A stretch of DNA of 64,000 bases from NCBI GenBank assembly GCA_900168235.1, contig FUZG01000013.1, positions 1-64,000 of the forward strand, given 5' to 3'. This document shows positions 1 through 64,000 of the stretch, piece by piece. This DNA is from Lachnospiraceae bacterium. Its GTDB lineage: Bacteria > Bacillota > Clostridia > Lachnospirales > Lachnospiraceae. The notes beneath the pieces are model-generated. The model did not search any database, was not told where the DNA came from, and saw only the letters and a program-made list of their open reading frames with translations. A program made the translations under genes and the position numbers. How positions within the stretch are numbered: position 1 is the stretch's first letter; each line of letters begins with the position of its first letter.

Positions 1-69
<69 letters not shown>

Positions 70-304
70 AGTTTGATCCGGTTTCAAGATCAGCTAGCTT
101 TTCGCTTCGCGTTTCTTTTTTAACCGATTTACTGTCGATCAGATCTCTCTGATCTTCAGGTTCGTTTTTATTGCATTTCTGAAATTTCGTTTTGAATTTT
201 CAGGGTTGCATTGCTGTTTGTTTGTCAAGGTTCAGTTCTGTCGAACCGCTTGTTTACTAGACTTTCGAGGTGTTTCGCTCGTGTCTCTCGCGGCGACAAG
301 TGAT

Positions 305-333
305 ATATTATCACCAGTCCATAGCGAAGTCAA
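305..333 (-). promoter_or_regulatory. rRNA operon promoter
   Basis: On the minus strand there is a -35 box TTGACT (328-333), a 17-base spacer and a -10 box TAATAT (305-310), reading towards the 16S gene. The DNA upstream (334-400) is very A/T rich, as expected of an UP element at an rRNA promoter. The predicted leader is about 230 nt long. Confidence 0.8.
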
Positions 334-376
334 CAACAAATTGTAATTTTTTTAATATTTTTAAAGATTTATTTTT

Positions 377-396
377 GTATACTATATATAGTATAC
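377..396. promoter_or_regulatory. Perfect 20-bp AT-rich palindrome upstream of the rRNA promoter
   Basis: The 20 bases are an exact palindrome built from GTATACTATA and its complement. It starts 43 bp upstream of the -35 box of the rRNA promoter. It could be a regulator site, part of the UP element, or a chance AT-rich palindrome. No gene is visible from 70 to 693; that stretch holds the rRNA leader, this palindrome and the hairpin cluster at 514-671. Confidence 0.5.
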
Positions 397-513
397 ACCT
401 TATCGCATAACAACAATATATGCCCATCTTTTTATGCTTATTCTCATACACCTCATTGCATTAAGGCAAAGCTTTCCCCGCCAGAGTGATTTTTCCTTAT
501 CTGAGCATAGAAC

Positions 514-671
514 AAAGAGTCACTTCGTGACTCTTTGCGCGCTGGTGCGCGCATGCGATAGCATGCAAATTTCATCTGCGCACCAGTCGCATCCTCGCGG
601 AGCGTTTTACTTCATAGGGGATTGCAACGCAATTTCCTATGAAGTAATAAAGAGCCCTCCAGGGGCTCTTT
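514..671. repeat. Cluster of nested hairpins, including the terminator of the cvpA operon
   Basis: Four stem-loops are packed into 158 bp. (1) 514-536: 10-bp arms AAAGAGTCAC/GTGACTCTTT. (2) 542-586: 9-bp arms CTGGTGCGC/GCGCACCAG enclosing a GCATGC-gata-GCATGC hairpin. (3) 609-645: 10-bp arms ACTTCATAGG/CCTATGAAGT with a further ATTGC/GCAAT stem inside. (4) 649-671: AAAGAGCCC...GGGCTCTTT, which lies just downstream of the minus-strand gene ending at 694 and is probably its terminator. The other hairpins are more than one terminator needs. A 101-codon plus-strand reading frame crosses the region but follows the palindromes and is not credible. Confidence 0.75.
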
Positions 672-693
672 ACAGTGATACAATATTCGATTT

Positions 694-1392
694 TTATACT
701 GTTCCGCTGATCATTTCAAAGAATACGTTCGTATTATAGAACAGTGTCAGCACTCTGTTTTCATTTACCATGTTGAAAAATGTATGTCCTGCAGTACTTC
801 CTGCAAAAAGCGTCATAAATAGGAAGAACAGCCACACGACCACAAATCCTTCCCCCATGCCGATAAGAGCTCCTGCCATATTGTTCAGTCCATGCAGGAT
901 CGGGATCTTTCCTATGATATCCAGCGAAAACATGGTCATTTTAAGTATGACGTATACCAGCAACAGGGTTGAAAGGTACACAAGGATTCTGATAAGAAGT
1001 TTTGACAGAAATCTTGCAACATAGTCTTCAAAGGCTGTCACAAGGAGCTCTGCGTATACTGACGGGTTGTTATTGTCTATCAGAGTGCTCTTCAGCAGTT
1101 CCGGGAAGGAATAGGATCTGATCGTCGTTATCTGATTTTCATATATAGTATTGTCACGAACGGAATTTAAGTCCGCAAGAAGGTCGAATATCCTCCCGCT
1201 TATCATCTCATGCAGGGGCGTACGGTTCATGATAAAATCCGATATCAGCGGTGATATCCTCGTCACAAGCCATATCGCCAGCAGTATTGAAACGAACGAA
1301 AATACGACTCTCAGAAATCCCTGACTGTATCCGTAGAACGTAAACAATCCTATTACGATCACAATGATCATCAGAAGTAATTCTGCCGTCAT
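694..1392 (-). CDS. CvpA family membrane protein
   Basis: This is a 232-residue integral membrane protein with about four hydrophobic segments: residues 5-25 and 27-47 near the N-terminus, and two near 130-152 and 170-195. Between the last two is the family signature IPILHGLNNMAGALIG. Members of this family (CvpA in E. coli, YshB in Bacillus) are linked to envelope homeostasis and, in enterics, to colicin V production; the molecular function is unknown. It follows the DUF5711 gene by 25 bp on the same strand, so the two are probably co-transcribed. No colicin-type function should be inferred. Confidence 0.85.
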   Translation of the reverse strand: MTAELLLMIIVIVIGLFTFYGYSQGFLRVVFSFVSILLAIWLVTRISPLISDFIMNRTPLHEMISGRIFDLLADLNSVRDNTIYENQITTIRSYSFPELLKSTLIDNNNPSVYAELLVTAFEDYVARFLSKLLIRILVYLSTLLLVYVILKMTMFSLDIIGKIPILHGLNNMAGALIGMGEGFVVVWLFFLFMTLFAGSTAGHTFFNMVNENRVLTLFYNTNVFFEMISGTV

Positions 1393-1417
1393 CGGCGCAC
1401 CTCCGGTTCCGTTTTTA

Positions 1418-2596
1418 TCAATTCAGCTGTATCAGCTGCGTCAAATTTCTGTTTACCAGCACAAATCTGGTCGGATTGGTGGTCGGTGCCAGCAGGAAGA
1501 CCGAATCCTCGAACAGACCGTCATATTTAACTTTACCCTTCATATCAAATATCTCACAGGTGGATTCGTTATAGACTATCGCCCTGTCGGAAGTGAGCTT
1601 TATGTCTGTATATGCCATTTCAAAATCCTGCGAGAGCTTCAGCTTTCCTGTATCACTATAGATATCCATAATGTAATGGTTTGCACCGCTGTCTGCGCGG
1701 AACACAAGCGCAACTTCATCAGGTCCGTAAAATACGCTCTCTATCTCGTTTTCTATATTGTTTGCGGAAAGCGCCTCCGGCTTCTGATCTCCTTTATACA
1801 GGATCATTTTATTGTCACCGACGGCTACAGCTGTGCGGTTATTCAGGAACTTTATCCTGGGAATTACAGTTCCGTCGTAATCGTATCCGCTGACATAGTT
1901 ATCTATCTCGTTCTGACCTACATCTCCGAAATTATAAAATGCCACCGACGACCTGAGCGAATCATTTTCCATACGGATATATGTCACACCCAGAAGGGTT
2001 CCACCTGGAGAAAGTGCTATATCAGCAGGATATCCGCTTTTTGCCATGGTGCATTTTATGCCCGCGAGCTGAGTTCCCGTTTTGTCATATACATTTATTC
2101 TCGTGGTGTTTCCTTCTTCGAGGACTGCTGCCACTACGCCCTGACCTGCGACACTGAAATTCATTACCGGTAGCTTTGTCTGGATCGCGGTCTGGTTTCC
2201 GTTTGGATCCATCACAAGGATCTCGGTCGACCCTGCATCGCTCATTGCGACATAATCTCCGCAGGTTGCGATCTTTGGATTCTGCATTTCATAAGTAACA
2301 TTCCAGTTCGCTTTGTCGGTTTCATCAAAGGATTCTGCGCCGTCCTGGCTGTATTTCAGGATGTGTCCGTTATATACCATATATTCTGCTGTATCTGAGT
2401 CAGACCGCACGGTTTTCTTTATGATTTCGTATCCTGTGAAATTTCTGGTATCAAAATAACGTTTTATAAGAAATGCTATTACAAAGAGTACTGCCAATAT
2501 AAGAAGTACTCTTATTGTTACGTCGAGGCGATGCCTTCTCACATCTGCATCGAAGTCTTCTACACTTTGTGATTTTATGAGCTTCAGATCTGCCAT
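1418..2596 (-). CDS. DUF5711 family membrane-anchored beta-propeller-like protein
   Basis: The 392-residue protein has a short cytoplasmic N-terminus, one transmembrane helix at about residues 28-46, and a long extracytoplasmic part. That part has repeated blocade-like segments with aromatic and glycine turns, consistent with a WD40/PQQ-type propeller. I recognise it as the DUF5711 family common in Lachnospiraceae; its function is unknown. The start is supported by a purine-rich site before ATG. A minus-strand TATAAT lies about 60 bp upstream (near 2655), so this is likely the first gene of a two-gene unit with cvpA. Confidence 0.75.
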   Translation of the reverse strand: MADLKLIKSQSVEDFDADVRRHRLDVTIRVLLILAVLFVIAFLIKRYFDTRNFTGYEIIKKTVRSDSDTAEYMVYNGHILKYSQDGAESFDETDKANWNVTYEMQNPKIATCGDYVAMSDAGSTEILVMDPNGNQTAIQTKLPVMNFSVAGQGVVAAVLEEGNTTRINVYDKTGTQLAGIKCTMAKSGYPADIALSPGGTLLGVTYIRMENDSLRSSVAFYNFGDVGQNEIDNYVSGYDYDGTVIPRIKFLNNRTAVAVGDNKMILYKGDQKPEALSANNIENEIESVFYGPDEVALVFRADSGANHYIMDIYSDTGKLKLSQDFEMAYTDIKLTSDRAIVYNESTCEIFDMKGKVKYDGLFEDSVFLLAPTTNPTRFVLVNRNLTQLIQLN

Positions 2597-2684
2597 CTGC
2601 TTGTCTCTCCAATTCCATTAGCGATATCATGATCACTTTGTTCTAAGAGTTTATTATATCATGACATTTCTGCGGCGCGGGACG

Positions 2685-2727
2685 CAAAAAAGCTGTGCAC
2701 GGCAGTTTTCACCGATACACAGCTTTT
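2685..2727 (-). terminator. Intrinsic terminator of the transketolase/araD unit
   Basis: Read on the minus strand, the arms AAAAGCTGTG and CACAGCTTTTTT form a stem followed by a T tract. It lies about 30 bp after the stop codon of the transketolase C-terminal subunit gene. Confidence 0.8.
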
Positions 2728-2759
2728 CCTTACGTAATTATCTACTTATTAGTTATTTA

Positions 2760-3698
2760 TCAAAGCTTTGCCTTGATCTGCTCGTAGATGCCTTCTCCGT
2801 CGAGCTTGTACTTCTTCATAAGCTCTGACCACGGACCTGACTCACCAAACTGATCGTATACGCCAATCTTGTGAACCGGTACAGGCTTCTTCTCAGATAC
2901 AACGTCAGCTACTGCGCTTCCAAGACCACCGATAACAGATGCCTCTTCAACAGTGAAGATCTTTCCTGTCTCTTCTGCTGCCTTAAGAACGAGCTCCTCA
3001 TCGATAGGCTTGATAGTATGCATATCGATAACGCGAGCGTCAACTCCATCTGCTGCAAGCTTTTCTGCTGCTTCGAGAGCATATCCTACCTCTACGCCGC
3101 AAGCGATGATAGTAAGGTCCTTACCTTCACGTACTGTGATTCCTTTACCTACCTCAAACTTGAAGTCAGGCTTGTCGTTAAGAACCGGTGTTGCAGCTCT
3201 GCTGAATCTGAGGTAAACAGGGCCGTTCATCTCGATAGCTGCCTTTACAGCTGCCTTTGACTCAACATCATCGGACGGAACGATAACTGTCATTCCCGGA
3301 ATAGTTCTCATAAGAGCAACATCCTCGAGACACTGATGAGTTGCACCATCTTCACCTACTGTGATACCAGCGTGTGTTGCTCCGATCTTTACATTGAGCT
3401 TCGGATAACCGATGGAGTTTCTAACCTGCTCATAGTTACGTCCTGCTGCGAACATAGCGAAGGAGCTGATGAACGGGATCTTTCCGGCAGCTGCGAGACC
3501 TGCAGCGATACCTGTCATGTTTGATTCTGCGATACCGCAGTCAATGTGGCGTTCCGGGAACTTATCCTTGAAATACTGTGTCTTTGTAGCGTTTGCAAGG
3601 TCAGCGTCAAGAACTACGAGGTCCTTATACTGATCACCAAACTCTGCCAGTGCTTTTCCGTAACTTTCACGGGTTGCAATCATCTTTACATCACTCAT
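2760..3698 (-). CDS. Transketolase, C-terminal subunit
   Basis: The 312-residue protein carries the pyrimidine-binding and C-terminal domains of a split transketolase, which transfers two-carbon units between pentose and hexose phosphates with thiamine diphosphate. The catalytic glutamate that activates the cofactor lies in GIAESNMTGIAAGLA (about residues 56-70). A histidine-bearing loop (GEDGATHQ) follows, and the last third is the regulatory C-terminal domain. It overlaps the N-terminal subunit gene by 4 bp (ATGA type), so the two are translationally coupled and should form one heteromeric enzyme. A general transketolase role is likely; because of araD next door it probably serves pentose breakdown. 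Confidence 0.92.
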   Translation of the reverse strand: MSDVKMIATRESYGKALAEFGDQYKDLVVLDADLANATKTQYFKDKFPERHIDCGIAESNMTGIAAGLAAAGKIPFISSFAMFAAGRNYEQVRNSIGYPKLNVKIGATHAGITVGEDGATHQCLEDVALMRTIPGMTVIVPSDDVESKAAVKAAIEMNGPVYLRFSRAATPVLNDKPDFKFEVGKGITVREGKDLTIIACGVEVGYALEAAEKLAADGVDARVIDMHTIKPIDEELVLKAAEETGKIFTVEEASVIGGLGSAVADVVSEKKPVPVHKIGVYDQFGESGPWSELMKKYKLDGEGIYEQIKAKL

Positions 3699-4522
3699 AA
3701 TGCGGCACCTGCTTTCTCCAGCTCGTCCATGGCTGTCTTGTATTCATCGTCACTCGGAGCCTTACCATGCCAGCCGACCTGGTTCTCCATAAAGGAAACG
3801 CCCTTACCCTTTACAGTCTTTGCGATGATAGCTGTAGGCATTCCCTTTGTATTCTTTGCTTCGTCAAATGCCTTACGGATTTCCTCGAAGTCGTTACCAT
3901 TGATGTTGATAACGTGGAAATTGAAGGCTTCAAACTTCTTGTCGATCGGGTAAGGAGAGTTTACTTCCTCAACTGTTCCGTCGATCTGAAGGTTGTTGTT
4001 ATCTACGATAACGCACAGGTTGTCAAGGTTTCTTGCACCTGCAAACATAGCTGCTTCCCAGATCTGGCCTTCCTGGATCTCACCGTCACCGCAGAGGCAG
4101 TATGTACGATAGTTCTTGTTGTCGAGCTTTGCTGCTACAGCCATTCCAACTGCTGCAGAGAGACCCTGACCAAGAGATCCGCTGGACATATCAACGCCCG
4201 GGATATGCTTCATATCAGGATGTCCCTGAAGGTAAGAACCTGTGTGACGAAGTGTCTCAAGATCCTTTACAGGGAAGAAGCCTTTTTCAGCAAGTGCTGA
4301 GTACAGACCGGGAGCTGTGTGGCCCTTGGAAAGTACGAAACGATCGCGATCCGGATCCTTAGGGTTCTTCGGATCAACGTTCATCTCTTCAAAATAGAGA
4401 TATGTGAATATATCTGCTGCGGAAAGAGATCCGCCGGGATGTCCGGATTTTGCAGCATGTACGGCAGTTACGATATCCTTACGGACCGCATTCGCCGTCT
4501 TTTCAAGTTCTTTGTTTGTCAT
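3695..4522 (-). CDS. Transketolase, N-terminal (thiamine diphosphate-binding) subunit
   Basis: The 275-residue protein is the pyrophosphate-binding half of a split transketolase. The thiamine diphosphate motif starts at GDGEIQEGQ and ends about 30 residues later with the paired asparagines of VIVDNNNLQ. A further cofactor histidine is in SAAKSGHPGG-type sequence near residue 28. The start is preceded by AAAGGA at good spacing. The gene lies 14 bp downstream of araD and overlaps the partner subunit, so araD-tktN-tktC look like one operon driven from the promoter near 5283-5310. Confidence 0.93.
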   Translation of the reverse strand: MTNKELEKTANAVRKDIVTAVHAAKSGHPGGSLSAADIFTYLYFEEMNVDPKNPKDPDRDRFVLSKGHTAPGLYSALAEKGFFPVKDLETLRHTGSYLQGHPDMKHIPGVDMSSGSLGQGLSAAVGMAVAAKLDNKNYRTYCLCGDGEIQEGQIWEAAMFAGARNLDNLCVIVDNNNLQIDGTVEEVNSPYPIDKKFEAFNFHVININGNDFEEIRKAFDEAKNTKGMPTAIIAKTVKGKGVSFMENQVGWHGKAPSDDEYKTAMDELEKAGAAL

Positions 4523-4536
4523 GTTTTTTTCCTTTC

Positions 4537-5232
4537 TCAGCCGTTATTCTGACCATAATATGCATTAGCGCCGTGCTTACGATAGTAGTGCTTATCCTGA
4601 ACTTCCTGAGGGCACTCCTGTACCTTCGGGTTGATCATCTCTGTACGGCATGCCATCTTTGCAACTTCCTCAAGAACTACTGCTGTATGTACAGCGTCTA
4701 CAGGATCTTTACCCCATCCGAACGGTCCATGGTTCTTGCAGAGGCAAGCCTGAACTGCGATGTGATCCTTGTCCTTGAAGTAATCAGTGATCAGAACACC
4801 GGTATTTTTCTCGTATGCTTCGTCGATTTCTTCCTTTGTCAGGCAGCGAAGACACGGAACATCTCCATAGAAATAGTCTGCGTGAGTTGTGCCGTAGCAG
4901 GGGATGCTGCGTCCTGCCTGAGCCCAGCTCGTAGCCCACGGAGAATGTGTATGAACAATACCGCCTATGTCATTCCATTTACGGTAGAGCTCTGCATGAG
5001 TTTCTGTATCAGAGGACGGATTATATTTGCCCTCGATTTTATTGCAATTCAGATCGACGACTACCATATCATCCGGAGTAAGACTTTCATACTCAACACC
5101 GCTGGGCTTGATTACAAAATAACCTGTCTCGCGGTCAATTCCGCTGACATTACCCCATGTAAATGTCACAAGATCATACTTAGGCAGAAGCATGTTTGCT
5201 TCATATACCTTTTTCTTTAATTCCTCAAGCAC
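4537..5232 (-). CDS. araD: L-ribulose-5-phosphate 4-epimerase
   Basis: The 231-residue protein is a class II aldolase/epimerase that converts L-ribulose 5-phosphate to D-xylulose 5-phosphate, the last arabinose-specific step before the pentose phosphate pathway. Zinc-binding histidines are seen in GIVHTHSPW and GTTHADYF, with a third in NHGPFGWG. The length is normal for AraD. UlaF or SgbE type L-xylulose epimerases share this fold, so the exact substrate is inferred. The start codon is GTG at 5230-5232, chosen because AAGGAGG lies just upstream. No araA or araB is in the window. Confidence 0.88.
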   Translation of the reverse strand: MLEELKKKVYEANMLLPKYDLVTFTWGNVSGIDRETGYFVIKPSGVEYESLTPDDMVVVDLNCNKIEGKYNPSSDTETHAELYRKWNDIGGIVHTHSPWATSWAQAGRSIPCYGTTHADYFYGDVPCLRCLTKEEIDEAYEKNTGVLITDYFKDKDHIAVQACLCKNHGPFGWGKDPVDAVHTAVVLEEVAKMACRTEMINPKVQECPQEVQDKHYYRKHGANAYYGQNNG

Positions 5233-5282
5233 TGTGATTCCTCCTTAAATACAACTTTTTGTCATTCTGACAGTACATTTTC

Positions 5283-5324
5283 ATTATATGCGATCTATTG
5301 TCATTTTCAAGACTGTACATACAG
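5283..5324 (-). promoter_or_regulatory. araD operon promoter with flanking palindromic operator-like sites
   Basis: The minus strand carries TTGAAA (5305-5310), a 16-base spacer and TATAAT (5283-5288). Directly upstream is the near-palindrome CTGTACATACAG (5313-5324), and further up is TACAA-gaag-TTGTA (5330-5343). Downstream of the -10 box there is a further TGTACTGTCA half-like site. GTAC-centred sites of this sort resemble those used by GntR/LacI-type AraR repressors, which is an inference. No regulator gene sits next to this promoter; the nearest sugar regulator is the LacI protein at 10710-11756. Confidence 0.6.
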
Positions 5325-5417
5325 CATTATACAAGAAGTTGTACGGTTTTAATTGATCACTTTAGGAATTATTGCTCATTTTGTATGGATATCACCCGAT
5401 CTTTTTGTTGAATTGAC

Positions 5418-6464
5418 TCAGCAAACTGTAAATTTATAAGTTGTTGTTGTGTCATACTTCTCACCGGCAGAGTAGAAGGGACTGCGGAAAGTCTCCTGAT
5501 TTGCACTGTCCGGGAAGAACTGTGTCTCAAGGCAGAGACCGCAGCGCTTTGTATAATGAGCGCCATCTTTTCCTGTACGCTCACCGATAAAGTTGCCTGC
5601 ATAGAACTGCACGCCCGGAAGGTCTGTATAAACTTCCATTCTGCGTCCGCTCTTTCTGTCCTCTACAGCGGCAATGAGGTCTCCGCCGGGTGCATCGAGA
5701 ACAAAGTTGTGGTCATAACCGCCTGTGATCTGAAGCTGCTCGATGGCATCGTCGATGTGATCACCAACTCTGGTCATCTCACGAAGATCAAAGGGTGTGC
5801 CAGCAACTGAAGCAACCTCACCTGTAGGTATTGATCCGGCACGTACCGGTGTGTAGTGGGATGCAAGGATCTGGATGTAGTGATCTGTGATCAGTCCGCT
5901 GTCATGTCCTCCGAGATTGAAATAGGAGTGATTTGTGCAGTTGATCAGAGTCTTTTTGTCTGAAACGCCCTCATAGTGAAGGATCAGTTCATTTTCATCA
6001 GTTAAGGTGAAAGTAACCTTCATGTCCAGATTTCCCGGGAAGCCGTTCTCTCCGTCAGGGCTGGTGTAGCTCATTGTAACGGAATTTCTTCCTTCATCCG
6101 GAGCTGCGATCCAGAGCTTCTTATGAAAACCATTATCAATGTCGGTGTGAAGGTTGTTCTCATTTTCGTTTGCTTTGAGCAGGATAGTTGTACCATCCAG
6201 ATCAAACTTTGCACCTGCGATACGGTTTGCACTGCGTCCGATAGTAGCTCCAAAGAACTCGCTGTTTACAAAATACGGATCTGCGTTATCGTATCCAAGA
6301 ACAACATCCTTCATCTCGCCGTTCTTGTCCGGTACGATCAGAGACACGATATTTGCACCATACTCTGAGATTGTTGCCTTCATTCCTTTTGCGTTTGTCA
6401 GGGTATATGCTGAAATATCCTTGTTGTCCCCTGTGTGTCCGAACAGTTTCTTTTCGATCTTCAT
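5418..6464 (-). CDS. galM: Aldose 1-epimerase (mutarotase)
   Basis: This enzyme interconverts the alpha and beta anomers of aldoses. Family hallmarks are the histidine in NHSYFNLGG, the second histidine in GGYDHNF, the PGVQFYAGNF stretch and the catalytic glutamate in LCLETQFFPDS near the C-terminus. The ATG at 6464 is preferred: GAGGAGG lies 9 bases upstream, whereas an upstream in-frame start would bury that site, so the protein is 348 residues. It lies upstream of araD on the same strand but separated by 185 bp that hold a promoter. It therefore may be transcribed separately, or run through into the pentose operon. Confidence 0.9.
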   Translation of the reverse strand: MKIEKKLFGHTGDNKDISAYTLTNAKGMKATISEYGANIVSLIVPDKNGEMKDVVLGYDNADPYFVNSEFFGATIGRSANRIAGAKFDLDGTTILLKANENENNLHTDIDNGFHKKLWIAAPDEGRNSVTMSYTSPDGENGFPGNLDMKVTFTLTDENELILHYEGVSDKKTLINCTNHSYFNLGGHDSGLITDHYIQILASHYTPVRAGSIPTGEVASVAGTPFDLREMTRVGDHIDDAIEQLQITGGYDHNFVLDAPGGDLIAAVEDRKSGRRMEVYTDLPGVQFYAGNFIGERTGKDGAHYTKRCGLCLETQFFPDSANQETFRSPFYSAGEKYDTTTTYKFTVC

Positions 6465-6506
6465 TTTCTGCATCCTCCTCAATGCGATGCCCCTCACATT
6501 TTATGC

Positions 6507-7103
6507 TCAGAGATCTGTTCTCCCTTCGAGAGCCCTGAGCAGTGTTACCTCATCTATATTTTCAAGATCGCCGCCTACCGGCACTCCGCTGGCAATACGG
6601 CTGACTCTTATCCCCGTGGGTTTTATGAGCTTACTGATATACATCGCGGTGGTCTCGCCCTCAAGACTGGAATTTGTAGCGACTATTACCTCATTTACGT
6701 CGCCTTCCAGCCGCTTCATGAGCTCTTTCAGCTTTATATCGCCGGGGCCGATACCCAGCATGGGCGAAATCGCTCCATGAAGCACATGATAAACACCCTC
6801 GTATTTTCCGGTCTTCTCATATGCAGCCTGATCTCTGGTATTTTCAACCACCATGATGGTTGAGTGATCACGCTTTACGTTCCGGCAGATCGGGCATATC
6901 TCATCATCTGTAAGTGTCCAGCACTCTTTGCAGTAATGGATATTTTTCTTGGCATCGAGAATGGCATCCGTAAGCTGTTTTACCCGCTCTTCGGGCTGGT
7001 TTACCAGATAAAATGCCAGTCTTCCCGCTGATTTTGCTCCGATACCGGGAAGCGAAGACAGTTCTTCGATCAGTTTGTTGATTTTTCCGGAATATAACTC
7101 CAT
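6507..7103 (-). CDS. recR: Recombination mediator protein RecR
   Basis: The 198-residue protein works with RecO and RecF to load RecA on gapped DNA. The N-terminal helix-hairpin-helix (LPGIGAKSAGRLA) is followed by the four-cysteine zinc finger (HYCKECWTLTDDEICPICR, about residues 55-73). The Toprim domain comes next, with VVENTRDQAAYEKTG. The length matches the family. It lies 11 bp after ebfC with CAGGAG before the ATG, completing the conserved dnaX-ebfC-recR order of Firmicutes. Confidence 0.97.
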   Translation of the reverse strand: MELYSGKINKLIEELSSLPGIGAKSAGRLAFYLVNQPEERVKQLTDAILDAKKNIHYCKECWTLTDDEICPICRNVKRDHSTIMVVENTRDQAAYEKTGKYEGVYHVLHGAISPMLGIGPGDIKLKELMKRLEGDVNEVIVATNSSLEGETTAMYISKLIKPTGIRVSRIASGVPVGGDLENIDEVTLLRALEGRTDL

Positions 7104-7114
7104 TTCCGCTCCTG

Positions 7115-7456
7115 TTACATCAGACCGCCAAGTCCGCCTGTGAATTTACCCATTGCAGCCTGTGATGCTTCATCAGCCTGCTTCATTGCTTCGTTTACTG
7201 CTGCAACGATGAGATCCTGAAGTGTCTCTACATCATCCGGATCAACTGCTTCCGGATCGATCTTTACTTCTTTGAGATCCTTTTTACCGTTTACTGTTGC
7301 GGATACTACTCCGCCACCAACTGTAGCTGTGAACTCTTTTGTTTCAAGCTCTTTTGCGCTCTCTTCCATCTGACGCTGCATTCTCTGTGCCTGCTTCATC
7401 AGGTTATTCATTCCTCCGGGTACCATTCCTCCGGGAAATCCGCCTCTTTTTGCCAT
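7115..7456 (-). CDS. YbaB/EbfC family nucleoid-associated protein
   Basis: The 113-residue protein is a small DNA-binding protein of the YbaB/EbfC family. It has a glycine/methionine-rich start (GGFPGGMVPGGMNNLMKQAQ), a helical segment with MQRQMEESAKEL, and the beta strand EFTATVGGGVVSATVNG. Its helical C-terminus completes the usual dimeric fold. AGGAGG precedes the start. It is placed between dnaX and recR, a linkage kept across most bacteria. Confidence 0.95.
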   Translation of the reverse strand: MAKRGGFPGGMVPGGMNNLMKQAQRMQRQMEESAKELETKEFTATVGGGVVSATVNGKKDLKEVKIDPEAVDPDDVETLQDLIVAAVNEAMKQADEASQAAMGKFTGGLGGLM

Positions 7457-7526
7457 TACATGTTCCTCCTGTGCTAAATCGCCCCGCTGTCGCGGGATAT
7501 ATCCAAAAAATTACTTGTTTCCTGTA

Positions 7527-9158
7527 TTAAACTCCGGTCTCACCTGAAGTTTCATCGATGGTTTCTATATCATCAAACTGTATGAGTTCTGAAAGATCTG
7601 CATATACAGTATTGAACGGTCTCTTTTCCTGCTGAAGTATCAGCTTGAACGGAACATTTTTGCCGATGACGTTATTTATGGCTGTCTGGAGAGCCTCTCT
7701 GTCTTTTTCAACTCCGGTATCCGGATCCTTTGCAGTCATGACGCTGTACTGCGTGCTGTCCTGTTCATCAAATACGATCACGAGCTGATCGCCGTCAACC
7801 GTGGGATGCGCATTTTTTATCGCAGTTTTCTGCAGTCCGTCTAACTGGTTGTATATCTTCCGCCAGTTTTTTGCCACCTGCTCCACATCCTCCGGAAGTG
7901 CATCCGGAAGAGGGATCTTTTCATATTTTTCTGCTGCAGCTGAGCCTGTAGCCGCTGCCCCTGCAGCCCGGTCAAAAAAAGCCGGGTTCATCGGAACGCC
8001 GTTTTCAATCTTGCCTTCCAGATCTTCTATACGCTGTTTTAGAGATCCCAGATCTGATTCCATTGCAGGCTGCATGAGCCTGATAATGGCGATTTCTGTG
8101 AGAACCCTTTTTTCTGTAGCAAAACGGACGTCACCCTGGAGAGTTGAAAGCACACGGATAAACCGCATGAGCACTTCCGTACTCACTGTTTCTGCTTCTC
8201 TCTTCATGACTTCCAGCGTTTCACTGGAAACGTCGATGACATCTTCCATATTCTGATCCTGCGCGGATATCAGCAGAAGATTTCTCAGGTACCATATGAA
8301 GTCGGTGATAAATGCACTGAGATCACGTCCCTGCATGAGCACATCATCAAGGATACGGAGCGCACCGCTCAAATTCTTTTCAAGGATGCTGTCCAAAAAT
8401 CTGCTGTAGACCGATGTGTCGACCGCGCCGAGAACCTGCAGAGCTTTGTCGTAAGTCAGCTGCTGCCCGATATGGAACGAAGCACACTGGTCAAGAAGAC
8501 TCAGGGAATCTCGCATGGAGCCGTTTCCGCATCGCGCAATGTACTGCAGCGCGCGGTCTTCAACATCAATATCCTCCTGATCACATATCTCGCGCATGCG
8601 CATGACCATGGTATCGATGGTCATTCTATGAAAATCATAACGCTGACATCTGGAAAGAATTGTTGCCGGGATCTTGTTTATCTCTGTGGTAGCCAGAATG
8701 AACATTACATATGACGGCGGTTCTTCCAGTGTTTTCAGCAGAGCATTGAACGCACCCGCAGAAAGCATATGTACCTCGTCTATTATGTAAACCCGAAATC
8801 TGGCGTCAGTCGGCTGATAGGAAACTTCATCGCGGATCTCACGAATATTGTCCACGCCGTTGTTGCTGGCTGCATCGATCTCTACTACGTTCATGGATGC
8901 GCCTGCCTGTATCGCCCGGCAGCTCGGACATTCGCCGCATGGGCTTCCGTCCTCTTTCCTGTCGGTACAGTTCACTGCTTTTGCAAAAAGCTTGGCAACG
9001 GTGGTCTTACCTGTTCCGCGTGTTCCTGTAAAAAGATATGCATGACCGATACGATCTGCTTTTATCTGATTTTTTAATGTTGTTACGATAATGTCCTGTC
9101 CTCTGACATCTTCAAATCTGTCCGGACGGAACTTTCTGTATAATGCCTGATATGCCAT
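7527..9158 (-). CDS. dnaX: DNA polymerase III subunit gamma/tau
   Basis: This is the clamp-loader ATPase. It has a Walker A motif (TGTRGTGKTT, about residues 44-53), a four-cysteine zinc module (CTDRKEDGSPCGECPSC), a Walker B-like DEVHML segment and the sensor/arginine-finger motif SRCQRYDF. The C-terminal part after about residue 380 is variable and short compared with tau of E. coli. I saw no convincing programmed frameshift signal. The start codon ATG at 9156-9158 has no Shine-Dalgarno sequence directly before it. The only one, AAAGGAG, lies about 43 bases upstream on the far side of a stable hairpin (9165-9196). Confidence 0.96.
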   Translation of the reverse strand: MAYQALYRKFRPDRFEDVRGQDIIVTTLKNQIKADRIGHAYLFTGTRGTGKTTVAKLFAKAVNCTDRKEDGSPCGECPSCRAIQAGASMNVVEIDAASNNGVDNIREIRDEVSYQPTDARFRVYIIDEVHMLSAGAFNALLKTLEEPPSYVMFILATTEINKIPATILSRCQRYDFHRMTIDTMVMRMREICDQEDIDVEDRALQYIARCGNGSMRDSLSLLDQCASFHIGQQLTYDKALQVLGAVDTSVYSRFLDSILEKNLSGALRILDDVLMQGRDLSAFITDFIWYLRNLLLISAQDQNMEDVIDVSSETLEVMKREAETVSTEVLMRFIRVLSTLQGDVRFATEKRVLTEIAIIRLMQPAMESDLGSLKQRIEDLEGKIENGVPMNPAFFDRAAGAAATGSAAAEKYEKIPLPDALPEDVEQVAKNWRKIYNQLDGLQKTAIKNAHPTVDGDQLVIVFDEQDSTQYSVMTAKDPDTGVEKDREALQTAINNVIGKNVPFKLILQQEKRPFNTVYADLSELIQFDDIETIDETSGETGV

Positions 9159-9164
9159 AAATTT

Positions 9165-9196
9165 GGATTCGCGGTCCGTTTCCGGTCCGCGAATCC
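9165..9196 (-). promoter_or_regulatory. Hairpin with GNRA loop between the ribosome binding site and dnaX start
   Basis: On the minus strand the sequence forms a 10-bp stem (GGATTCGCGG/CCGCGAATCC), one A-A mismatch, three more pairs and a GAAA tetraloop. It is bounded on the 5' side by AAAGGAG (9202-9208) and on the 3' side by six bases and the dnaX ATG. Folding would bring the Shine-Dalgarno sequence to about 12 bases from the start codon. There is no T tract, so this is not a normal terminator of the pfk gene that ends at 9221. Confidence 0.7.
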
Positions 9197-9220
9197 CTGA
9201 TCTCCTTTATATCTGATTGA

Positions 9221-10294
9221 TCAATCGCCGAAACTTATTCCGAGCATCTTCGCTTCTTTTACGATGGAAGAATCCGGCTGGATCTTCTTTAACTTTCCGG
9301 CTACTTCCTCAAGCGGAACCTTTACAACTTCACGGTTTCTGTAGCCTACCATGAATCCGTATTCGCCCTTGAGGATGAGCTTTCCTGCCTCAGCACCCAG
9401 TCTGGATGCGAAAACTCTGTCATACGGGCAAGGGCTTCCGCCTCGCTGTGTATGTCCGGGTACAGTTACGCGGACTTCCTGTCCGGTCTTCTTTAATATC
9501 TCTGCCGCAACTTCGTATGAAACTGAAGGATACGGGGAGTTTTCAAGCTTTTTCTTATATTCTTTCTTGGAAAGCTTTGCGTCCTGCTTACTGATAGCAC
9601 CTTCTGCAACAGCAATGATGGTGAATCTTGAGCCGCGCTTTTTTCTCTCCTCGATAGCATCTACGATCTTGTTGATGTCATAAGGAATCTCCGGGATAAG
9701 GATGATATCAGCACCGCCTGCCATTCCGGCATTCAGTGTGAGGTATCCAACCTTGTGACCCATTACCTCTATAATGAATACACGTCCGTGAGAGTCCGCT
9801 GTCGTGTGGATACAGTCGATGGCATTGGTCGCAATGTCTACGGCACTCTGGAAACCGAAGGTCATGTCCGTGCCCCAAAGGTCATTATCGATAGTTTTCG
9901 GAAGAGTAACGATATTAAGTCCTTCTTCACGGAGCAGGTTTGCCGTCTTATGTGTTCCATTACCGCCAAGGATAACGAGACAGTCGAGGTTCAGCTTATA
10001 ATAGCTGTGCTTCATAGCTTCAACCTTATCAAGGCCGTTTGCATCAGGCTCGTGAATCTGCTTGAACGGTGTACGTGACGATCCAAGGATAGTACCGCCT
10101 CGGGTCAGGATTCCGGAAAAATCAGAAACATCCAGCATACGGTAGTTTCCATAGATAAGACCCTGATAACCGTTGAGGAAACCATAGATCTCGATCTGCT
10201 CTCCGCTGAATATCAATGACTTTACAACGCCTCGCATTGCAGCGTTCAACGCCTGACAGTCGCCGCCACTTGTGAGCATACCAATACGTTTCAT
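9221..10294 (-). CDS. 6-phosphofructokinase
   Basis: The 357-residue enzyme phosphorylates fructose 6-phosphate in glycolysis. Motifs in order are TSGGDCQALNAAMRG (nucleotide loop), LGGNGTHKTA, the catalytic PKTIDND, and the MGHKVGYLTLNAGMAGGAD stretch. It is longer than the 320-residue E. coli PfkA. The glycine after GGN is typical of ATP use, while the lysine in PKTIDND is typical of pyrophosphate enzymes, so ATP is the more likely donor but this is not certain. The ATG at 10294 is chosen because AAGGAGG lies immediately upstream; an in-frame GTG five codons earlier would overlap that site. Confidence 0.92.
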   Translation of the reverse strand: MKRIGMLTSGGDCQALNAAMRGVVKSLIFSGEQIEIYGFLNGYQGLIYGNYRMLDVSDFSGILTRGGTILGSSRTPFKQIHEPDANGLDKVEAMKHSYYKLNLDCLVILGGNGTHKTANLLREEGLNIVTLPKTIDNDLWGTDMTFGFQSAVDIATNAIDCIHTTADSHGRVFIIEVMGHKVGYLTLNAGMAGGADIILIPEIPYDINKIVDAIEERKKRGSRFTIIAVAEGAISKQDAKLSKKEYKKKLENSPYPSVSYEVAAEILKKTGQEVRVTVPGHTQRGGSPCPYDRVFASRLGAEAGKLILKGEYGFMVGYRNREVVKVPLEEVAGKLKKIQPDSSIVKEAKMLGISFGD

Positions 10295-10408
10295 CTCTGC
10301 CTCCTTCACTGCACGGACGAACCCTATGTACAGCCCATGCCTTTATATTTCCCCTCATCGGATCCCTTTATCCGATCCACGAATGGATTTATATCCATAA
10401 TCGCCTTC

Positions 10409-10437
10409 ATTATAGCCGATTTTGCGTAGTCTAACAA
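10409..10437 (-). promoter_or_regulatory. Promoter of the phosphofructokinase gene
   Basis: On the minus strand TTGTTA (10432-10437) is followed by a 17-base spacer and TATAAT (10409-10414). The leader to the start codon is about 110 nt and includes a weak hairpin (ATCGGAT/ATCCGAT at 10358-10377). Confidence 0.65.
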
Positions 10438-10474
10438 CTCGCATTTATGCCGAAAACCTTGGTTAATTCTGCTG

Positions 10475-10503
10475 TTGACGCAGATTCATGGCAGACTTAT
10501 AAT
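10475..10503 (+). promoter_or_regulatory. Promoter of tRNA-Ser
   Basis: TTGACG (10475-10480), a 17-base spacer and TATAAT (10498-10503) point at the tRNA 30 bp downstream. A short hairpin GTGGCA-ag-TGCCAC (10512-10525) lies in the leader just before the tRNA. Confidence 0.8.
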
Positions 10504-10534
10504 ATATAGTTGTGGCAAGTGCCACTTTATATCC

Positions 10535-10620
10535 GGAGACGTATCGAAGCGGTCATAACGGGGCGCACTCGAAATGCGTTAGCCCTCCGGGGCACGAGGG
10601 TTCGAATCCCTCCGTCTCCG
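10535..10620 (+). tRNA. tRNA-Ser, anticodon CGA
   Basis: The 7-bp acceptor stem GGAGACG/CGTCTCC, discriminator G, an anticodon loop with CGA (in GCGCACTCGAAATGCG), a long variable arm (CCCTCCGGGGC region) and the T loop GGTTCGAATCC are all visible. The long variable arm and G discriminator are standard for serine tRNA. It reads UCG codons. The 3' CCA is not encoded. Confidence 0.95.
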
Positions 10621-10673
10621 CTTTTTATCTGTCTGTATCAGTAGATACCGGCAGAATTTTTTTGCAAAAAATT

Positions 10674-10701
10674 CCCCAACAGGAATTTTTACCTGTTGGG
10701 G
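10674..10701 (-). terminator. Intrinsic terminator after the LacI-type regulator gene
   Basis: The arms CCCCAACAGG and CCTGTTGGGG form a 10-bp perfect stem. On the minus strand it is followed by AATTTTTTT, and it starts 9 bp after the stop of the regulator gene. Confidence 0.85.
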
Positions 10702-10709
10702 AGTAATGT

Positions 10710-11756
10710 TCATATTTTTGATAATTCAGCTACGGATTCACGTTCGCAGAGCTTGCAGTCCACATCTATCTGCCCGCTGCCGACGTGTATTCCCTCATCA
10801 GACAACATACCTATCATCTGCTCTCCGGCACTGTATCCGATATCACGAAGAGGAAGTCCCATTGTCGTAAGAGGCGGATTTTCATAAGCTGACATTACCT
10901 GATCATCATATCCTACAACCGCTACATCTTTTCCCGGAACCATGTCATGCTCTTTCAACCAGTCGTACACACCGCCCGCCATTACATCGTTCATGGCAAA
11001 TATTGCTGTGGGTTTATTGCTCATCAGGTGGTTCATCGCATCGTAACCGCTCTGTCTGTCCCAGTCTCCGTAAACCACGTAGTCAGGATCATAAAAGATG
11101 TGATTCCGAAGCAGTGCTTTCTGATAGCCTTCAAGTCTTGCCAAAGTATGGAAGGATTCCTTTTTTCCTGCGATAACGCCTATCTTTTCATGGCCTTTTG
11201 AAAGCAGATACTCTGTTACTTTTTCTGCACCGCCCTGATCGTTTACAACTACAGACGGAACCTCGGATCTGTTGGAAAAGCTGTACGCCATAACTACAGG
11301 AACGGAAAGGTTCCTTGGTATCACGTCATTTATACGCTCATGGGCTGCTACGTATATTATGCCGTCTACCTGCATGGATATCAGTTTCTGGATCTCGGCT
11401 TTTACCTGCTCACGGTGATGATTTGTCTTGTAGTAGGTATCCGAATATTTTTTGTACAGCCTGAGATTTACCAGGAGAATCTGATAATCGTTTTCTTCAC
11501 AGCACTCTGTGATGCCGTCGATGATCTCCGGCATGACAAATACTGTCATATCCTCTGCGATAACTCCGATACTCCGGCTGGTCTTTGTCTTTAGATTTTT
11601 TGCAACGGAATTAGGGGTGTAGTGGTATTCCCGTATGGCTTTTTCCACTCTCTGGCGGGTGTCTTCGCCCACACGTCCCTTGTGATTGATGATATTTGAT
11701 ACTGTGGCGACTGATACGCCTGTGATTCGTGCTATTTCTTTTATTGTCATACTCAC
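10710..11756 (-). CDS. LacI family transcriptional regulator
   Basis: The 348-residue protein has an N-terminal LacI helix-turn-helix (TIKEIARITGVSVATVSNIIN, read in two parts: TIKEIARITG then VSVATVSNIIN) and the hinge helix YTPNSVAKNLKTKTSRSIG. A periplasmic-binding-type effector domain makes up the rest. The best start is the GTG at 11756: AGGAGG lies 7 bases upstream, and the codon overlaps the stop of the DUF624 gene (GTGA). An ATG two codons later is the alternative. It is the last gene of the ABC-transport operon and very likely controls it and the adjacent GH127 gene in response to a sugar, possibly an arabinose oligomer; the ligand is inferred from context only. Confidence 0.9.
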   Translation of the reverse strand: MSMTIKEIARITGVSVATVSNIINHKGRVGEDTRQRVEKAIREYHYTPNSVAKNLKTKTSRSIGVIAEDMTVFVMPEIIDGITECCEENDYQILLVNLRLYKKYSDTYYKTNHHREQVKAEIQKLISMQVDGIIYVAAHERINDVIPRNLSVPVVMAYSFSNRSEVPSVVVNDQGGAEKVTEYLLSKGHEKIGVIAGKKESFHTLARLEGYQKALLRNHIFYDPDYVVYGDWDRQSGYDAMNHLMSNKPTAIFAMNDVMAGGVYDWLKEHDMVPGKDVAVVGYDDQVMSAYENPPLTTMGLPLRDIGYSAGEQMIGMLSDEGIHVGSGQIDVDCKLCERESVAELSKI

Positions 11757-12457
11757 AGTCTTACCTCCTTTTCTTCAAAGGGAGTAAGGATCCTTCTCTG
11801 AACTGATGGATTTATAAATGCGCAGCTTACGAGCGCCGGGAAAGAAAATCCCATGAGAACCATCACTATCATGGAATACGGGAAGAATGATACCATGAGA
11901 AGTACGTATATCGCAAAAAATGCGAACATTTTTCCGTTTGTCTTCCACTCTGAAAGAAGAAGGATCACTGCATTTTTTAATAAAAGCGCTTCAGGAAGAT
12001 CCAGCATTGCGGAAAGTACGCTCACCCAGGAAGTCAGAATACAACCTATCGCAAATACCGCAAATCCGGTACCGAATATCCACGCTTCTATCACTCCGTC
12101 CGAAAAATTTCCGGAAAGGCTCATTAAATAATAGCCGTAAAATACTATCAGAAATCCCGGCAGGAACGCGGGAACACGCCGCAGCAGACTCTGCTTAAAT
12201 TCCCTGAAATGATCGCTCACGGAAAATCCATATCCATCCCTGAACATGCGTATCAGGTATCTATGCATCCCTGACATAGCGGCAGGAATGGTAAATATCG
12301 GGATACAGCACAGTACAAATATGAGATTTATGGCTATCATCCGTCCCGGGAAGTTTATAAGGAGAAAAAATGCTCTTTTGAGCCCCTCCCTCGGAGGTTC
12401 TTTTTCCCTGTCGTTGTCTCCCCAGTACCATTTCATAAAGCGGTCAAGAATCTTCAT
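11753..12457 (-). CDS. DUF624 (YesL-like) membrane protein
   Basis: The 234-residue protein has about five hydrophobic segments and the family start (MKWYWGDNDREKEPPREGLKRAFFLLINFPGRM read in parts). DUF624 proteins such as Bacillus YesL are commonly encoded with carbohydrate ABC transporters and glycan-degrading enzymes, but their role is unknown. Here it sits between the MalG-type permease and the LacI regulator, overlapping the latter by 4 bp. This supports a shared operon. Confidence 0.85.
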   Translation of the reverse strand: MKILDRFMKWYWGDNDREKEPPREGLKRAFFLLINFPGRMIAINLIFVLCCIPIFTIPAAMSGMHRYLIRMFRDGYGFSVSDHFREFKQSLLRRVPAFLPGFLIVFYGYYLMSLSGNFSDGVIEAWIFGTGFAVFAIGCILTSWVSVLSAMLDLPEALLLKNAVILLLSEWKTNGKMFAFFAIYVLLMVSFFPYSMIVMVLMGFSFPALVSCAFINPSVQRRILTPFEEKEVRL

Positions 12458-12478
12458 CTGCCGGTCTCTCCTTTTTTA

Positions 12479-13324
12479 TCAGTTCTTCATACCGGTAAGG
12501 ACAATACCTTCTACGAAGGAACGCTGTCCGAAAATATAGATCACAATACCGGGGAGGATCGTCATAAATGTGGCTGCCAGCGCTACAGGCCAGTTTGTAC
12601 CAAAGGAACCTGTAAAGTTCGTGAGCGCAATGGCAAATGTGAACTTATCCATGCTGTTTATATAGATAAGCTGCTGCAAAAGATCGTTCCAGATCTGGAT
12701 AAAGAGCATCATTCCTACAACAACGATGGCAGGCTTTATGGAAGGCACAAGGATAGTCCACAGGATCCTCATCCTGCCTGCACCGTCAATGCTCGCTGCT
12801 TCATCGAGATCTTTCGGTATTGTCATTAAAAACTGTCTTATCAGGAAGATATTAAAGAAGCCGCCGCCTGTAAGGAACGGAAGTATCAGCGGCCAGTAGG
12901 TATCGCCCAGTCCCAGAAACTTTGTCCACATGATGTAGAGCGGGATCAGGGTAACCATACCCGGAAGAAGGATCGTGCTGACACAGATATTGAATATCAG
13001 CCTCTTTCCGCGAAACTGCAGACGTGCAAACGCATATCCGCAGAAGATCGCTGTAACTGTACCGAATGTAACTGCCGGAATGATGATGGAGAATGTATTC
13101 CGGAAATATGTCCAGTACTTGAAGGTTTCCAGCGCTTTTGAATAGTTAGACCACAGCCATTCGTAAGGAATGAACGAAGGCGGATAGGCATTAACAGCTG
13201 CTACGCTCATAAGGGAGGATCTAAAAATCCACCATATCGGGAGCAGTACCAGTAGTGCAAATATCAGCACTGCCAGAGTAGCAAGCAGATTCAGCATTTT
13301 TTCCTTTTTCTTTCTGTTATTCAT
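12479..13324 (-). CDS. Carbohydrate ABC transporter permease, MalG type
   Basis: The 281-residue protein is an inner-membrane permease with six predicted helices. It carries the EAA loop that contacts the ATPase: DEAASIDGAGRMRILWTILVPSIKP in two parts, DEAASIDGAGRM and ILWTILVPSIKP (about residues 187-211). Such permeases pair with a MalF-type partner and a shared MsmX/UgpC-type ATPase encoded elsewhere. No ATPase gene is in this cluster, as is common for CUT1 systems in Firmicutes. It is followed by the DUF624 gene after 21 bp. Confidence 0.93.
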   Translation of the reverse strand: MNNRKKKEKMLNLLATLAVLIFALLVLLPIWWIFRSSLMSVAAVNAYPPSFIPYEWLWSNYSKALETFKYWTYFRNTFSIIIPAVTFGTVTAIFCGYAFARLQFRGKRLIFNICVSTILLPGMVTLIPLYIMWTKFLGLGDTYWPLILPFLTGGGFFNIFLIRQFLMTIPKDLDEAASIDGAGRMRILWTILVPSIKPAIVVVGMMLFIQIWNDLLQQLIYINSMDKFTFAIALTNFTGSFGTNWPVALAATFMTILPGIVIYIFGQRSFVEGIVLTGMKN

Positions 13325-13368
13325 ATTCTACTCCAAACCCTTGTTTTTAGGAACCGCCGTAACAGCAT

Positions 13369-14280
13369 TTATCCGGCGTCCTCTCCGAAGATCGCTTCTC
13401 TCTGTGTCTTGAACAGGATAGCTGTAAAGATTCCTACAAGTACAAAAAATATCACAGAGTATGCTGCGGCATAGCCCAGCTTATTTTTCTGAAATCCGTA
13501 AAGATAGATGACGTAAGACATGAACATGGACTTTTTGCCGGGTCCGCCGTCTGTGAGCGCCAGTGCAGGGTTTATTACCTGCAGATTTGTAATGAGCGCT
13601 GTGAGCACATTGTAGAAAATGATCGGTCTGATGCAGGGGATCGTTACGTGGATGAATCTCTGCCATGAGTTCGCGCCGTCAACCTCTGCCGCTTCCCTGT
13701 AGACCGTAGGTACATTCTGGAGTCCCGCAAGAAAAATTACTATGAGGTTTCCGCTGCACCACACTGCTATAAGCACCAGCGACGGGATTACTTCATGAGG
13801 GCTGTCCAGGAACTGGTGGGGTTTAAGCCCGAACATTCTGAAAATGAAATTGAACAGTCCAAAATTTTGCTCATATAACCACTGCCAGCCTTTGAATACA
13901 CCGATAGCAGGAAGCAGGTACGGTATAAAGAAAATGGAGCGGAAAAGTGTCCGTCCATATATTTTCATATTTAAGAGCAATGCGATAAATAAGGAATAGA
14001 CTATCGATCCGACTACCGCGAGAAATGCATATAAAAGAGTCGCCTTCACAGATTCCGCAAGATAGATATCTTTGGTAAAAATCCTTTGGAAATTTGATAG
14101 TCCCACAAACTCCGGGCTTGAAAGACCGTTATATTCAAAGAAGCTTAATACAAAAACAGCTATTGTCGGAAAATAACTTATGAAAGATATTCCGAGGAAC
14201 GCAGGTATCAAACAGAGATACGCCGTCCGTTCTTCTTTTTTCCCATGTATGGACTTAGGTTTTGCACTGATTTTTTTCAT
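13369..14280 (-). CDS. Carbohydrate ABC transporter permease, MalF type
   Basis: The preferred start is ATG at 14280 (303 residues), with AAGAGG upstream. A longer reading frame extends into the binding-protein gene but has no family similarity there. Six transmembrane helices are expected; the first lies in LCLIPAFLGISFISYFPTI. The EAA loop is REAAEVDGANSWQRFIHVTIP in two parts, REAAEVDGANSW and QRFIHVTIP. It forms the membrane channel with the MalG-type partner 44 bp downstream. Confidence 0.93.
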   Translation of the reverse strand: MKKISAKPKSIHGKKEERTAYLCLIPAFLGISFISYFPTIAVFVLSFFEYNGLSSPEFVGLSNFQRIFTKDIYLAESVKATLLYAFLAVVGSIVYSLFIALLLNMKIYGRTLFRSIFFIPYLLPAIGVFKGWQWLYEQNFGLFNFIFRMFGLKPHQFLDSPHEVIPSLVLIAVWCSGNLIVIFLAGLQNVPTVYREAAEVDGANSWQRFIHVTIPCIRPIIFYNVLTALITNLQVINPALALTDGGPGKKSMFMSYVIYLYGFQKNKLGYAAAYSVIFFVLVGIFTAILFKTQREAIFGEDAG

Positions 14281-14350
14281 AATCGACCTCTTGTAATATG
14301 AGGGTCGGCATTGGTTCGTGCCGACCCCGCTGGGAGAAAACAAAAATGTA

Positions 14351-15796
14351 TTACTGTGCGTTGCTCTCGTCAAAGATCTCCTGAAGCTCATCCTTATTTT
14401 CTGCGATAGCTTCTGCCATTGTCTGGTCACCGGACCATACGCTTGAGAATGCTGTATCGAGAGTTGCGTTGAACTCGTCTGTTCCATTTACATAATACCA
14501 AGCTGTTGACTTTGAATAATCCTTTGCGTAATCAACAACGGATGACTTGTACTCGTCGTGCTCAGGGAAGTTTTCATTGTCGATCCACTTATTTGTGAGC
14601 TCTTCCTCTGTATACCACTTGTCAAGAATAGGCATCCATGTACCTGCTTCGATGAGATCCCATGAATTTTCTTCCTGATAGTACCACTTAAGCCATGTCA
14701 TAGCTTCTTCCGGGTGCTTTGTTGTTGAGAATACTACGTTCGGTCCGCCTGTGCAGATAGTGAGCTTTTCCTTCATATAAGGAAGAACGCCTACGCCGTA
14801 ATCATAGTCTGCATTCGGTCCAAGGTATGTTCCTACATTCCATGTTCCGTCTGTTGCCATTACAACTTTCTTGCTTCCAAGTGAGGACTCAAGAGCGTTT
14901 GCTGCACTTGTTACAGGCGGTGCACAGTGGTATTTGCTTGAAAGATCTGCGATGTTCTGAAGAGCTTCAACTGTTGCAGGATCATCGATAGTGCACTTTG
15001 TGCCGTCTTCTGAATAGTATCCGCCGCCGTTACTCTTTGCCCATACTTCAAGCTGCCAGGGCAGAGTATTTACTGTACATCCGTAGATGTCGATGTTGTC
15101 AGGATCAAAATCAGGATCAAGGGCGTTCTTTCCGTTTACGTCAACTGTAAGAGACTGTGCTGTTTTTACGAATGTATCCCAGTCCCATGCCTTATCTGCC
15201 GATGCGGGCGGTGTAACATCCTCAACCTTAAGTCCCTGTGCATCTGCAACTTCCTTGAGAAGGTCCTTATTGTACCAAAGGTTTAATACTTCGTTTGCTG
15301 CAGAATATGCAACAGGAGTGCCCTGATACTTGAAAGTAATGCTCTCAAGAGGCTTTGAATCACCCTCTCCGTACATCTCGCTGATATCTGCCAGAAGTCC
15401 GTTTTCTGCAAACTTCAGAACTCCTGCTTCACTCATGATGGCTGTGTCAGGAAGTTCGCCTGCTGTTGCCATTGCATTGAGCTTGGTTACATATGTGTCG
15501 TGGTCGATCTTTATTACCTCTACCTCGATCTTGTCCTGCGACTTATTGAATTTATCTGCAACCTTCTGAGTTGCCGCTGTTTCTGTCTCATTACCCCACT
15601 GAGCATAAGTGATGTGAACGCGGTCGCCGCTGCCGGCTGTCTCACCGCCCGCAGACTCACTGCTGCCGGCTGCCTCGGATGTCCCTGCAGATGCCGCTGT
15701 TCCTGCTGCACCGCTGCTTCCTCCGCATGCTGTGAGAAGCATTGAAGCTGTCATCACTGTTGCAAGTGCTGCGCTCATCATCTTTGTCTTTTTCAT
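14351..15796 (-). CDS. Extracellular solute-binding lipoprotein of the sugar ABC transporter
   Basis: The 481-residue protein begins with a lipoprotein signal peptide (MKKTKMMSAALATV...) ending in the lipobox LLTAC. A low-complexity Ser/Ala/Gly/Glu linker follows, then a family 1 solute-binding domain (HITYAQWGNETETAATQKV). It should be anchored outside the membrane and deliver oligosaccharides to the two permeases. The start at 15796 is fixed by AAGGAGG upstream; an in-frame earlier start is less credible. It is the first gene of the transport operon. The 70-bp gap to the permease shows a GC-rich hairpin-like stretch (GGTCGGCA...TGCCGACC) that may tune expression of the downstream genes. Confidence 0.95.
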   Translation of the reverse strand: MKKTKMMSAALATVMTASMLLTACGGSSGAAGTAASAGTSEAAGSSESAGGETAGSGDRVHITYAQWGNETETAATQKVADKFNKSQDKIEVEVIKIDHDTYVTKLNAMATAGELPDTAIMSEAGVLKFAENGLLADISEMYGEGDSKPLESITFKYQGTPVAYSAANEVLNLWYNKDLLKEVADAQGLKVEDVTPPASADKAWDWDTFVKTAQSLTVDVNGKNALDPDFDPDNIDIYGCTVNTLPWQLEVWAKSNGGGYYSEDGTKCTIDDPATVEALQNIADLSSKYHCAPPVTSAANALESSLGSKKVVMATDGTWNVGTYLGPNADYDYGVGVLPYMKEKLTICTGGPNVVFSTTKHPEEAMTWLKWYYQEENSWDLIEAGTWMPILDKWYTEEELTNKWIDNENFPEHDEYKSSVVDYAKDYSKSTAWYYVNGTDEFNATLDTAFSSVWSGDQTMAEAIAENKDELQEIFDESNAQ

Positions 15797-15909
15797 ACAC
15801 TTCCTCCTTAATATGATTCTCCTCTTATTTATCACTCATGTGTGAATTTTATCTACATTCCCTTTTTTGTACCCTCCACACAGAATGTACATAATAAACA
15901 GCGGTGTAC

Positions 15910-17856
15910 TCACACCGGAATACGGCTCCTGAGCCAGACTGTCATTTCTCCGATCCCTCTGTTATTCCACATGCAGTAAGGAACCGCTTTCAGCTCTACA
16001 TGTTCTGCCTCAAATTTCGGAAGTCCGTAGAGTTTTCCGTTTTCTACTCCTTTATTTACGAGGCGTACTCCATCGAATCCGAATATAGGAAGATTCCCAA
16101 TAAAACGTTTAATCTCCGAAACTTCTCTTATGGGCTCCTTAGGATCAACGTATATCCCTGCCATATTCCTGCCATTATCTACCTCTTCCAGGCAATACAC
16201 CATCGGGCCATACATCAAAGCGACTTTCCCTGCATCTGCTCTGACTTCATCCCTTGCCGATACCCAGCGCGGATGGATTTCAAATCCTATCTCTATGTCA
16301 GATTCACCCGACGGAAGACCGAGTTCCATGTAACGATCCTTCTCCGTGACACTGATATCTTTACCATTGAGCTTCACGCTGTACTTCTCTGCGTAATACG
16401 GAACACGTATCTTTATCATGCCATCAGCGCTAAGTGATGCTTTTATCTTTACTTTGCCGCTGTGCAGAAGATCCGAATCCATCTTTATGCTGTATGATGT
16501 GTCACCTGCATCACCGCCTGTTTCCGATGAAATAAACTGGTGGATATACAACGCTTTTTCATCTGCTGCGTAAATATACTTGCCGAGAGATGCTATGGTC
16601 CGCGCGAGATTCGGCGGACAGCACGCCACATTGAACCATTTCTGTCGTATCGGCTTTACATGATCCATGTAAGTGTGTGATGTACAAAATTCCGGCACCA
16701 TCTCGAGCGGGTTTACATAAAAATATCTGTTTCCCTCCAGATTTACACTTCCAAGCAGAGTATTATAGAGCGCCCTCTCAACCGTATCGTAGTACTCTGC
16801 ATTTCCCTCTATGGATGCCATCTTTCTTCCGAACATCATCATTCCGACAGACGCGCAGGTTTCACAATAGTTTGTATTATTCGGAAGGTCATAATCCGTG
16901 GTAAATCTCTCTCTGAATCCGCTCGCTCCGATTCCGCCCGTGATATACATCTGGCGATTTACCATGTTGTCCCAGATCGCACGGCAGGCTTTCAGGAATT
17001 TCTCATCCCCGGTTTCCTCTGCATAATCAGACATTGCCGTACAGAGATACATGTCTCTCACCGCATGTCCCATTGCGGTAGTCTGCTCTGCGGGAGGAAC
17101 CGCCGCCTGAGAGTATTCCAGATCGTAATTCATAAATTCCGGGAAAAAAGTAGGTTTCTTACGTCGCTTCATTTCTGCTTCAAAGAAGTTCGGCTTCTTT
17201 CCTCTCTCTTCCAGAAAATATCTGACCTGATCCAGGTATTTCTGATCTTTTGTGATCCGGTAGAGCTTCATGAGTCCGATCTCTACTTCCTCATGTCCGG
17301 GATATCCCGGTATCTGCCCTTCCCCGTTACCGAAAGTCCTGCATATCAGATCTGCATTTTTTTTTGCAACATTCAGGAATTTATCCTTTCCTGTTGCATG
17401 ATAGTATGCAGCTGCCGCTTCAAACATGTGACCTGAAGTATAAAGCTCATGTCCTTCTATAAGGTTCTGCCATTTATCATCCGGCTGATTTACCTGAAAC
17501 CATGTATTGATATATCCGTCAGGCTCCTGCGCCTCGCTGAGGAGCTCTACCACATCGTCTACAACAGCTTCATATTCCTTCGCCCTGCCGGATGCCAGAC
17601 AATAGGCAACAGTTTCTATCCATTTATAAAGATCAGTGTCCTGAAAAACAACACCTTTCCTCGTACCCTTTTCTCTGCCCGCCGCTATGCGAAAATTCTG
17701 CACGCAGTAGGTTGGCTCTGTATCCGGGTTTTCATCAGTAAGAATCTTCCACTGATATGGAACCATTATCTCGCTCACAGTATCCACATAATGTCCGAAG
17801 AGGGAATCCGTGATTCGCGTATTTTTCAGTTCCAGCGGTTTTTGATGTCTAGCCAT
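15910..17856 (-). CDS. Glycoside hydrolase family 127, beta-L-arabinofuranosidase type
   Basis: The 648-residue protein matches the GH127 (HypBA1-like, DUF1680) family, which removes beta-L-arabinofuranose from plant hydroxyproline-rich glycoproteins and related glycans. The zinc/nucleophile site is visible: NYCETCASVG supplies the glutamate and one cysteine, and VACCPPNLAR supplies the nucleophile cysteine and its neighbour. There is no signal peptide, so it is probably cytoplasmic and acts on imported di- or oligosaccharides. GAAGGA precedes the ATG. The binding-protein gene lies 113 bp downstream on the same strand. The substrate is inferred from the family and from the araD module nearby. 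Confidence 0.92.
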   Translation of the reverse strand: MARHQKPLELKNTRITDSLFGHYVDTVSEIMVPYQWKILTDENPDTEPTYCVQNFRIAAGREKGTRKGVVFQDTDLYKWIETVAYCLASGRAKEYEAVVDDVVELLSEAQEPDGYINTWFQVNQPDDKWQNLIEGHELYTSGHMFEAAAAYYHATGKDKFLNVAKKNADLICRTFGNGEGQIPGYPGHEEVEIGLMKLYRITKDQKYLDQVRYFLEERGKKPNFFEAEMKRRKKPTFFPEFMNYDLEYSQAAVPPAEQTTAMGHAVRDMYLCTAMSDYAEETGDEKFLKACRAIWDNMVNRQMYITGGIGASGFRERFTTDYDLPNNTNYCETCASVGMMMFGRKMASIEGNAEYYDTVERALYNTLLGSVNLEGNRYFYVNPLEMVPEFCTSHTYMDHVKPIRQKWFNVACCPPNLARTIASLGKYIYAADEKALYIHQFISSETGGDAGDTSYSIKMDSDLLHSGKVKIKASLSADGMIKIRVPYYAEKYSVKLNGKDISVTEKDRYMELGLPSGESDIEIGFEIHPRWVSARDEVRADAGKVALMYGPMVYCLEEVDNGRNMAGIYVDPKEPIREVSEIKRFIGNLPIFGFDGVRLVNKGVENGKLYGLPKFEAEHVELKAVPYCMWNNRGIGEMTVWLRSRIPV

Positions 17857-17935
17857 AAGTTCCTTCCCTCTTTGATTAATCGTTTCATCTCTGTGATGTC
17901 AGATTACCACCTTTTTGTTTCAAAGTAAATGCAAA

Positions 17936-17985
17936 CGGACCCCTTTAGTGCAATTTGGGCGTATTCGCCAAATTACCGGGGTCCG
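17936..17985 (-). terminator. Large stem-loop, probable terminator of the beta-helix lipoprotein gene
   Basis: Outer arms CGGACCCC and GGGGTCCG enclose an inner stem AATTTGG-GCG/CGCCAAATT with a TATT loop. It lies about 40 bp after the stop codon at 18027. On the minus strand it is followed only by a loose T-rich stretch, so it could also act as an mRNA-stabilising hairpin. The GH127 promoter should lie between it and 17857, where I see the operator-like GAAACGATTAATC. Confidence 0.6.
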
Positions 17986-18026
17986 ATTTATGCATGATTA
18001 ATCCTTTAATCTATTGACTTTTCCAT

Positions 18027-19640
18027 TTATCCGAAGTAGCTGTTAAAATCCGTGCGGTCAATATAGTCCTCGCTGATCTCATTTGCCTCATCGGTCGTGA
18101 CTGTTGTGCTGTATTCACCTGTCACGGTTACCGTAATATCTGAATCTCCTTTCACCACAGTTTTTCCGTTTGCTACTATTGTCACAGTCTTTCCGTTTCC
18201 ATCAACTATCTTTCCGCCATCTTCTACATTCAGATTTGTGATTGTACTGTCTGCTGTTACTGTCCATGTGGATGTGCTGTCTACATTTATTGTTATAGGC
18301 GAATCTGTTTTATCAGTATTAACTGCATTTTCTACGACCTCCGCACTTCCTGTCCATGTACTTCCATTCAGCAGATAAAAATCAAGACTGCTTATTGTAT
18401 CTACTGAAATATCACCATCGAGTGTCTGCTTATTTCCGGTAAAGGTTACTGTTCCTCCATTTTTACCTGCAGTGCCCCAGCCATTTGAATCATTTCCTTC
18501 TATTGCAAGGAGCTTTGCCTTTTCACTGTTAAATTCAAGCTTGGTGTTTGAAAGAACTACATTCGCATCTGTATTCGTGATATAGAACATGGCGCCTTCT
18601 TCTATGAGGCTCGTAAGCTCTGAATCCACAGCCTGAAATCTTGCTCTGTCACCGGTTGTTGTCTCTGCGTCACCTGACATTGACTGATAAATGATAACGC
18701 CATTCGCTACAGGATCACTTGCGGTCTTGTTCTTTACTGTGCTCGTAATGGAAGAATTTTTTATGAGTATGGTATTAAGTCCTTCCATACCTGCTATCTG
18801 GCTTCCGCTTGAAGTTCCCGTAACTCCGTCTACCTGGATATTTCCTGTAGAATAGAGGATCGGTGAACCGGAGCCCTTTGTGGTAAGTTTACTATTAGTT
18901 ACCGAAATATTTCCGCCTCCGCGGTCTGTAGCGATAGTCGCACAGTGATCACCCTCTGTCTCAATAGTCATATTCTCAGCGATGACATTTCCGCCATAGG
19001 TGGCATCCAGTCCACGCGCGCTGTTTGATGTTGTATGGATCGTCGTGTCCTTTGCATAGATTGTTGCATTATCTGTTGCAAATATCGCATTTGAACCTTC
19101 GCTGTCAGCTTCGAGAGATGAATCGGATATGTACATTTTGGAATCACTTCCAACCGCAACTGCGATAGCATTTAATCCATAGAAATTGCAGTTATCTCCG
19201 TTATCATCATCTCCTGACTTATTAAGTGTTCCTTTTGTGATCTTGAGCGTTCCGCCATTTATTGCAAGCGCTGCGTTTTGATCTGTATCAGTAGCTGATA
19301 CACTCTCACCGTCACTTGTCACTTCCTCTCCGTCGGCCTCAAGTGCACCGTTATAATCGCCTTTATAATCAAAGGTCTGCGTATCTGCGCCGCCCATTCC
19401 ACCTCCGGGAGGCATATCAGGAGGTGTTCCACCGTTTTTACCGTCACCCGGAGCCTCCGGTTTATCCATTCCGTCAGGCTCGCCGTTTTCATTTGTTTCT
19501 GCGGCTTCTGTGCTTTCCTCTGCTACCACTGTTGTCTCTGTCTCAGTTTTTGCATTGGTAGAAGCCCCGGCGCATCCGCCTGCTACTATCGAAAATGTGA
19601 TGATGATTCCTGTAAGAACCGCAAGAACCTGTTTTTTCAT
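18027..19640 (-). CDS. Secreted lipoprotein with right-handed beta-helix / carbohydrate-binding-like repeats
   Basis: The 537-residue protein starts with a lipoprotein signal (MKKQVLAVLTGIIITF...AGGCAG). A disordered acidic linker follows, rich in Thr, Glu, Pro and Gly (about residues 25-100). The rest is a run of strand-turn repeats with phrases such as NAIFATDNATIYAKD and NSKLTTKGSG, typical of parallel beta-helix proteins annotated as 'carbohydrate-binding domain-containing' (DUF4353-like). It probably sits on the outer face of the membrane; the ligand is unknown. The start at 19640 has GGAG upstream. Five TTCACA-type repeats lie 75-121 bp upstream (19715-19761). Confidence 0.75.
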   Translation of the reverse strand: MKKQVLAVLTGIIITFSIVAGGCAGASTNAKTETETTVVAEESTEAAETNENGEPDGMDKPEAPGDGKNGGTPPDMPPGGGMGGADTQTFDYKGDYNGALEADGEEVTSDGESVSATDTDQNAALAINGGTLKITKGTLNKSGDDDNGDNCNFYGLNAIAVAVGSDSKMYISDSSLEADSEGSNAIFATDNATIYAKDTTIHTTSNSARGLDATYGGNVIAENMTIETEGDHCATIATDRGGGNISVTNSKLTTKGSGSPILYSTGNIQVDGVTGTSSGSQIAGMEGLNTILIKNSSITSTVKNKTASDPVANGVIIYQSMSGDAETTTGDRARFQAVDSELTSLIEEGAMFYITNTDANVVLSNTKLEFNSEKAKLLAIEGNDSNGWGTAGKNGGTVTFTGNKQTLDGDISVDTISSLDFYLLNGSTWTGSAEVVENAVNTDKTDSPITINVDSTSTWTVTADSTITNLNVEDGGKIVDGNGKTVTIVANGKTVVKGDSDITVTVTGEYSTTVTTDEANEISEDYIDRTDFNSYFG

Positions 19641-19714
19641 AAGCAACTCCTTTTTTCTGTGAACAACTTTGTTTGAGCGAATACTATCATCACTAAAACA
19701 CCCTTTCAATGCTT

Positions 19715-19761
19715 TTCACAGAGTCTTCACAGCTTTCACCATATGTTCACAGCTTTTCACA
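19715..19761. promoter_or_regulatory. Five direct TTCACA repeats at helical spacing (Pho-box-like)
   Basis: On the plus strand TTCACA occurs at 19715, 19726, 19746 and 19756, with TTCACC at 19735. The gaps are 5, 3, 5 and 4 bases, so the repeats recur about every 10-11 bp. Response regulators of the OmpR/PhoB family bind such direct repeats; the Gram-positive PhoP consensus is TT(A/T/C)ACA separated by about 5 bases. The array lies upstream of the lipoprotein gene ending at 18027, on its template strand, which is less usual for activation by PhoP. Confidence 0.6.
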
Positions 19762-19794
19762 TTTCCTACACAATGAGCCAGGTCCGTACGCACT

Positions 19795-19827
19795 AAAAAA
19801 GGGAATCCGGTCTCCCGAACTCCCTTT
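19795..19827 (-). terminator. Terminator after the FliB-type gene
   Basis: On the minus strand AAAGGGA pairs with TCCCTTT, followed by TTT; the hairpin starts 5 bp after the stop codon at 19833. Confidence 0.75.
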
Positions 19828-19832
19828 GACTC

Positions 19833-20786
19833 TTATTCTCTTAAAGTCGCTACGTTCCACAGATTGTGCTCGACTTCTTTTGAATAGTAATGCGCTATAT
19901 CTATCATGCTCTCCACATCGGATTCTCCCGATGCGATCCATCTGAAACACAGCGCCATATAAACTATACGAAGAGAACGCTTTATAAATCTCATCGTATC
20001 CTCGATCGGTACACCCGCCGCCAGGTCAGACAGCGTATAGCGGTACACCAGATATTCAGAGAAATAGCGGAACCAGCGAAGGATATCTTCCCTTCCTGCA
20101 TCAAAAAATTCCTGAGACCGTTCCTCTATTACAGGACGCGCTTCGCTCAATTTCTTCAGGTATTCATCCCATCGATAATGATAATATTCCAACTCACAGA
20201 GCTTCGAAAAAATCGCTTCGTCCTCATCAGATTTCAAAAATCCGGCATCGTTTATGAAAAGTTCTTCGGATTTACTATATATTTCACGGATCATGCCGTC
20301 TCTCACCTTGATGCGTTCTGCCAGACGCGATTTCTCATCTGCCGATAGTGCATCACCCACCATGTCATCCTCAACCTTTTTATAAACAGTAGGCCGTCCG
20401 TCCCTTGTAAAGAAAAGCCGTCCGACTTCCTTACAGGAAAGGCTCATATCCACCGCTTCATAATCGCCGTAATCCGTGTAATACCTTGGATATTCTGCGC
20501 AGGGATCACTAAGGACGTTATCCCCATATTTTAAAATGAGGTCACAGAGATTTCTCTCGTTTAGGAACGGGCATCTGCCGCCATCAACCGGACGGATGCA
20601 GAGAGAGCCGTCTTCTGAATGGGTAAGCTTTGAACGCACATATTCGCCGTCTTCCCCCGGAAGCTCTTTATAGATCTCCGCAGTTTCGGGGTCTATGTCA
20701 AATTCCCAGCCGGAACAACACGTATCCGTGCAATGACCGCCGATACACTCAAACTCATCCAGATACTCAGGATATTCATGAACCAT
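19833..20786 (-). CDS. FliB family flagellin lysine-N-methylase-like protein
   Basis: The 317-residue protein carries the cysteine-rich N-terminus of the FliB family: ECIGGHCTDTCCSGWEFDID (residues 12-31), then CIRPVDGGRCPFL, LCDLILKYG and DPCAEYPRYY. Nine or more cysteines in this pattern suggest metal or iron-sulfur binding. In Salmonella FliB methylates lysines of flagellin. No flagellin gene is in this window, so the target here is unknown. A minus-strand TTGACA near 20855-20860 may be the -35 box. The gene is 3' flanked by a terminator and appears to be monocistronic. Confidence 0.8.
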   Translation of the reverse strand: MVHEYPEYLDEFECIGGHCTDTCCSGWEFDIDPETAEIYKELPGEDGEYVRSKLTHSEDGSLCIRPVDGGRCPFLNERNLCDLILKYGDNVLSDPCAEYPRYYTDYGDYEAVDMSLSCKEVGRLFFTRDGRPTVYKKVEDDMVGDALSADEKSRLAERIKVRDGMIREIYSKSEELFINDAGFLKSDEDEAIFSKLCELEYYHYRWDEYLKKLSEARPVIEERSQEFFDAGREDILRWFRYFSEYLVYRYTLSDLAAGVPIEDTMRFIKRSLRIVYMALCFRWIASGESDVESMIDIAHYYSKEVEHNLWNVATLRE

Positions 20787-20858
20787 AATATTATTTCCTC
20801 TTTTATTTTTACTTATCTGTGAGTTTATAACACTATTAGATGTATCGGCAAATTTTTG

Positions 20859-21962
20859 TCAACATAAACCCAAAGCTCTTCCGATCTGTTCAAATTCATC
20901 GAGATAGACGCAGTTTGGCACAGTTTTTTCGATTATTGCCTGTCTGCACTCTGCCCAGTCCATCCACATGACCGATTCTACTTCGCTTTCCTGAAGCTTC
21001 AGCTCTGAAATGTCTACAGGCCTGTCATAAATGTACACGTGACTTATCTCACGGTCCTTGAATATCTTATCGTGGAAATTTTTCCCGAAATTCCCAGAAA
21101 ATTTGCCCCGATGAAGACCTATCTCTCTTAATGCGCCTTCTTCCGGCAGGATACCGAGCTCTTCCTGCATCTCACGACGCGCGGATTCCATAGGTTCGTC
21201 ACCCGCTGAGATATGACCCGCAGAGGAAATATCGTATTCCCCGGGATGCGAATCCTTCCTCATGCTCCGCTTCTGAAGGAGAACGTCATAGCCGGACTTA
21301 TCATTGTGTCTCACGATCCAGGTATGGACCGTTCCATGAAGAAGTCCCAGACGGTGAGCCACATTCCGCTCTTCCACTGCACCGCTTACGGTTCCGTCTT
21401 CATTCAGGATATCGAAAAGCTCAAGTTCCTTTCCGTTAAGGACTGCCTCACGAAGAACGCCTGCATCATCATAAACAAGCTTTAATGAAAAGAACGGCGC
21501 TTCCTCATCAAGCAGACGGAAAAATATGCGGTCTCCTGCCCACAGGTTCAGATCCCAGACACGGTCTTTTTCTACCCACTCGAGTTCACCCTCGTTGCAG
21601 GCTACAGGCTCACCGTGAAACTCCGATGCAGTGAAAAGGAACATGTACTCCGAAACAGGATGCTCGATCCACTTTCCGTTGTCATCCTTTTTTCCGCCTG
21701 AAACAAAGGTCACGATACCGCGGAATCTGATGGAATCCAGTATATATCCGGTTTCCTCGCGGGCTTCCCGAAGGATGCACTCCTCAGGGCTTTCTCCCTC
21801 TTCACAGTGACCGCCCACGCCGATCCACTTTTCATGATTTACGTCATGTTTTTTGGATGTGCGGTGAAGCATCAGGTATTTATCATCTTTTTCTAAATAG
21901 CAGAGAGTGGTGCAGGCATTTCTGCCCGGCAGCCACTCCTCTCCGATTTTTTGCTCTTCCAT
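20859..21962 (-). CDS. Tandem NUDIX hydrolase (two NUDIX domains)
   Basis: The 367-residue protein contains two complete NUDIX boxes. The first, GGHCEEGESPEECILREAREETGY (about residues 50-73, quoted GGHCEEGESPEE...REETGY), sits in a MutT/8-oxo-dGTPase-like domain. The second, AGHISAGDEPMES...REMQEELGI (about residues 243-266), sits in a domain like isopentenyl-diphosphate isomerase-type NUDIX proteins. The substrates are not predictable; nucleotide clean-up is plausible for the first domain. It starts 3 bp after the thrH stop codon and is probably translationally coupled to it. Confidence 0.88.
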   Translation of the reverse strand: MEEQKIGEEWLPGRNACTTLCYLEKDDKYLMLHRTSKKHDVNHEKWIGVGGHCEEGESPEECILREAREETGYILDSIRFRGIVTFVSGGKKDDNGKWIEHPVSEYMFLFTASEFHGEPVACNEGELEWVEKDRVWDLNLWAGDRIFFRLLDEEAPFFSLKLVYDDAGVLREAVLNGKELELFDILNEDGTVSGAVEERNVAHRLGLLHGTVHTWIVRHNDKSGYDVLLQKRSMRKDSHPGEYDISSAGHISAGDEPMESARREMQEELGILPEEGALREIGLHRGKFSGNFGKNFHDKIFKDREISHVYIYDRPVDISELKLQESEVESVMWMDWAECRQAIIEKTVPNCVYLDEFEQIGRALGLC

Positions 21963-21965
21963 AGA

Positions 21966-22565
21966 TTAAAGCGCCTTTTTAATTGCATCCATCAGCTCAT
22001 CGTATGTTTCAAATGCAGGGAACTGAGGATAATCCTTTTTGATCTGCTCTGTGCTTCTGAAAAGGAAGCCTGCCTTACTTGCCTGTATCATTCCGAGATC
22101 GTTAAAGCTGTCTCCGCTAGCGATAGTCTCGTATCCGATAGACTGAAGTGCCTTTACGGTAGTGAGCTTGGAGTTTTCGATACGCATCTTAAATCCTGTG
22201 ATCTCGCCGTTATCCGCAACCTCAAGAGAATTACAGAAAATTGTAGGCCAGCCGAGCTTTTTCATAAGAGGTGACGCAAACTGTGTAAATGTGTCACTGA
22301 TGATGATGATCTGTGTCAGAGAACGGAGCTCATCCAAAAACTCCTTTGCTCCCGGCATAGGATCGATGGTTGCGATGGTATCCTGGATTTCTTTTAAGCC
22401 AAGCCCGTGCTCTTTTAAGATACCGAGTCTCCAGTTCATAAGCTTGTCGTAGTCAGGTTCGTCTCTTGTCGTTCTTCTAAGCTCCGGGATTCCGCTTGCT
22501 TCCGCAAAAGCGATCCAAATTTCCGGTACCAGTACTCCCTCAAGATCCAGACATACAATATTCAT
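21966..22565 (-). CDS. thrH: ThrH: phosphoserine phosphatase / homoserine phosphotransferase
   Basis: The 199-residue HAD-family protein begins with the ThrH signature CLDLEGVLVPEIW, which carries the two catalytic aspartate/glutamate positions. Other HAD motifs follow: IIISDTF (motif II), the lysine region, and ASGDSFNDLGM (motif IV). Characterised ThrH has phosphoserine phosphatase and phosphoserine:homoserine phosphotransferase activity, so it may supply serine or threonine precursors. CAGGAG precedes the ATG. It is followed directly by the double-NUDIX gene. Confidence 0.9.
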   Translation of the reverse strand: MNIVCLDLEGVLVPEIWIAFAEASGIPELRRTTRDEPDYDKLMNWRLGILKEHGLGLKEIQDTIATIDPMPGAKEFLDELRSLTQIIIISDTFTQFASPLMKKLGWPTIFCNSLEVADNGEITGFKMRIENSKLTTVKALQSIGYETIASGDSFNDLGMIQASKAGFLFRSTEQIKKDYPQFPAFETYDELMDAIKKAL

Positions 22566-22711
22566 GATAAACTCCTGATTCTGTAAAAACTGTTAGTTCC
22601 TCTGCAACATCAGCAAGGGGCAAAATTTTTGACCCCGCATTATTTACATGCTATCATAACACACTTTTTATTGCACAGCATCACTTTAACGTGCAGAAGT
22701 AACTGGCGTAC

Positions 22712-22800
22712 AACAAGTTACGCTAGGCTCGACAAAACCTCGCCAAGCGAACTTGCATAACACGCACTAAGCTCGAAAATACCTCGCTAAGTGCTCCGAA
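22712..22800. repeat. Dispersed twin-hairpin repeat, copy A
   Basis: The element has two direct hairpin units. Unit 1 has arms AAGTT-A-CGCT-A-GGC and GCC-A-AGCG-A-ACTT. Unit 2 has arms GCACT-A-AGC and GCT-A-AGTGC. Both contain symmetric A-A mismatches and nearly the same 13-base loop (TCGACAAAACCTC and TCGAAAATACCTC). The sequence is identical to copy C at 43046-43135 and differs by a few bases from copy B at 34741-34827. It abuts the T tract of the terminator at 22808-22841. The rest of 22566-22711 holds the thrH promoter region and a GGGGTC...GCCCC hairpin near 22620-22640. Confidence 0.85.
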
Positions 22801-22807
22801 AAAAAAA

Positions 22808-22841
22808 GCGAAGCCCCGAATAATTCATCCAGGGGCTTCGC
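22808..22841 (-). terminator. Strong intrinsic terminator
   Basis: GCGAAGCCCC and GGGGCTTCGC form a 10-bp perfect stem; on the minus strand it is followed by nine T residues. It terminates the small gene ending at 22863, and repeat copy A begins right after it. Confidence 0.95.
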
Positions 22842-22862
22842 CATTTTTAACTTTATTCATGC

Positions 22863-23378
22863 TCAAGCCTGATAATCAACGTGATTGTAGAGCTTCTTCG
22901 CAAGCTTCTTTACGGTATTTGAGAACTCCGATTCCTCTCCAAAGTATTTTTCAAATTTCCTGTTATCAACCCCATCAATGGTGGTCTTTGATAACTTCAT
23001 ATATCCTTTGTCAGAGAAAGTTATGCCGTATGCTTCAAGCTTATCTGCATATTTTTCCTTCAGCGCATCCATTTCTTTACGTATCTTTCTGGTGCGCCTG
23101 CTGTCAAACTCCTTGCTGGACTCCATTGTGTAATTATATGCGTCCGCAAAGGATTTCAGTTTTTTATAAAGTCTCTTATTTTCAGCATTTGTATCGTCTT
23201 TTTCATCGCCGTAGTTTTCGGATCCGAGAACCTTTACACCTTTCAGCAAAGCTTTTGTATCTGCCGCAAGGAGCTTTCCGGACTTCACGCCCTCACGCTT
23301 TTCCTTTATGGCATAGAGGCTGTTCTCCTTATAAAGATTATAAAGATAGTAATTATTTGTAACTGTAAAATTACTCAT
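22863..23378 (-). CDS. Small protein with a FliD C-terminus-like region, function unknown
   Basis: The start at 23378 (171 residues) is set by AAGGAGG just upstream. The N-terminus MSNFTVTNNYYLYNLY is rich in Asn/Tyr; the middle is highly charged (Lys/Glu/Asp) and probably helical. The C-terminal stretch YGITFSDKGYMKLSKTTID...FEKYFGEESEFSNTVKKLAKKL resembles the end of the flagellar cap protein FliD, where a 'GI-x-D-x-G-x-L' strand is followed by 'F...L' helices. That likeness is only a visual inference. It has no signal peptide. It is far too short to be a FliD, and no flagellar operon is nearby apart from the FliB-like gene. Confidence 0.6.
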   Translation of the reverse strand: MSNFTVTNNYYLYNLYKENSLYAIKEKREGVKSGKLLAADTKALLKGVKVLGSENYGDEKDDTNAENKRLYKKLKSFADAYNYTMESSKEFDSRRTRKIRKEMDALKEKYADKLEAYGITFSDKGYMKLSKTTIDGVDNRKFEKYFGEESEFSNTVKKLAKKLYNHVDYQA

Positions 23379-23453
23379 GGACAACCTCCTTCCGGCATGA
23401 CATAGATTCCTGTATGTCATATATCGGAAAAAAGAGGTGAAATCTAAAGCGGT

Positions 23454-24932
23454 TCAGTTGTACACGATTATCGCTGTTCCAACGTCGATATTTTCAAAAA
23501 TGCTCTTAGCGATCTTCAGCGGAAGGTTTACACAACCGTGAGATCCTCTGTTGTAGTAGATATTTCCGCCGAATTTTCCTCTCCAGCTGGCATCATGGAG
23601 CCCCTGTCCCAGATTAAAAGGCATCCAGTAATTTACAAATGACTCGTATGCTCCTGCGCCTGTGCCGCCCCGAAGTACCCTTGATTTCTGTTTATATGCA
23701 AGAGGGTAGGCTCCGGGAATGGTCCCGTGTCCGTTTGAGATCCTGCCTGTAACGCAGTCACCCTCCGTTACCAGCTTTCCGTCTTTATAAAACCAGACAT
23801 GCTGTTCCCCGATACTTACTTCCACATATGTGCCGTTTAAGTCATCCTGTCCGTTTCTGGAAAGATACAGCGGATTGCCGTATGCACCTTCGCCGTCATA
23901 GATCGGTTCGCGAGTCACTGACTTTGCGGCAAGTATGTCTTTCTTTAACTGAGCACATTCTTTTTCCTGATTTATGCGGTATCCGTAAGCATTATGTGCG
24001 CTGTCCACAGAAACCTTTCTTCCGCTGGTGGTCTTGAACTGTCGGGCGCGCCAGAGTGTATCGTAATCACCTGCCGTGAGCTCCACATACTCCTCTATCT
24101 TGTCCTGATCCACCACGATCCTGTCTGACGGGCCGTAGCTCACCCAACTCAGGATCTCATTGCCGCTCAGAACCTGCTTCTTATTGCCAAAAAGATAGGT
24201 GATATTCATCTTTCCAAAGGTATTTTCAAGCTTCAGCTCTTTATTTTTCTGAGGAAGCGCTTTTACGAGCTCTCTTTTATCATTTGATCCCGGAACGGAA
24301 ATATAGGCTTCTTTCGGTACTTCAACAGTCAATGACTCTGAAAACTTTCCTGACCGTATATGCTCTTCAATTCTTTCACGCACATTTTTTTGCAGGATCT
24401 TGTCACTGATCTCATTACCTGTGGTCGCGTCTGCTATCACATACTCTGTTCCATCCTCATTCAGCCGGAAGGAAGCATCACATGACGGCACACGGGGTAC
24501 GCTCATATTATTTCCGTTTACATAACTCTTGAAAATGTGATCATCTAAGCGATATGCTTTGTGAAGGACAATTTCAGATCCGAGAATCTGAGTACTATAA
24601 TATATGAAGAAATTATTTTTCTGATTGGCGAATTTCTCATTGAGTTCCGCTTCTGCAGCCGCATGGTCATAGATATATCCGTAATCTCCGGCTGAACCCT
24701 CTATAACAGCCTGACCATTCTCCACAACGCTGATATCGAACCCACTATATTCCGAATCTACGTATGACATGATATCTTCCGGCATGAGCCCAGTCACGTC
24801 TCTGCCGCAGACTACAGTTCCCTTTACAAATCCTCCGGCATTTCTGTACTGAAAGAAAAAGAACACAGCTATGCCCAGAGTCAGCACCAACAAAGTCAGC
24901 ACTACCCCCATGAATATCTTAAACTTTTTCAT
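23454..24932 (-). CDS. L,D-transpeptidase (YkuD) with peptidoglycan-binding domain
   Basis: The 492-residue protein has one N-terminal membrane anchor (about residues 8-28), an extracytoplasmic region of about 300 residues resembling the PG_binding_4 domain, and a C-terminal YkuD catalytic domain. The active-site motif is HGTIPG...SHGCVNLP, with the nucleophile cysteine in SHGC at about residue 465. Such enzymes form 3-3 cross-links in peptidoglycan. AGGGGAGAGG precedes the ATG. It stands alone, downstream of the tRNA cluster on the same strand. Confidence 0.93.
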   Translation of the reverse strand: MKKFKIFMGVVLTLLVLTLGIAVFFFFQYRNAGGFVKGTVVCGRDVTGLMPEDIMSYVDSEYSGFDISVVENGQAVIEGSAGDYGYIYDHAAAEAELNEKFANQKNNFFIYYSTQILGSEIVLHKAYRLDDHIFKSYVNGNNMSVPRVPSCDASFRLNEDGTEYVIADATTGNEISDKILQKNVRERIEEHIRSGKFSESLTVEVPKEAYISVPGSNDKRELVKALPQKNKELKLENTFGKMNITYLFGNKKQVLSGNEILSWVSYGPSDRIVVDQDKIEEYVELTAGDYDTLWRARQFKTTSGRKVSVDSAHNAYGYRINQEKECAQLKKDILAAKSVTREPIYDGEGAYGNPLYLSRNGQDDLNGTYVEVSIGEQHVWFYKDGKLVTEGDCVTGRISNGHGTIPGAYPLAYKQKSRVLRGGTGAGAYESFVNYWMPFNLGQGLHDASWRGKFGGNIYYNRGSHGCVNLPLKIAKSIFENIDVGTAIIVYN

Positions 24933-25004
24933 TTATCCTCTCCCCTAAAAACATGCCTCTAACTTTTAATTATGCCATGTTTAGGAAAAGTTTTAAATAC
25001 AAAA

Positions 25005-25030
25005 AAGGCATTGGTTAAAACCAATGCCTT
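25005..25030 (-). terminator. Terminator of the Lys-Pro-Lys tRNA unit
   Basis: AAGGCATTGGTT and ACCAATGCCTT form an 11-12 bp stem; on the minus strand it is followed by TTTTT, directly after the last tRNA. Confidence 0.93.
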
Positions 25031-25032
25031 AG

Positions 25033-25105
25033 TGCGCCTCCAGGGACTCGAACCCTGGACACCCTGATTAAGAGTCAGGTGCTCTACCAGCTGAGCTAGA
25101 AGCGC
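25033..25105 (-). tRNA. tRNA-Lys, anticodon CTT (downstream copy)
   Basis: On the minus strand the acceptor stem GCGCTTC/GAGGCGC, D arm (AGCTCAGCTGGTAGAGC), anticodon stem-loop CTGACT-CTT-AATCAG and T arm (GGTTCGAGTCC) are complete; discriminator A. It is identical to the copy at 25279-25351. It reads AAG codons. CCA is not encoded. Confidence 0.97.
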
Positions 25106-25144
25106 ATATCTTGAAGGTTGCTCGGTTGCACAAGCAACCTTGAG

Positions 25145-25218
25145 TCGAAGCGACAAGATTTGAACTTGCGACCTCTGCGTCCCGAACGCAGCGCTCTACC
25201 AAACTGAGCCACGCTTCG
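25145..25218 (-). tRNA. tRNA-Pro, anticodon CGG
   Basis: On the minus strand the acceptor stem CGAAGCG/CGCTTCG, D arm (GGCTCAGTTTGGTAGAGC) and anticodon loop TTCGGGA within the CTGCG/CGCAG stem give anticodon CGG, which reads CCG. The T arm AGTTCAAATCT is intact. It lies between two identical tRNA-Lys genes and shares their promoter and terminator. Confidence 0.96.
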
Positions 25219-25278
25219 ATATATTAAAGTACGTGTCTTCTTCGGAACGCGTACCCGCGAAAAGATGAAATTGTAAAG

Positions 25279-25351
25279 TGCGCCTCCAGGGACTCGAACC
25301 CTGGACACCCTGATTAAGAGTCAGGTGCTCTACCAGCTGAGCTAGAAGCGC
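25279..25351 (-). tRNA. tRNA-Lys, anticodon CTT (upstream copy)
   Basis: Sequence and structure are the same as for the tRNA-Lys gene at 25033-25105. It is the first tRNA of the transcript, starting about 50 nt after the promoter -10 box at 25406-25411. Confidence 0.97.
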
Positions 25352-25405
25352 ATGTGCTGTGTGCCTTGGCGTTTGTTTTTTCTTGTCCGCCGCAGCGCAA
25401 GTGTT

Positions 25406-25434
25406 ATTATATGGCACTGGTTTTCATTTTGCAA
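25406..25434 (-). promoter_or_regulatory. Promoter of the tRNA Lys-Pro-Lys unit
   Basis: On the minus strand TTGCAA (25429-25434), a 17-base spacer and TATAAT (25406-25411) lead into the first tRNA-Lys. Confidence 0.82.
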
Positions 25435-25515
25435 GCATTTTTTTCATTTTTTTCAAAAAAATTTTTAAAATCCCTCAAAACCCGCATAAAATAAGGATTC
25501 TTTGATTCAAATTTC

Positions 25516-25544
25516 TTGCAATTACTTCTGAAATATACCATAAT
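25516..25544 (+). promoter_or_regulatory. Putative promoter for the acyltransferase gene, very close to its ATG
   Basis: TTGCAA (25516-25521), a 17-base spacer and CATAAT (25539-25544) end only 7 bases before the ATG at 25552. If used, transcription would begin at or next to the start codon. No Shine-Dalgarno sequence is seen before this ATG. Confidence 0.5.
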
Positions 25545-25551
25545 TTTTGTC

Positions 25552-26673
25552 ATGAATACGAAAATAAGAATAAATTATTTAGATCTTGCGAGGGGTATCG
25601 GAATACTTCTCGTGGTACTCGGACACATTTCAATGATAAGCGAAGACCTGCGGATTTATATCGTGTCATTTCATATCCCGCTGTTCTTTGTGGCATCAGG
25701 ACTCCTGACAGGTATTTCAGAGCACAGATCCGGAGAGAAGGACGCTAAAAAAGTCATATCAGGTAAATTCCGCTCGATGATGATACCGTATTTTATCTTC
25801 TCAGTGCTGGATATCCTGATATATATCGCCTACTATCTCCTGACAGGAAGGGACGGTGGATGGCCCACCGTGCTTGCGGACGTGGTTCAAACGGTTACTT
25901 TTTACGGTTTTTCCGTCCTGTGGTTCCTGCCTGCGCTCTTCGGTGCAGAGGTCCTCTTTCATATGATACGGAAGTTCTTTGCCCGTACAGCCTCTAAAAG
26001 GCTGTTTCTCACGGTCATAGGTGTCGTGATGCTCTTCGCCCTGGCACTCTTGCTTAATGTCCATCTGGAGGCGTCTAACGCGCTTTACGGCACAGAGACC
26101 GCTTTTTCCGTATTTCATCTGTTTGCTGTAGCTATGCTCCGTATCCCTGTATGCTGTTTCTTCTTTACCGCAGGATATCTTATGGACTATTTCTGGGAAA
26201 GGGCTAGAGGACTGTCACCTACGAAGTTTTCCGGACTCACAGCGCCTGCGGATATTTTTATCGGTGCAGATCTCATGGTCTTTGTATTTTTCGCGGCAAG
26301 GCTTAACGGCGTGACGGATCTCCACTTCCTGGTCCTCGGAAATGCTGTCCTTTATGTGATAACCGCTTTAGCAGGAAGCCTCGGCATCATCCTTTTCTGT
26401 AAGGGTCTGGAACAGGTTTCTTCCTTCCCTCCGCTGAAGCTGCTCACATATTACGGACGTAACTCACTTATAGTGATGGTGACACACCTTAATTTCTATG
26501 TACTGCTCGCAGGCGAGATCGGAGGCCAGCATTTCACCAAGCACATTGCTGAGGGTGACACGAAAAACATTATATTTGTGATCCTGTCATTTATTTTTAC
26601 GATGATAGGAGAGATATTCCTTATAGAAGTGATCAACCGCTTTTTCCCGTTCCTCATTGGAAAGAAACGATAA
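25552..26673 (+). CDS. Acyltransferase family 3 membrane protein
   Basis: The ATG at 25552 gives 373 residues. The N-terminus RINYLDLARGIGILLVVLGHIS is the classic start of acyltransferase 3 proteins, with the conserved histidine in LGHIS, followed by VSFHIPLFFVASG. About ten transmembrane helices span the rest. Members O-acetylate sugars or cell-surface glycans; the substrate here cannot be told. An in-frame TTG 12 codons upstream could extend the protein but has no ribosome binding site, and it coincides with the -35 box of a likely promoter. It is the only plus-strand gene in this part and is ended by a bidirectional terminator. Confidence 0.88.
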   Translation: MNTKIRINYLDLARGIGILLVVLGHISMISEDLRIYIVSFHIPLFFVASGLLTGISEHRSGEKDAKKVISGKFRSMMIPYFIFSVLDILIYIAYYLLTGRDGGWPTVLADVVQTVTFYGFSVLWFLPALFGAEVLFHMIRKFFARTASKRLFLTVIGVVMLFALALLLNVHLEASNALYGTETAFSVFHLFAVAMLRIPVCCFFFTAGYLMDYFWERARGLSPTKFSGLTAPADIFIGADLMVFVFFAARLNGVTDLHFLVLGNAVLYVITALAGSLGIILFCKGLEQVSSFPPLKLLTYYGRNSLIVMVTHLNFYVLLAGEIGGQHFTKHIAEGDTKNIIFVILSFIFTMIGEIFLIEVINRFFPFLIGKKR

Positions 26674-26676
26674 CGC

Positions 26677-26719
26677 AAAAAGGTATGGCTCTGCATAAAC
26701 CGCATTGCCATACCTTTTT
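26677..26719. terminator. Bidirectional terminator between acyltransferase and thioredoxin genes
   Basis: AAAAAGGTATGGC and GCCATACCTTTTT form a 13-bp stem with A and T tracts on both sides, between convergent genes ending at 26673 (+) and 26754 (-). Confidence 0.92.
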
Positions 26720-26753
26720 ATTTTACTTATAAGATTTCATACAGGATGTCTTA

Positions 26754-27068
26754 TCAGATCTCTTCGATAGCTGATTCCAGCTTCTTTCTCGGCTGTGCGC
26801 CAACGATAGGCTCTGACGGCTGACCTTCCTTGAAAATGATAACTGTAGGGATAGACATTACTCCGTACTTCTGAGCGATATCCTGACATTCATCAACGTT
26901 GCACTTATAAAACTTCATCTTTGTCTGAAATTTCTCTGAAAGCTCGGAAATAACCGGAGCCATCATCTTGCAGGGTCCGCACCAGTCAGCGTAGAAATCA
27001 ACCAGTACCGGGTCTGAGGACTTAAGAACTTCTGCTTCAAAAGTCTCTTCTGTGATCTGATTAACCAT
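26754..27068 (-). CDS. trxA: Thioredoxin
   Basis: The 104-residue protein has the thioredoxin fold and the active-site motif WCGPCK (about residues 30-35), the cis-proline in MSIPTVIIFKEG and normal length. It reduces disulfides of cytosolic proteins. GGAGG precedes the ATG. The gene has its own leader and is not tightly linked to trmB 125 bp away on its upstream side. Confidence 0.95.
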   Translation of the reverse strand: MVNQITEETFEAEVLKSSDPVLVDFYADWCGPCKMMAPVISELSEKFQTKMKFYKCNVDECQDIAQKYGVMSIPTVIIFKEGQPSEPIVGAQPRKKLESAIEEI

Positions 27069-27193
27069 AAAAATCCTCCCATATATGTAGTTTAGCCGAA
27101 ACGCTGCGTACTTTGCCGATCTCTGCCTAAAACCACGTCCCCAAAGATCAGAAAATTGTACTTGTATTATCTAAGATTATACACTGAATCGTT

Positions 27194-27850
27194 TTATCTG
27201 TGGATTATATATTTATAAATTTTGTTGCCTTTTGCAGAAAATTTTTCCTCATACTCAGTCATGACATTGTCCTTCATTGCCTCAGCATCTGCGTGAAGAT
27301 CTCTGGTGGAATAATCAAGCTTCCAGCCCGCAGGCTCGATCTCACCAAGTGCGAAGTCAAAAAGATCCACATTGTCGGTCTTGAACTCGATAGTTCCCTC
27401 GGGAGCGAGCACCATGTCAAAGCGTGCAAGGAACTGTCTGGACTCTAATCTGCGCTTTGCATGACGGTCCTTCGGCCATGGATCGGAGAAATTAAGGTAG
27501 ATCCTGTCTACTTCTCCTTTTTCAAAATAAAGGTCCATATCACGGGCATCCATGCGGATAAATCTCAGGTTTTCCGGCACGGGCTCACCGTCCTTATGTC
27601 TCCTGTCGAGCTTCTGGAGTGCACGGATAAGGACACTTTCGTACATTTCTATTCCGACATAGTTCTGATCAGGGTGTTTCAGCGCCATATCAACGATGAA
27701 ACGACCCTTTCCCATACCTACCTCGGCATTAATGGGATGATCATTTCCAAATATATTTTTCCAGTTTCCTTTTGCTTCTTCCGGTGTATGGATACAACGG
27801 GGATCCGCAGCTACTACTTCCCGGGCACCCGGTATATTTCTAAGTCTCAT
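27194..27850 (-). CDS. trmB: tRNA (guanine-N7-)-methyltransferase
   Basis: The 218-residue protein methylates G46 of tRNA with S-adenosylmethionine. The SAM loop is EVGMGKGRFIVDMA (about residues 42-55). Conserved TrmB motifs FIRMDARD, LNFSDPWPKDRHAKRRL and EFKTDNVDLF follow. The length is typical. Confidence 0.95.
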   Translation of the reverse strand: MRLRNIPGAREVVAADPRCIHTPEEAKGNWKNIFGNDHPINAEVGMGKGRFIVDMALKHPDQNYVGIEMYESVLIRALQKLDRRHKDGEPVPENLRFIRMDARDMDLYFEKGEVDRIYLNFSDPWPKDRHAKRRLESRQFLARFDMVLAPEGTIEFKTDNVDLFDFALGEIEPAGWKLDYSTRDLHADAEAMKDNVMTEYEEKFSAKGNKIYKYIIHR

Positions 27851-27970
27851 AGTATTTCTTCCATTTCTTCTTAGCTTTTATAATTAGTCACACTAGTGTA
27901 TTATAATGGTTACGGATTTTCAAGAAAACCTTAATAACACACTGTTTTTTATACATAGAAAGATTTGATC

Positions 27971-29479
27971 ATGACTAGATTCAAGCAATTTTTGAAAAAA
28001 AATATCCATCGCGTCATTTCGCTGTCCATGCTGTCTGTATTCCTTACGACTGCATGCTCATCTGCGATACTGTCTGCAGTTCCCGCTCATGCAGAACCTC
28101 TCACACGTGAGGACATCAACGCAGCCCGCGCGAGCATGCCTGTTGCAACAAATGCCATCGAGGGCTGGGCTCAGGGTCCTGCCATCAATTCTGAAAGTGC
28201 TGTCCTAATGGACGCTGACAGCGGAGTTATCCTTTACGATAAAAATATGGACGAGATCCACTTCCCTGCCAGTACTACAAAGGTCATGACATGTCTCCTC
28301 GCCGCAGAGCTCTGCTCCATGGATGAGGTTGTTAAGTTCTCAAGCGAAGCTGTAAACGGCATCGATCCCGGTTCATCAAATGTTGGTATCGATGTGGGAC
28401 AGACTCTTACCATGGAAGAAGCTATCTACTGCGTTATGCTGGCTTCCGCAAATGAAGTTGCATCTGCTATCGCTGAGCACATTTCAGGCTCTACAGAGGC
28501 TTTTGCGGACCTTATGAACGAACGCGCCCGGGAGCTCGGCTGTACTTCCACCCATTTCTGCAATGCGAACGGTCTGCCGAATGATGAGCACCTCACTACC
28601 GCTCATGATCTGGCGCTCATCGCCCGAGCTTTTGAAAAGAATGAGACATGCCGCAGGATCGCATCTACCAAGGCTTATACCGTAAATGCGACCCCAACAC
28701 AGCCGGATACCTTCACTCTGTACAACCATCACCAGATGTTCCCGGGCTTCCAGCACGGATATGATTATTTTGTATGGGGAAAAACAGGTTATACAAATGT
28801 TGCACGTTCTACACTCGTGACCGCTGCCGAGAAAGACGGAATGAACCTGGTCGCCGTCGTTATGAAGGCAGAACCAGGTTCACAGTACACCGATACACAT
28901 GATCTTTTTGAATATGGTTTCCAGAATTTCCAGAAACTGTATATTGCAGATAATGAAACGAAATTTAATCTGAAAACATCAGATTTCTTTAATACGGATA
29001 ACACATTTTTTGGAAACACTCAGGCGCTCCTGTCCCTTGATCCCACAGGATATGTGATCCTTCCAAAGACTATCTCCTTCGAGGATCTTGACTCTGAGAT
29101 CACCTACAGCGAAACCAGCGGTGATAACTCTGCCGCTACCATAAATTACTCCTACAAGGGTAATTTCGTGGGTTCCACGGACGTCCTGATGTCCATCGGA
29201 CCTGCCGAGCGGACACCTTTCAGTGTCTCTGTGTCCGGAAATGATGTTTCACAGAACAGTGTTTCCGCTGCTAACGCTCAGGGATTCCAGCCGAGAGGGA
29301 TGATCTACCTCAGCATGAAGAGACTCTTCCTCTATGCCGGAATAGTCATCGGCTCCCTGCTTCTCATCATTTTTACGATCTTTATGATCCACAACTATCT
29401 GCTGTCAGATATACATAAGCGAAGAAAGATCAAGAAGGAACGTCGTTATTCTTCCGAGTTCGATAAGTTTGATTTCTAA
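27971..29479 (+). CDS. D-alanyl-D-alanine carboxypeptidase (PBP5/6 type)
   Basis: The ATG at 27971 gives 502 residues. A signal peptide (about 1-43, ending PAHA) precedes the serine-peptidase S11 domain. Active-site motifs are PASTTKVM (SxxK), LASANE (SxN) and WGKTGYT (KTG). A C-terminal transmembrane helix (about residues 455-478) and a basic tail anchor the enzyme, instead of the amphipathic helix of classical PBP5. It trims terminal D-alanine from peptidoglycan. The upstream TATAAT near 27900-27905 is a candidate -10 box. The 3' end overlaps the convergent exonuclease gene by 50 bp. Confidence 0.94.
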   Translation: MTRFKQFLKKNIHRVISLSMLSVFLTTACSSAILSAVPAHAEPLTREDINAARASMPVATNAIEGWAQGPAINSESAVLMDADSGVILYDKNMDEIHFPASTTKVMTCLLAAELCSMDEVVKFSSEAVNGIDPGSSNVGIDVGQTLTMEEAIYCVMLASANEVASAIAEHISGSTEAFADLMNERARELGCTSTHFCNANGLPNDEHLTTAHDLALIARAFEKNETCRRIASTKAYTVNATPTQPDTFTLYNHHQMFPGFQHGYDYFVWGKTGYTNVARSTLVTAAEKDGMNLVAVVMKAEPGSQYTDTHDLFEYGFQNFQKLYIADNETKFNLKTSDFFNTDNTFFGNTQALLSLDPTGYVILPKTISFEDLDSEITYSETSGDNSAATINYSYKGNFVGSTDVLMSIGPAERTPFSVSVSGNDVSQNSVSAANAQGFQPRGMIYLSMKRLFLYAGIVIGSLLLIIFTIFMIHNYLLSDIHKRRKIKKERRYSSEFDKFDF

Positions 29480-30428
29480 GCATCTTTGCTAACTTGCTGG
29501 CCTGAAGCCTCGCCTTTTTCTCGCGGGTTTTCAGGCCGTTTTCATCTTCTTTTGTAGCACGGCGTATGGTCTTTACCACGTATACACCGCCGTCATCCGT
29601 CTTCTTTATCCTGAGCTTTCCATGCATGAGTCCATGCTCTGCACAGGAACCAAGTCCAAGATAATGCTTATTGTTTAATGTGAACCAGCCTATCTTTTTC
29701 TTGGTGTTGCGTTCACAGATATAGCACCTGAGGCTCGCTGCATTGGCATCTCTGAGTGCCGCAGCCTTATCCGGAAAACGTCTGGAGATATACTTTGAAT
29801 AAGTATCAAAGTGGATCAGCACTTCTCTTTTCCTGTCCGCAGGAAGATGGAACAGATCAAAGGAAATCCTCGATTCCACTGCCTTGCTCAGCCGCGCAAG
29901 TATCTCAGCGGTATAAAGCGCATCACTGTCAGCCCTGTGGAAGCTGTCGTCTTTTTCAAGCTTCATGAAATCAACGGCATATTCCAGCGCTCTCCTGCTC
30001 TTTCCATCTTCTTTATCCAGACTGAAAAGCTTCTGAACATCGAGATAGGGAATCGGTCCGTCAGAAAGGTCGGGAAGCTTATGGTATCTGATATTGTACT
30101 GAAGCTCCGTAAGGTCAAGGGTTCCCCATGTGCAGAAAATGTAATCTTCCCCGCACCACTTAAGGAACTTCTCCCATACAACAGGGAAAACCTCCGCATC
30201 CTTCAGTTCATCCATTGTGAGATGGATAACCTTCTGGGTCATGAAATGCATCTTTAGATAAACCTGAGGCTTTACATAGCTCATGAAGGTATCGACTATC
30301 TCTTTTTTGTCATTTAGTTTTACCGCGCCGATCTCGACGATCTCAAACGGGATCTCGGGGTGTTCGGATGAATCTGCCCCCTGATTCCATTCCAGGTCAA
30401 GAACGATGTAATTTCTCTTATTACTCAT
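29430..30428 (-). CDS. DEDDh-family 3'-5' exonuclease
   Basis: The 332-residue protein starts with an RNase T/DnaQ-type exonuclease domain: VLDLEWNQ (ExoI; Asp and Glu), a central Asp in WGTLDLTELQYN (ExoII), and FHRADSDALYTA (ExoIII; His and Asp). The C-terminal 140 residues include a four-cysteine-like region (RCYICERNTKK...GSCAEHGLMHG) and a basic tail rich in Lys/Arg, which suggests nucleic-acid binding. The length and extra domain are unlike plain DnaQ epsilon subunits. Its last 50 bp lie antisense to the end of the carboxypeptidase gene. Confidence 0.85.
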   Translation of the reverse strand: MSNKRNYIVLDLEWNQGADSSEHPEIPFEIVEIGAVKLNDKKEIVDTFMSYVKPQVYLKMHFMTQKVIHLTMDELKDAEVFPVVWEKFLKWCGEDYIFCTWGTLDLTELQYNIRYHKLPDLSDGPIPYLDVQKLFSLDKEDGKSRRALEYAVDFMKLEKDDSFHRADSDALYTAEILARLSKAVESRISFDLFHLPADRKREVLIHFDTYSKYISRRFPDKAAALRDANAASLRCYICERNTKKKIGWFTLNNKHYLGLGSCAEHGLMHGKLRIKKTDDGGVYVVKTIRRATKEDENGLKTREKKARLQASKLAKMLRNQTYRTRKNNDVPS

Positions 30429-30454
30429 AGATACGATTATACAATATCATAAGT

Positions 30455-31243
30455 TTAGTTGTGAAGAATGTTCGGAACCATGGGGATTATGCGGCTGTAA
30501 CACCCCTCTTCCCCGAGAAAATGACTCCTTAAATGTCCTTTCTCATCATACATGCTGTAACACATCGGGTCCGTGAGATATTTTCTGCATCGCTCCTTCA
30601 GATACTCAAAAGCTGATTCTGACATGGATTCTCTGTCTGTAACCACGCCTTTCCTATCAATACGCACTTTTTCAAGATGATCCAGAATTATTTTTCCATC
30701 ATCCTGATTTATCATGTTATTCATGAGACTATAGTAAAATGTCCCCGGAAACAATTCATCCATGTAATTGAAAATGAGCCTGCGTATACGTGCTCTGTAA
30801 CCTTTATACAGACCATTTATCTGTACCACTGATCCAAGTGCGGATGTTACGCTGACTCTTCCCTCATTCATGGCATCCAGTATCCTCATGGCTCTTGTAC
30901 CTATCCTCAATCTCCAGAGATCCGGCTTACAGTTGTTCCACAGCACATCAGACAATATGTAGAGAATCCCGCTCTCTGAATAAAATTTCAATTTTTCCTC
31001 ATTGTACTCACCCTTATCAGGATCCAGCATCCGTTCAAGAAGTTCATAGAAAAACCGATATATCTCCGGAAGTCCTCTGTCACTCTTAACCGGAAATACA
31101 CTCCATAAACATGTAGAAAAGCGTGTCCTGTCCTCCTGATCGATCTTTGCGCTTTCCCTGTACTTCAAGAACCACTTTTCCATTCCCCGCCTTATCTTGA
31201 AAAATTCCGAAAGAACCCGCCCTTCAACAATTTTTTCATCCAT
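30455..31243 (-). CDS. Uncharacterised protein
   Basis: I do not recognise this 262-residue protein. The start at 31243 is preferred because GGAGGG lies 7 bases upstream, while an earlier in-frame ATG overlaps that site. It is rich in aromatic and charged residues (FYELLERMLDPDKGEYNEEKL) and looks mostly helical and soluble, with no signal peptide or membrane segment. The strand and the 27-bp spacing to the exonuclease gene suggest co-expression. No motif points to a function. Confidence 0.6.
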   Translation of the reverse strand: MDEKIVEGRVLSEFFKIRRGMEKWFLKYRESAKIDQEDRTRFSTCLWSVFPVKSDRGLPEIYRFFYELLERMLDPDKGEYNEEKLKFYSESGILYILSDVLWNNCKPDLWRLRIGTRAMRILDAMNEGRVSVTSALGSVVQINGLYKGYRARIRRLIFNYMDELFPGTFYYSLMNNMINQDDGKIILDHLEKVRIDRKGVVTDRESMSESAFEYLKERCRKYLTDPMCYSMYDEKGHLRSHFLGEEGCYSRIIPMVPNILHN

Positions 31244-31431
31244 ACTGCTGCCCTCCATTCTGCGAATAATGAAAAATGCACACAGAATATCGACAGCATG
31301 TTAATTATTTTTCTGATACTTACGCTTATACTTTCATTTTCTACGTTTTGAATAATTTTCTTATTAAGATTTAATCGACCCATACTTTTGGACTTGCTTA
31401 AATTGCTCTTACGCTATCATGAGTAGAAATT

Positions 31432-31455
31432 AGTTACGCCAAGCTCGACAAAACC
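31432..31455. repeat. Half copy of the twin-hairpin repeat, fused to a terminator (copy D)
   Basis: AGTTACGCCAAGCTCGACAAAACC matches the 5' arm and loop of repeat unit 1 (quoted in parts: AGTTACGCCAAGC, TCGACAAAACC). The sequence then passes straight into the stem of the terminator at 31450-31490 instead of the second arm. The rest of 31244-31431 shows no gene; a 63-codon frame there overlaps the neighbouring gene and has no ribosome binding site. Confidence 0.65.
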
Positions 31456-31490
31456 CCGGCATCACAGTTTTAGCTGTAATACCGGGGTTT
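31450..31490 (-). terminator. Terminator of the feo operon
   Basis: AAACCCCGG and CCGGGGTTT form the base of a stem containing an inner ACAGTTTTAGCTGT hairpin. It lies 6 bp after the stop of the Fur-like gene. Confidence 0.88.
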
Positions 31491-31495
31491 ATTAA

Positions 31496-31738
31496 CTATT
31501 CGCTATGATTGACTTCGATCCGCTCGATACGATTGATCACGCCCATTTCTTCGAGCTGGCGTATCATCCGATATACCGTAGCCATACCGATGGTCTTATC
31601 TCTGGAGATCACCTGATAGTAAATATCCTTGCACGAGGAAAAATCACTCGCCATTATCACATCCACTATCAATCTGCGTTGCTTGGTGATCCTGCAACCG
31701 CTGTTTTTAAGTTTATCGATCACCTTTTCGCTAGTCAT
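31496..31738 (-). CDS. Short Fur-family protein with DNA-binding domain only
   Basis: The start at 31738 (80 residues) follows GGAGGAG. The protein has the Fur-type winged helix: SGCRITKQRRLIVDVI, then CKDIYYQVISRDKTIGMATVYRMIRQLEEMGVI. It stops where the metal-binding dimerisation domain of normal 130-160 residue Fur proteins would begin; it has none of the usual HxH or CxxC motifs. It is the last gene of the feo operon, 63 bp after feoB. It may act as a DNA-binding partner or modulator of a full-length Fur, or as a metal-blind regulator. Loss of the second domain by truncation is also possible, but similar short proteins by feo operons would argue against decay. Confidence 0.8.
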   Translation of the reverse strand: MTSEKVIDKLKNSGCRITKQRRLIVDVIMASDFSSCKDIYYQVISRDKTIGMATVYRMIRQLEEMGVINRIERIEVNHSE

Positions 31739-31801
31739 ATCTCCTCCGATCTTTTTGTCACAGTTCACGCGCTTTACGCCCGCTCATGCAACAAATTTTG
31801 C

Positions 31802-33970
31802 TTACGCCACAGAGCGGCGTGCCTCAAAGTTTGCATTCTTGTAAGGATCCGGACGGAACATGAAGTACAGAAGACCTGCAAGTCCTACGAGCGCGATAGC
31901 TGTAGCTGCATTAAAAATTCCATACATGATCAGTGAACCGATCTGATATACAAGGAATGCTATGAAGTATGCAAATACATTCTGGAAGATAAGCGCAAAT
32001 GCTGTCCACTTCTTATCGTTAAGCTCCTTTGCCATTGTACTGATGGCTGCAAGACAAGGGCTGTTGATAAGGTTAAATACCAGGAATGAGAATGCACTCA
32101 CTGCCAGTGTAGCCTGAGGGAAGAAGGTGTGAACACCTGCCCACAAAGCCGGATCATCCTCTGCTGCCTCTGCACCGAGAGAAAGGATGGAGATTGTCTG
32201 AACGATAGACTCCTTTGCAACAAATCCGGAGATGGAAGCTGCAACAGCCTGCCATGAGCCAAAGCCAACCGGAATGAAGATCCATGCAAGTACCTTACCT
32301 ACTGATGCCATCAGACTAAATTCCTGAGAAGAAACAAGTCCGAACGCACCGTTTTCAAATCCGTAAGAGGACAGGAACCACATGATGATGCAGGCAAGGA
32401 AGAGAACTGTTCCTGCCTTCTTCAGGAATGCCCATGTTCTGTCCCATACATGAAGCAGAACTGTCTTTACTGAAGGAATATGGTAAGCCGGAAGCTCCAT
32501 TACGAAAGGAGCTGCCTGACCGTGGAACGGCTTTGTCTTTTTAAGGACAATGGCAACTACCAGTACCATGAGAACACCTATAAAGTACATAAGAGGTGCA
32601 AGATACCAGGGGCCGCCGAAGATCACGCCTGCAAAAAGTGCGATTACCGGAAGCTTTGCTCCGCAGGGGATGTAAGTTGAGGTCATGATAGTCAGACGTC
32701 TGTCGTTATCATTCTCGATGGTCTTGCTCGCCATGATAGCCGGAACACCGCATCCTGCACCGATGAGAAGCGGGATGAAGGACTTTCCGGAAAGACCGAA
32801 GTGACGGAACACGCGGTCCATTACGAATGCGATACGTACCATGTATCCGATATCCTCAAGGATAGAGAGACACAGGAACAGCATTACCATCTGAGGCAGG
32901 AATCCGAGAACAGATCCGATACCGCCGATGATACCGTTTACAATAACATCGATAAGTACTTCATTTACGCCTGCGTTTGTGAGGAATCCCTCAACTGCGG
33001 GAGGAATGATCTCTCCAAAGAGAACATCATTTGTCCAGTCACAAAGGGATGTTCCGATACCGCCGCTCTGTACTGAGAACCAGTATACGAAGATCATAAC
33101 TGCTGCAAAGATCGGAAGACCAAGGAAACGGTTAGTAACGATCTGGTCGATCTTATCAGAAGTTGACATTATGTTCTTCGGCTTCTGAACAGCCTCTGAA
33201 ACAACTTTTACGATAAAGTCGTAACGCTCATTTGTGATGACTGACTCTGTTGTGTCATCATTTTCTTCTTCAGCCTTCTTTACGATTTCCTTTATCTCGG
33301 CATCGATATGTGAAGGAAGCTTCAGTTCCTCAAGAACCTTTTCATCCTGCTCGAAGACCTTTACGGCGTACCATCTGCGCTGCTCTGAAACAGCGATATC
33401 TGCCGGAAGAAGGGCATCAATTTTATTGATATAGTTTTCAACGTCCTCAGAGAAATTCTTTGAAGGCTCTACAAGCTGACCTCTCTTTGCAAGAGCAACA
33501 GCCTTGTTTACAGCTTCATCAAGGCCCTGCTCATGAAGCGCGCTTGTCTCAACAACTTCACAGCCGAGCTTTTCAGCGAGCTTCTTTGTATTGATGTAAT
33601 CACCTCTCTTACGGATGATATCCATCATGTTAAGAGCGATCACAACAGGGATACCTGTTTCGATAACCTGAGATGTAAGATACAGGTTACGCTCAATATT
33701 TGTCGCATCAACGAGGTTGATAACAGCCTCGGGCTTTTCTTTAAGAAGGTAGTCTCGGCTAACCACTTCCTCCAAAGTATAAGGCGACAGGGAGTAAATA
33801 CCCGGAAGGTCAGTGATAGTAACGTTTTTATCACCCTTCCAGTGTCCTTCTTTCTTTTCTACAGTTACACCCGGCCAGTTACCAACATACTGATTGGAAC
33901 CGGTGAGGGCATTAAACATAGTGGTCTTACCACAGTTCGGATTACCGATCAATGCAACTCTTACAGCCAT
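31802..33970 (-). CDS. feoB: Ferrous iron transport protein B
   Basis: The 722-residue protein has an N-terminal G domain (GNPNCGKTT at residues 9-17; DLPGIYSL; NMMD) that is followed by a helical linker and about ten transmembrane helices with Gate motifs. It imports Fe2+. The start at 33970 fits GAGGAG upstream; an earlier in-frame ATG lacks a site. Both feoA genes lie directly upstream. A short C-terminal basic tail (DPYKNANFEARRSVA) ends the protein. Confidence 0.97.
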   Translation of the reverse strand: MAVRVALIGNPNCGKTTMFNALTGSNQYVGNWPGVTVEKKEGHWKGDKNVTITDLPGIYSLSPYTLEEVVSRDYLLKEKPEAVINLVDATNIERNLYLTSQVIETGIPVVIALNMMDIIRKRGDYINTKKLAEKLGCEVVETSALHEQGLDEAVNKAVALAKRGQLVEPSKNFSEDVENYINKIDALLPADIAVSEQRRWYAVKVFEQDEKVLEELKLPSHIDAEIKEIVKKAEEENDDTTESVITNERYDFIVKVVSEAVQKPKNIMSTSDKIDQIVTNRFLGLPIFAAVMIFVYWFSVQSGGIGTSLCDWTNDVLFGEIIPPAVEGFLTNAGVNEVLIDVIVNGIIGGIGSVLGFLPQMVMLFLCLSILEDIGYMVRIAFVMDRVFRHFGLSGKSFIPLLIGAGCGVPAIMASKTIENDNDRRLTIMTSTYIPCGAKLPVIALFAGVIFGGPWYLAPLMYFIGVLMVLVVAIVLKKTKPFHGQAAPFVMELPAYHIPSVKTVLLHVWDRTWAFLKKAGTVLFLACIIMWFLSSYGFENGAFGLVSSQEFSLMASVGKVLAWIFIPVGFGSWQAVAASISGFVAKESIVQTISILSLGAEAAEDDPALWAGVHTFFPQATLAVSAFSFLVFNLINSPCLAAISTMAKELNDKKWTAFALIFQNVFAYFIAFLVYQIGSLIMYGIFNAATAIALVGLAGLLYFMFRPDPYKNANFEARRSVA

Positions 33971-33990
33971 TTTTTCTCCTCTTTCAACAT

Positions 33991-34215
33991 TCAATCTGTG
34001 ATCTCGATGATCTGTGCATCATCTTTTCTGATAGAAAGTTCGTATCCGCGAACGGTTACCTCAACCGGATCTCCAAGCGGAGCAACCTTACGGATAAAAA
34101 GCTGAGCCTTCTTTGTGATGCCCATATCCATGATTCTTCTCTTCAGAGCACCATCACCCTTGATTGCTGTAACTGTGACTGACTCGCCTACTTTTGCTTC
34201 TCTGAGTGTACGCAA
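33991..34215 (-). CDS. feoA: FeoA domain protein (second copy)
   Basis: This small SH3-like protein (74 residues with the TTG start at 34215) supports FeoB. It shows the family features RRIMDMGITKKAQLFIRKVAPLGDPVEV and GYELSIRKDDAQIIEI (each read in parts). The TTG is chosen because GGAGG lies 7 bases upstream and the product then starts MRTLREAKVGE, like homologues. A GTG at 34236 is the alternative (81 residues). It lies 20 bp upstream of feoB. Confidence 0.88.
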   Translation of the reverse strand: MRTLREAKVGESVTVTAIKGDGALKRRIMDMGITKKAQLFIRKVAPLGDPVEVTVRGYELSIRKDDAQIIEITD

Positions 34216-34250
34216 ACCCTTGCCTCCATTCTTCACGTTTTTTAGATCCT

Positions 34251-34466
34251 TTACAGGATCATGATCTTTTTAGCCATTACTTCATCCAGCGCGACTCTGG
34301 AATCCCTGATATTTACAATGAGATTTCCGGAAATCCTCGAAACGACGGTTACCTCCGCTCCCTCAGTAAACCCGAGATTTGTCAGAAAACGCTTTGTATC
34401 ATCGAGGCCGTTTACCTTAAGAACCTTATTTTTTTCACCAACTGCTGCCATTGTGAGAGGCATCAT
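34251..34466 (-). CDS. feoA: FeoA domain protein (first copy)
   Basis: The 71-residue protein is the first gene of the feo operon. Family features are FLTNLGFTEGAEVTVVSRI and NLIVNIRDSRVALDE. AAAGGAG precedes the ATG. It differs clearly from the second FeoA, so this is an old pair and not a recent duplication. A Fur box (34491-34509) lies between it and the promoter. Confidence 0.9.
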   Translation of the reverse strand: MMPLTMAAVGEKNKVLKVNGLDDTKRFLTNLGFTEGAEVTVVSRISGNLIVNIRDSRVALDEVMAKKIMIL

Positions 34467-34490
34467 TCGTCACTCCTTTCTCGCCGAATT

Positions 34491-34509
34491 GATAATGACT
34501 ATCATTATC
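34491..34509. promoter_or_regulatory. Fur box of the feo operon
   Basis: GATAATGACTATCATTATC matches the classical 19-bp Fur box at 17 of 19 positions and is a near-perfect palindrome. It lies just downstream of the -10 box, where a bound repressor would block transcription. Iron repression is therefore expected. Confidence 0.95.
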
Positions 34510-34520
34510 GGGCGCATTAA

Positions 34521-34549
34521 ATGATACTCTATAAAAATTTGTATGTCAA
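34521..34549 (-). promoter_or_regulatory. Promoter of the feo operon
   Basis: On the minus strand TTGACA (34544-34549), a 17-base spacer and TATCAT (34521-34526). The stretch upstream of it (34550-34740) has no gene. It is AT rich and contains the perfect 14-bp palindrome TTTGTTTAAACAAA (34685-34698), whose role is unknown. Confidence 0.92.
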
Positions 34550-34740
34550 CAATCTTCTTTATTAAATTTTAATAATTAGTTGTATATAATTAATTTGCGA
34601 GCCAAACCCGCATAAATAAAAGATTTATCCTATTCACATATTCGTTATTGATAAATTTTGTCATTAGCGCACCCTAAACCAAAGTTTGTTTAAACAAATT
34701 ACCTCAAACTAACATCTTCAACACATTTAAAATATTTTTG

Positions 34741-34827
34741 AACAAGTTACGCTAGGCTCGATAAAACCTCGCCAAGCGAACTTGAATGGCACGCACTAAG
34801 CTCGATAATACCTCGCTAAGTGCTCCG
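34741..34827. repeat. Dispersed twin-hairpin repeat, copy B
   Basis: This copy has the same two-unit structure as copies A (22712) and C (43046): arms with A-A mismatches and 13-base loops, here TCGATAAAACCTC and TCGATAATACCTC. It differs from them by a handful of bases, mostly in the loops and in the linker between the units, while the stems are kept. It starts a few bases past the terminator of the amt gene and has the same orientation relative to that terminator as the other copies. Confidence 0.85.
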
Positions 34828-34835
34828 CACAACGT

Positions 34836-34873
34836 AAAAATCTCCTGCCGGATCTTACCCCGACAGGAGATTT
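34836..34873 (-). terminator. Terminator of the amt-PII gene
   Basis: On the minus strand AAATCTCCTGTCGGGG pairs with CCGGCAGGAGATTTTT (12 or more pairs), followed by T residues, 42 bp after the stop codon. Confidence 0.92.
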
Positions 34874-34914
34874 CTGAACTTACCCTATTTATTTTATAAT
34901 ACTCCCATTATCTG

Positions 34915-36669
34915 TTACTCGATATCCTGAAGCGCTGCGTAGTCTTCTTCTCCCGTACGTACCTTCACTACGCGGGATACATTGTAAACGAAGATCTTTC
35001 CATCGCCGATATGACCTGTATAAAGCGCCTTCTTCGCTGTGTCGATGACATCCTGTACAGGAATCTTGGAGATGATGACCTCAACCTTTACCTTAGGAAG
35101 AAGTGTGGAATCAACTACTGCACCACGATAACGCTCGGATGAGCCCTTCTGAACACCACATCCCATAACCTGTGTCATGGTCATGCCTGTAACACCGAGA
35201 TCATTAAGAGCTCTCTTAAGAGTATCAAAGGCTGCGAGCTTACAAATGATAGTAACCTTATGCATGCCTGTATCAAATTCCGGAGCGAGAGGAGCCTCTT
35301 TCTTTACTTTAACTGCTGCATCCACAAGTTCCGGAGCAGCCTTTTCATATTCGTCCTGACCCAGATCTGTATTTTCATTTACATCCATTGTCATGTCTGT
35401 GACATCAGTGATAGCAAATCCTGAATATGCGCTTGTCAAACCATGCTCGTGATAATCAAGACCGTCGATCTCAACACTTGCCGGAACACGGAGACCGATG
35501 AATTTGTCGATGAGCTTAAATACGATGAACATTACTACAAGAACATATACGTCTATAGCAACTACACCGTAGAACTGTACGAAGAGCTGTGATACTCCGC
35601 CGCCGTAGAAAAGACCCTTTCCTACACCGTTTGCACCTGTGCTGAAGAGACCTACCGCAAGTGTTCCCCAGATACCGTTTACCATGTGTACGGAAACCGC
35701 ACCGACCGGATCATCGATCTTTGCAACGTTGTCAAAGAACTCTACTGAGAATACTACAAGTATTCCGGCTACTGCACCGATGATGAATGAACCTGCCGGT
35801 GATACGCAGTCAGCGCCAGCTGTGATAGCTACAAGACCTGCAAGTGCTGCGTTGAGTGTCATGGAAACATCAGGCTTTCCATAACGGAACCATGTGAAGA
35901 ACATTGTGACAACCGCTGCTACTGCTGCTGCAAGGTTTGTTGTCATAAATGCAAGTGATGCTGTCTCAGCGGCATCTGCTGTATCCATTGCGATAGTTGA
36001 ACCGCCGTTGAATCCGAACCAGCAGAACCAGAGGATAAACACACCAAGCGCACATGCTGTGAGGTTATGTCCGGGAATCGCACGTGCTTTTCCATCTTTA
36101 CCATACTTACCGATACGGGGTCCGAGGAGAGCTGCACCGAGGCAGGCAACTACACCGCCGACATTGTGTACCAGAGCAGAACCTGCGAAATCGTGGAAGC
36201 CCTGTGCTGCGAGCCAGCCTCCGCCCCATCCCCAGTGACCTGTGATAGGATAAACGAAAAGTGAGATACATGCAGAGTAGATGCAGTATGCTTTGAAGTT
36301 TGTTCTCTCTGCCATGGATCCTGAAACGATAGTCGCTGCTGTTGCGCAGAAAACTGTCTCAAAAACTACGAAACAGAAAAGCGGGATGCCCTGTGCTACC
36401 GCGCTGTTTTCAGCTGTGTAGCTTCCGCGGATCAGAAGATCCGGAAGACCTACAAATCCGCCGAGGCCGCCGTTGAACATAAGGCTGAAGCCGATGATCC
36501 AGAAACAGGGTGCTCCGATGCTGAAGTCCATCAGGTTCTTCATCAGAATGTTACCTGTGTTCTTTGCTCTCGTAAGGCCGGCTTCACAGAGAGCAAAGCC
36601 TGCCTGCATGAAGTACACGAGCGCTGCGGCCAGCAGCACCCATATGACCGATGTCAGACTGATTTCCAT
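34915..36669 (-). CDS. amt: Ammonium transporter fused to a PII regulatory domain
   Basis: The 584-residue protein has an Amt/Rh channel (about residues 1-400; eleven helices; GHWGWGGGWLAAQGF and HNVGGVVACLGAALLGPR are typical). A linker follows, then a complete PII (GlnB/GlnK) domain at about 472-584. In that domain HKVTIICK, GCGVQKG, the T-loop YRGAVVD, LPKVKVEV and the C-loop TGHIGDGKIFV are visible. The Tyr51 position of enteric PII (uridylylation site) is Val here, so control would be by ligand binding only. Free PII proteins normally plug Amt trimers from the cytosol; here gating may be intramolecular. A sigma-A promoter (36831-36859) lies 160 bp upstream with two hairpins between. Confidence 0.93.
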   Translation of the reverse strand: MEISLTSVIWVLLAAALVYFMQAGFALCEAGLTRAKNTGNILMKNLMDFSIGAPCFWIIGFSLMFNGGLGGFVGLPDLLIRGSYTAENSAVAQGIPLFCFVVFETVFCATAATIVSGSMAERTNFKAYCIYSACISLFVYPITGHWGWGGGWLAAQGFHDFAGSALVHNVGGVVACLGAALLGPRIGKYGKDGKARAIPGHNLTACALGVFILWFCWFGFNGGSTIAMDTADAAETASLAFMTTNLAAAVAAVVTMFFTWFRYGKPDVSMTLNAALAGLVAITAGADCVSPAGSFIIGAVAGILVVFSVEFFDNVAKIDDPVGAVSVHMVNGIWGTLAVGLFSTGANGVGKGLFYGGGVSQLFVQFYGVVAIDVYVLVVMFIVFKLIDKFIGLRVPASVEIDGLDYHEHGLTSAYSGFAITDVTDMTMDVNENTDLGQDEYEKAAPELVDAAVKVKKEAPLAPEFDTGMHKVTIICKLAAFDTLKRALNDLGVTGMTMTQVMGCGVQKGSSERYRGAVVDSTLLPKVKVEVIISKIPVQDVIDTAKKALYTGHIGDGKIFVYNVSRVVKVRTGEEDYAALQDIE

Positions 36670-36730
36670 AATTCTCCTCCAAAACTCTCATATCCGATCA
36701 CTCTCGATCAGATGATCCTGTTATATACAA

Positions 36731-36817
36731 CAAAGGGGCCGGATGAACCATCTCATCCAGCCCCTTTGCTGTACCGTTATATAACGAAAGGCGCTCGGGG
36801 ATTTCCCGAACGCCTTT
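36731..36817 (-). promoter_or_regulatory. Tandem leader hairpins upstream of amt (possible attenuator)
   Basis: Two strong stems lie between the promoter at 36831-36859 and the amt start. The first (36787-36817) has arms AAAGGCGTTCGGG/CCCGAGCGCCTTT; the second (36731-36768) has CAAAGGGGCTGGATGA/TCATCCGGCCCCTTTG with a 6-base loop. Each is followed by a similar tail (CGTTATATAAC, TTGTATATAAC). They may end transcription from gltD, or attenuate amt. Confidence 0.65.
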
Positions 36818-36830
36818 GTTCTTGTGTCGT

Positions 36831-36859
36831 ATTGTATCCTTGTATGCTTTTTAAGTCAA
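36831..36859 (-). promoter_or_regulatory. Promoter of amt
   Basis: On the minus strand TTGACT (36854-36859), a 17-base spacer and TACAAT (36831-36836); predicted leader about 155 nt. It lies just after the stop codon of gltD. Confidence 0.85.
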
Positions 36860-36890
36860 TCTCTTTTTTTATGAATTTAATTGATCTTTT

Positions 36891-38423
36891 TTATTCAAGA
36901 GTCGTGTAGCCCATGAGATACTCATCGACTTCCCTCGCGCAGTGACGGCCTTCCGCGATCGCCCACACAACGAGAGACTGGCCCCTGTGCATGTCACCTG
37001 CGGTAAATACCTTTGCTTTATCAGTCGCGTATGTCTCGGGAGTTTCTGTCTGTACAGTGCCTCTGGGACCGCGCTCCACGCCGAATGCTTCAGCCACGTA
37101 GTCCTGACAGCCGATAAATCCCGCAGCGATAAGGAGGAGGTCACACTTAATGGTCTTCTCAGTACCGGGAACTTCCTTCATTTCGCGGTTTTCAAACTTT
37201 ACCTGCACAGTCTTTACTGCAGTCAGTTTCCCTGCTTTATTTTTTACAAGATCTTTGATGGTAGTCTCGTAGATACGAGGGTCATGTCCAAACTCCTCGA
37301 TCGCTTCCTGCTGGCCGTAGTCGGTCTTTAAAACCTTCGGCCACTCCGGCCACGGGTTGCTCTCAGCACGCTCTACGGGAGGTGCAGGCATCATTTCGAT
37401 CTGTGTCACGGACTTACAGCCTTCACGGATGCATGTTCCTACACAGTCGTTACCTGTATCACCGCCGCCGACAATGACAACGTTCAGATTTTTTGCGCTG
37501 ATAAGGGTATCTGTGCTCTTCTTGCGTCCGCGCTTTCCCTTTGCATTGCTTCCTGCGGCAGCGAGCTTGCCTGCAAGCAGATTTTTAGTGGTATTTGTCA
37601 GGAAATCTACCGCATAGTACACTCCCTCTACCTCTTCAAAGCCCGGAACAGCCAGCGGACGGGGCTTCTTTGCGCCGCAGCAGAGTACCACAGCATCGTA
37701 TTCCGCGCGAAGCTCCTCGGCAGAAACTGCATTTTCCCCGCTGCCGCCTACATCAACTCCTGTACGGAATACTACGCCCTCTGCCTCCATGAGCTTGCGT
37801 CTCCGCTCGATAACAGACTTATCCAGCTTCATATTCGGGATACCGTACATCAGGAGTCCGCCTATGCGGTCATCTCTCTCAAATACAGTAACATTATGGC
37901 CTCTCTGGTTCAGACGGTCTGCCACTGCGAGACCTGCAGGACCGCTTCCAACAACAGCCACGCTCTTTCCGCTCCGTACAGCAGGCACTCTGGGCTTCAT
38001 CCAGCCCTCACGGAAGCCTCTCTCGATGAGGAAAAGCTCATTATTGTGTATAGTCACCGGGTTGTCGTTCATGCCGCAGATGCAGGCTTTTTCGCAGAGT
38101 GCAGGACATACTCTTCCCGTAAACTCAGGAAAGCTCGATGTCTTTAACAGTCTGCTTAAAGCATGCTCATAGTGTCCGTGATATATCTCATCATTCCACT
38201 CAGGGATGAGATTGTGCAGAGGACAGCCTGTTACCATCCCCGAAAGCTTCATTGCAGACTGGCACAGAGGCACGCCGCAGTTCATGCAGCGTGACGCCTG
38301 TTCCCTACGGGCATCTGACTCTAAAGCAGTATGAAACTCCTTAAAGCTCCGTATTCTCTCTTTTACTGGTACTGTTCTATCTTCAACTCTGTCATATTCC
38401 AGAAATCCGGTCGGTTTTCCCAT
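36891..38423 (-). CDS. gltD: Glutamate synthase, small (beta) subunit
   Basis: The 510-residue protein carries NAD(P)H-linked electron entry for glutamate synthase. Two N-terminal Cys clusters for 4Fe-4S centres are visible (RCMNCGVPLCQSAM...GCPLHNL; CPALCEKACICG). The FAD site is VAVVGSGPAGLAVADRL and the second Rossmann site is VVIVGGGDTGNDCVGT. Length is usual. GAGAGG precedes the ATG, 22 bp after gltB, so it forms the gltBD operon. Confidence 0.96.
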   Translation of the reverse strand: MGKPTGFLEYDRVEDRTVPVKERIRSFKEFHTALESDARREQASRCMNCGVPLCQSAMKLSGMVTGCPLHNLIPEWNDEIYHGHYEHALSRLLKTSSFPEFTGRVCPALCEKACICGMNDNPVTIHNNELFLIERGFREGWMKPRVPAVRSGKSVAVVGSGPAGLAVADRLNQRGHNVTVFERDDRIGGLLMYGIPNMKLDKSVIERRRKLMEAEGVVFRTGVDVGGSGENAVSAEELRAEYDAVVLCCGAKKPRPLAVPGFEEVEGVYYAVDFLTNTTKNLLAGKLAAAGSNAKGKRGRKKSTDTLISAKNLNVVIVGGGDTGNDCVGTCIREGCKSVTQIEMMPAPPVERAESNPWPEWPKVLKTDYGQQEAIEEFGHDPRIYETTIKDLVKNKAGKLTAVKTVQVKFENREMKEVPGTEKTIKCDLLLIAAGFIGCQDYVAEAFGVERGPRGTVQTETPETYATDKAKVFTAGDMHRGQSLVVWAIAEGRHCAREVDEYLMGYTTLE

Positions 38424-38445
38424 TTATATCAATCCTCTCTTTCCG

Positions 38446-41400
38446 TCACTGTTCACTTGACTCGCGAAATGCCTCAAGAACCGCATTATCGTGTGTGATA
38501 CCCTGCTCCTCGTATTTTCCGATGATCGTCAGGATCTTCTGGTAATCATTCGGAACGATCTTCTTGAAATGCGGAAGGTACTCACTAAACTCATCAAGGA
38601 CCTTACGTCCGAGAGGTGAACCGGTTTCTTTTACATAATCAGTCAGGATATCCTTAAGCTCCTGAATGTCGTACTTCTCTGTAACTTCAGCCATTGTGAC
38701 CATGTCTTTATTCATCCTGCGGTAAAGAGAATGGTCTTCATCGAGAACGTATGCGATACCGCCGCTCATTCCCGCTGCAAAGTTTTTACCTGTAGGTCCG
38801 AGGATAACGGCACGTCCGCCTGTCATGTACTCAAGTCCATGATCACCGCATCCCTCTGCAACTGCTGTCGCACCGGAATTTCTGACACAGAAACGTTCTC
38901 CTGCGATACCCTCGATGTATGCCTTACCGCTGGTCGCACCGTAAAGGGCAACGTTACCGACGATGATGTTCTCAGAAGGCACAAATTTCGCATTCTTCGG
39001 AGGCATTACGATAAGGTGTCCGCCGGAAAGTCCCTTTCCGAGACCATCGTTTGCATCCCCTCTGAGACGCAGAGTGAGACCCTTCGGGATAAATGCGCCG
39101 AATGACTGGCCTACACCGCCTTCGCAGTTTACTACGTAGGTGTCATCCTTAAGGGTGCTTCCGAATTTCTCTGTGATGACAGAACCAAGGATAGTTCCTA
39201 CTGTACGGTTTGTGCTGGAAACCTTTACAGAGACTTCGTGCGGTTTATCAGATGCAAATGCAGACTCAAATGACGGGATCAGAGTCTTTTCATCAACAGT
39301 CTTTTCCAGATGGAAGTCATAAACCTTCTTCGGGTCATAGTGACGCTCTTTCTGGCATGCGTATGTTCTGTCGATGATCGCCTGAAGGTCAACAGTCTCT
39401 GCTCTGTGAGTTATCTGATGATCCTTCATTCTGAGGCAGTCTGTGCGTCCTACCATTTCAGAAACTGTGCGGAATCCGAGGGATGCCATGATCTCACGGA
39501 GTTCCTCTGCGATAAAGGTCATGAAGTTCATGACATATTCCGGCTTACCGCAGAATCTGCCTCTGAGCTTCTGATTCTGGGTCGCGATACCTACAGGGCA
39601 TGTATCCTGATTGCAGACACGCATCATCATACATCCCATTGTTACAAGGGGTGCTGTAGCAAAGCCAAACTCCTCTGCTCCAAGGAGACATGCGATAGCA
39701 ACGTCACGTCCGCTCATGAGCTTTCCGTCTGTCTCGATACGGACACGGCTTCTGAGTCCGTTCTGGATAAGAGTCTGGTGAGCCTCAGCAAGACCAAGCT
39801 CCCACGGAAGTCCCGCATTATGGATGGATGTAGAAGGAGCCGCACCTGTGCCGCCGTCATAACCGGAGATAAGGATGACCTGCGCTCCTGCCTTTGCAAC
39901 ACCGGATGCGATAGTTCCTACGCCGTCCTCAGATACCAGCTTAACGGAGATAGCTGCGTTTCTGTTTGCATTTTTAAGGTCATAAATAAGCTGTGCCAGA
40001 TCCTCGATCGAATAGATATCGTGGTGAGGCGGAGGTGAGATAAGTGATACACCGGGTGTTGAGTAACGGATACGGGCAACCCAGGGGTACACTTTTTTGC
40101 CGGGCAGATGTCCGCCCTCACCGGGCTTCGCGCCCTGAGCCATCTTGATCTGGATTTCCTGTGCGCTGTAAAGGTATTCCTCTGTCACGCCGAAACGTCC
40201 GCTGGCAACCTGCTTGATTGCACTGTTTTTCTCTGTACCGAATCTCTCCGGTGCTTCTCCGCCTTCTCCTGTATTGGACTTTCCGCCGAGACGGTTCATG
40301 GCAATAGCCATAGTCTCATGGGCTTCCTGAGAAATGGAACCAAAGGACATGGCACCGGTCTTAAATCTCTTTACGATCTCGCTTGCAGGCTCTACTTCCT
40401 CGAGAGGAATAGGCTTTTTCTGCGCTTCAAAGGCAAGAAGTCCGCGGAGTGTGTGCGGATTCTCATTATCAACGAGAGCTGTGTATTCCTTGAACTTCTC
40501 GTAGCTTCCGGTCTTTGTCGCTCTCTGCAGTGCGATGATGGTCTGAGGATTGTAAAGGTGATCCTCTTTGCTGTCACCGCTTCTAAGCTTATGGAAGCCG
40601 ATGCTGTCGAGGGATGTATCCACGCCGAGTCCAAGCGGGTCAAACGCGCGGTCATGTCTCCATGTGACCCCCTCTGCGATCTCAGTGAGTCCGATACCTT
40701 CTACACGGCTCACAACACCTGTAAAGTATTTATCAATAACATCCTGAGCGATTCCGATAGCTTCAAAGATTCTCGCAGACTGATAGGACTGGAGTGTTGA
40801 AATACCCATCTTTGCCGCGATCTTTACGATACCGCCGAGAATCGCCTGATTATAGTCATCGATAGCTGTGTGATAATCCTTATCAAGGATACCCATATCA
40901 ATGAGCTCTGCGATGCTCTCATGCGCAAGATACGGATTGATGGCACGGGCACCAAAGCCCAGAAGAGTGGCCATGTGATGTACGTCTCTCGGTTCGCCGG
41001 ACTCCAGGATAAGAGATACTGCTGTACGCTTTTTTGTACGCACGAGATGCTGCTCAACAGCAGATACCGCAAGGAGTGACGGGATCGGCACATGGTTCTC
41101 ATCTATTCCGCGGTCAGAAAGGATGACGATGTTGTAACCCTTTGCATAAGCACGGTCTACCTGGATCATGAGCTGCTCAAGAGCCTTCTCCAGTGATGTA
41201 TTTTTATAGTAAAGGATAGAAATAGTGGTGGTCATGAAGCCCGGCTGGTGAAGTGCACGTATCTTCATAACATCAGTACCTGTGAGGATCGGGTTATTGA
41301 CCTCGAGCACACGGCAGTTTTCGCCCTTTTCCTGAAGGATGTTTCCGTCAGAACCGATGTAGACGGTCGTATCTGTGACAATCTTCTCACGGAGAGAGTC

Positions 41401-43005
41401 GATAGGCGGGTTCGTTACCTGTGCGAAAAGCTGCTTAAAGTATGAGAACAGAGGCTGGTGCGCTTCGGAAAGAACAGCCAGCGGTACGTCATGTCCCATG
41501 GAGGATGTTGCTTCTACGCGGTTTGCAGCCATCGGCATGATAGCATCCTTTACATCCTCGTAAGTATAGCCAAATACCTTGTACAGACGGTCACGCATCT
41601 CCTGATCATGTACAGGTATCTTCTGATTCGGGATCTTCAGCTCTGACAGGCGGAGAAGGTTCTGATCCAGCCACTCACCGTAGGGCTGTGACTCTGCATA
41701 GTGCTTCTTGCACTCTTCGTCTGTGATGATCCTCTTTTTCTTTGTATCAACGAGAAGGATCCTGCCGGGCATGAGACGTGATTTTTTCACGATATGATCA
41801 GCACCGATATCAAGGACACCTACCTCACTGGAAAGGATGAGTCTGCCGTCATCTGTGATGTAGTAACGGCTCGGACGGAGTCCGTTTCGGTCAAGTGTCG
41901 CACCGAGGATATCACCGTCAGTGAAAAGAATAGCTGCAGGGCCGTCCCAGGGCTCCATCATGGTCGCATAGTAATGGTAGAAGTCCTTCTTTCCTTCTTC
42001 CATGTACTGGTCATGCTTCCAGGGCTCGGGAATCATCATCATTACGGAAAGAGGTAGCTCCATGCCGTTCATGTAGAAAAATTCCAGAGTATTATCAAGC
42101 ATAGCGGAGTCAGAACCGTTCCTGTCTACTACGGGAAGGATCTTCTCCATATCGTTATCCATCACAAGGCTGGACAGGGTCTCTTCACGGGCGAGCATCC
42201 TGTCGATGTTTCCGCGGATAGTATTGATCTCACCGTTATGCGCGATGAAACGGTACGGATGGGCTCTCTGCCAGCTGGGTGTCGTATTAGTTGAGAAACG
42301 GGAATGAACAAGAGCGATAGCTGTTTCGTAGTCCTTATCCTGCATATCTTCAAAGAAGCTTCGAAGCTGTTTTACGAGGAACATTCCCTTATATACGATG
42401 GTCCTTGATGAAAATGAGCAGATGTATGTATCGTCTGAGCTCTGCTCAAATTCACGTCTTGCCACGTAAAGACGGCGGTCAAATTCCAGACCTTTTTCTG
42501 TATGTGCAGGACGGCCTACGAAGCACTGCATGATATGAGGCATGCAGTCGCGGGCCAGATCTCCGAGGATCTCAGGATGTACGGGAACTTCTCTCCATCC
42601 AAGGAACGGGATCTTATTTTTCTCGCAGATCACCTCTACCATCTTCATTGCAAAGGTTCTCTTCAGTTCATCCTGCGGAAGGAAAAGCATACCAACACCG
42701 TAGTCACCTGCTGTTCCGAGGGTTATTCCGCATTTTTTTGCAGCTTTCTTAAAGAATTTATGGGAAATCTGTGTCAGAATACCGACACCATCACCAACCT
42801 TACCCGATGCATCTTTACCGGCTCTGTGCTCCAGCTTTTCTACGATGCTAAGGGCGTCGTCAAGAACTCTGTGATCAGTATGACCGTCAATATTTACGAC
42901 AGCTCCGATACCGCAGGCATCGCGCTCGCGACCATCCGCAAGTGCAGGTGCGTTGAGCGGTTTTACAGGCTGAACCGCAGTGCCTGTATTACACTGATTT
43001 TCCAT
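38446..43005 (-). CDS. gltB: Glutamate synthase, large (alpha) subunit
   Basis: The 1519-residue enzyme makes glutamate from glutamine and 2-oxoglutarate. The glutaminase nucleophile is probably Cys31 in [10 protein letters not shown], preceded by a propeptide-like 30 residues. The central and FMN-binding domains follow; the FMN/3Fe-4S region has [25 protein letters not shown] and the cysteine cluster [19 protein letters not shown]. The C-terminal beta-helix (GDGHxLxx-like repeats; [21 protein letters not shown]) is complete. GAGGAGG precedes the ATG. The leader holds a terminator-like hairpin and repeat copy C (see 43046-43249). Confidence 0.97.
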   Translation of the reverse strand: [1519 protein letters not shown]

Positions 43006-43045
43006 ATTAGCCTCCTCTTTCTCTTACATAAGTAAAACTGAATGA

Positions 43046-43135
43046 AACAAGTTACGCTAGGCTCGACAAAACCTCGCCAAGCGAACTTGCATAACACGCA
43101 CTAAGCTCGAAAATACCTCGCTAAGTGCTCCGAAA
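43046..43135. repeat. Dispersed twin-hairpin repeat, copy C
   Basis: The copy is identical in sequence to copy A over its whole length. On the minus strand it begins right after the T tract of the hairpin at 43144-43193 and ends 40 bp before the gltB start. If transcription begins at the promoter at 43221-43249, the repeat is part of the gltB leader. Confidence 0.88.
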
Positions 43136-43143
43136 ATAAAAAA

Positions 43144-43193
43144 CGGCAAAGAAACCCTGTGACGAACCCATTTCCGTCACGGCTTCTTTGCCG
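43144..43193 (-). terminator. Intrinsic terminator (DUF1624 gene end or gltB leader attenuator)
   Basis: On the minus strand CGGCAAAGAA pairs with TTCTTTGCCG, with an inner GTGAC/GTCAC stem, followed by TTTTTTATTTT. It lies 77 bp after the stop at 43270 and downstream of a good promoter. I see no convincing promoter between it and gltB. Confidence 0.85.
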
Positions 43194-43220
43194 CTTTTAT
43201 CCATTCTTTTGTTGTTTGCT

Positions 43221-43249
43221 ATTATCACGCAACAAGAATCTCTTGTCAA
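43221..43249 (-). promoter_or_regulatory. Promoter upstream of gltB with an internal palindrome
   Basis: On the minus strand TTGACA (43244-43249), a 17-base spacer and GATAAT (43221-43226). The palindrome ACAAGA-ATC-TCTTGT (43232-43246) fills much of the spacer and touches the -35 box, as for a repressor operator. Confidence 0.75.
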
Positions 43250-43269
43250 CGCTTTTTTGCGGTAACGCA

Positions 43270-44127
43270 TTAAACAGGCATTAAGTGTTTATATTTGAAC
43301 CACAAAGTAAGCACCAGGTAAATTACGGGCTGATGCAGCAGATATATCCCGAGGGAATGGCGTCCGAGCCACTCTAAAGGCGGGAGCCATCCGCGGGTCA
43401 GGCTGTTCAGCAGCCGGTTATGCTTTTTATGAATCATGTGATACAGGAAATATCCTGTTAAAAATAAGAAAAACCACGGCAGGAGCGGGAAGTAATCAGT
43501 GGAGTAAAAATCCTTTACAGGAAAACCGACCCATGTGGTGAACCAGTTTTTATAAAGGCTCGCAGGCAGTGTCCTGGTTATGGGCCCTGCCTGAGGCGCG
43601 ATCTTTAATCCTGTAAATCCTATGTATCCGTACTGCGCGTGTCTGGTCACGATAAAAAGCAGGAATGATGCGATCATGGACTCCAACGCCGGGAGATGGC
43701 GGAAAAGCGGATCCAGTACCGTCATCAGTATCATACAGCTTCCGATGAGAGTCAGGACTCCGAAATAGACCACATCATCCGGCATAAATACCACCGTCAC
43801 TATGGTAACGATGAGTCCTGCTATAAAGACCGTGGCACCTCTGCTGAAATGGTGCTTTCCAAGAGACCACACAAAGCCCGATAATAGGATAAAGCACCAG
43901 CATATACTCTGCTGCCAGATATATCCCTGAATCTGCGTGTACCACGGATGGGACTGCCCAAAAATAAAAATCATATCCCACATGGCATGGTACAGGATCA
44001 TACTGGTAAGCGTAAGTCCGCGGAGACCGTCAAGCTTTCTGTAGCGGAACTTTCCGCCGCTGCTCTTCCACCGCGTCGCTGTATAGCCTTTTCCGACAGT
44101 ATGACTCTGATCATTCTGTGATTTCAA
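43270..44127 (-). CDS. DUF1624 / heparan-alpha-glucosaminide N-acetyltransferase-like membrane protein
   Basis: The 285-residue protein has about eight transmembrane helices. Its first helix carries KLDGLRGLTLTSMILYHAMWD with the histidine typical of this acyltransferase-like family, followed by LLSGFVWSLGK. Family members are thought to move acyl groups to sugars across the membrane; no substrate is evident. It is 28 bp downstream of the fused GTPase gene, on the same strand. Confidence 0.82.
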   Translation of the reverse strand: MKSQNDQSHTVGKGYTATRWKSSGGKFRYRKLDGLRGLTLTSMILYHAMWDMIFIFGQSHPWYTQIQGYIWQQSICWCFILLSGFVWSLGKHHFSRGATVFIAGLIVTIVTVVFMPDDVVYFGVLTLIGSCMILMTVLDPLFRHLPALESMIASFLLFIVTRHAQYGYIGFTGLKIAPQAGPITRTLPASLYKNWFTTWVGFPVKDFYSTDYFPLLPWFFLFLTGYFLYHMIHKKHNRLLNSLTRGWLPPLEWLGRHSLGIYLLHQPVIYLVLTLWFKYKHLMPV

Positions 44128-44155
44128 TTTCTTTCCCCCATCAATTTACAAACTT

Positions 44156-46873
44156 TCAGTTTATAAGTTCCGAGATCTCTGCTTCGGTGTTTTTTATCTT
44201 TTCAAGGAAGTTCATTGCGCTGAGTCTGTAAGCTCCTGCACCGAAAATGATAACCTGCTCTACGTTATCGCTTGTCGCTACGGTTACGGAGTATTTTTTA
44301 CTGAGCTCATGAGCTGCTTTTTCTATATAAAGATCCGCAGTTTCGGCTTCACGGGTAAATACCACATCGATATTGTGGTAGCGCATGATACGCTCCTGAC
44401 CGCCGTTTACCTTGTAGGCATCATAAACCAGGATCACATTTTCTTTCTCATAACCTGCGTAGTTTGACAGGATATCCATAAGCCTGTCACGTGCCGCCTT
44501 GATATCGCGGGACGCAAGGGATTTGAGCTCCGGCCACGCAAATATCATGTTATAGCCGTCAACGAGGAGATATTCTTTTTTCGGTTCCGCCTTTTTCTTT
44601 GCCGCGCCGTACTTCGGATCACCGCCTGCGGGTCCCTTTGGAGCAGACTTCTCAAGGGCTTCATTTACGAGCGGGTAATCATCCTCGTTGTAATTTACGC
44701 GCTTTTTTATCGGTCCATAGGTCCGTTCAAAAATTTCCTGAAGCTCCTTATCGAAAGCTATTCGGTCGCGCTCTTTTTCCTTAAAAGTCCTGTTATCCGG
44801 CTTGTCACCGGAAAGCCTTGCCCTGTGCGCTTCTGCTCTGTCATAGAATGACTCATCACCTGCGGCAAAGCTGTTTTCTATCTTATCTGATACCTCTTCT
44901 TCGCCGTTTGACGGACGCCAGCCGGTATCGATGTGCATATAGCTCCGAACCTTGTCCCACGGGATGATAGTACCTGCGCCGTGAGTGCAGAATACTGATG
45001 CCGCAGGATTACGCATATCAAGATCTGCTATATATCCGCGTTTCTCAATGACTTCCTGCGCATTGTGGCACGGTTCATAGCCCTTTAAGCGGACGGACAA
45101 ACGCCCTTCGCCTGCTGTATAGGTTGCGACTGTCCTTGCATAATCCTTTAATTCAGAAGCAGGGACCGTACCTGTGAGTATTGACCGCGCTCCGTCAGCT
45201 GACATTTCAGGCGCACCTGTTGAGCCGTGCATGTCAGCGATATCAGTCATTGCGCGTCCTACATTTCCGGAAGGAACTTCTAATGTAAAGGACAGAACAG
45301 GCTCCAGAAGTACGCTTTCTGCCATCATTAGACCCTGACGCACGGCGCGGTAAGTCGCCTGTCTGAAATCTCCGCCCTCGGTGTGCTTCTCATGGGAGCG
45401 TCCTGCGATAAGCGTGATCTTTATATCTGTTATTTCCGAACCTGTGAGCACTCCGCGATGAGGCTTTTCCTCAAGATTTGTGAGGATGAGTCTCTGGAAA
45501 TTAGGTGTGAGATAATCTCTCGGACACTTATTTTCAAATACGACTCCTGTTCCGGGTTCGCCCGGTGTCAGCATGAGATGGACTTCTGCATAGTGACGGA
45601 GAGGTTCGAAGTGACCAACTCCCTCTACTTCATTGAGTATTGTTTCTTTATAAACTATCTCAGGCGTGCCGAAGTCTATGGGATATCCGAAGCGATCCAT
45701 GGTGAGACGGCGAAGTATCTCGGTCTGCACTTCACCCATGATCTCAGCGGTGATCTCCCTGGTTTCTTCATTATATGAGAGATGGAGCATGGGCTCTTCT
45801 TCCTCGAGCTGGCGAAGATCCGCAAATGATTTTACAGGGTCCGCTCCCTCAGGCAGGATAATTCGACAGCTCTCTATAGGCTGGAGTATCTCACTGGTGT
45901 CATCTTCCTCTGTTCCGAGTCCCGAACCGATCTTTGTGGTGGTGAGACCTGCGACGGCACATATCATTCCTGCATCAGCCTGCTGGATGAGGTCTGACTT
46001 TGCGCCTGATGATAGACGTATCTGATTTACCTTTTCATCATTTATGAGATCACGTATCTTTAGTGAACCGCCTGTGATCTTCATCCAGGAAAGTCTGGTA
46101 TTTCCGTCACGAGATATTTTATAGACTCTTGCGCCAAATTCTGACGGATAATCAGGGACGGTGGAAAGGGTATCAAGCGCAGATAACAGCGGTTTTATAC
46201 CCTCCATACGAAGCGCGGAACCAAAGAACACAGGGAAAAGCTTCTGCTCTTTTATGAGCTTTGGAAGTGCATCCTGAGATACGGGCGTTCCTTCAAGGTA
46301 GCTTGTCATAAGCTCCTCATCGAGAACCGCGATTTCTTCCTGTATTTCTTCATTATTAAAGTCAACGGGAAGAGGCATTTCGCCCTGATCAGAAACAAAT
46401 TCAAAGCATCCGCCCGAAAGCTCTGTTCTAAGTGTTTCCAAAATGGATGCAGAGTCCATTCCGGGCTGATCCATCTTATTTACAAATATAAATGCAGGAA
46501 CATGATAATGACGGAGAAGCTGCCAGAGTGTACGGACCTGACCTGTTACGCGGTCGGGAGCACTTATTACCAGCACCGCACAGTCAAGGACTCTGAGCGT
46601 CCTCTCCATTTCAGGCGAGAAATCGGCATGTCCCGGGGTATCAAGCAGTGATACGGAACGGTAATCTGTTTCAAAACGGGCTTCTTTTGAAAAAATCGTG
46701 ATGCCGCGCTCTTTTTCCAGATCAAATGTATCGAGATGTGCATCGCCGTGGTCTACTCTTCCGGCCTTCCTTATGGCACCTGTTTCAAAAAGAAGCGCTT
46801 CGGAAAGCGTGGTTTTTCCCGCATCCACGTGGGCAAGGATACCCAGCACCATATTTTTCCTGCTCTGATCCAT
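44156..46873 (-). CDS. EF-G/TetM-like translational GTPase fused to a Rae1 (YacP, NYN) RNase domain
   Basis: The 905-residue protein joins two ribosome-linked modules. Residues 1 to about 650 follow ribosomal-protection proteins such as TetM: AHVDAGKTT (G1), RGITIFSKEA (G2), DTPGHADF (G3), NKMDQPGMD (G4), then domains II-V with LGEVQTEIL-like and GSTGAPEMSADG segments. A charged helical linker (about 660-760) follows. Residues 766-905 match Bacillus Rae1/YacP: LLVDGYNMIFAWP, VILVYDAYKVNGG, TREAETADLYIEKAA, VATSDNVEQVIIFGAGA, with the four acidic residues of the NYN nuclease in place. Rae1 cuts mRNA in the ribosomal A site, and TetM-type GTPases bind the same site. Ribosome rescue or mRNA cleavage is inferred; tetracycline resistance should not be assumed. 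Confidence 0.9.
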   Translation of the reverse strand: MDQSRKNMVLGILAHVDAGKTTLSEALLFETGAIRKAGRVDHGDAHLDTFDLEKERGITIFSKEARFETDYRSVSLLDTPGHADFSPEMERTLRVLDCAVLVISAPDRVTGQVRTLWQLLRHYHVPAFIFVNKMDQPGMDSASILETLRTELSGGCFEFVSDQGEMPLPVDFNNEEIQEEIAVLDEELMTSYLEGTPVSQDALPKLIKEQKLFPVFFGSALRMEGIKPLLSALDTLSTVPDYPSEFGARVYKISRDGNTRLSWMKITGGSLKIRDLINDEKVNQIRLSSGAKSDLIQQADAGMICAVAGLTTTKIGSGLGTEEDDTSEILQPIESCRIILPEGADPVKSFADLRQLEEEEPMLHLSYNEETREITAEIMGEVQTEILRRLTMDRFGYPIDFGTPEIVYKETILNEVEGVGHFEPLRHYAEVHLMLTPGEPGTGVVFENKCPRDYLTPNFQRLILTNLEEKPHRGVLTGSEITDIKITLIAGRSHEKHTEGGDFRQATYRAVRQGLMMAESVLLEPVLSFTLEVPSGNVGRAMTDIADMHGSTGAPEMSADGARSILTGTVPASELKDYARTVATYTAGEGRLSVRLKGYEPCHNAQEVIEKRGYIADLDMRNPAASVFCTHGAGTIIPWDKVRSYMHIDTGWRPSNGEEEVSDKIENSFAAGDESFYDRAEAHRARLSGDKPDNRTFKEKERDRIAFDKELQEIFERTYGPIKKRVNYNEDDYPLVNEALEKSAPKGPAGGDPKYGAAKKKAEPKKEYLLVDGYNMIFAWPELKSLASRDIKAARDRLMDILSNYAGYEKENVILVYDAYKVNGGQERIMRYHNIDVVFTREAETADLYIEKAAHELSKKYSVTVATSDNVEQVIIFGAGAYRLSAMNFLEKIKNTEAEISELIN

Positions 46874-46917
46874 CTATAACTTCCTCGCTGATTCATTCCT
46901 TATAATGTCACGATGTC

Positions 46918-46970
46918 AGGGTCAATACGGTCGACCCTCTTGAGGCAATATTATACCATAGCGTATAATA
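46918..46970. promoter_or_regulatory. Divergent promoter region with two inverted repeats
   Basis: TATTATAC-catagc-GTATAATA (46949-46970) contains back-to-back -10 boxes, one for the fused GTPase (minus) and one for truA (plus). Next to it AGGGTC-aatacggtc-GACCCT (46918-46938) would form a hairpin at the 5' end of the GTPase mRNA or act as an operator. Recognisable -35 boxes are weak on both sides. Confidence 0.5.
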
Positions 46971-47060
46971 GCGCAGAACGAAAAAGACAGTATTTACGGT
47001 TTCTATACCGATTCATTGGATGTAAACTGAGGTTTATCTATTAATAAAAGGGGGTAAGTT

Positions 47061-47813
47061 ATGAAACAGAATTTTAAGCTGATCGTGAGCTACGACGGCA
47101 CACGTTTTTTCGGCTGGGAGCATCAGCCGACTACAGATATGACGATACAGGGGAAGCTGGAAAGTGTGCTGACACGCATGACAGGTCTTCCCGAGGATAA
47201 GCCTGTGACAGTCATAGGTGCAGGGCGCACTGATGCGGGAGTTCACGCCCGTGCCATGACCTGCAACGTGCTCCTCGATACCGATATGACGCCTGACGAG
47301 ATTCAGGCATACATGAACCAGTATCTGCCTGAGGATATCAGCGTAAATGAGGTAAAGCTCGCTGCCGACCGCTTTCACAGCCGTTTCAAGGCAACAGGAA
47401 AGACCTACAGATATTCATTGTGGTACGGCGCAACCAAGCCTGTTTTTGACAGAAAATATGTGGCTGTCCTCGATAAGGCACCAAACCTCGAGCTCATGCG
47501 CGAAGCTGCTGAGCTCATGACAGGAACTCATGACTACAAGTGCTTCTGCGGAAATCCCAAAATGAAAAAATCCACCGTTCGCACGGTGGACTCCATCAAT
47601 ATTGAAACTAAAGGCAATTATATACGTATCTACTTCCATGGAAACGGATTCCTCCAGAACATGGTGCGTATAATGACAGGCACTCTCCTCGCTGTCGGAA
47701 ACGGAGAGATAAAGCCCTCTGACATCCCTGCCATCATCGAATCGAAAAACCGCCAAAACGCAGGTCCTACAGCACCGCCTCACGGTCTCTGCCTCATGAA
47801 AGTAGATTATTGA
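47061..47813 (+). CDS. truA: tRNA pseudouridine(38-40) synthase
   Basis: The 250-residue enzyme has the catalytic aspartate in GAGRTDAGVHA (about residues 54-64), the YDGTRFFGWEHQP start and the conserved NGFLQNMVRIMTG near the C-terminus. It modifies the anticodon arm of many tRNAs. GGGGG precedes the ATG. It is read away from the fused GTPase gene and ends 3 bp from the convergent HAD gene. Confidence 0.96.
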   Translation: MKQNFKLIVSYDGTRFFGWEHQPTTDMTIQGKLESVLTRMTGLPEDKPVTVIGAGRTDAGVHARAMTCNVLLDTDMTPDEIQAYMNQYLPEDISVNEVKLAADRFHSRFKATGKTYRYSLWYGATKPVFDRKYVAVLDKAPNLELMREAAELMTGTHDYKCFCGNPKMKKSTVRTVDSINIETKGNYIRIYFHGNGFLQNMVRIMTGTLLAVGNGEIKPSDIPAIIESKNRQNAGPTAPPHGLCLMKVDY

Positions 47814-47816
47814 TCT

Positions 47817-48614
47817 TTACCAGTTGTATCCTTCTCCGTCAAGGATACGCTCCAGCGCGTGCTCAACGGTATCCGTGGTATATTTTCCAAAAGCACGGAT
47901 ATCCGGTCTCGCGGACTCCATTGTTATCGGACATCCAACGTATGACAGCATCTCGCGGTCGTTCTCATTATCGCCAAATGCGATGACATCCTCAGGATCG
48001 ATATTCAGACGCTCCAGTATCTTCTTTATTGCAAGTCCCTTGTGCACGCCCTTCGGCATACAGTCCAGCCACTCACTTCCGCCTGTAACGACCGTACATT
48101 TATCTCCGAACTTTTCCTTCCAGTAATCAACCCTCTGGAGACCGCCCTTTTCGTACATAGAAATCTTCATGTATGGCTCTCTTGCCTTAAAGATATCATT
48201 TACCGGATGTACATTATTATGTACTACATCATGGAGATGATGGTAAAACTCAGAGTTTGTATTCTCTATATAGGTAGTTTCCACTCCGGATACCGCAACC
48301 TCGGCTCCCGGGGTATTCTTTATCTCACGGATAAGCTCCTGCCCCAGTTCATAGGGCATAAACTCCTGCGAAAGCATTTCTCCGTCAAGGAAACTCAAGC
48401 ATCCATTCTCACAGAGATAACCTATCTCACTCTTTACAGGTGCGAAGAGCCTCTGCAGGTTCGCATACTGTCTGCCGCTGGCTGCGAGAAAAATGATACC
48501 CGAAGTTGTAATACGGTGTATCAGCTCAGGTGTTCCTGCCTGAAGCGCCTGTGCTCCGTTCAATAACAATGTTCCATCCAGATCACTGGCGATCAGTCTT
48601 ACTTTATGTGCCAT
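47817..48614 (-). CDS. HAD superfamily (Cof type, IIB) phosphatase
   Basis: The 265-residue protein begins LIASDLDGTLLLNG (motif I, two aspartates), has AASGRQYAN (motif II), a lysine in KGLAIKKIL (motif III) and FGDNENDREML (motif IV). The cap is of the C2 type. Such enzymes dephosphorylate sugar phosphates or flavin-like compounds; the substrate is not known. GGAAGG precedes the start. Confidence 0.92.
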   Translation of the reverse strand: MAHKVRLIASDLDGTLLLNGAQALQAGTPELIHRITTSGIIFLAASGRQYANLQRLFAPVKSEIGYLCENGCLSFLDGEMLSQEFMPYELGQELIREIKNTPGAEVAVSGVETTYIENTNSEFYHHLHDVVHNNVHPVNDIFKAREPYMKISMYEKGGLQRVDYWKEKFGDKCTVVTGGSEWLDCMPKGVHKGLAIKKILERLNIDPEDVIAFGDNENDREMLSYVGCPITMESARPDIRAFGKYTTDTVEHALERILDGEGYNW

Positions 48615-48629
48615 TTCTTACCTTCCAAA

Positions 48630-49559
48630 TTACTTTAACGTATAAACAAAATAGCCCGCGTAACACAAGAGCATGATGATACCTGCTGCGCGGTTCAGCT
48701 CTTTCTTTCTGAAAGCAAGGATGAATAACAGGATAACTGTTCCAGTTGCGATGATCATATCGGTGATGAACGCCGGAGCAAACGGAATAGGAACGATGGT
48801 TCCTGTAATACCAAGTACAAAAAGAATATTAAAGATATCACTTCCAACTACATTTCCAATAGCTATATCGGCATTTCCCTTGAGTGCTGCAGTCACACTT
48901 GTAACAAGCTCAGGCAGAGATGTTCCGAGAGCCACGATGGTGAGTCCGATTATCCTCTCACTAAGACCAAAAATACGGGCGAGCTCTGTCGCCGCATCTA
49001 CGCTCACATTACTTCCGAGAACGATCAGTACAAGTCCGATGAGTGTCAGTGCAACAGCTTTAGGAAGAGAAAGCTGTTTTATCTCTTCTGTCTCCGTCTT
49101 TCCTGCCTTTGCTAACTTAAATAAGTAGAAAAGGTAAACAGCGAACAGCGCGATCAGTACAAGTGCATCGATAAAGCTCACCGTTCCGTCCAGTCCTTCC
49201 ACCAGAAGAACGATGGATATAAGGATAACAAACGGAATTTCATATTTAATAGTAGAAAGACCTACATGAAGCGCCCGGATAGCAGAAGTCGCGCCAAGGA
49301 TCACCAGCACGTTCATGATATTGCTTCCTACTACGTTTCCGATGGACATGTCCGCACTGCCCTTTAATGCGGCTGTGAGGCTCACCGCAGTTTCCGGCGC
49401 GCTCGTTCCCATCGCCACGATGGTGAGTCCGATGACCAGCTGAGGTATACCGAACCTCGATGCGATCCCGCATGCACCATCCACGAACCAGTCCGCTCCC
49501 TTAACAAGCATCGCGAAACCGGCCAAAAGCAGTACCACCTGCAAAAGTATCGTCAACAT
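48630..49559 (-). CDS. Calcium/sodium antiporter (YrbG family)
   Basis: The start at 49559 (309 residues) follows GGGAGGGG. The protein has about ten transmembrane helices in two inverted repeats, each with the ion-binding motif: MGTSAPETAVSLTAALKG and LGTSLPELVTSVTAALKG, followed by NVVGSNIMN and NVVGSDIFN. It exports Ca2+ in exchange for Na+ or K+. It is 16 bp upstream of the HAD gene. Confidence 0.94.
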   Translation of the reverse strand: MLTILLQVVLLLAGFAMLVKGADWFVDGACGIASRFGIPQLVIGLTIVAMGTSAPETAVSLTAALKGSADMSIGNVVGSNIMNVLVILGATSAIRALHVGLSTIKYEIPFVILISIVLLVEGLDGTVSFIDALVLIALFAVYLFYLFKLAKAGKTETEEIKQLSLPKAVALTLIGLVLIVLGSNVSVDAATELARIFGLSERIIGLTIVALGTSLPELVTSVTAALKGNADIAIGNVVGSDIFNILFVLGITGTIVPIPFAPAFITDMIIATGTVILLFILAFRKKELNRAAGIIMLLCYAGYFVYTLK

Positions 49560-49807
49560 ATGTCCCCTCCCGATCAATTATTGCCATGATTTTTATTTTG
49601 TGTTATTATGGCAAAACTTCATTGCGTTTCTTCGTTACGATAAAACGCATGATATCCCTTTTAATATTGTCTCGTCAAGTACAACTTATGTGAACCTGTT
49701 TTCATAAAAAACCCTGTAAAATCAACGTCTTTCTTAACGAAAATTTAAGTTGTATTTAAATCCCTGTCATATAGCACATTTTTTTCGAAATTTTTTTGGC
49801 GAAAGTG

Positions 49808-49836
49808 TTGACTATATGTATAAAAAAAAGTACAAT
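49808..49836 (+). promoter_or_regulatory. Strong promoter inside the 728-bp intergenic region
   Basis: TTGACT (49808-49813), a 17-base spacer and TACAAT (49831-49836), with an A/T-rich upstream region. No reading frame of note follows; instead two hairpins do (see 49844-49951). Confidence 0.85.
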
Positions 49837-49843
49837 CTTCAGT

Positions 49844-49951
49844 GTTGAGAGATCGAACCCTTCAGACATCTCTCAACGTAACTTAACCCCTTTATAAATA
49901 TTTATACTCCCCTCACGACGCTGATCATTCCCTGGTCAGCGTCAATCTTTT
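49844..49951 (+). ncRNA. Putative small RNA, about 108 nt
   Basis: It begins about 8 bases after the -10 box, exactly at a 10-bp perfect stem (GTTGAGAGAT at 49844-49853 with ATCTCTCAAC at 49868-49877). An unpaired A/U-rich segment with two C-rich patches (ACCCC, CTCCCCTC) comes next. It ends with the hairpin GACGCTGA/TCAGCGTC (49917-49943) and TCTTTT. Promoter, 5' stem, unpaired C-rich region and terminator are the layout of a trans-acting regulatory RNA; the C-rich patches could pair with Shine-Dalgarno sequences. There is no open reading frame. I do not recognise the family. Confidence 0.7.
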
Positions 49952-50146
49952 GTCTAAAAATATCCCGCTGATCCTTAAACATACAACTAACACGCATACA
50001 ACTTCGTGATGTTTTTTATCCCGTACTATTAAACATCATCCCTTTCATTCGCTGTTAATGCCGTTTTGTGGCTTTCGTTTGTTTTCGTTTTGTGAATCAT
50101 GTCTTATTTATGTATTGATCTTATTTATTCCTGTAGTATATTTGCT

Positions 50147-50168
50147 ACAAAAGAAGTTGTTCTTTTGT
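50147..50168. promoter_or_regulatory. Inverted repeat upstream of the cstA promoter
   Basis: ACAAAAGAA-gttg-TTCTTTTGT has 9-bp perfect arms and ends 13 bp before the -35 box at 50181. It may be an operator for an activator or repressor. The remainder of 49952-50146 shows no gene and no clear structure. Confidence 0.5.
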
Positions 50169-50180
50169 GAAATATTATAG

Positions 50181-50210
50181 TTGAATATGCACAAACGACG
50201 AGTTTATAAT
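50181..50210 (+). promoter_or_regulatory. Promoter of the cstA gene
   Basis: TTGAAT (50181-50186), an 18-base spacer and TATAAT (50205-50210), followed by a leader of about 70 nt to the ATG at 50288. Confidence 0.7.
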
Positions 50211-50287
50211 ATTTTTATAAATTAGGTCTTTGTGGTGATTTTGCCAGTCATCCGGAGACTCACATAATCCAAAGGAGGGTGAAATAT

Positions 50288-51748
50288 ATGTTAAGTTTCT
50301 TTATTTGTTTGTTGATACTTATCGGTGGATATTTCACGTATGGCAAATTTGTTGAAAGTACATTTGGTCCGGATGATCGTGAAACCCCGGCGGTAACGAT
50401 CAACGATGGAGTGGACTATGTGGTGATGCCACAGTGGAAGCTGTTCCTTGTACAGCTCCTGAACATCGCAGGACTCGGCCCCATCTTCGGTGCACTTACA
50501 GGTGCTGAATGGGGACCTGTAGTTTACCTCTGGATCACCTTCGGAACAATCTTCGCAGGTGCCGTACATGACTACTTCTCAGGTATGCTTTCCGAGCGTA
50601 ACAGAGGTTCTTCCATCGCAGAAGTGACCGGTGCTTACCTTGGACACACAATGCAGAACATCATGAGAGTATTCTCAGTAGTTCTCCTTGTTATGGTTGG
50701 TACTGTATTTGCAGTAGGACCTGCAGGACTCCTGGTTGTTCTCTTCAAGAACGGCGGAGCAGGCGGACTCCTCACTTCCGCACCTTTCTGGCTTGCGATC
50801 ATCCTTGTCTATTACTTCATTGCAACATTTATTTCTATTGATAAGGTTATCGGACGCGTATATCCGATCTTCGGTATCTGCCTTATCGTAATGGCAGTCG
50901 GTGTTGCATTCGGAACAATGACAGGCGGATATAAGATGCCTGAACTGTGGTCACACTTCTACAACATGCATCCGAACGGAACTCCTATCTGGTCATTCAT
51001 GTTCATCACAGTTGCATGCGGAGCTATCTCCGGTTTCCATTCAACCCAGTCTCCTATCATGGCTCGCTGCTTAAAGAGTGAGAAACAGGGTCACTTCGTA
51101 TTCTACGGCGCAATGGTTGCTGAAGGTGTCATCGCTCTCGTATGGGCTGCAGCAGGATGCTCAATTTACGAAGTATCCGCACTTGTAGAAGCAGGCGGCG
51201 GAAACTCTTCCACAGTTTACGAGATCTGTAAGACAACTATGGGACCTGTTGGTGTATTCCTTGCAATGCTCGGCGTTATCGCTTGTCCTATCACTTCCGG
51301 TGATACAGCATTCCGTTCCGCAAGACTTACAGTTTCTGACTGGTTCAAGATCGATCAGGATAAGTACGCAAACCGTCTGAAGCTCTGTATCCCGATCCTT
51401 GGCGCAGGCGCTGTCCTTGGTTTCGGTAATACATTCGGCTTCATCGATTACAGCATCATCTGGAGATATTTCAGCTGGACAAACCAGACACTTGCTATGA
51501 TCGTTCTCTGGTCCGCATCAATGTATCTCTTCAAGGAAAAGAAGAATTACTGGATCACAGTTGTACCGGCAACCTTCATGAGTGCTGTATCTGCAACATA
51601 CTTCCTGATGGCTCCTGAGTGTCTGGGACTTATCCCGTTCTTTAAGAACAACACACTCATCGCTTATCCGTGCGGTATCATCGCAGCTATCGTATTTCTT
51701 GGTATTTTTATTTCTACTACCAAAAAGCACGCAGCACACACAGCATAA
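50288..51748 (+). CDS. cstA: CstA family peptide/pyruvate transporter
   Basis: The ATG at 50288 (486 residues) has AAAGGAGG upstream; a GTG at 50279 overlaps that site. It is a polytopic membrane protein with about 14 helices. CstA motifs include WGPVVYLWITFGTIFAGAVHDYFSGMLSERNRG (read in parts), the FHSTQSP motif, GVIACPITSGDTAFRSARL and FGFIDYSIIWRYFSWTNQ. It is shorter than the 700-residue E. coli CstA, as is usual in Firmicutes. The family takes up peptides or pyruvate during carbon starvation; the exact substrate is unknown. Confidence 0.93.
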   Translation: MLSFFICLLILIGGYFTYGKFVESTFGPDDRETPAVTINDGVDYVVMPQWKLFLVQLLNIAGLGPIFGALTGAEWGPVVYLWITFGTIFAGAVHDYFSGMLSERNRGSSIAEVTGAYLGHTMQNIMRVFSVVLLVMVGTVFAVGPAGLLVVLFKNGGAGGLLTSAPFWLAIILVYYFIATFISIDKVIGRVYPIFGICLIVMAVGVAFGTMTGGYKMPELWSHFYNMHPNGTPIWSFMFITVACGAISGFHSTQSPIMARCLKSEKQGHFVFYGAMVAEGVIALVWAAAGCSIYEVSALVEAGGGNSSTVYEICKTTMGPVGVFLAMLGVIACPITSGDTAFRSARLTVSDWFKIDQDKYANRLKLCIPILGAGAVLGFGNTFGFIDYSIIWRYFSWTNQTLAMIVLWSASMYLFKEKKNYWITVVPATFMSAVSATYFLMAPECLGLIPFFKNNTLIAYPCGIIAAIVFLGIFISTTKKHAAHTA

Positions 51749-51802
51749 ATAAACCGTAAAAAGAGTTAGGCTGACGCGATTTACACAAATATTCAGCAAC
51801 AG

Positions 51803-51835
51803 AAAGGGGGAGTGACATTCCACTCTCCCTTTTTT
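51803..51835 (+). terminator. Terminator of cstA
   Basis: GGGGGAGTG and CACTCTCCC pair (one G-T), flanked by AAA and TTTTTT. Confidence 0.9.
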
Positions 51836-51858
51836 CAACAAGTTAAGGGGGTTTTACC

Positions 51859-52872
51859 ATGATAATTTCACCCAGACCTCTCGGAGCATCTTCCCTTTCC
51901 CGCGAAGTGCTTGCAGAAGATAAAAAGAACGCGCAGAAGATCGGTCCCTGCGGACTCGGAGATAAAGCCATCTACTTAAACAGCTTCTTCTTTTCACGGG
52001 TCTTTTACGCAGAATACAGCAAGATCGACCGCATTTTTAAGCGCGTAGCCATAAGCAAAGGCGGATTTACAGGAAAAGGCATCTTCGCTTCGATCCCTTA
52101 CCTCGTTGTATTATTCAAAAACGGCACTGAGCAGCAGTGCAACTTCAAATATGAAGAACAGGTGGACCAGCTCCTGAACCTTTTCTCAGAAAAGCACCCT
52201 GACATAAAGACCATAAGCCGTGACGCCGAGAGAAGGCTTGCCGCTGCCGCAGAAAAAGAGAAAGCCCGTTACCTGAAGGAACTCTCTCCCGAAGCAGAAG
52301 CCTCTGTCGCAACACTGCGGGGCGCACAGAATATCCTCAATGCCAGAAAAGAGCTGTCCGACAACCTTGCCTATTCCGCAAAATTAAAGAGGACACTGGA
52401 TTCCATCAATCCCACCTACCGCATAACTGCGGTGCTCATTTTCCTCGCAGCCATCGGTTCCGCAGTTTTTGGAATTTACACTGTCATGACCAAAGGTCTG
52501 CAGGACGGAGCCCTGTTCGTGCTTTTCGGTATCGCATTTATCCTTTTTGTTATGTCAACCAAAGTGCTTCCATCCGGCAGAAATAACAAACAGTACGGCG
52601 ATAACCGCTACACAGGCGCTTTTTCCGACATGGAAGAATACTTACAGAACAGCGGTGAGTTCCCTATCCCCGCAGCCTATGCTCATCCAATCGTGATCAC
52701 GAGACTTATCCGTGTCATCCGTGAAGGACGTGCAAAGAGCGTACAGAAAGCTCTTGAAGTCGAAAAGAACAACCTGAAAGCATTAAATCCCAGTGTCCGC
52801 GTGACACAGGAAGAACACGATGAAGTCGTGATCGTAAAACCGCTTTTCACAGTTGTAGATTATAAATATTAA
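51859..52872 (+). CDS. Uncharacterised protein with PH-like N-terminus and two membrane helices
   Basis: I do not recognise a named family for this 337-residue protein. The N-terminal 115 residues contain KAIYLNSFFFSRVFYAEYSKI...VLFKNGTEQQCNF, a run of strands and a helix like bacterial PH domains. A charged, probably coiled-coil region (about 120-180) follows. Then come two transmembrane helices (about 195-215 and 220-238) and a soluble C-terminus with VITRLIRVIREGRAKSVQKALEVEK. It has no signal peptide; the topology suggests both ends in the cytosol. It follows cstA after a terminator and has its own GGGGG site; linkage to cstA function is unproven. Confidence 0.65.
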   Translation: MIISPRPLGASSLSREVLAEDKKNAQKIGPCGLGDKAIYLNSFFFSRVFYAEYSKIDRIFKRVAISKGGFTGKGIFASIPYLVVLFKNGTEQQCNFKYEEQVDQLLNLFSEKHPDIKTISRDAERRLAAAAEKEKARYLKELSPEAEASVATLRGAQNILNARKELSDNLAYSAKLKRTLDSINPTYRITAVLIFLAAIGSAVFGIYTVMTKGLQDGALFVLFGIAFILFVMSTKVLPSGRNNKQYGDNRYTGAFSDMEEYLQNSGEFPIPAAYAHPIVITRLIRVIREGRAKSVQKALEVEKNNLKALNPSVRVTQEEHDEVVIVKPLFTVVDYKY

Positions 52873-52896
52873 GTAAAAAGCCATTACCTATTTACT

Positions 52897-52948
52897 AAAA
52901 AACTCTCCGTTGAAAGCCTGTTGTCACGGCTTCTTCGGAGAGTTTTTT
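52897..52948. terminator. Bidirectional terminator
   Basis: AAAAAACTCTCCG and CGGAGAGTTTTTT, with an inner AAGCC/GGCTT stem, lie between the convergent genes ending at 52872 (+) and 52952 (-). Confidence 0.93.
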
Positions 52949-52951
52949 AAT

Positions 52952-53959
52952 CTATTCTGTTTTACCTGCACGGCGCTTTACTTTTTGAAGCTGTGCAGTG
53001 TTCCGCTCCCAGAATACACCGTCCGTGTATCCCTGAATCGAGTTATCCGCTTCTGCCATTTCAAGCCTTTTCTCTGCCCATGCGCAGTACAGCGGATTCT
53101 GTTCAATATCTATAAAATGTCTGCCGAGCTTCTTTGCCGTGACTCCCGTGGAACCTGAACCTGCGAAGGGATCCAGCACCAGATCGCCCTCAGAGGAGCT
53201 GGCAAGGATCAGCTTCGCCAGAAGCTTCTCAGGCTTCTGCGTGGGATGGGCTGTGTTTTCCGGCATAGACCAGTAAGGGATAGAAATATCATCCCAAAAA
53301 TTTGAAGGATAGGTATTTCTGAAATTTCCTTCCCCTGTCTCCTCCCAGTCCTTTGGCTGACCGTTCTGACGGTAGGGTGCGATGACCTTGCGCCGTACTT
53401 TTACATCCTCTACATGAAACTGGTAATCCCCTGAAACGGTGGCGTACCATATGTCTTCCATGCCGTTCTTCCAGTTTGTGAGCGCGCCTCTCCCCTTTTC
53501 TCTCTGCCAGGTTATCCTGTTTCTCACCTGAAAATGCTTATTCATCAGCGGTCCGATGACCATGCTGGAGAGCCAGTCACAGCAGACATAGACAGATGCA
53601 TTCTTTTTTAGAAGAGGCTTCACTGCGAGGATCCACTGTTCTGTATATTCCGCGTATTCATTGTCTCCGGTCTTACGGAATTTCTTTCCATTAAAGTCCT
53701 TATCTAAATTGTAGGGCGGATCTACGATTAAAAGATCAACCGATTCCTTCGGGATGGACCGCAGTACGCGGAACGTATCCCCGAGAATAGTCTTATCGAT
53801 CAATCGGCTGAGCTCTATCTCTTTAATACTCTTTTTTTCAGACGAAGGAGATTCCTTATCGAAATCAAACGCACGATCAATGTATTCCTGCCCTTCTTCA
53901 AGAGAAAAGTCTATAGTCTTATTTTTCCCTGCCTTCTGCTTTTTCCCGGTATCACTCAT
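52952..53959 (-). CDS. Site-specific DNA methyltransferase, beta class (N6-adenine or N4-cytosine)
   Basis: The start at 53959 gives 335 residues. The catalytic motif IV LLIVDPPYNLD comes first, then a target-recognition region, then motif I VLDPFAGSGSTGVTAKKLGR. This order defines the beta class, which makes N6-methyladenine or N4-methylcytosine. An 85-residue basic N-terminal part precedes motif IV. No restriction enzyme or specificity subunit is nearby, so it is an orphan or solitary methyltransferase. A longer frame to 54034 would run through the palindromic region upstream and is unlikely. The recognition sequence cannot be read from this. Confidence 0.92.
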   Translation of the reverse strand: MSDTGKKQKAGKNKTIDFSLEEGQEYIDRAFDFDKESPSSEKKSIKEIELSRLIDKTILGDTFRVLRSIPKESVDLLIVDPPYNLDKDFNGKKFRKTGDNEYAEYTEQWILAVKPLLKKNASVYVCCDWLSSMVIGPLMNKHFQVRNRITWQREKGRGALTNWKNGMEDIWYATVSGDYQFHVEDVKVRRKVIAPYRQNGQPKDWEETGEGNFRNTYPSNFWDDISIPYWSMPENTAHPTQKPEKLLAKLILASSSEGDLVLDPFAGSGSTGVTAKKLGRHFIDIEQNPLYCAWAEKRLEMAEADNSIQGYTDGVFWERNTAQLQKVKRRAGKTE

Positions 53960-53970
53960 TACTGCCGGTC

Positions 53971-54132
53971 CCCCAATACATTTATTGTTACTGTTCACTC
54001 GCTTACAGCTCGCTCCAGTAACGGATTTTGCCAATTAAATCGCCTCTGGCGATGGGCAAAATCCAATGGCTCGCCTTCGTTATTGGGGCATAACTGCGCA
54101 GCGTAGTGCGCAGTTTGCCTCTGAACAGTAAC
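53971..54132. repeat. Interleaved and nested inverted repeats (about 160 bp)
   Basis: At least four arm pairs occur: CCCCAATA (53971-53978) with TATTGGGG (54081-54088); GTTACTGTTCA (53987-53997) with TGAACAGTAAC (54122-54132); GGATTTTGCC (54023-54032) with GGCAAAATCC (54055-54064), which encloses ATCGCC-tct-GGCGAT; and AACTGCGCA (54092-54100) with TGCGCAGTT (54107-54115). The first two pairs cross each other. The region lies between divergent genes. From 54133 to 54347 I see an A/T-rich stretch that should hold the chemoreceptor promoter, but no clear boxes. Confidence 0.8.
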
Positions 54133-54347
54133 CATTTATTCTTAGTCTATGATAGCATACATTATCCATCAGAAGGTGACACGAATATATCCGCATAGTT
54201 AAATGTCTGTACTCCGATTAGATCATTGAACGTTTTTTTAAACATAACTGCCCGTATAAAAAATGAAAAAAATATAATCTTAAGCCTTATTTCATCCGAT
54301 TCTTTACTTAGTGTGGGCTTACAGAGGGGATGTAAGAGGGGTGACTT

Positions 54348-56063
54348 ATGGTTAAACGATCAAAGAAACTTGTCGGCGAAATCCTAAAAATAGCATTAAC
54401 AGGTACGGTTCTGCTCTCCGTTATCCTCACATGCTATGGAATCAGTTCTATTAACACAGCTTATATGAACTCTTTCTCCGAAGAACTTCGTGCTGCTGCA
54501 ATCCAGCTCCGTGACGAAGTGACTCATGAATGGGACGGAGACTGGAGCATAGATCCAAACGGTATCCTGCTGAAAGGCGGGCAGGATATTCACGACGAAT
54601 ATGAATCCCAATTTGACGGTCTCCATCAGGATACCGGTGTTCAATACACCTTATTCAAGGGAGACACCAGATATATCACCACCATGAAGGATGCCAACGG
54701 AAACCGTATGGAGGGCACAAAAGCCAGCGATACGGTTATCCAGACTGTCCTTAAAGAAGGAAAAGAATACCTTGCAGCAAATTTCAAGATCGCAAATCAG
54801 GACTGGTATGCTTATTACTGTCCGCTGAAAAACTCTGACGGATCTGTAATAGGAATGGTTTTTGCAGGTCGTCCTTCTGAGAGTGTTGTTAATAAGATAA
54901 GAAGCATTGCGCTTATCATGATCCTGATCGCTGTTGTGATCATGCTTATCATAATCACAACAGGTATTTATCTCCTCAAAGTATCATCCGCAGCTATGAG
55001 CGACATTGTTTCAGGTCTCAGTAAACTGTCCGACGGTGATCTAAGCTTTGAATTTACACCAAAGACCATTGCCAGACGGGATGAACTTGGAGTTATCGCA
55101 GACAACGCCATGGCTCTTAGGGATAAATTAAGAGATGTCATTTCGACAACTCTTGAAATGTCTAGTGAAGTAAGTACTTCCGGAAATGACCTTTCCGAAG
55201 CAGCCGGAGTTGCATCCGAGTCCTCCACTCAGGTTACAGGCGCAATAGATGAGATCAGTCAGAGTGCTGTCCATCAGGCAGAGATCGTTGAAAGCTCTGT
55301 CCGCAATACAACAGAGATCGAGACAAATATCGAAGGCATCACAGGAAGCGTATCTACTCTATCTGACGCAACCAAAGAAATGTTTGAAGCGACAGAGCGT
55401 ACAGTAGAAGCCCTGAAGAGACTTGAAAGCCAGAATCAGGAAGTTATGAAGTCCATGAAGGAGATCGACAGCCAGATCAGGCTCACAAATGATGCCGTTA
55501 CAAATATCGCAGAAGCATCTAATGTGATAACAAGCATCTCAAGCCAGACCAACCTCCTTGCTCTCAATGCCTCGATCGAGGCTGCACGTGCAGGCGAAGT
55601 CGGCAAGGGCTTTGCCGTAGTTGCAACCGAGATCGGATCCCTTGCAGATCAGTCGGGAGAGGCTGCTGTATCCATTAAAAAGGTTGTTGGAAATCTTGTT
55701 TCCGAATCGCAAAAGTCGGTTGACATAATTGCGAAGCTGAACGAAGGTCTGAAAGCCCAGAACGAACAATTCACCTCTACCAAGGGTGATATGAACGGAA
55801 TGGTAGATAATGTTAAGTGCGTAGAAAGCGGAACCGCTGATATCTCAGACAAACTGAACCTGCTGAATAAGTCCAAAGAAAATCTCGGAAGCCTGATCTC
55901 CGATCTGTCATCCATATCCGAGGAAAATGCAGCATCGGCTCAGGAAACCAACTCTCTCATGCACGAACTTAACACGACATTTGGAAAGATCACTGCTTCT
56001 GCTTCATCACTTCGTGAACTGGCCACAAACCTTAATGACGAAGTAAACTACTTCAAAGTTTAA
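54348..56063 (+). CDS. Methyl-accepting chemotaxis protein
   Basis: The 571-residue chemoreceptor has an N-terminal membrane helix (about 12-32), an extracellular single-Cache-like sensor (about 33-185, with TGVQYTLFKGDTRY and WYAYYCPLKNSDGSVIGMVFAG), a second helix (about 190-210), a HAMP domain and a long signalling coiled coil. The hairpin tip is NASIEAARAGEVGKGFAVVATEI, read in parts. The sensor resembles those that bind small organic acids or amino acids, but the ligand is unknown. GAGGGG precedes the ATG. It suggests that the host is, or recently was, motile. Confidence 0.95.
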   Translation: MVKRSKKLVGEILKIALTGTVLLSVILTCYGISSINTAYMNSFSEELRAAAIQLRDEVTHEWDGDWSIDPNGILLKGGQDIHDEYESQFDGLHQDTGVQYTLFKGDTRYITTMKDANGNRMEGTKASDTVIQTVLKEGKEYLAANFKIANQDWYAYYCPLKNSDGSVIGMVFAGRPSESVVNKIRSIALIMILIAVVIMLIIITTGIYLLKVSSAAMSDIVSGLSKLSDGDLSFEFTPKTIARRDELGVIADNAMALRDKLRDVISTTLEMSSEVSTSGNDLSEAAGVASESSTQVTGAIDEISQSAVHQAEIVESSVRNTTEIETNIEGITGSVSTLSDATKEMFEATERTVEALKRLESQNQEVMKSMKEIDSQIRLTNDAVTNIAEASNVITSISSQTNLLALNASIEAARAGEVGKGFAVVATEIGSLADQSGEAAVSIKKVVGNLVSESQKSVDIIAKLNEGLKAQNEQFTSTKGDMNGMVDNVKCVESGTADISDKLNLLNKSKENLGSLISDLSSISEENAASAQETNSLMHELNTTFGKITASASSLRELATNLNDEVNYFKV

Positions 56064-56076
56064 TTCAGGTATTACT

Positions 56077-56122
56077 AAACCCGATGCCGAAAAGAAACTT
56101 CTCCTTCGGCACCGGGTCTTTT
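56077..56122. terminator. Terminator after the chemoreceptor gene
   Basis: ACCCGATGCCGAA pairs with TTCGGCACCGGGT, followed by CTTTT on the plus strand; the convergent gene ends at 56126. Confidence 0.9.
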
Positions 56123-56125
56123 AAG

Positions 56126-56710
56126 TCAGTGAACTGCAAGGAATATGAGCGTCACCGCATAGATCACCATGAGTGTCGGCACGAGTCCCTTTATGAAATT
56201 TTTCATATCCTGCGAACTCATCGTCATGTGGAACAGGATACTTATAAAAAGATAGATAAAAAGCGGATAATGCCACCAGAGCGTAAGTTTCTGCCAGATT
56301 TTCAGATACATTAAACTGAGACTGATCCCGCCGCATATCACAGGTGCTACAGCAGATGCCGAATACTGGAGCGAGCGGAAAAAGATATTTCCCCTCGGGA
56401 TAAATTCCACCTGTCCCAGAGTCTCTCCCTTAGGAAAAAGCGTTATCTTCGTGACCTTTGCTCCTGTAACCGCAGCGATCAGCGCATGCGCAAATTCATG
56501 ATGGATCGTTCCGGGATATGTCACGTAATTCCGTATTACAAATGCCGGTCCGGGACCTGTGACCTTTCCGATAACAGCAGTCAGTATATCAGCAATTACT
56601 CTGATGATATTTCCAAAGGAAAGTACCAGAAACGGGATAATGATCGTCCACGCAAGGGCTTCCGTAAAAATATTGTCCGGAACATGTATAAGATGCAGTA
56701 ATTCACTCAT
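56126..56710 (-). CDS. Small M50-like membrane metalloprotease family protein
   Basis: The 194-residue protein has about five transmembrane helices and a zinc-binding HEFAH motif at residues 71-75, as in site-2 proteases. The following GAKVTKITLFPKGETLGQVEFIP is like the family. The second M50 motif (N-P-D-G) that supplies the third ligand is not visible, so it may be inactive, or bind zinc in another way. CAGGAG precedes the ATG. The neighbour genes give no hint of a substrate. Confidence 0.72.
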   Translation of the reverse strand: MSELLHLIHVPDNIFTEALAWTIIIPFLVLSFGNIIRVIADILTAVIGKVTGPGPAFVIRNYVTYPGTIHHEFAHALIAAVTGAKVTKITLFPKGETLGQVEFIPRGNIFFRSLQYSASAVAPVICGGISLSLMYLKIWQKLTLWWHYPLFIYLFISILFHMTMSSQDMKNFIKGLVPTLMVIYAVTLIFLAVH

Positions 56711-56862
56711 TTTTTTCTCCTGTTTTTAATGCTGTCCGGAGAATTATTTTTATACGGACATCATATGATACGGATTCAAATGTCGCACGAAAATCATCCT
56801 CTGTCAAGGAATCCCCTTTTGTGCTAAAATCGTGGGAACGGCAAAATGGAGGAACACAATAG

Positions 56863-58227
56863 ATGGAAAAAACAAAAGAAAACAAGATGGGCACCATGCC
56901 CATAAATAAACTGATCTTAACAATGTCTGTCCCTATGATGATATCTATGCTGGTTCAGGCACTGTATAACATCGTTGACTCGATATATGTTTCTCAGATA
57001 AACGAGCATGCCCTCACCGCAGTTTCTCTGATATTCCCCATGCAGATGCTTATGATCGCATTCGGAACCGGTCTCGGTGTCGGATTCTCATCGCTTTTAT
57101 CCCGTTCTCTCGGAGAAAAAAATCAGGAATACGTTGATAAAAGCGCCATGAACGGACTTTTCCTTGAGATCTGTGCTGCGATCATTTTTTTTATCATCGG
57201 AATGACCCTGCCTGAATTTTTCATGCGAACCCAGACTGATGATGCCGAGATCGTGGAATATGGTATCCAGTACATGTCAATTATATGCAGATGCTCTATC
57301 TTCCTCTTTTTCCAGATGAGCTTTGAGCGTCTCCTTCAGTCCACAGGAAAAACCATTTTTACCATGATCACCCAGTCACTTGGTGCAGTTATAAATATCA
57401 TTCTGGACCCGATACTGATCTTCGGTCTCTATGGTTTCCCGAAGCTCGGCGTGAGCGGAGCTGCTGTCGCAACGATCTTTGGCCAGAGCGCTGCAGGTAT
57501 CCTTGCGATCATCTTTAACCTCAAGATAAATAAGGAAGTTCACTTCCACGTAAAGAATTTCAAGCCGGATCCTCATATCATAAAAGAGATCTTTGTTGTC
57601 GGAATACCGTCGATCATCATGCAGGCTATCGGTTCTGTCATGACATACGGTATGAACCAGATCCTTATCTCCTTCACGACTACCGCGTCAGCTGTATTCG
57701 GAGTTTACTTCAAGATAAACAGCTTTATCTTTATGCCGGTATTTGGTCTGAATAATGGTCTGGTCCCTGTCCTCGCCTTTAATTTCGGTGCAGGCAAAAA
57801 ATCACGAATGAGCAAGGCTTTCCGCCTCGGAATCATGTACGCATTCATCATCATGACCTTTGGAACCATACTGTTCCTCACGCTCCCGGGATTCTTCCTG
57901 TCACTCTTTAATGCATCTGAGGACATGCTGACAATAGGTATCCCTGCCCTCCGTATAATCAGCATAAGTTTCCCGCTCGCTGCAGTCAGCATCATCTGCG
58001 GATCTCTATTTCAGGCGCTTGGAAACGGCATCTATTCCATGATCACATCGTTCCTCCGTCAGCTCATCGTGCTGCTCCCTGCGGCATATCTCCTGTCCCT
58101 TACAGGAGTTCTCAGAAATGTATGGTGGTCATACGTCATCGCAGAAGTATTTGCACTGATGCTCTCCATGTTTTTCCTTAAGAGGATCTACAGCACCACC
58201 ATTGCAAAAATGGATATAAACGAATAA
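56863..58227 (+). CDS. MATE family efflux transporter
   Basis: The 454-residue protein has twelve transmembrane helices in two bundles. Typical stretches are PMMISMLVQALYNIVDSIYVSQI (read in parts) near the N-terminus and GLNNGLVPVLAFNFGAGKKSRM at the start of the second half. MATE pumps export cationic drugs or metabolites with Na+ or H+. GGAGG precedes the ATG. A terminator follows. Confidence 0.94.
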   Translation: MEKTKENKMGTMPINKLILTMSVPMMISMLVQALYNIVDSIYVSQINEHALTAVSLIFPMQMLMIAFGTGLGVGFSSLLSRSLGEKNQEYVDKSAMNGLFLEICAAIIFFIIGMTLPEFFMRTQTDDAEIVEYGIQYMSIICRCSIFLFFQMSFERLLQSTGKTIFTMITQSLGAVINIILDPILIFGLYGFPKLGVSGAAVATIFGQSAAGILAIIFNLKINKEVHFHVKNFKPDPHIIKEIFVVGIPSIIMQAIGSVMTYGMNQILISFTTTASAVFGVYFKINSFIFMPVFGLNNGLVPVLAFNFGAGKKSRMSKAFRLGIMYAFIIMTFGTILFLTLPGFFLSLFNASEDMLTIGIPALRIISISFPLAAVSIICGSLFQALGNGIYSMITSFLRQLIVLLPAAYLLSLTGVLRNVWWSYVIAEVFALMLSMFFLKRIYSTTIAKMDINE

Positions 58228-58244
58228 CTACATTTAAAAAGAAT

Positions 58245-58280
58245 CGGGCGATGGTTTACATAACCTTCGCCCGTTTTTTT
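58245..58280. terminator. Bidirectional terminator between MATE and amidase genes
   Basis: CGGGCGA and TCGCCCG form the stem (58245-58273), followed by TTTTTTT on the plus strand; an A run precedes it. It touches the stop codon of the convergent amidase gene. Confidence 0.9.
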
Positions 58281-59235
58281 AGTCCGCAAAATAATTGTCT
58301 ATTCCGTTAGCCATTCCCTGAACCATCTTTGCCTGATAGCCGGAATCCTGCATATTGGTGTCATCAGAAGGATTTGTCATGAATCCCATTTCTATGATGG
58401 TCACGGGCATCGTGCACCAGTTGATGCCTGTCATCGTGTCATTCGCCTGCACTCCGAGATTTTTCATCCCTGTAGCATCACAGTAAGCATTGAGCACAGC
58501 CTTGCTGAGGCTCTGACTGCTTGATGCTAGGTTTGATACATAAGGATTTGAGGACGAGGGCGCAAGAGCAAGTGCTCCGTTTGTTGAGCTTGCTTCTGAA
58601 CCGTTTGCATGGATACGGACTACGATATCTGCATTTTTCGCTGTTGCAAACTCTGCACGCTCTTTATTACTGATATTAACCTCGTGGACTTCACGGGTCA
58701 TATAAACAGTATATCCTCTGCTCTCAAGCTCATCCCGAAGCTGAAGTCCTATATCCAGAGTGAGCTCATACTCGCTGACACCTGTGGTAGTACCTCTTGT
58801 ACCGCCTGTGACTCTCGCTTTCATAGTGGATGAACCGGGTCCGTTTGGCTCCTTTGTGCTGTCTCCCTTTAACTGATGTCCGGGATCGATCACAACTATA
58901 TGACCGTAAGCCTCTGTCTTTTTCGCTTCTTCGGAAGCCTCTTCTGTTCCTGCCTCTGTGGATGCTTCTTCGGTTGAAGTTTCTTCCGTCGGTGCTTCGG
59001 TTGAAGCCTCTGTTGACGCTTCTTCAGTCGCTTCGGTGCTTTCCTCTGTGGTCTCTTCCTCGTCTGATACAGTTGATGCGACTATCACGTCTTCTGATGC
59101 CTCGGTTTCTGTCTCTGTTACGGTCGCCGTCTCCTCAGCACCGCCCTTTGTTGAATAATTTCCGCAGGCAGTGAGCATCATCACCGCTGCCATGATCCCT
59201 GCAAGAGCAGTCATTCCTTTTCTCTTTATTATCAT
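58279..59235 (-). CDS. N-acetylmuramoyl-L-alanine amidase, lipoprotein (Amidase_3)
   Basis: The 318-residue protein has a lipoprotein signal ending in MLTACGN (cysteine near residue 25). A long low-complexity linker of Thr, Glu, Ala and Ser (about 28-108) follows. The catalytic domain binds zinc through VIDPGHQ, the Glu of SEYELTLDI and IHANGSE; the catalytic glutamate is in IIEMGFMTNPSDD. It should cut the amide bond between muramic acid and the stem peptide on the outer face of the membrane. The linker probably reaches through the wall. Confidence 0.94.
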   Translation of the reverse strand: MIIKRKGMTALAGIMAAVMMLTACGNYSTKGGAEETATVTETETEASEDVIVASTVSDEEETTEESTEATEEASTEASTEAPTEETSTEEASTEAGTEEASEEAKKTEAYGHIVVIDPGHQLKGDSTKEPNGPGSSTMKARVTGGTRGTTTGVSEYELTLDIGLQLRDELESRGYTVYMTREVHEVNISNKERAEFATAKNADIVVRIHANGSEASSTNGALALAPSSSNPYVSNLASSSQSLSKAVLNAYCDATGMKNLGVQANDTMTGINWCTMPVTIIEMGFMTNPSDDTNMQDSGYQAKMVQGMANGIDNYFAD

Positions 59236-59423
59236 ATTAATTATCCTGTCTTTCTAAAATTCTATGCGTATTGAACATAACCTAAAGCATAACATATTTA
59301 TTCCCTCAAAGTACCGTTCCTAACCGAATCTTAATACCTTTATCATAATTTTTCCGTTATACTGTAAGTAGCGCGCTTTTTCTTAAGAAACGCCCTAAAA
59401 ATCTTTTATACAGAGGTTTTTCT

Positions 59424-60764
59424 ATGTTTACGAAAATTCACCGGCTTTCGCCTGAAGTTCTGATACTTCTAAGCTTTGCATTTGTGATACTTGCGGGAGC
59501 ACTGCTCCTCATGCTTCCCTTTGCGACCTATGCACCGGGCTGTGCAGATTTCAGGGATACGCTTTTTACTGCTGTCAGCGCGACCTGCGTTGTCGGGCTC
59601 GTTGTAAAGGACACCGCCACGACCTGGACCTGGTTCGGACAGGCGGTGATCCTGATCCTGATACAGATAGGCGGTATGGGATTCATAACGGTCACGATCC
59701 TCTTCGCAATGATCTCAGGCAGAAAGATCGGTCTCTTCCACAGGATCCTCATGAAAAGCTCGATATCCGCGTCACAGATAGGCGGTATCATCCGCCTTAC
59801 AGGATTTATTCTGAAAGCTGTTCTTGCTATTGAAGGCATCGCCGCCATTGCCATGATGCCGTTTTTTATCAGAAATTTTGGATTAAAGGGCATCTGGTAT
59901 GGAGTCTTCCACTCCGTATCAGCTTTCTGTAATGCAGGATTCGACCTTTTCGGCACAAGAGAAAACTACAGCTCTCTCACAACCTGTGCTTTTGATCCTC
60001 TTATAAATATAGTGATAATGCTGCTAATCATCATCGGCGGTATCGGTTTCCTCACATGGGATGACGTGATAAAGCACAAGTTCAGATTCCGAAAATACCA
60101 CCTGCAGAGTAAGCTCGCGATCATAACATCCGCAGTTCTGATCATCGGTCCGACGATATTCTACTTCCTGTATGAATTTTCCCGTCCCACATGGTCAGGT
60201 CTCACTACCTCACAAAAATTCCTGGCTTCACTTTTCCAAGCCGTAACTCCGAGAACAGCGGGCTTTAATACTGTTGATCTATCATCAATGTCGCCTCTTT
60301 CACGGTCACTCATGATGATACTGATGCTCATAGGCGGAAGCCCCGGATCAACAGCCGGCGGTCTCAAGACCACGACCATCGCCGTGCTTTTCCTCGGTAT
60401 GATCGCATCCTTTGCTAAAAAGGAAAATATCGAGATTTTCGGACGCCGCATAACCGACAGCACAGTGCGCTACGCTTCCACCATATTCCTTATGTATGTG
60501 ACGCTCTTTGCCCTTGGCGGTTTCATCATAAGCGCCGCAGACCACGTTTCTCTGGGACGGAGTTTTTTTGAAACATCATCCGCTATCGGAACAGTGGGAC
60601 TTACCCTCGGCGTCACACCGAAGCTCGGCATGGTATCCCGCACAGTCCTCGTGATACTGATGTACCTTGGACGAGTAGGTCCGCTGACTCTCGTATATGC
60701 ATCTCACGCAAGCCGTGTGCAGAATATCTCGAAAATGCCTGTAGAAAACATAAATGTTGGCTAA
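59424..60764 (+). CDS. ktrB: Ktr-type potassium uptake channel subunit (TrkH/KtrB family)
   Basis: The 446-residue membrane protein has four P-loop segments with selectivity glycines: SATCVVGLVVKDT, VSAFCNAGFDLFG, VTPRTAGFNTVDL and SSAIGTVGLTLGV. This pattern makes a K+ channel-like transporter. It is followed after 30 bp by the regulatory KtrA subunit gene. The ATG is preceded by AGAGG. I see no cyclic-di-AMP riboswitch in the 188-bp leader. Confidence 0.94.
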   Translation: MFTKIHRLSPEVLILLSFAFVILAGALLLMLPFATYAPGCADFRDTLFTAVSATCVVGLVVKDTATTWTWFGQAVILILIQIGGMGFITVTILFAMISGRKIGLFHRILMKSSISASQIGGIIRLTGFILKAVLAIEGIAAIAMMPFFIRNFGLKGIWYGVFHSVSAFCNAGFDLFGTRENYSSLTTCAFDPLINIVIMLLIIIGGIGFLTWDDVIKHKFRFRKYHLQSKLAIITSAVLIIGPTIFYFLYEFSRPTWSGLTTSQKFLASLFQAVTPRTAGFNTVDLSSMSPLSRSLMMILMLIGGSPGSTAGGLKTTTIAVLFLGMIASFAKKENIEIFGRRITDSTVRYASTIFLMYVTLFALGGFIISAADHVSLGRSFFETSSAIGTVGLTLGVTPKLGMVSRTVLVILMYLGRVGPLTLVYASHASRVQNISKMPVENINVG

Positions 60765-60794
60765 TTAACCCTCTTACCAGAAAGGTGAAAATAA

Positions 60795-61451
60795 ATGAAA
60801 TCAGTACTTATCGCAGGTCTTGGTACCTTTGGAAAATATGCTGCCCGCAAAATGATGGAACTCGATAACGAAGTCATGGCAGTAGATATCGACGAAAATG
60901 ACGTGAATGAGATCCTTCCCTACGTTACGGGCGCAATGATCGGCGACTCCACAAACGAAGAATTTCTCCGTTCCCTCGGAGCAAATAACTATGACGTGTG
61001 CCTCGTTGCCATCGGCGAAAACTTTGAAGCGTCTCTTGAGACAACTGCGCTCTTAAAGGATCTCGGCGCACCCACAGTCATTTCCCTCGCAAACAGTGAT
61101 GCGCAGGCAAAACTTTTAAAAAAAATAGGAGCTGACGAAGTGGTATACCCGGACCGCCAGCTCGCTGAGTGGACAGCTATCACATATAGCTCCACCAATA
61201 TTTTTGATTATATAAAATTAGGCAATGATTACGCTATCTACGAACTCGCCGTTCCCGAAAAGTGGGTCGGAAAGAACTTAATAGAGCTTGATGTCCGTCA
61301 GAAATATCACGTAAGCATCCTTGCTCTTAAGTCAGGCGACTCTCTGAACATGACCATCGACCCGTCACGGCCTTTCAAACCCGGAAACCGTGTGCTTGTT
61401 CTCGGAAAAGAAAAAGAGATCCGCACAACTTTTAAGAGTGTAATGAAATAA
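60795..61451 (+). CDS. ktrA: Ktr-type potassium uptake regulatory subunit (RCK domain)
   Basis: The 218-residue protein has a Rossmann fold (LIAGLGTFGKYAARKM; the acidic residue at the end of the second strand in VDIDEND) that binds NAD(H) or ATP/ADP. A C-terminal TrkA_C domain (about 140-218) is the usual site for cyclic di-AMP. It forms a ring under KtrB and gates it. AGAAAGG precedes the ATG. It ends 5 bp from the convergent serine dehydratase gene. Confidence 0.94.
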   Translation: MKSVLIAGLGTFGKYAARKMMELDNEVMAVDIDENDVNEILPYVTGAMIGDSTNEEFLRSLGANNYDVCLVAIGENFEASLETTALLKDLGAPTVISLANSDAQAKLLKKIGADEVVYPDRQLAEWTAITYSSTNIFDYIKLGNDYAIYELAVPEKWVGKNLIELDVRQKYHVSILALKSGDSLNMTIDPSRPFKPGNRVLVLGKEKEIRTTFKSVMK

Positions 61452-61456
61452 AATAT

Positions 61457-62323
61457 TTACATCTGGATCCGGCGGGATATCTCGATTCCCTCCGGTGTCG
61501 CTGCCAGTCCTCCGCGGCCGGTCTCCCTCACATCCGCAGGCATATTCCGACCGATGGAGCGCATGGCATCTATCACCTGATCAGGCGGTATACGGCTGAT
61601 CACTCCTGCAAGTGCCATATCCGCACTTGTCACTGCATTCACCGCACCAATAACATTTCTCTTAACACAGGGTACTTCCACGAGTCCCGCAACAGGATCG
61701 CAGGCAAGTCCTAAAAGGCCCTTAAGAGCCAGTACAGACGCATGTGCGATAGTCTCCGCATCTCCTCCCATGAGGTACGCAAGACCGCCCGCTGCCATAG
61801 CTGAAGCAGAACCAATCTCTGCCTGACATCCGCCCTCTGCTCCTGCAAGAGACGCTCTCTCTGCGATGACTCCGCCGATTCCCGCAACCACATAAAGCGC
61901 TTCTGCCATCTGCTCTTCAGAAAACTTCCGCACTTCCTGAACAGAAGTCAGTACCGCAGGAACAACTCCGCATGAGCCCGCTGTAGGGGCTGCAACGATA
62001 CGCTTCATGCAGGCATTGGATTCTGCTACCATGAGCGCACGCTCCATTATGGTTCCTATGAAATCACCTGCAAGGAGACGGCCTTCTTTTCTGTACTCAT
62101 GTACCTTTGCGCCCTCTGTTCCTACAAGTCCGCTTGCTGAGCGGAGCTTCGCATCATAGGACTGAACCGACTCCACCATAGCGCGGTACATCCCTTTCAT
62201 ACGCTCAAAGGATTCCTCCGCCGTGATATTGCTCTCACGGCAGTCATCCTCCTGCACGATCTTCCAGAAAGGAAGCCCGCTTTCCTCTGATCTCTTTATG
62301 ATCTCTTCCAGTGACTGAAACAT
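61457..62323 (-). CDS. sdaAA: L-serine dehydratase, iron-sulfur dependent, alpha subunit
   Basis: The 288-residue subunit carries the cysteines for the catalytic 4Fe-4S cluster: APTAGSCGVVPAV, LACDPVAGLVEVPCVKRN. It deaminates serine to pyruvate and ammonia. AAGGAG precedes the ATG. It follows the TRIC-family gene after 2 bp. In most Firmicutes sdaAB and sdaAA are adjacent; here a channel gene lies between them. Confidence 0.95.
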   Translation of the reverse strand: MFQSLEEIIKRSEESGLPFWKIVQEDDCRESNITAEESFERMKGMYRAMVESVQSYDAKLRSASGLVGTEGAKVHEYRKEGRLLAGDFIGTIMERALMVAESNACMKRIVAAPTAGSCGVVPAVLTSVQEVRKFSEEQMAEALYVVAGIGGVIAERASLAGAEGGCQAEIGSASAMAAGGLAYLMGGDAETIAHASVLALKGLLGLACDPVAGLVEVPCVKRNVIGAVNAVTSADMALAGVISRIPPDQVIDAMRSIGRNMPADVRETGRGGLAATPEGIEISRRIQM

Positions 62324-62325
62324 AT

Positions 62326-62955
62326 TTACTCCTTAAATGCCGGAAGATTCCAGCGATAAATAGTTGCAAGCATACGGATAAGGACAACCACAGCAATGCC
62401 CGATAAAGACGCTGCGACTTCATATCCTGTGCTCTCTATGATGCAGTAAACAACAGCTCCCAATATAGCCGCCAGCGCATACACATGCTTTCTCATGACC
62501 ATTGGCATCTGGCACGCAAGGATATCCCGGAGGATACCTCCGCCGACTCCCGTAACGGTTCCGACGAATACGCAGAGGAAAAACTTATCCTGAAAGCCCT
62601 CATAGATCGCAGCCTGTGATCCAACCACCACAAATACGCCAAGACCTATGCTGTCAGCTACATTCAATATCCATGAATCCTCTGCCGGAAGCTGCACTTT
62701 TTTGTACTCCAGTATAAAAACAAGGGTAGCCGTGATAAATGCAGCTATGACGTATATCGGATCACGAAACATCGCAGGAGGCGTGACACCCAGTATCAGG
62801 TCACGTACCACTCCGCCGCCGCAGGCTGTCGCACATCCAAGGACAACTGCCCCGAAATAATCCATGTGCTTTTCCTTTGCCACAAATACACCGGATATGG
62901 CAAATGCGATGACACCGATCATCTCCATCGCAAAAATAAGTCCGGACATGTTCAT
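62326..62955 (-). CDS. TRIC cation channel family (UPF0126) protein
   Basis: The 209-residue protein has seven transmembrane helices in two repeats with the signatures AVVLGCATACGGGVVRDLILG and FVGTVTGVGGGILRDILACQMP (read in parts). Bacterial TRIC-like proteins form trimeric cation channels. Some relatives are linked to amino-acid import, with glycine uptake in YadS; transport of serine or glycine is therefore possible here. It overlaps sdaAB by 4 bp (ATGA) and is 2 bp from sdaAA, so it is tightly built into the operon. Confidence 0.9.
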   Translation of the reverse strand: MNMSGLIFAMEMIGVIAFAISGVFVAKEKHMDYFGAVVLGCATACGGGVVRDLILGVTPPAMFRDPIYVIAAFITATLVFILEYKKVQLPAEDSWILNVADSIGLGVFVVVGSQAAIYEGFQDKFFLCVFVGTVTGVGGGILRDILACQMPMVMRKHVYALAAILGAVVYCIIESTGYEVAASLSGIAVVVLIRMLATIYRWNLPAFKE

Positions 62956-63629
62956 TCCTGTCCACCTGCCGTTCCGCTGTAATATGTCACTTTTTCTACA
63001 CCTTCAAGGTTTCCGAGCCAGCGTATGCCCTCTTCAGGAACCTGCTGGTCACACTCCAGCACCATTACTGCGCTTCCGCCTCTGTGGGATCGGTAAAGCT
63101 GCATGGTCGCGATATTTACTGACTTGTGATGGAGCATGGATGTCACCTCGGCAACGTGTCCCGGCTGGTCCAGATTGTGCACGATGAGTGTCGGATAATC
63201 TCCGCTGAAATTTGTCGTGAGTCCGTCGAGCTGGTTTATCATGATACGGCCTCCGCCGACGGATGAAGCTGTGACCTCAAGCTTTCTCCCTGACTCTCCT
63301 GTGAGTATCAGCCTTACCGAATTTGGATGGGCGTCCTCTCCCAGATCGACAGCACCAAAAGTTATCTTTAATCCGCGCTTTTCTGCTTCTGCAAAGCTCT
63401 CAGGAATACGCGCATCATCAACGCTCATTCCCAAAAGTCCCGCAACTATAGCGCGGTCCGTTCCGTGACCTTTTCCTGTTGCCAGAAACGACCCATGGAA
63501 TAAAATTTCTGCTTCTGTGATCTTTTCACCGAGGAGTTTCAGGCTCACAAGTCCTATACGTACTGCTCCTGCCGTGTGAGAGCTTGAAGGACCTACCATC
63601 ACAGGTCCGACTATATCGAATAAGTTCAT
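62952..63629 (-). CDS. sdaAB: L-serine dehydratase, iron-sulfur dependent, beta subunit
   Basis: The 225-residue subunit has the start NLFDIVGPVMVGPSSSHTAGAVRIG, read in parts, which is typical of the family. A C-terminal ACT domain (about 145-225; LIVHNLDQPGHVAEVTSML) probably binds serine. AAGGT lies before the ATG. It is the first gene of the three-gene serine operon. Confidence 0.95.
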   Translation of the reverse strand: MNLFDIVGPVMVGPSSSHTAGAVRIGLVSLKLLGEKITEAEILFHGSFLATGKGHGTDRAIVAGLLGMSVDDARIPESFAEAEKRGLKITFGAVDLGEDAHPNSVRLILTGESGRKLEVTASSVGGGRIMINQLDGLTTNFSGDYPTLIVHNLDQPGHVAEVTSMLHHKSVNIATMQLYRSHRGGSAVMVLECDQQVPEEGIRWLGNLEGVEKVTYYSGTAGGQE

Positions 63630-63655
63630 GAATATTTACCTTTTCAGCAAACAGT

Positions 63656-63683
63656 AAAGACCGTCACAACTGTGACGGCCTTT
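63656..63683 (-). terminator. Terminator between the last gene and the serine operon
   Basis: AAAGGCCGTCACA and TGTGACGGTCTTT form a 13-bp stem with one wobble pair. It lies after the stop of the gene at 63750 and ends its transcript. Confidence 0.85.
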
Positions 63684-63749
63684 GTTGACAGCTTGTTTCG
63701 TATGGATATTATAACGCAGTTTCCTGCACTCTAAAAGAATAAAAATATA

Positions 63750-63989
63750 TCAGTTCTCAGTTTTTACACCATACGTCCTTCTATAAAGAAGTGCGCCTCC
63801 AAGGATTGCAAAGAGAACAAGGACTCCTGCGAGAGCGGCATAGACCATATTTACCACATTGCCCTTCTTTTCATCCTTCTGGCTTATCACATCAATGATA
63901 TTTCCGACGATATCTGATGATGCACGTCTTTCCTTTATGGCAGCTGCATCTGATGTTACAAGTACGTTCGTATACTTCTTTATCAGCAT
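63750..63989 (-). CDS. C-terminal membrane-anchored protein, probably cut by the window edge
   Basis: The visible 79 residues hold a polar segment (VTSDAAAIKERRASSDIVGNIIDVIS) and one transmembrane helix (about 48-70) with a short basic tail (YRRTYGVKTEN). The in-frame sequence remains open to position 64000 and the ATG at 63989 has a weak AGG site, so the real gene may start outside the window. A tail-anchored surface enzyme or D-Ala-D-Ala carboxypeptidase-like protein would fit the topology, but there is no motif to prove it. Confidence 0.6.
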   Translation of the reverse strand: MLIKKYTNVLVTSDAAAIKERRASSDIVGNIIDVISQKDEKKGNVVNMVYAALAGVLVLFAILGGALLYRRTYGVKTEN

Positions 63990-64000
63990 GTTTCCTGCCT

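Follow-up and report, generated by a model that had tools for sequence, protein, structure and literature searches.

Rae1 joined to a translational GTPase in Lachnospiraceae: a candidate factor for mRNA cleavage on stalled ribosomes

What is the task of a protein that carries, in one chain, a translational GTPase and the nuclease Rae1 (YacP)? The question is raised by a gene on the minus strand (44156..46873) of the window, the whole 64,000-nucleotide stretch of Lachnospiraceae bacterium DNA analysed here (contig FUZG01000013.1, assembly GCA_900168235.1). In Bacillus subtilis, Rae1 is described as an endonuclease that cuts mRNA in the ribosomal A site (PMC6613710), and its loss is reported to suppress the lack of EF-P (PMC12320835). 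Atkinson 2015 (PMC4342817) noted a YacP-like NYN domain on Tet proteins from "ten species of clostridiales", counting them as Tet and suggesting RNase-based antibiotic resistance; these proteins are the same fusion as the one described here. The initial annotation knew of no functional description, and literature searches indeed returned no functional study of the fusion, although the fusion itself was already in print. Work by Condon in 2018 reportedly covers Rae1 distribution and may mention it.

The open reading frame is predicted to encode a complete five-domain translational GTPase of EF-G/TetM type, followed by a C-terminal extension, a linker, and a complete Rae1/YacP domain. It starts with ATG, runs for 905 aa with no internal stop (ORF list, Pfam), and is preceded by a ribosome-binding site, GAGGAAG, read 6 nt 5' of the ATG (46880..46886, minus strand, as are all features below). 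The G domain (residues 8-235; 46169..46852; Pfam GTP_EFTU, E 1.6e-51) contains the aligned motifs AHVDAGKT, DTPGH with H82, and NKMD; domain II (about residues 245-325; 45899..46141), for which Pfam EF-G_D2 stays below cut-off, is placed by strands in the predicted model and by the range of the EF-G/TetM fold alignment; and domains III (residues 332-396; 45686..45880; EFG_III), IV (residues 404-518; 45320..45664; EFG_IV), and V (residues 521-600; 45074..45313; EFG_C, matched over 521-605) follow. These motifs and the five-domain architecture place the protein in the EF2-type translational GTPase superfamily. The extension (residues 606-648; 44930..45058; CHN..EVI..SVFC.HGAG...PW..V..YMH) is ordered in the model, and the linker (residues 649-766; 44576..44929) is mostly of low confidence (pLDDT <50 at 657-685, 687-692, and 725-762), with a modelled helix at residues 697-719 (44717..44785; motif ELxxIFxRTYG). 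The NYN nuclease domain (residues 767-902; 44168..44575; acids D772, D818, E844, D847, and D869) matches Pfam NYN_YacP over residues 769-902 with 163.9 bits against a gathering score of 24.6 (E 4.3e-48) and aligns over the full length with B. subtilis YacP (PDB 5mq8/5mq9; E 1.1e-28), its acidic active-site residues lining up with those of 5mq8. EF-G fold alignments to the predicted model span about residues 1-618 and their rows stop at residue 657, the identity of the NYN part resting on sequence (Pfam, 5mq8). The Pfam domains, the 5mq8/5mq9 alignment, and the single 905-aa frame thus bear out the GTPase-Rae1 fusion first proposed, and the suggested domain search and family survey fixed its Pfam borders and found it widespread in Lachnospiraceae.

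The fusion is no assembly accident, since the same domain is found in long frames across most genomes of the family for which a frame is listed, and in other families. Rae1 usually takes this form in Lachnospiraceae (166 of the 186 other genomes whose frame is listed), where double NYN matches in four genomes (G039, G076, G130, and G173) look like one gene split by contig ends or frame breaks, and two matches of equal score on two contigs in a fifth (G154) are probably a duplicate assembly. A single origin is seen in the tree, in which 54 fused GTPases group together with support 99; in a quick tree, the fused NYNs and the free NYNs of Lachnospiraceae form one clade, also with support 99, which places the fused NYN as a descendant of the same lineage's free Rae1. 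The gene is dispensable, as NYN_YacP is absent from 30 of 250 Lachnospiraceae genomes, among them a 99% complete one from this genus (G079). As to operon partners, none is conserved, the commonest neighbour cluster occurring at 7 of 79 loci and the next at 6, and a search with PADLOC models at E 0.001 gave no match that would assign the gene to a defence system.

Both catalytic centres appear intact. Among 67 aligned fusions, the GTPase residues D17, K20, T21, T59, D78, H82, N132, K133, and D135 and the nuclease residues D772, N775, D818, E844, D847, and D869 are invariant, which agrees with the initial reading that the GTPase motifs and four NYN acids are preserved; loss of nuclease residues in relatives, named there as grounds for refutation, was not seen in these 67. 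That the NYN domain is inactive and acts only as an RNA-binding module is therefore barely conceivable and had nothing found in its favour, given also that amino-acid-changing differences from the nearest relative make up a smaller share in this domain than elsewhere and that it is the best conserved half (pN 0.047 vs 0.086; dN/dS is not computable with synonymous sites saturated at pS 0.75-0.83). Conservation within the protein is highest in domain IV (mean column identity 0.83). The linker varies in both length (70-169 aa) and sequence across the 67 fusions, and a loose form of its helix motif is present in 64 of them.

Domain IV is the arm that reaches the decoding site in EF-G and TetM, and in the fusion it carries two loops of its own. 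The first (residues 418-430; 45584..45622; G-GHxEPLRHYAE) is unlike both EF-G and Tet; the second, at the tip (residues 491-504; 45362..45403; G-x-x-H-x-KHTEGGDFR), reads RSHEKHTEGGDFR where the Tet rows have YYSPVSTPADFR, and the Tet-type YYSPVST is missing. The EF-G and EF-G-like protein of the host are 27% and 24% identical to the fusion GTPase, the domain IV loops GGRGQ and SYHxVDSSE of host EF-G are missing in the fusion, and the EF-G model TIGR00484 gives 283.5 against a cut-off of 659.4. The best NCBIfam model is tet_protect, and it is this match, together with the published suggestion (PMC4342817) and the label of Tet protein given by NCBI to an unfused relative, that favours an antibiotic resistance factor, in which Tet-like ribosome protection would be combined with RNase action on rRNA or drug-blocked complexes. 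However, the match of 406.1 bits lies far below the cut-off of 775 (NF012153 and NF033148: 406.1 vs 775 and 281.4 vs 1100), whereas a genuine protein of Tet(M/W/O) type from Lachnospiraceae (L088) scores 820 on tet_protect and 1283 on tet_protect_M_W and passes both; full-length tet genes among the 40 plasmid records listed are 27-32% identical to the fusion GTPase, and the gene is found in most sampled Lachnospiraceae genera. Compared with Tet(M), Tet(O), and Tet(W), the fusion falls short of the curated cut-offs, has other domain IV loops, and carries an NYN domain besides. Judged by curated score and tip loop, which rule out membership among tetracycline-protection proteins, the GTPase is not one of them and has conserved loops of its own, and we regard a role in resistance as improbable. 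Of the "TetM-type" GTPase initially described, the architecture thus stands and the kinship with Tet does not; antibiotic-stalled ribosomes, offered there as a possible target, are not specially indicated because of the sub-cut-off Tet scores and the different domain IV tip.

If the fused domain is active, does it stand in for the free enzyme? In the host genome (99.93% complete), the NYN_YacP profile found no match besides the fusion, so the separate rae1/yacP that was to be checked for, and that would have spoken against the initial reading, is lacking there. In a sample of the class, none of the 97 fusion genomes, defined by a GTPase frame of >=800 aa, shows a stand-alone Rae1, vs at least 45 of the 169 genomes that lack the GTPase (Fisher p 2e-10 with 45, kinship ignored). 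Each fusion genome has one NYN_YacP match above cut-off, except one with two, both in long frames (G380), and the match lies in the long frame in 87 of the 97, the frame of the other 10 not being listed; apparent second copies in G383, G448, and G488 were 21-bit fragments below cut-off and were dropped. Genomes without the GTPase, with which three having only weak GTPase matches (G305, G394, and G519) were counted, have an NYN match in 75 of 169 cases, one of them below cut-off (188/189 over it) and one the end of a contig-cut fusion (G427, L165); the match is stand-alone (168-216 aa) in 45 of the 46 frames listed, so that 45, the number of proven stand-alone frames, is a lower bound, with 29 frames not listed.

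Gene order tells the same story of replacement. The usual context of the free gene is mrnC-rlmB-yacP-sigH, and in 11 of 16 fusion genomes read (L272-L278 and L282-L285; the remaining 5 not judgeable), including the host genome (G000, L278), rlmB is directly followed by sigH, leaving the yacP slot empty. Both states, fused and free, exist inside two genera: in g280, one genome (G307) has free yacP in the slot and no GTPase match while the fusion goes with the empty slot in two others (G383 and G448), and in g275, two genomes (G269 and G302) have long frames and one (G505, 88% complete) has the free form. The fusion thus replaces free Rae1, and this replacement in other genomes supports the fusion doing Rae1's job; the exclusion could instead reflect lineage history, though two genera hold both states. 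We take rlmB and mrnC, the neighbours of free rae1, to be rRNA genes by function, a setting that would suit a nuclease which the GTPase takes to rRNA or tRNA rather than mRNA, in processing or in ribosome disassembly. NYN domains have been proposed to act in rRNA and tRNA maturation (cited in PMC4342817); yet the B. subtilis enzyme is described as cutting A-site mRNA (PMC6613710), and the domain is missing altogether in those 30 of 250 Lachnospiraceae genomes, and we consider such a role very improbable.

Whether the GTPase half depends on Rae1 can be judged from its unfused relatives (about 640-724 aa, no functional name), which share the tip loops and the C-terminal extension, absent from aligned Tet and EF-G rows, but have no linker and no NYN. 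In the class sample, NYN_YacP occurs in 10 of 16 genomes with a full-length unfused GTPase vs 75 of 169 without the GTPase (p 0.2), an absence of association on which a general co-dependence of GTPase and Rae1 was rejected, and six of the 16 (G277, G282, G310, G326, G430, and G453) have no NYN_YacP. Since unfused members are independent of Rae1 in this sample, the GTPase has a task in its own right. These unpaired GTPases lend weight to the view that the fusion is a convenience: the GTPase would have its own EF-G-like task (translocation help, recycling, or unblocking), Rae1 would act alone as in Bacillus, where it is a separate protein (5mq8; PMC6613710), and the long, mostly disordered, and variable linker would only keep Rae1 near ribosomes and co-expressed, with GTP hydrolysis not controlling cleavage. 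Against this, the fusion has been retained since one origin and has displaced a free, operon-borne rae1, beyond the needs of convenience, and the linker keeps a short conserved helix motif. Further, in Lachnospiraceae the unfused GTPase is paired with free NYN, being found in 10 of the 14 genomes that show NYN as a free frame vs 0 of 30 without NYN (p 4e-7), in a search of 60 chosen genomes at E 1e-70 that overlooked the divergent GTPase part of at least one fusion (G178) and in which G042, counted among the 10, has a split fusion and not a separate gene pair. We therefore rate mere tethering as rather unlikely, though the most serious of the alternatives.

By a slight balance of probability, then, we favour the fusion as the Rae1 of this lineage, brought in by its own translational GTPase; most likely it is a tethered A-site mRNA nuclease brought to paused ribosomes, for which we infer ribosome binding, GTP hydrolysis, and A-site cleavage. 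A docking model places Rae1 in the A site. The GTP-bound fusion would dock on paused or stalled 70S ribosomes as EF-G and TetM do, its domain IV occupying the A site, where the tip loops (GHxEPLRHYAE and HxKHTEGGDFR) may read or rearrange the decoding site rather than eject tetracycline. The ribosome would then set off GTP hydrolysis via H82, domain IV would depart, and the NYN domain, on its flexible leash of 70-169 aa, could move into the A site so freed, or into one on a neighbouring ribosome, and cut the mRNA, leaving a non-stop complex to be cleared by tmRNA, which the host genome encodes. The order, GTPase first and nuclease second, is proposed since domain IV and Rae1 would be rivals for a single A site. 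Weighing against this reading are the unfused GTPases that do without Rae1, the dispensability of the gene, the lack of a conserved operon partner, the variable linker, and an exclusion of free Rae1 that might be owed to lineage history. In its fullest form, which we advance tentatively, the fusion would be a single-chain, GTP-gated A-site nuclease, the bacterial equivalent within one polypeptide of an mRNA surveillance pair made of a GTPase and a nuclease: a new translational GTPase subfamily, with its own tip loops and extension, would inspect stalled or collided ribosomes and on hydrolysis hand the A site to the tethered Rae1, as the default Rae1 in a large part of gut Clostridia, the free enzyme having been displaced partly by gene transfer.

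Were this so, abundant gut bacteria would handle stalled ribosomes by a GTPase carrying its own mRNA nuclease, the system would show how GTP can time A-site cleavage, and the poorly understood targeting of Rae1 would become testable. It would also correct the tetracycline-resistance view of these proteins, a label able to affect resistome counts. In many gut bacteria, Rae1 is joined to what is putatively a ribosome-entering, GTP-powered factor, which points to GTP-driven handling of stalled ribosomes.

Beyond what Atkinson 2015 reported, the separate tip signature, the single origin, the family-wide and wider spread, and the replacement of free Rae1 are new. B. subtilis Rae1/YacP (5mq8/5mq9) has the whole NYN domain and the same acids, but is a free protein (a 181-residue PDB chain) whose gene is reported as co-transcribed with yacO/rlmB (PMC6613710), whereas in the fusion Rae1 follows a GTPase as C-terminal domain and the slot in the operon is empty. 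We know of no other bacterial protein that unites an EF-G-like GTPase with an A-site nuclease in a single chain. Surveillance of mRNA that is energy-driven or linked to a GTPase is known from the MutS2/SmrB nucleases and from eukaryotic Hbs1/Ski7, and the host genome itself carries MutS2 besides tmRNA; in these systems, too, a ribosome-binding NTPase is tied to mRNA decay, though their nuclease folds and partners differ from those of the fusion.

Both halves of the 905-aa fusion (44156-46873, minus strand) look active, judging by the residues that they keep. In an alignment of the window protein with 66 named loci (A3, 67 rows; 80 loci were gathered, 77 had a complete frame, and 66 of those were taken), GTPase residues K20, T21, T59, D78, H82, and N132/K133/D135 and nuclease residues D772, N775, D818, E844, D847, E851, and D869 were invariant, which bears out the initial annotation's view that the GTPase motifs and NYN acidic residues are intact; loss of nuclease residues in relatives was looked for, and D772, D818, E844, D847, and D869 were kept in 67/67 fusions. 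Mean column identity in these rows was highest of all domains in domain IV (0.83), with 0.74 in NYN and 0.65 in the G domain. In a comparison with the closest relative (L172, Lachnospiraceae bacterium NK4A144, 86% identity), pN was lowest in the nuclease (0.047), at 0.086 in the GTPase and 0.173 in the linker, with synonymous sites saturated. The linker carries a predicted helix (44717-44785) with the motif ELxxIFxRTYG, found in loose form in 64/67 fusions, and is otherwise predicted to be disordered. Among the papers listed by the literature searches (at most 20 per list, mostly non-subscription), neither a functional study, in line with the initial annotation, nor a statement that the fusion replaces free Rae1 was seen, though a 2015 paper (PMC4342817) had already described the fusion in ten Clostridiales species, as Tet proteins to which an NYN RNase domain had been added.

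Such fusions are widespread. Among 250 Lachnospiraceae genomes (249 genera of this one GTDB family, own genome counted), 220 contained NYN_YacP, and frame lengths listed for 186 of the 219 other positive genomes comprised 166 of at least 800 aa (fusions), 14 of 174-260 aa (13 stand-alone genes and the split fusion of genome G042), and 6 incomplete or unclear. Fusions also occurred in Oscillospiraceae and related gut Clostridia (e.g., Intestinimonas, Flavonifractor, and Oscillibacter). The class sample (291 genomes) held the GTPase subfamily in 122 genomes, 97 with a frame of at least 800 aa and an NYN match (97/97), while the phylum sample, scored by GTPase profile alone without an NYN search, gave matches in 20/299 genomes, 18/20 with frames of at least 857 aa, some from families outside the class.

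The fusion replaced free Rae1. A long GTPase frame was present in 97 class genomes, each of which had one NYN match over cut-off (G380 had two, both in long frames); the NYN frame was listed for 87, always at least 843 aa, with 10 lacking a listed frame, and a stand-alone NYN was seen in 0/97 (87 frames listed). By comparison, 75 of the 169 class genomes without the GTPase had an NYN match, and the frames listed for 46 of these were 45 stand-alone genes (168-216 aa) and one cut fusion (G427). This exclusion gave a Fisher p of 2e-10 (using the 45, relatedness ignored). Both states occurred within genera g280 (G307 free; G274, G383, G448, and G488 fused) and g275 (G505 free, 88% complete; G269 and G302 fused). 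Free yacP lies in all or part of what we take, by eye and from the B. subtilis gene order, to be mrnC-rlmB-yacP-sigH (e.g., L095, L099, L101, L142, and L291). In 11/16 fusion genomes read, own genome (L278) included, rlmB adjoins sigH with yacP absent between them; in the other five (L279, L280, L281, L286, and L287) sigH was not seen beside rlmB in the region read, and the slot was not judgeable.

The fusion arose once: in a quick maximum-likelihood GTPase tree (84 sequences), 54 fused GTPases formed a single group (support 99, one change), with all 25 unfused outside. The NYN tree (84 domains, 46 fused and 38 free) united fused NYNs in a single clade (support 99) with free NYNs of Lachnospiraceae; the fused/free label required two changes, and one free row, from G042, fell within the fused part. 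At this G042 locus (L103:2014-4699) two overlapping frames encode 711 aa and 190 aa, reflecting a natural split or a sequencing error. In families f24 and f25, free NYNs branch elsewhere and fused genes nest within the Lachnospiraceae type, which suggests transfer.

The fusion unites a translational GTPase and an NYN nuclease with intact motifs, best read as a ribosome-entering GTPase bearing its lineage's A-site mRNA nuclease. Published work describes B. subtilis Rae1 as an endoribonuclease of the ribosomal A site and its loss as suppressing an efp mutant (PMC6613710 and PMC12320835), and by analogy with this Rae1 and with EF-G/TetM the fusion would bind ribosomes, be gated by GTP, and cleave mRNA. 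GTPase domain IV would hand the A site over to Rae1 on a leash of 70-169 aa, sequential action being likelier than simultaneous action because each would need that site; tmRNA and MutS2 are present in own genome and could give cleaved complexes their usual rescue. In the chief alternative, a plain tether, GTPase and nuclease activities would be independent of each other.

Of the 16 full-length unfused GTPases that the class sample contained, six came from genomes with NYN_YacP absent, so the GTPase has a Rae1-independent role; its association with NYN was not significant there (p 0.2). One genome (G368) encodes two unfused subfamily GTPases (L261 and L262) and free Rae1. In the family sample, an unfused or split subfamily GTPase occurred in 10/14 genomes with short NYN frames and in 0/30 NYN-free genomes, absences that are not absolute since the search (E 1e-70) missed the diverged GTPase of G178. 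The sole GTPase match among these 30, in G213, was a genuine Tet. The fusion gene is dispensable: G079, of own genome's genus and 99% complete, lacks both GTPase and NYN matches. A conserved neighbour was sought at 79 loci and none was found, the commonest recurring at 7/79. The fusion is followed, after 28 bp and on its own strand, by a 285-aa hydrophobic-looking ORF (43270-44127), which is no general partner since 3/79 relative loci have a similar gene.

Among the 40 of 1086 plasmid matches listed, full-length annotated tet genes showed 27-32% identity; for two incomplete tet(M) pieces it was 37% and 44%, and the two closest records (50.3% and 44.8%) were members of the fusion-GTPase subfamily. 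One Lactobacillales plasmid (Ligilactobacillus salivarius, NZ_CP101686.1; L293:3007-4926) encodes a 639-aa unfused member annotated as a TetM/TetW/TetO/TetS resistance protein, likely a false call given its subfamily loops GHFEPLRHYSE and HTVGGDFR.

The fusion GTPase is "TetM-type" in architecture only and is not a Tet protein. Its top NCBIfam model is tet_protect, yet it reaches 406 bits where the cut-off is 775, whereas a genuine Tet(M/W/O)-type protein of the same family scores 820, and 1283 on tet_protect_M_W; the domain IV tip also differs, with YYSPVSTPADFR in the genuine Tet row versus RSHEKHTEGGDFR in the window, and Tet identity was rejected on both grounds. A third Tet-like type (G068, L086:1486-3411, 641 aa) scores 453 bits, under the tet_protect cut-off, and its tip, HHLEHTHPLDF, is of neither Tet nor the fusion subfamily. 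In the tip alignment, KHTEGGDFR was exact in 21/25 fused and 8/8 unfused rows, the remaining four fused rows carrying KHTVGGDFR, KHTGGGDFR, KHTEGGDFG, and KHTDSRDFY; across the 67-row alignment H494, K496, H497, T498, G500, G501, D502, F503, and R504 were invariant. The adjoining domain IV loop GHxEPLRHYAE is near-invariant too, and EF-G and Tet rows have an unlike loop at this position. Fused and unfused members further have in common a C-terminal extension, containing the motif HGAG, that is missing in Tet and EF-G rows.
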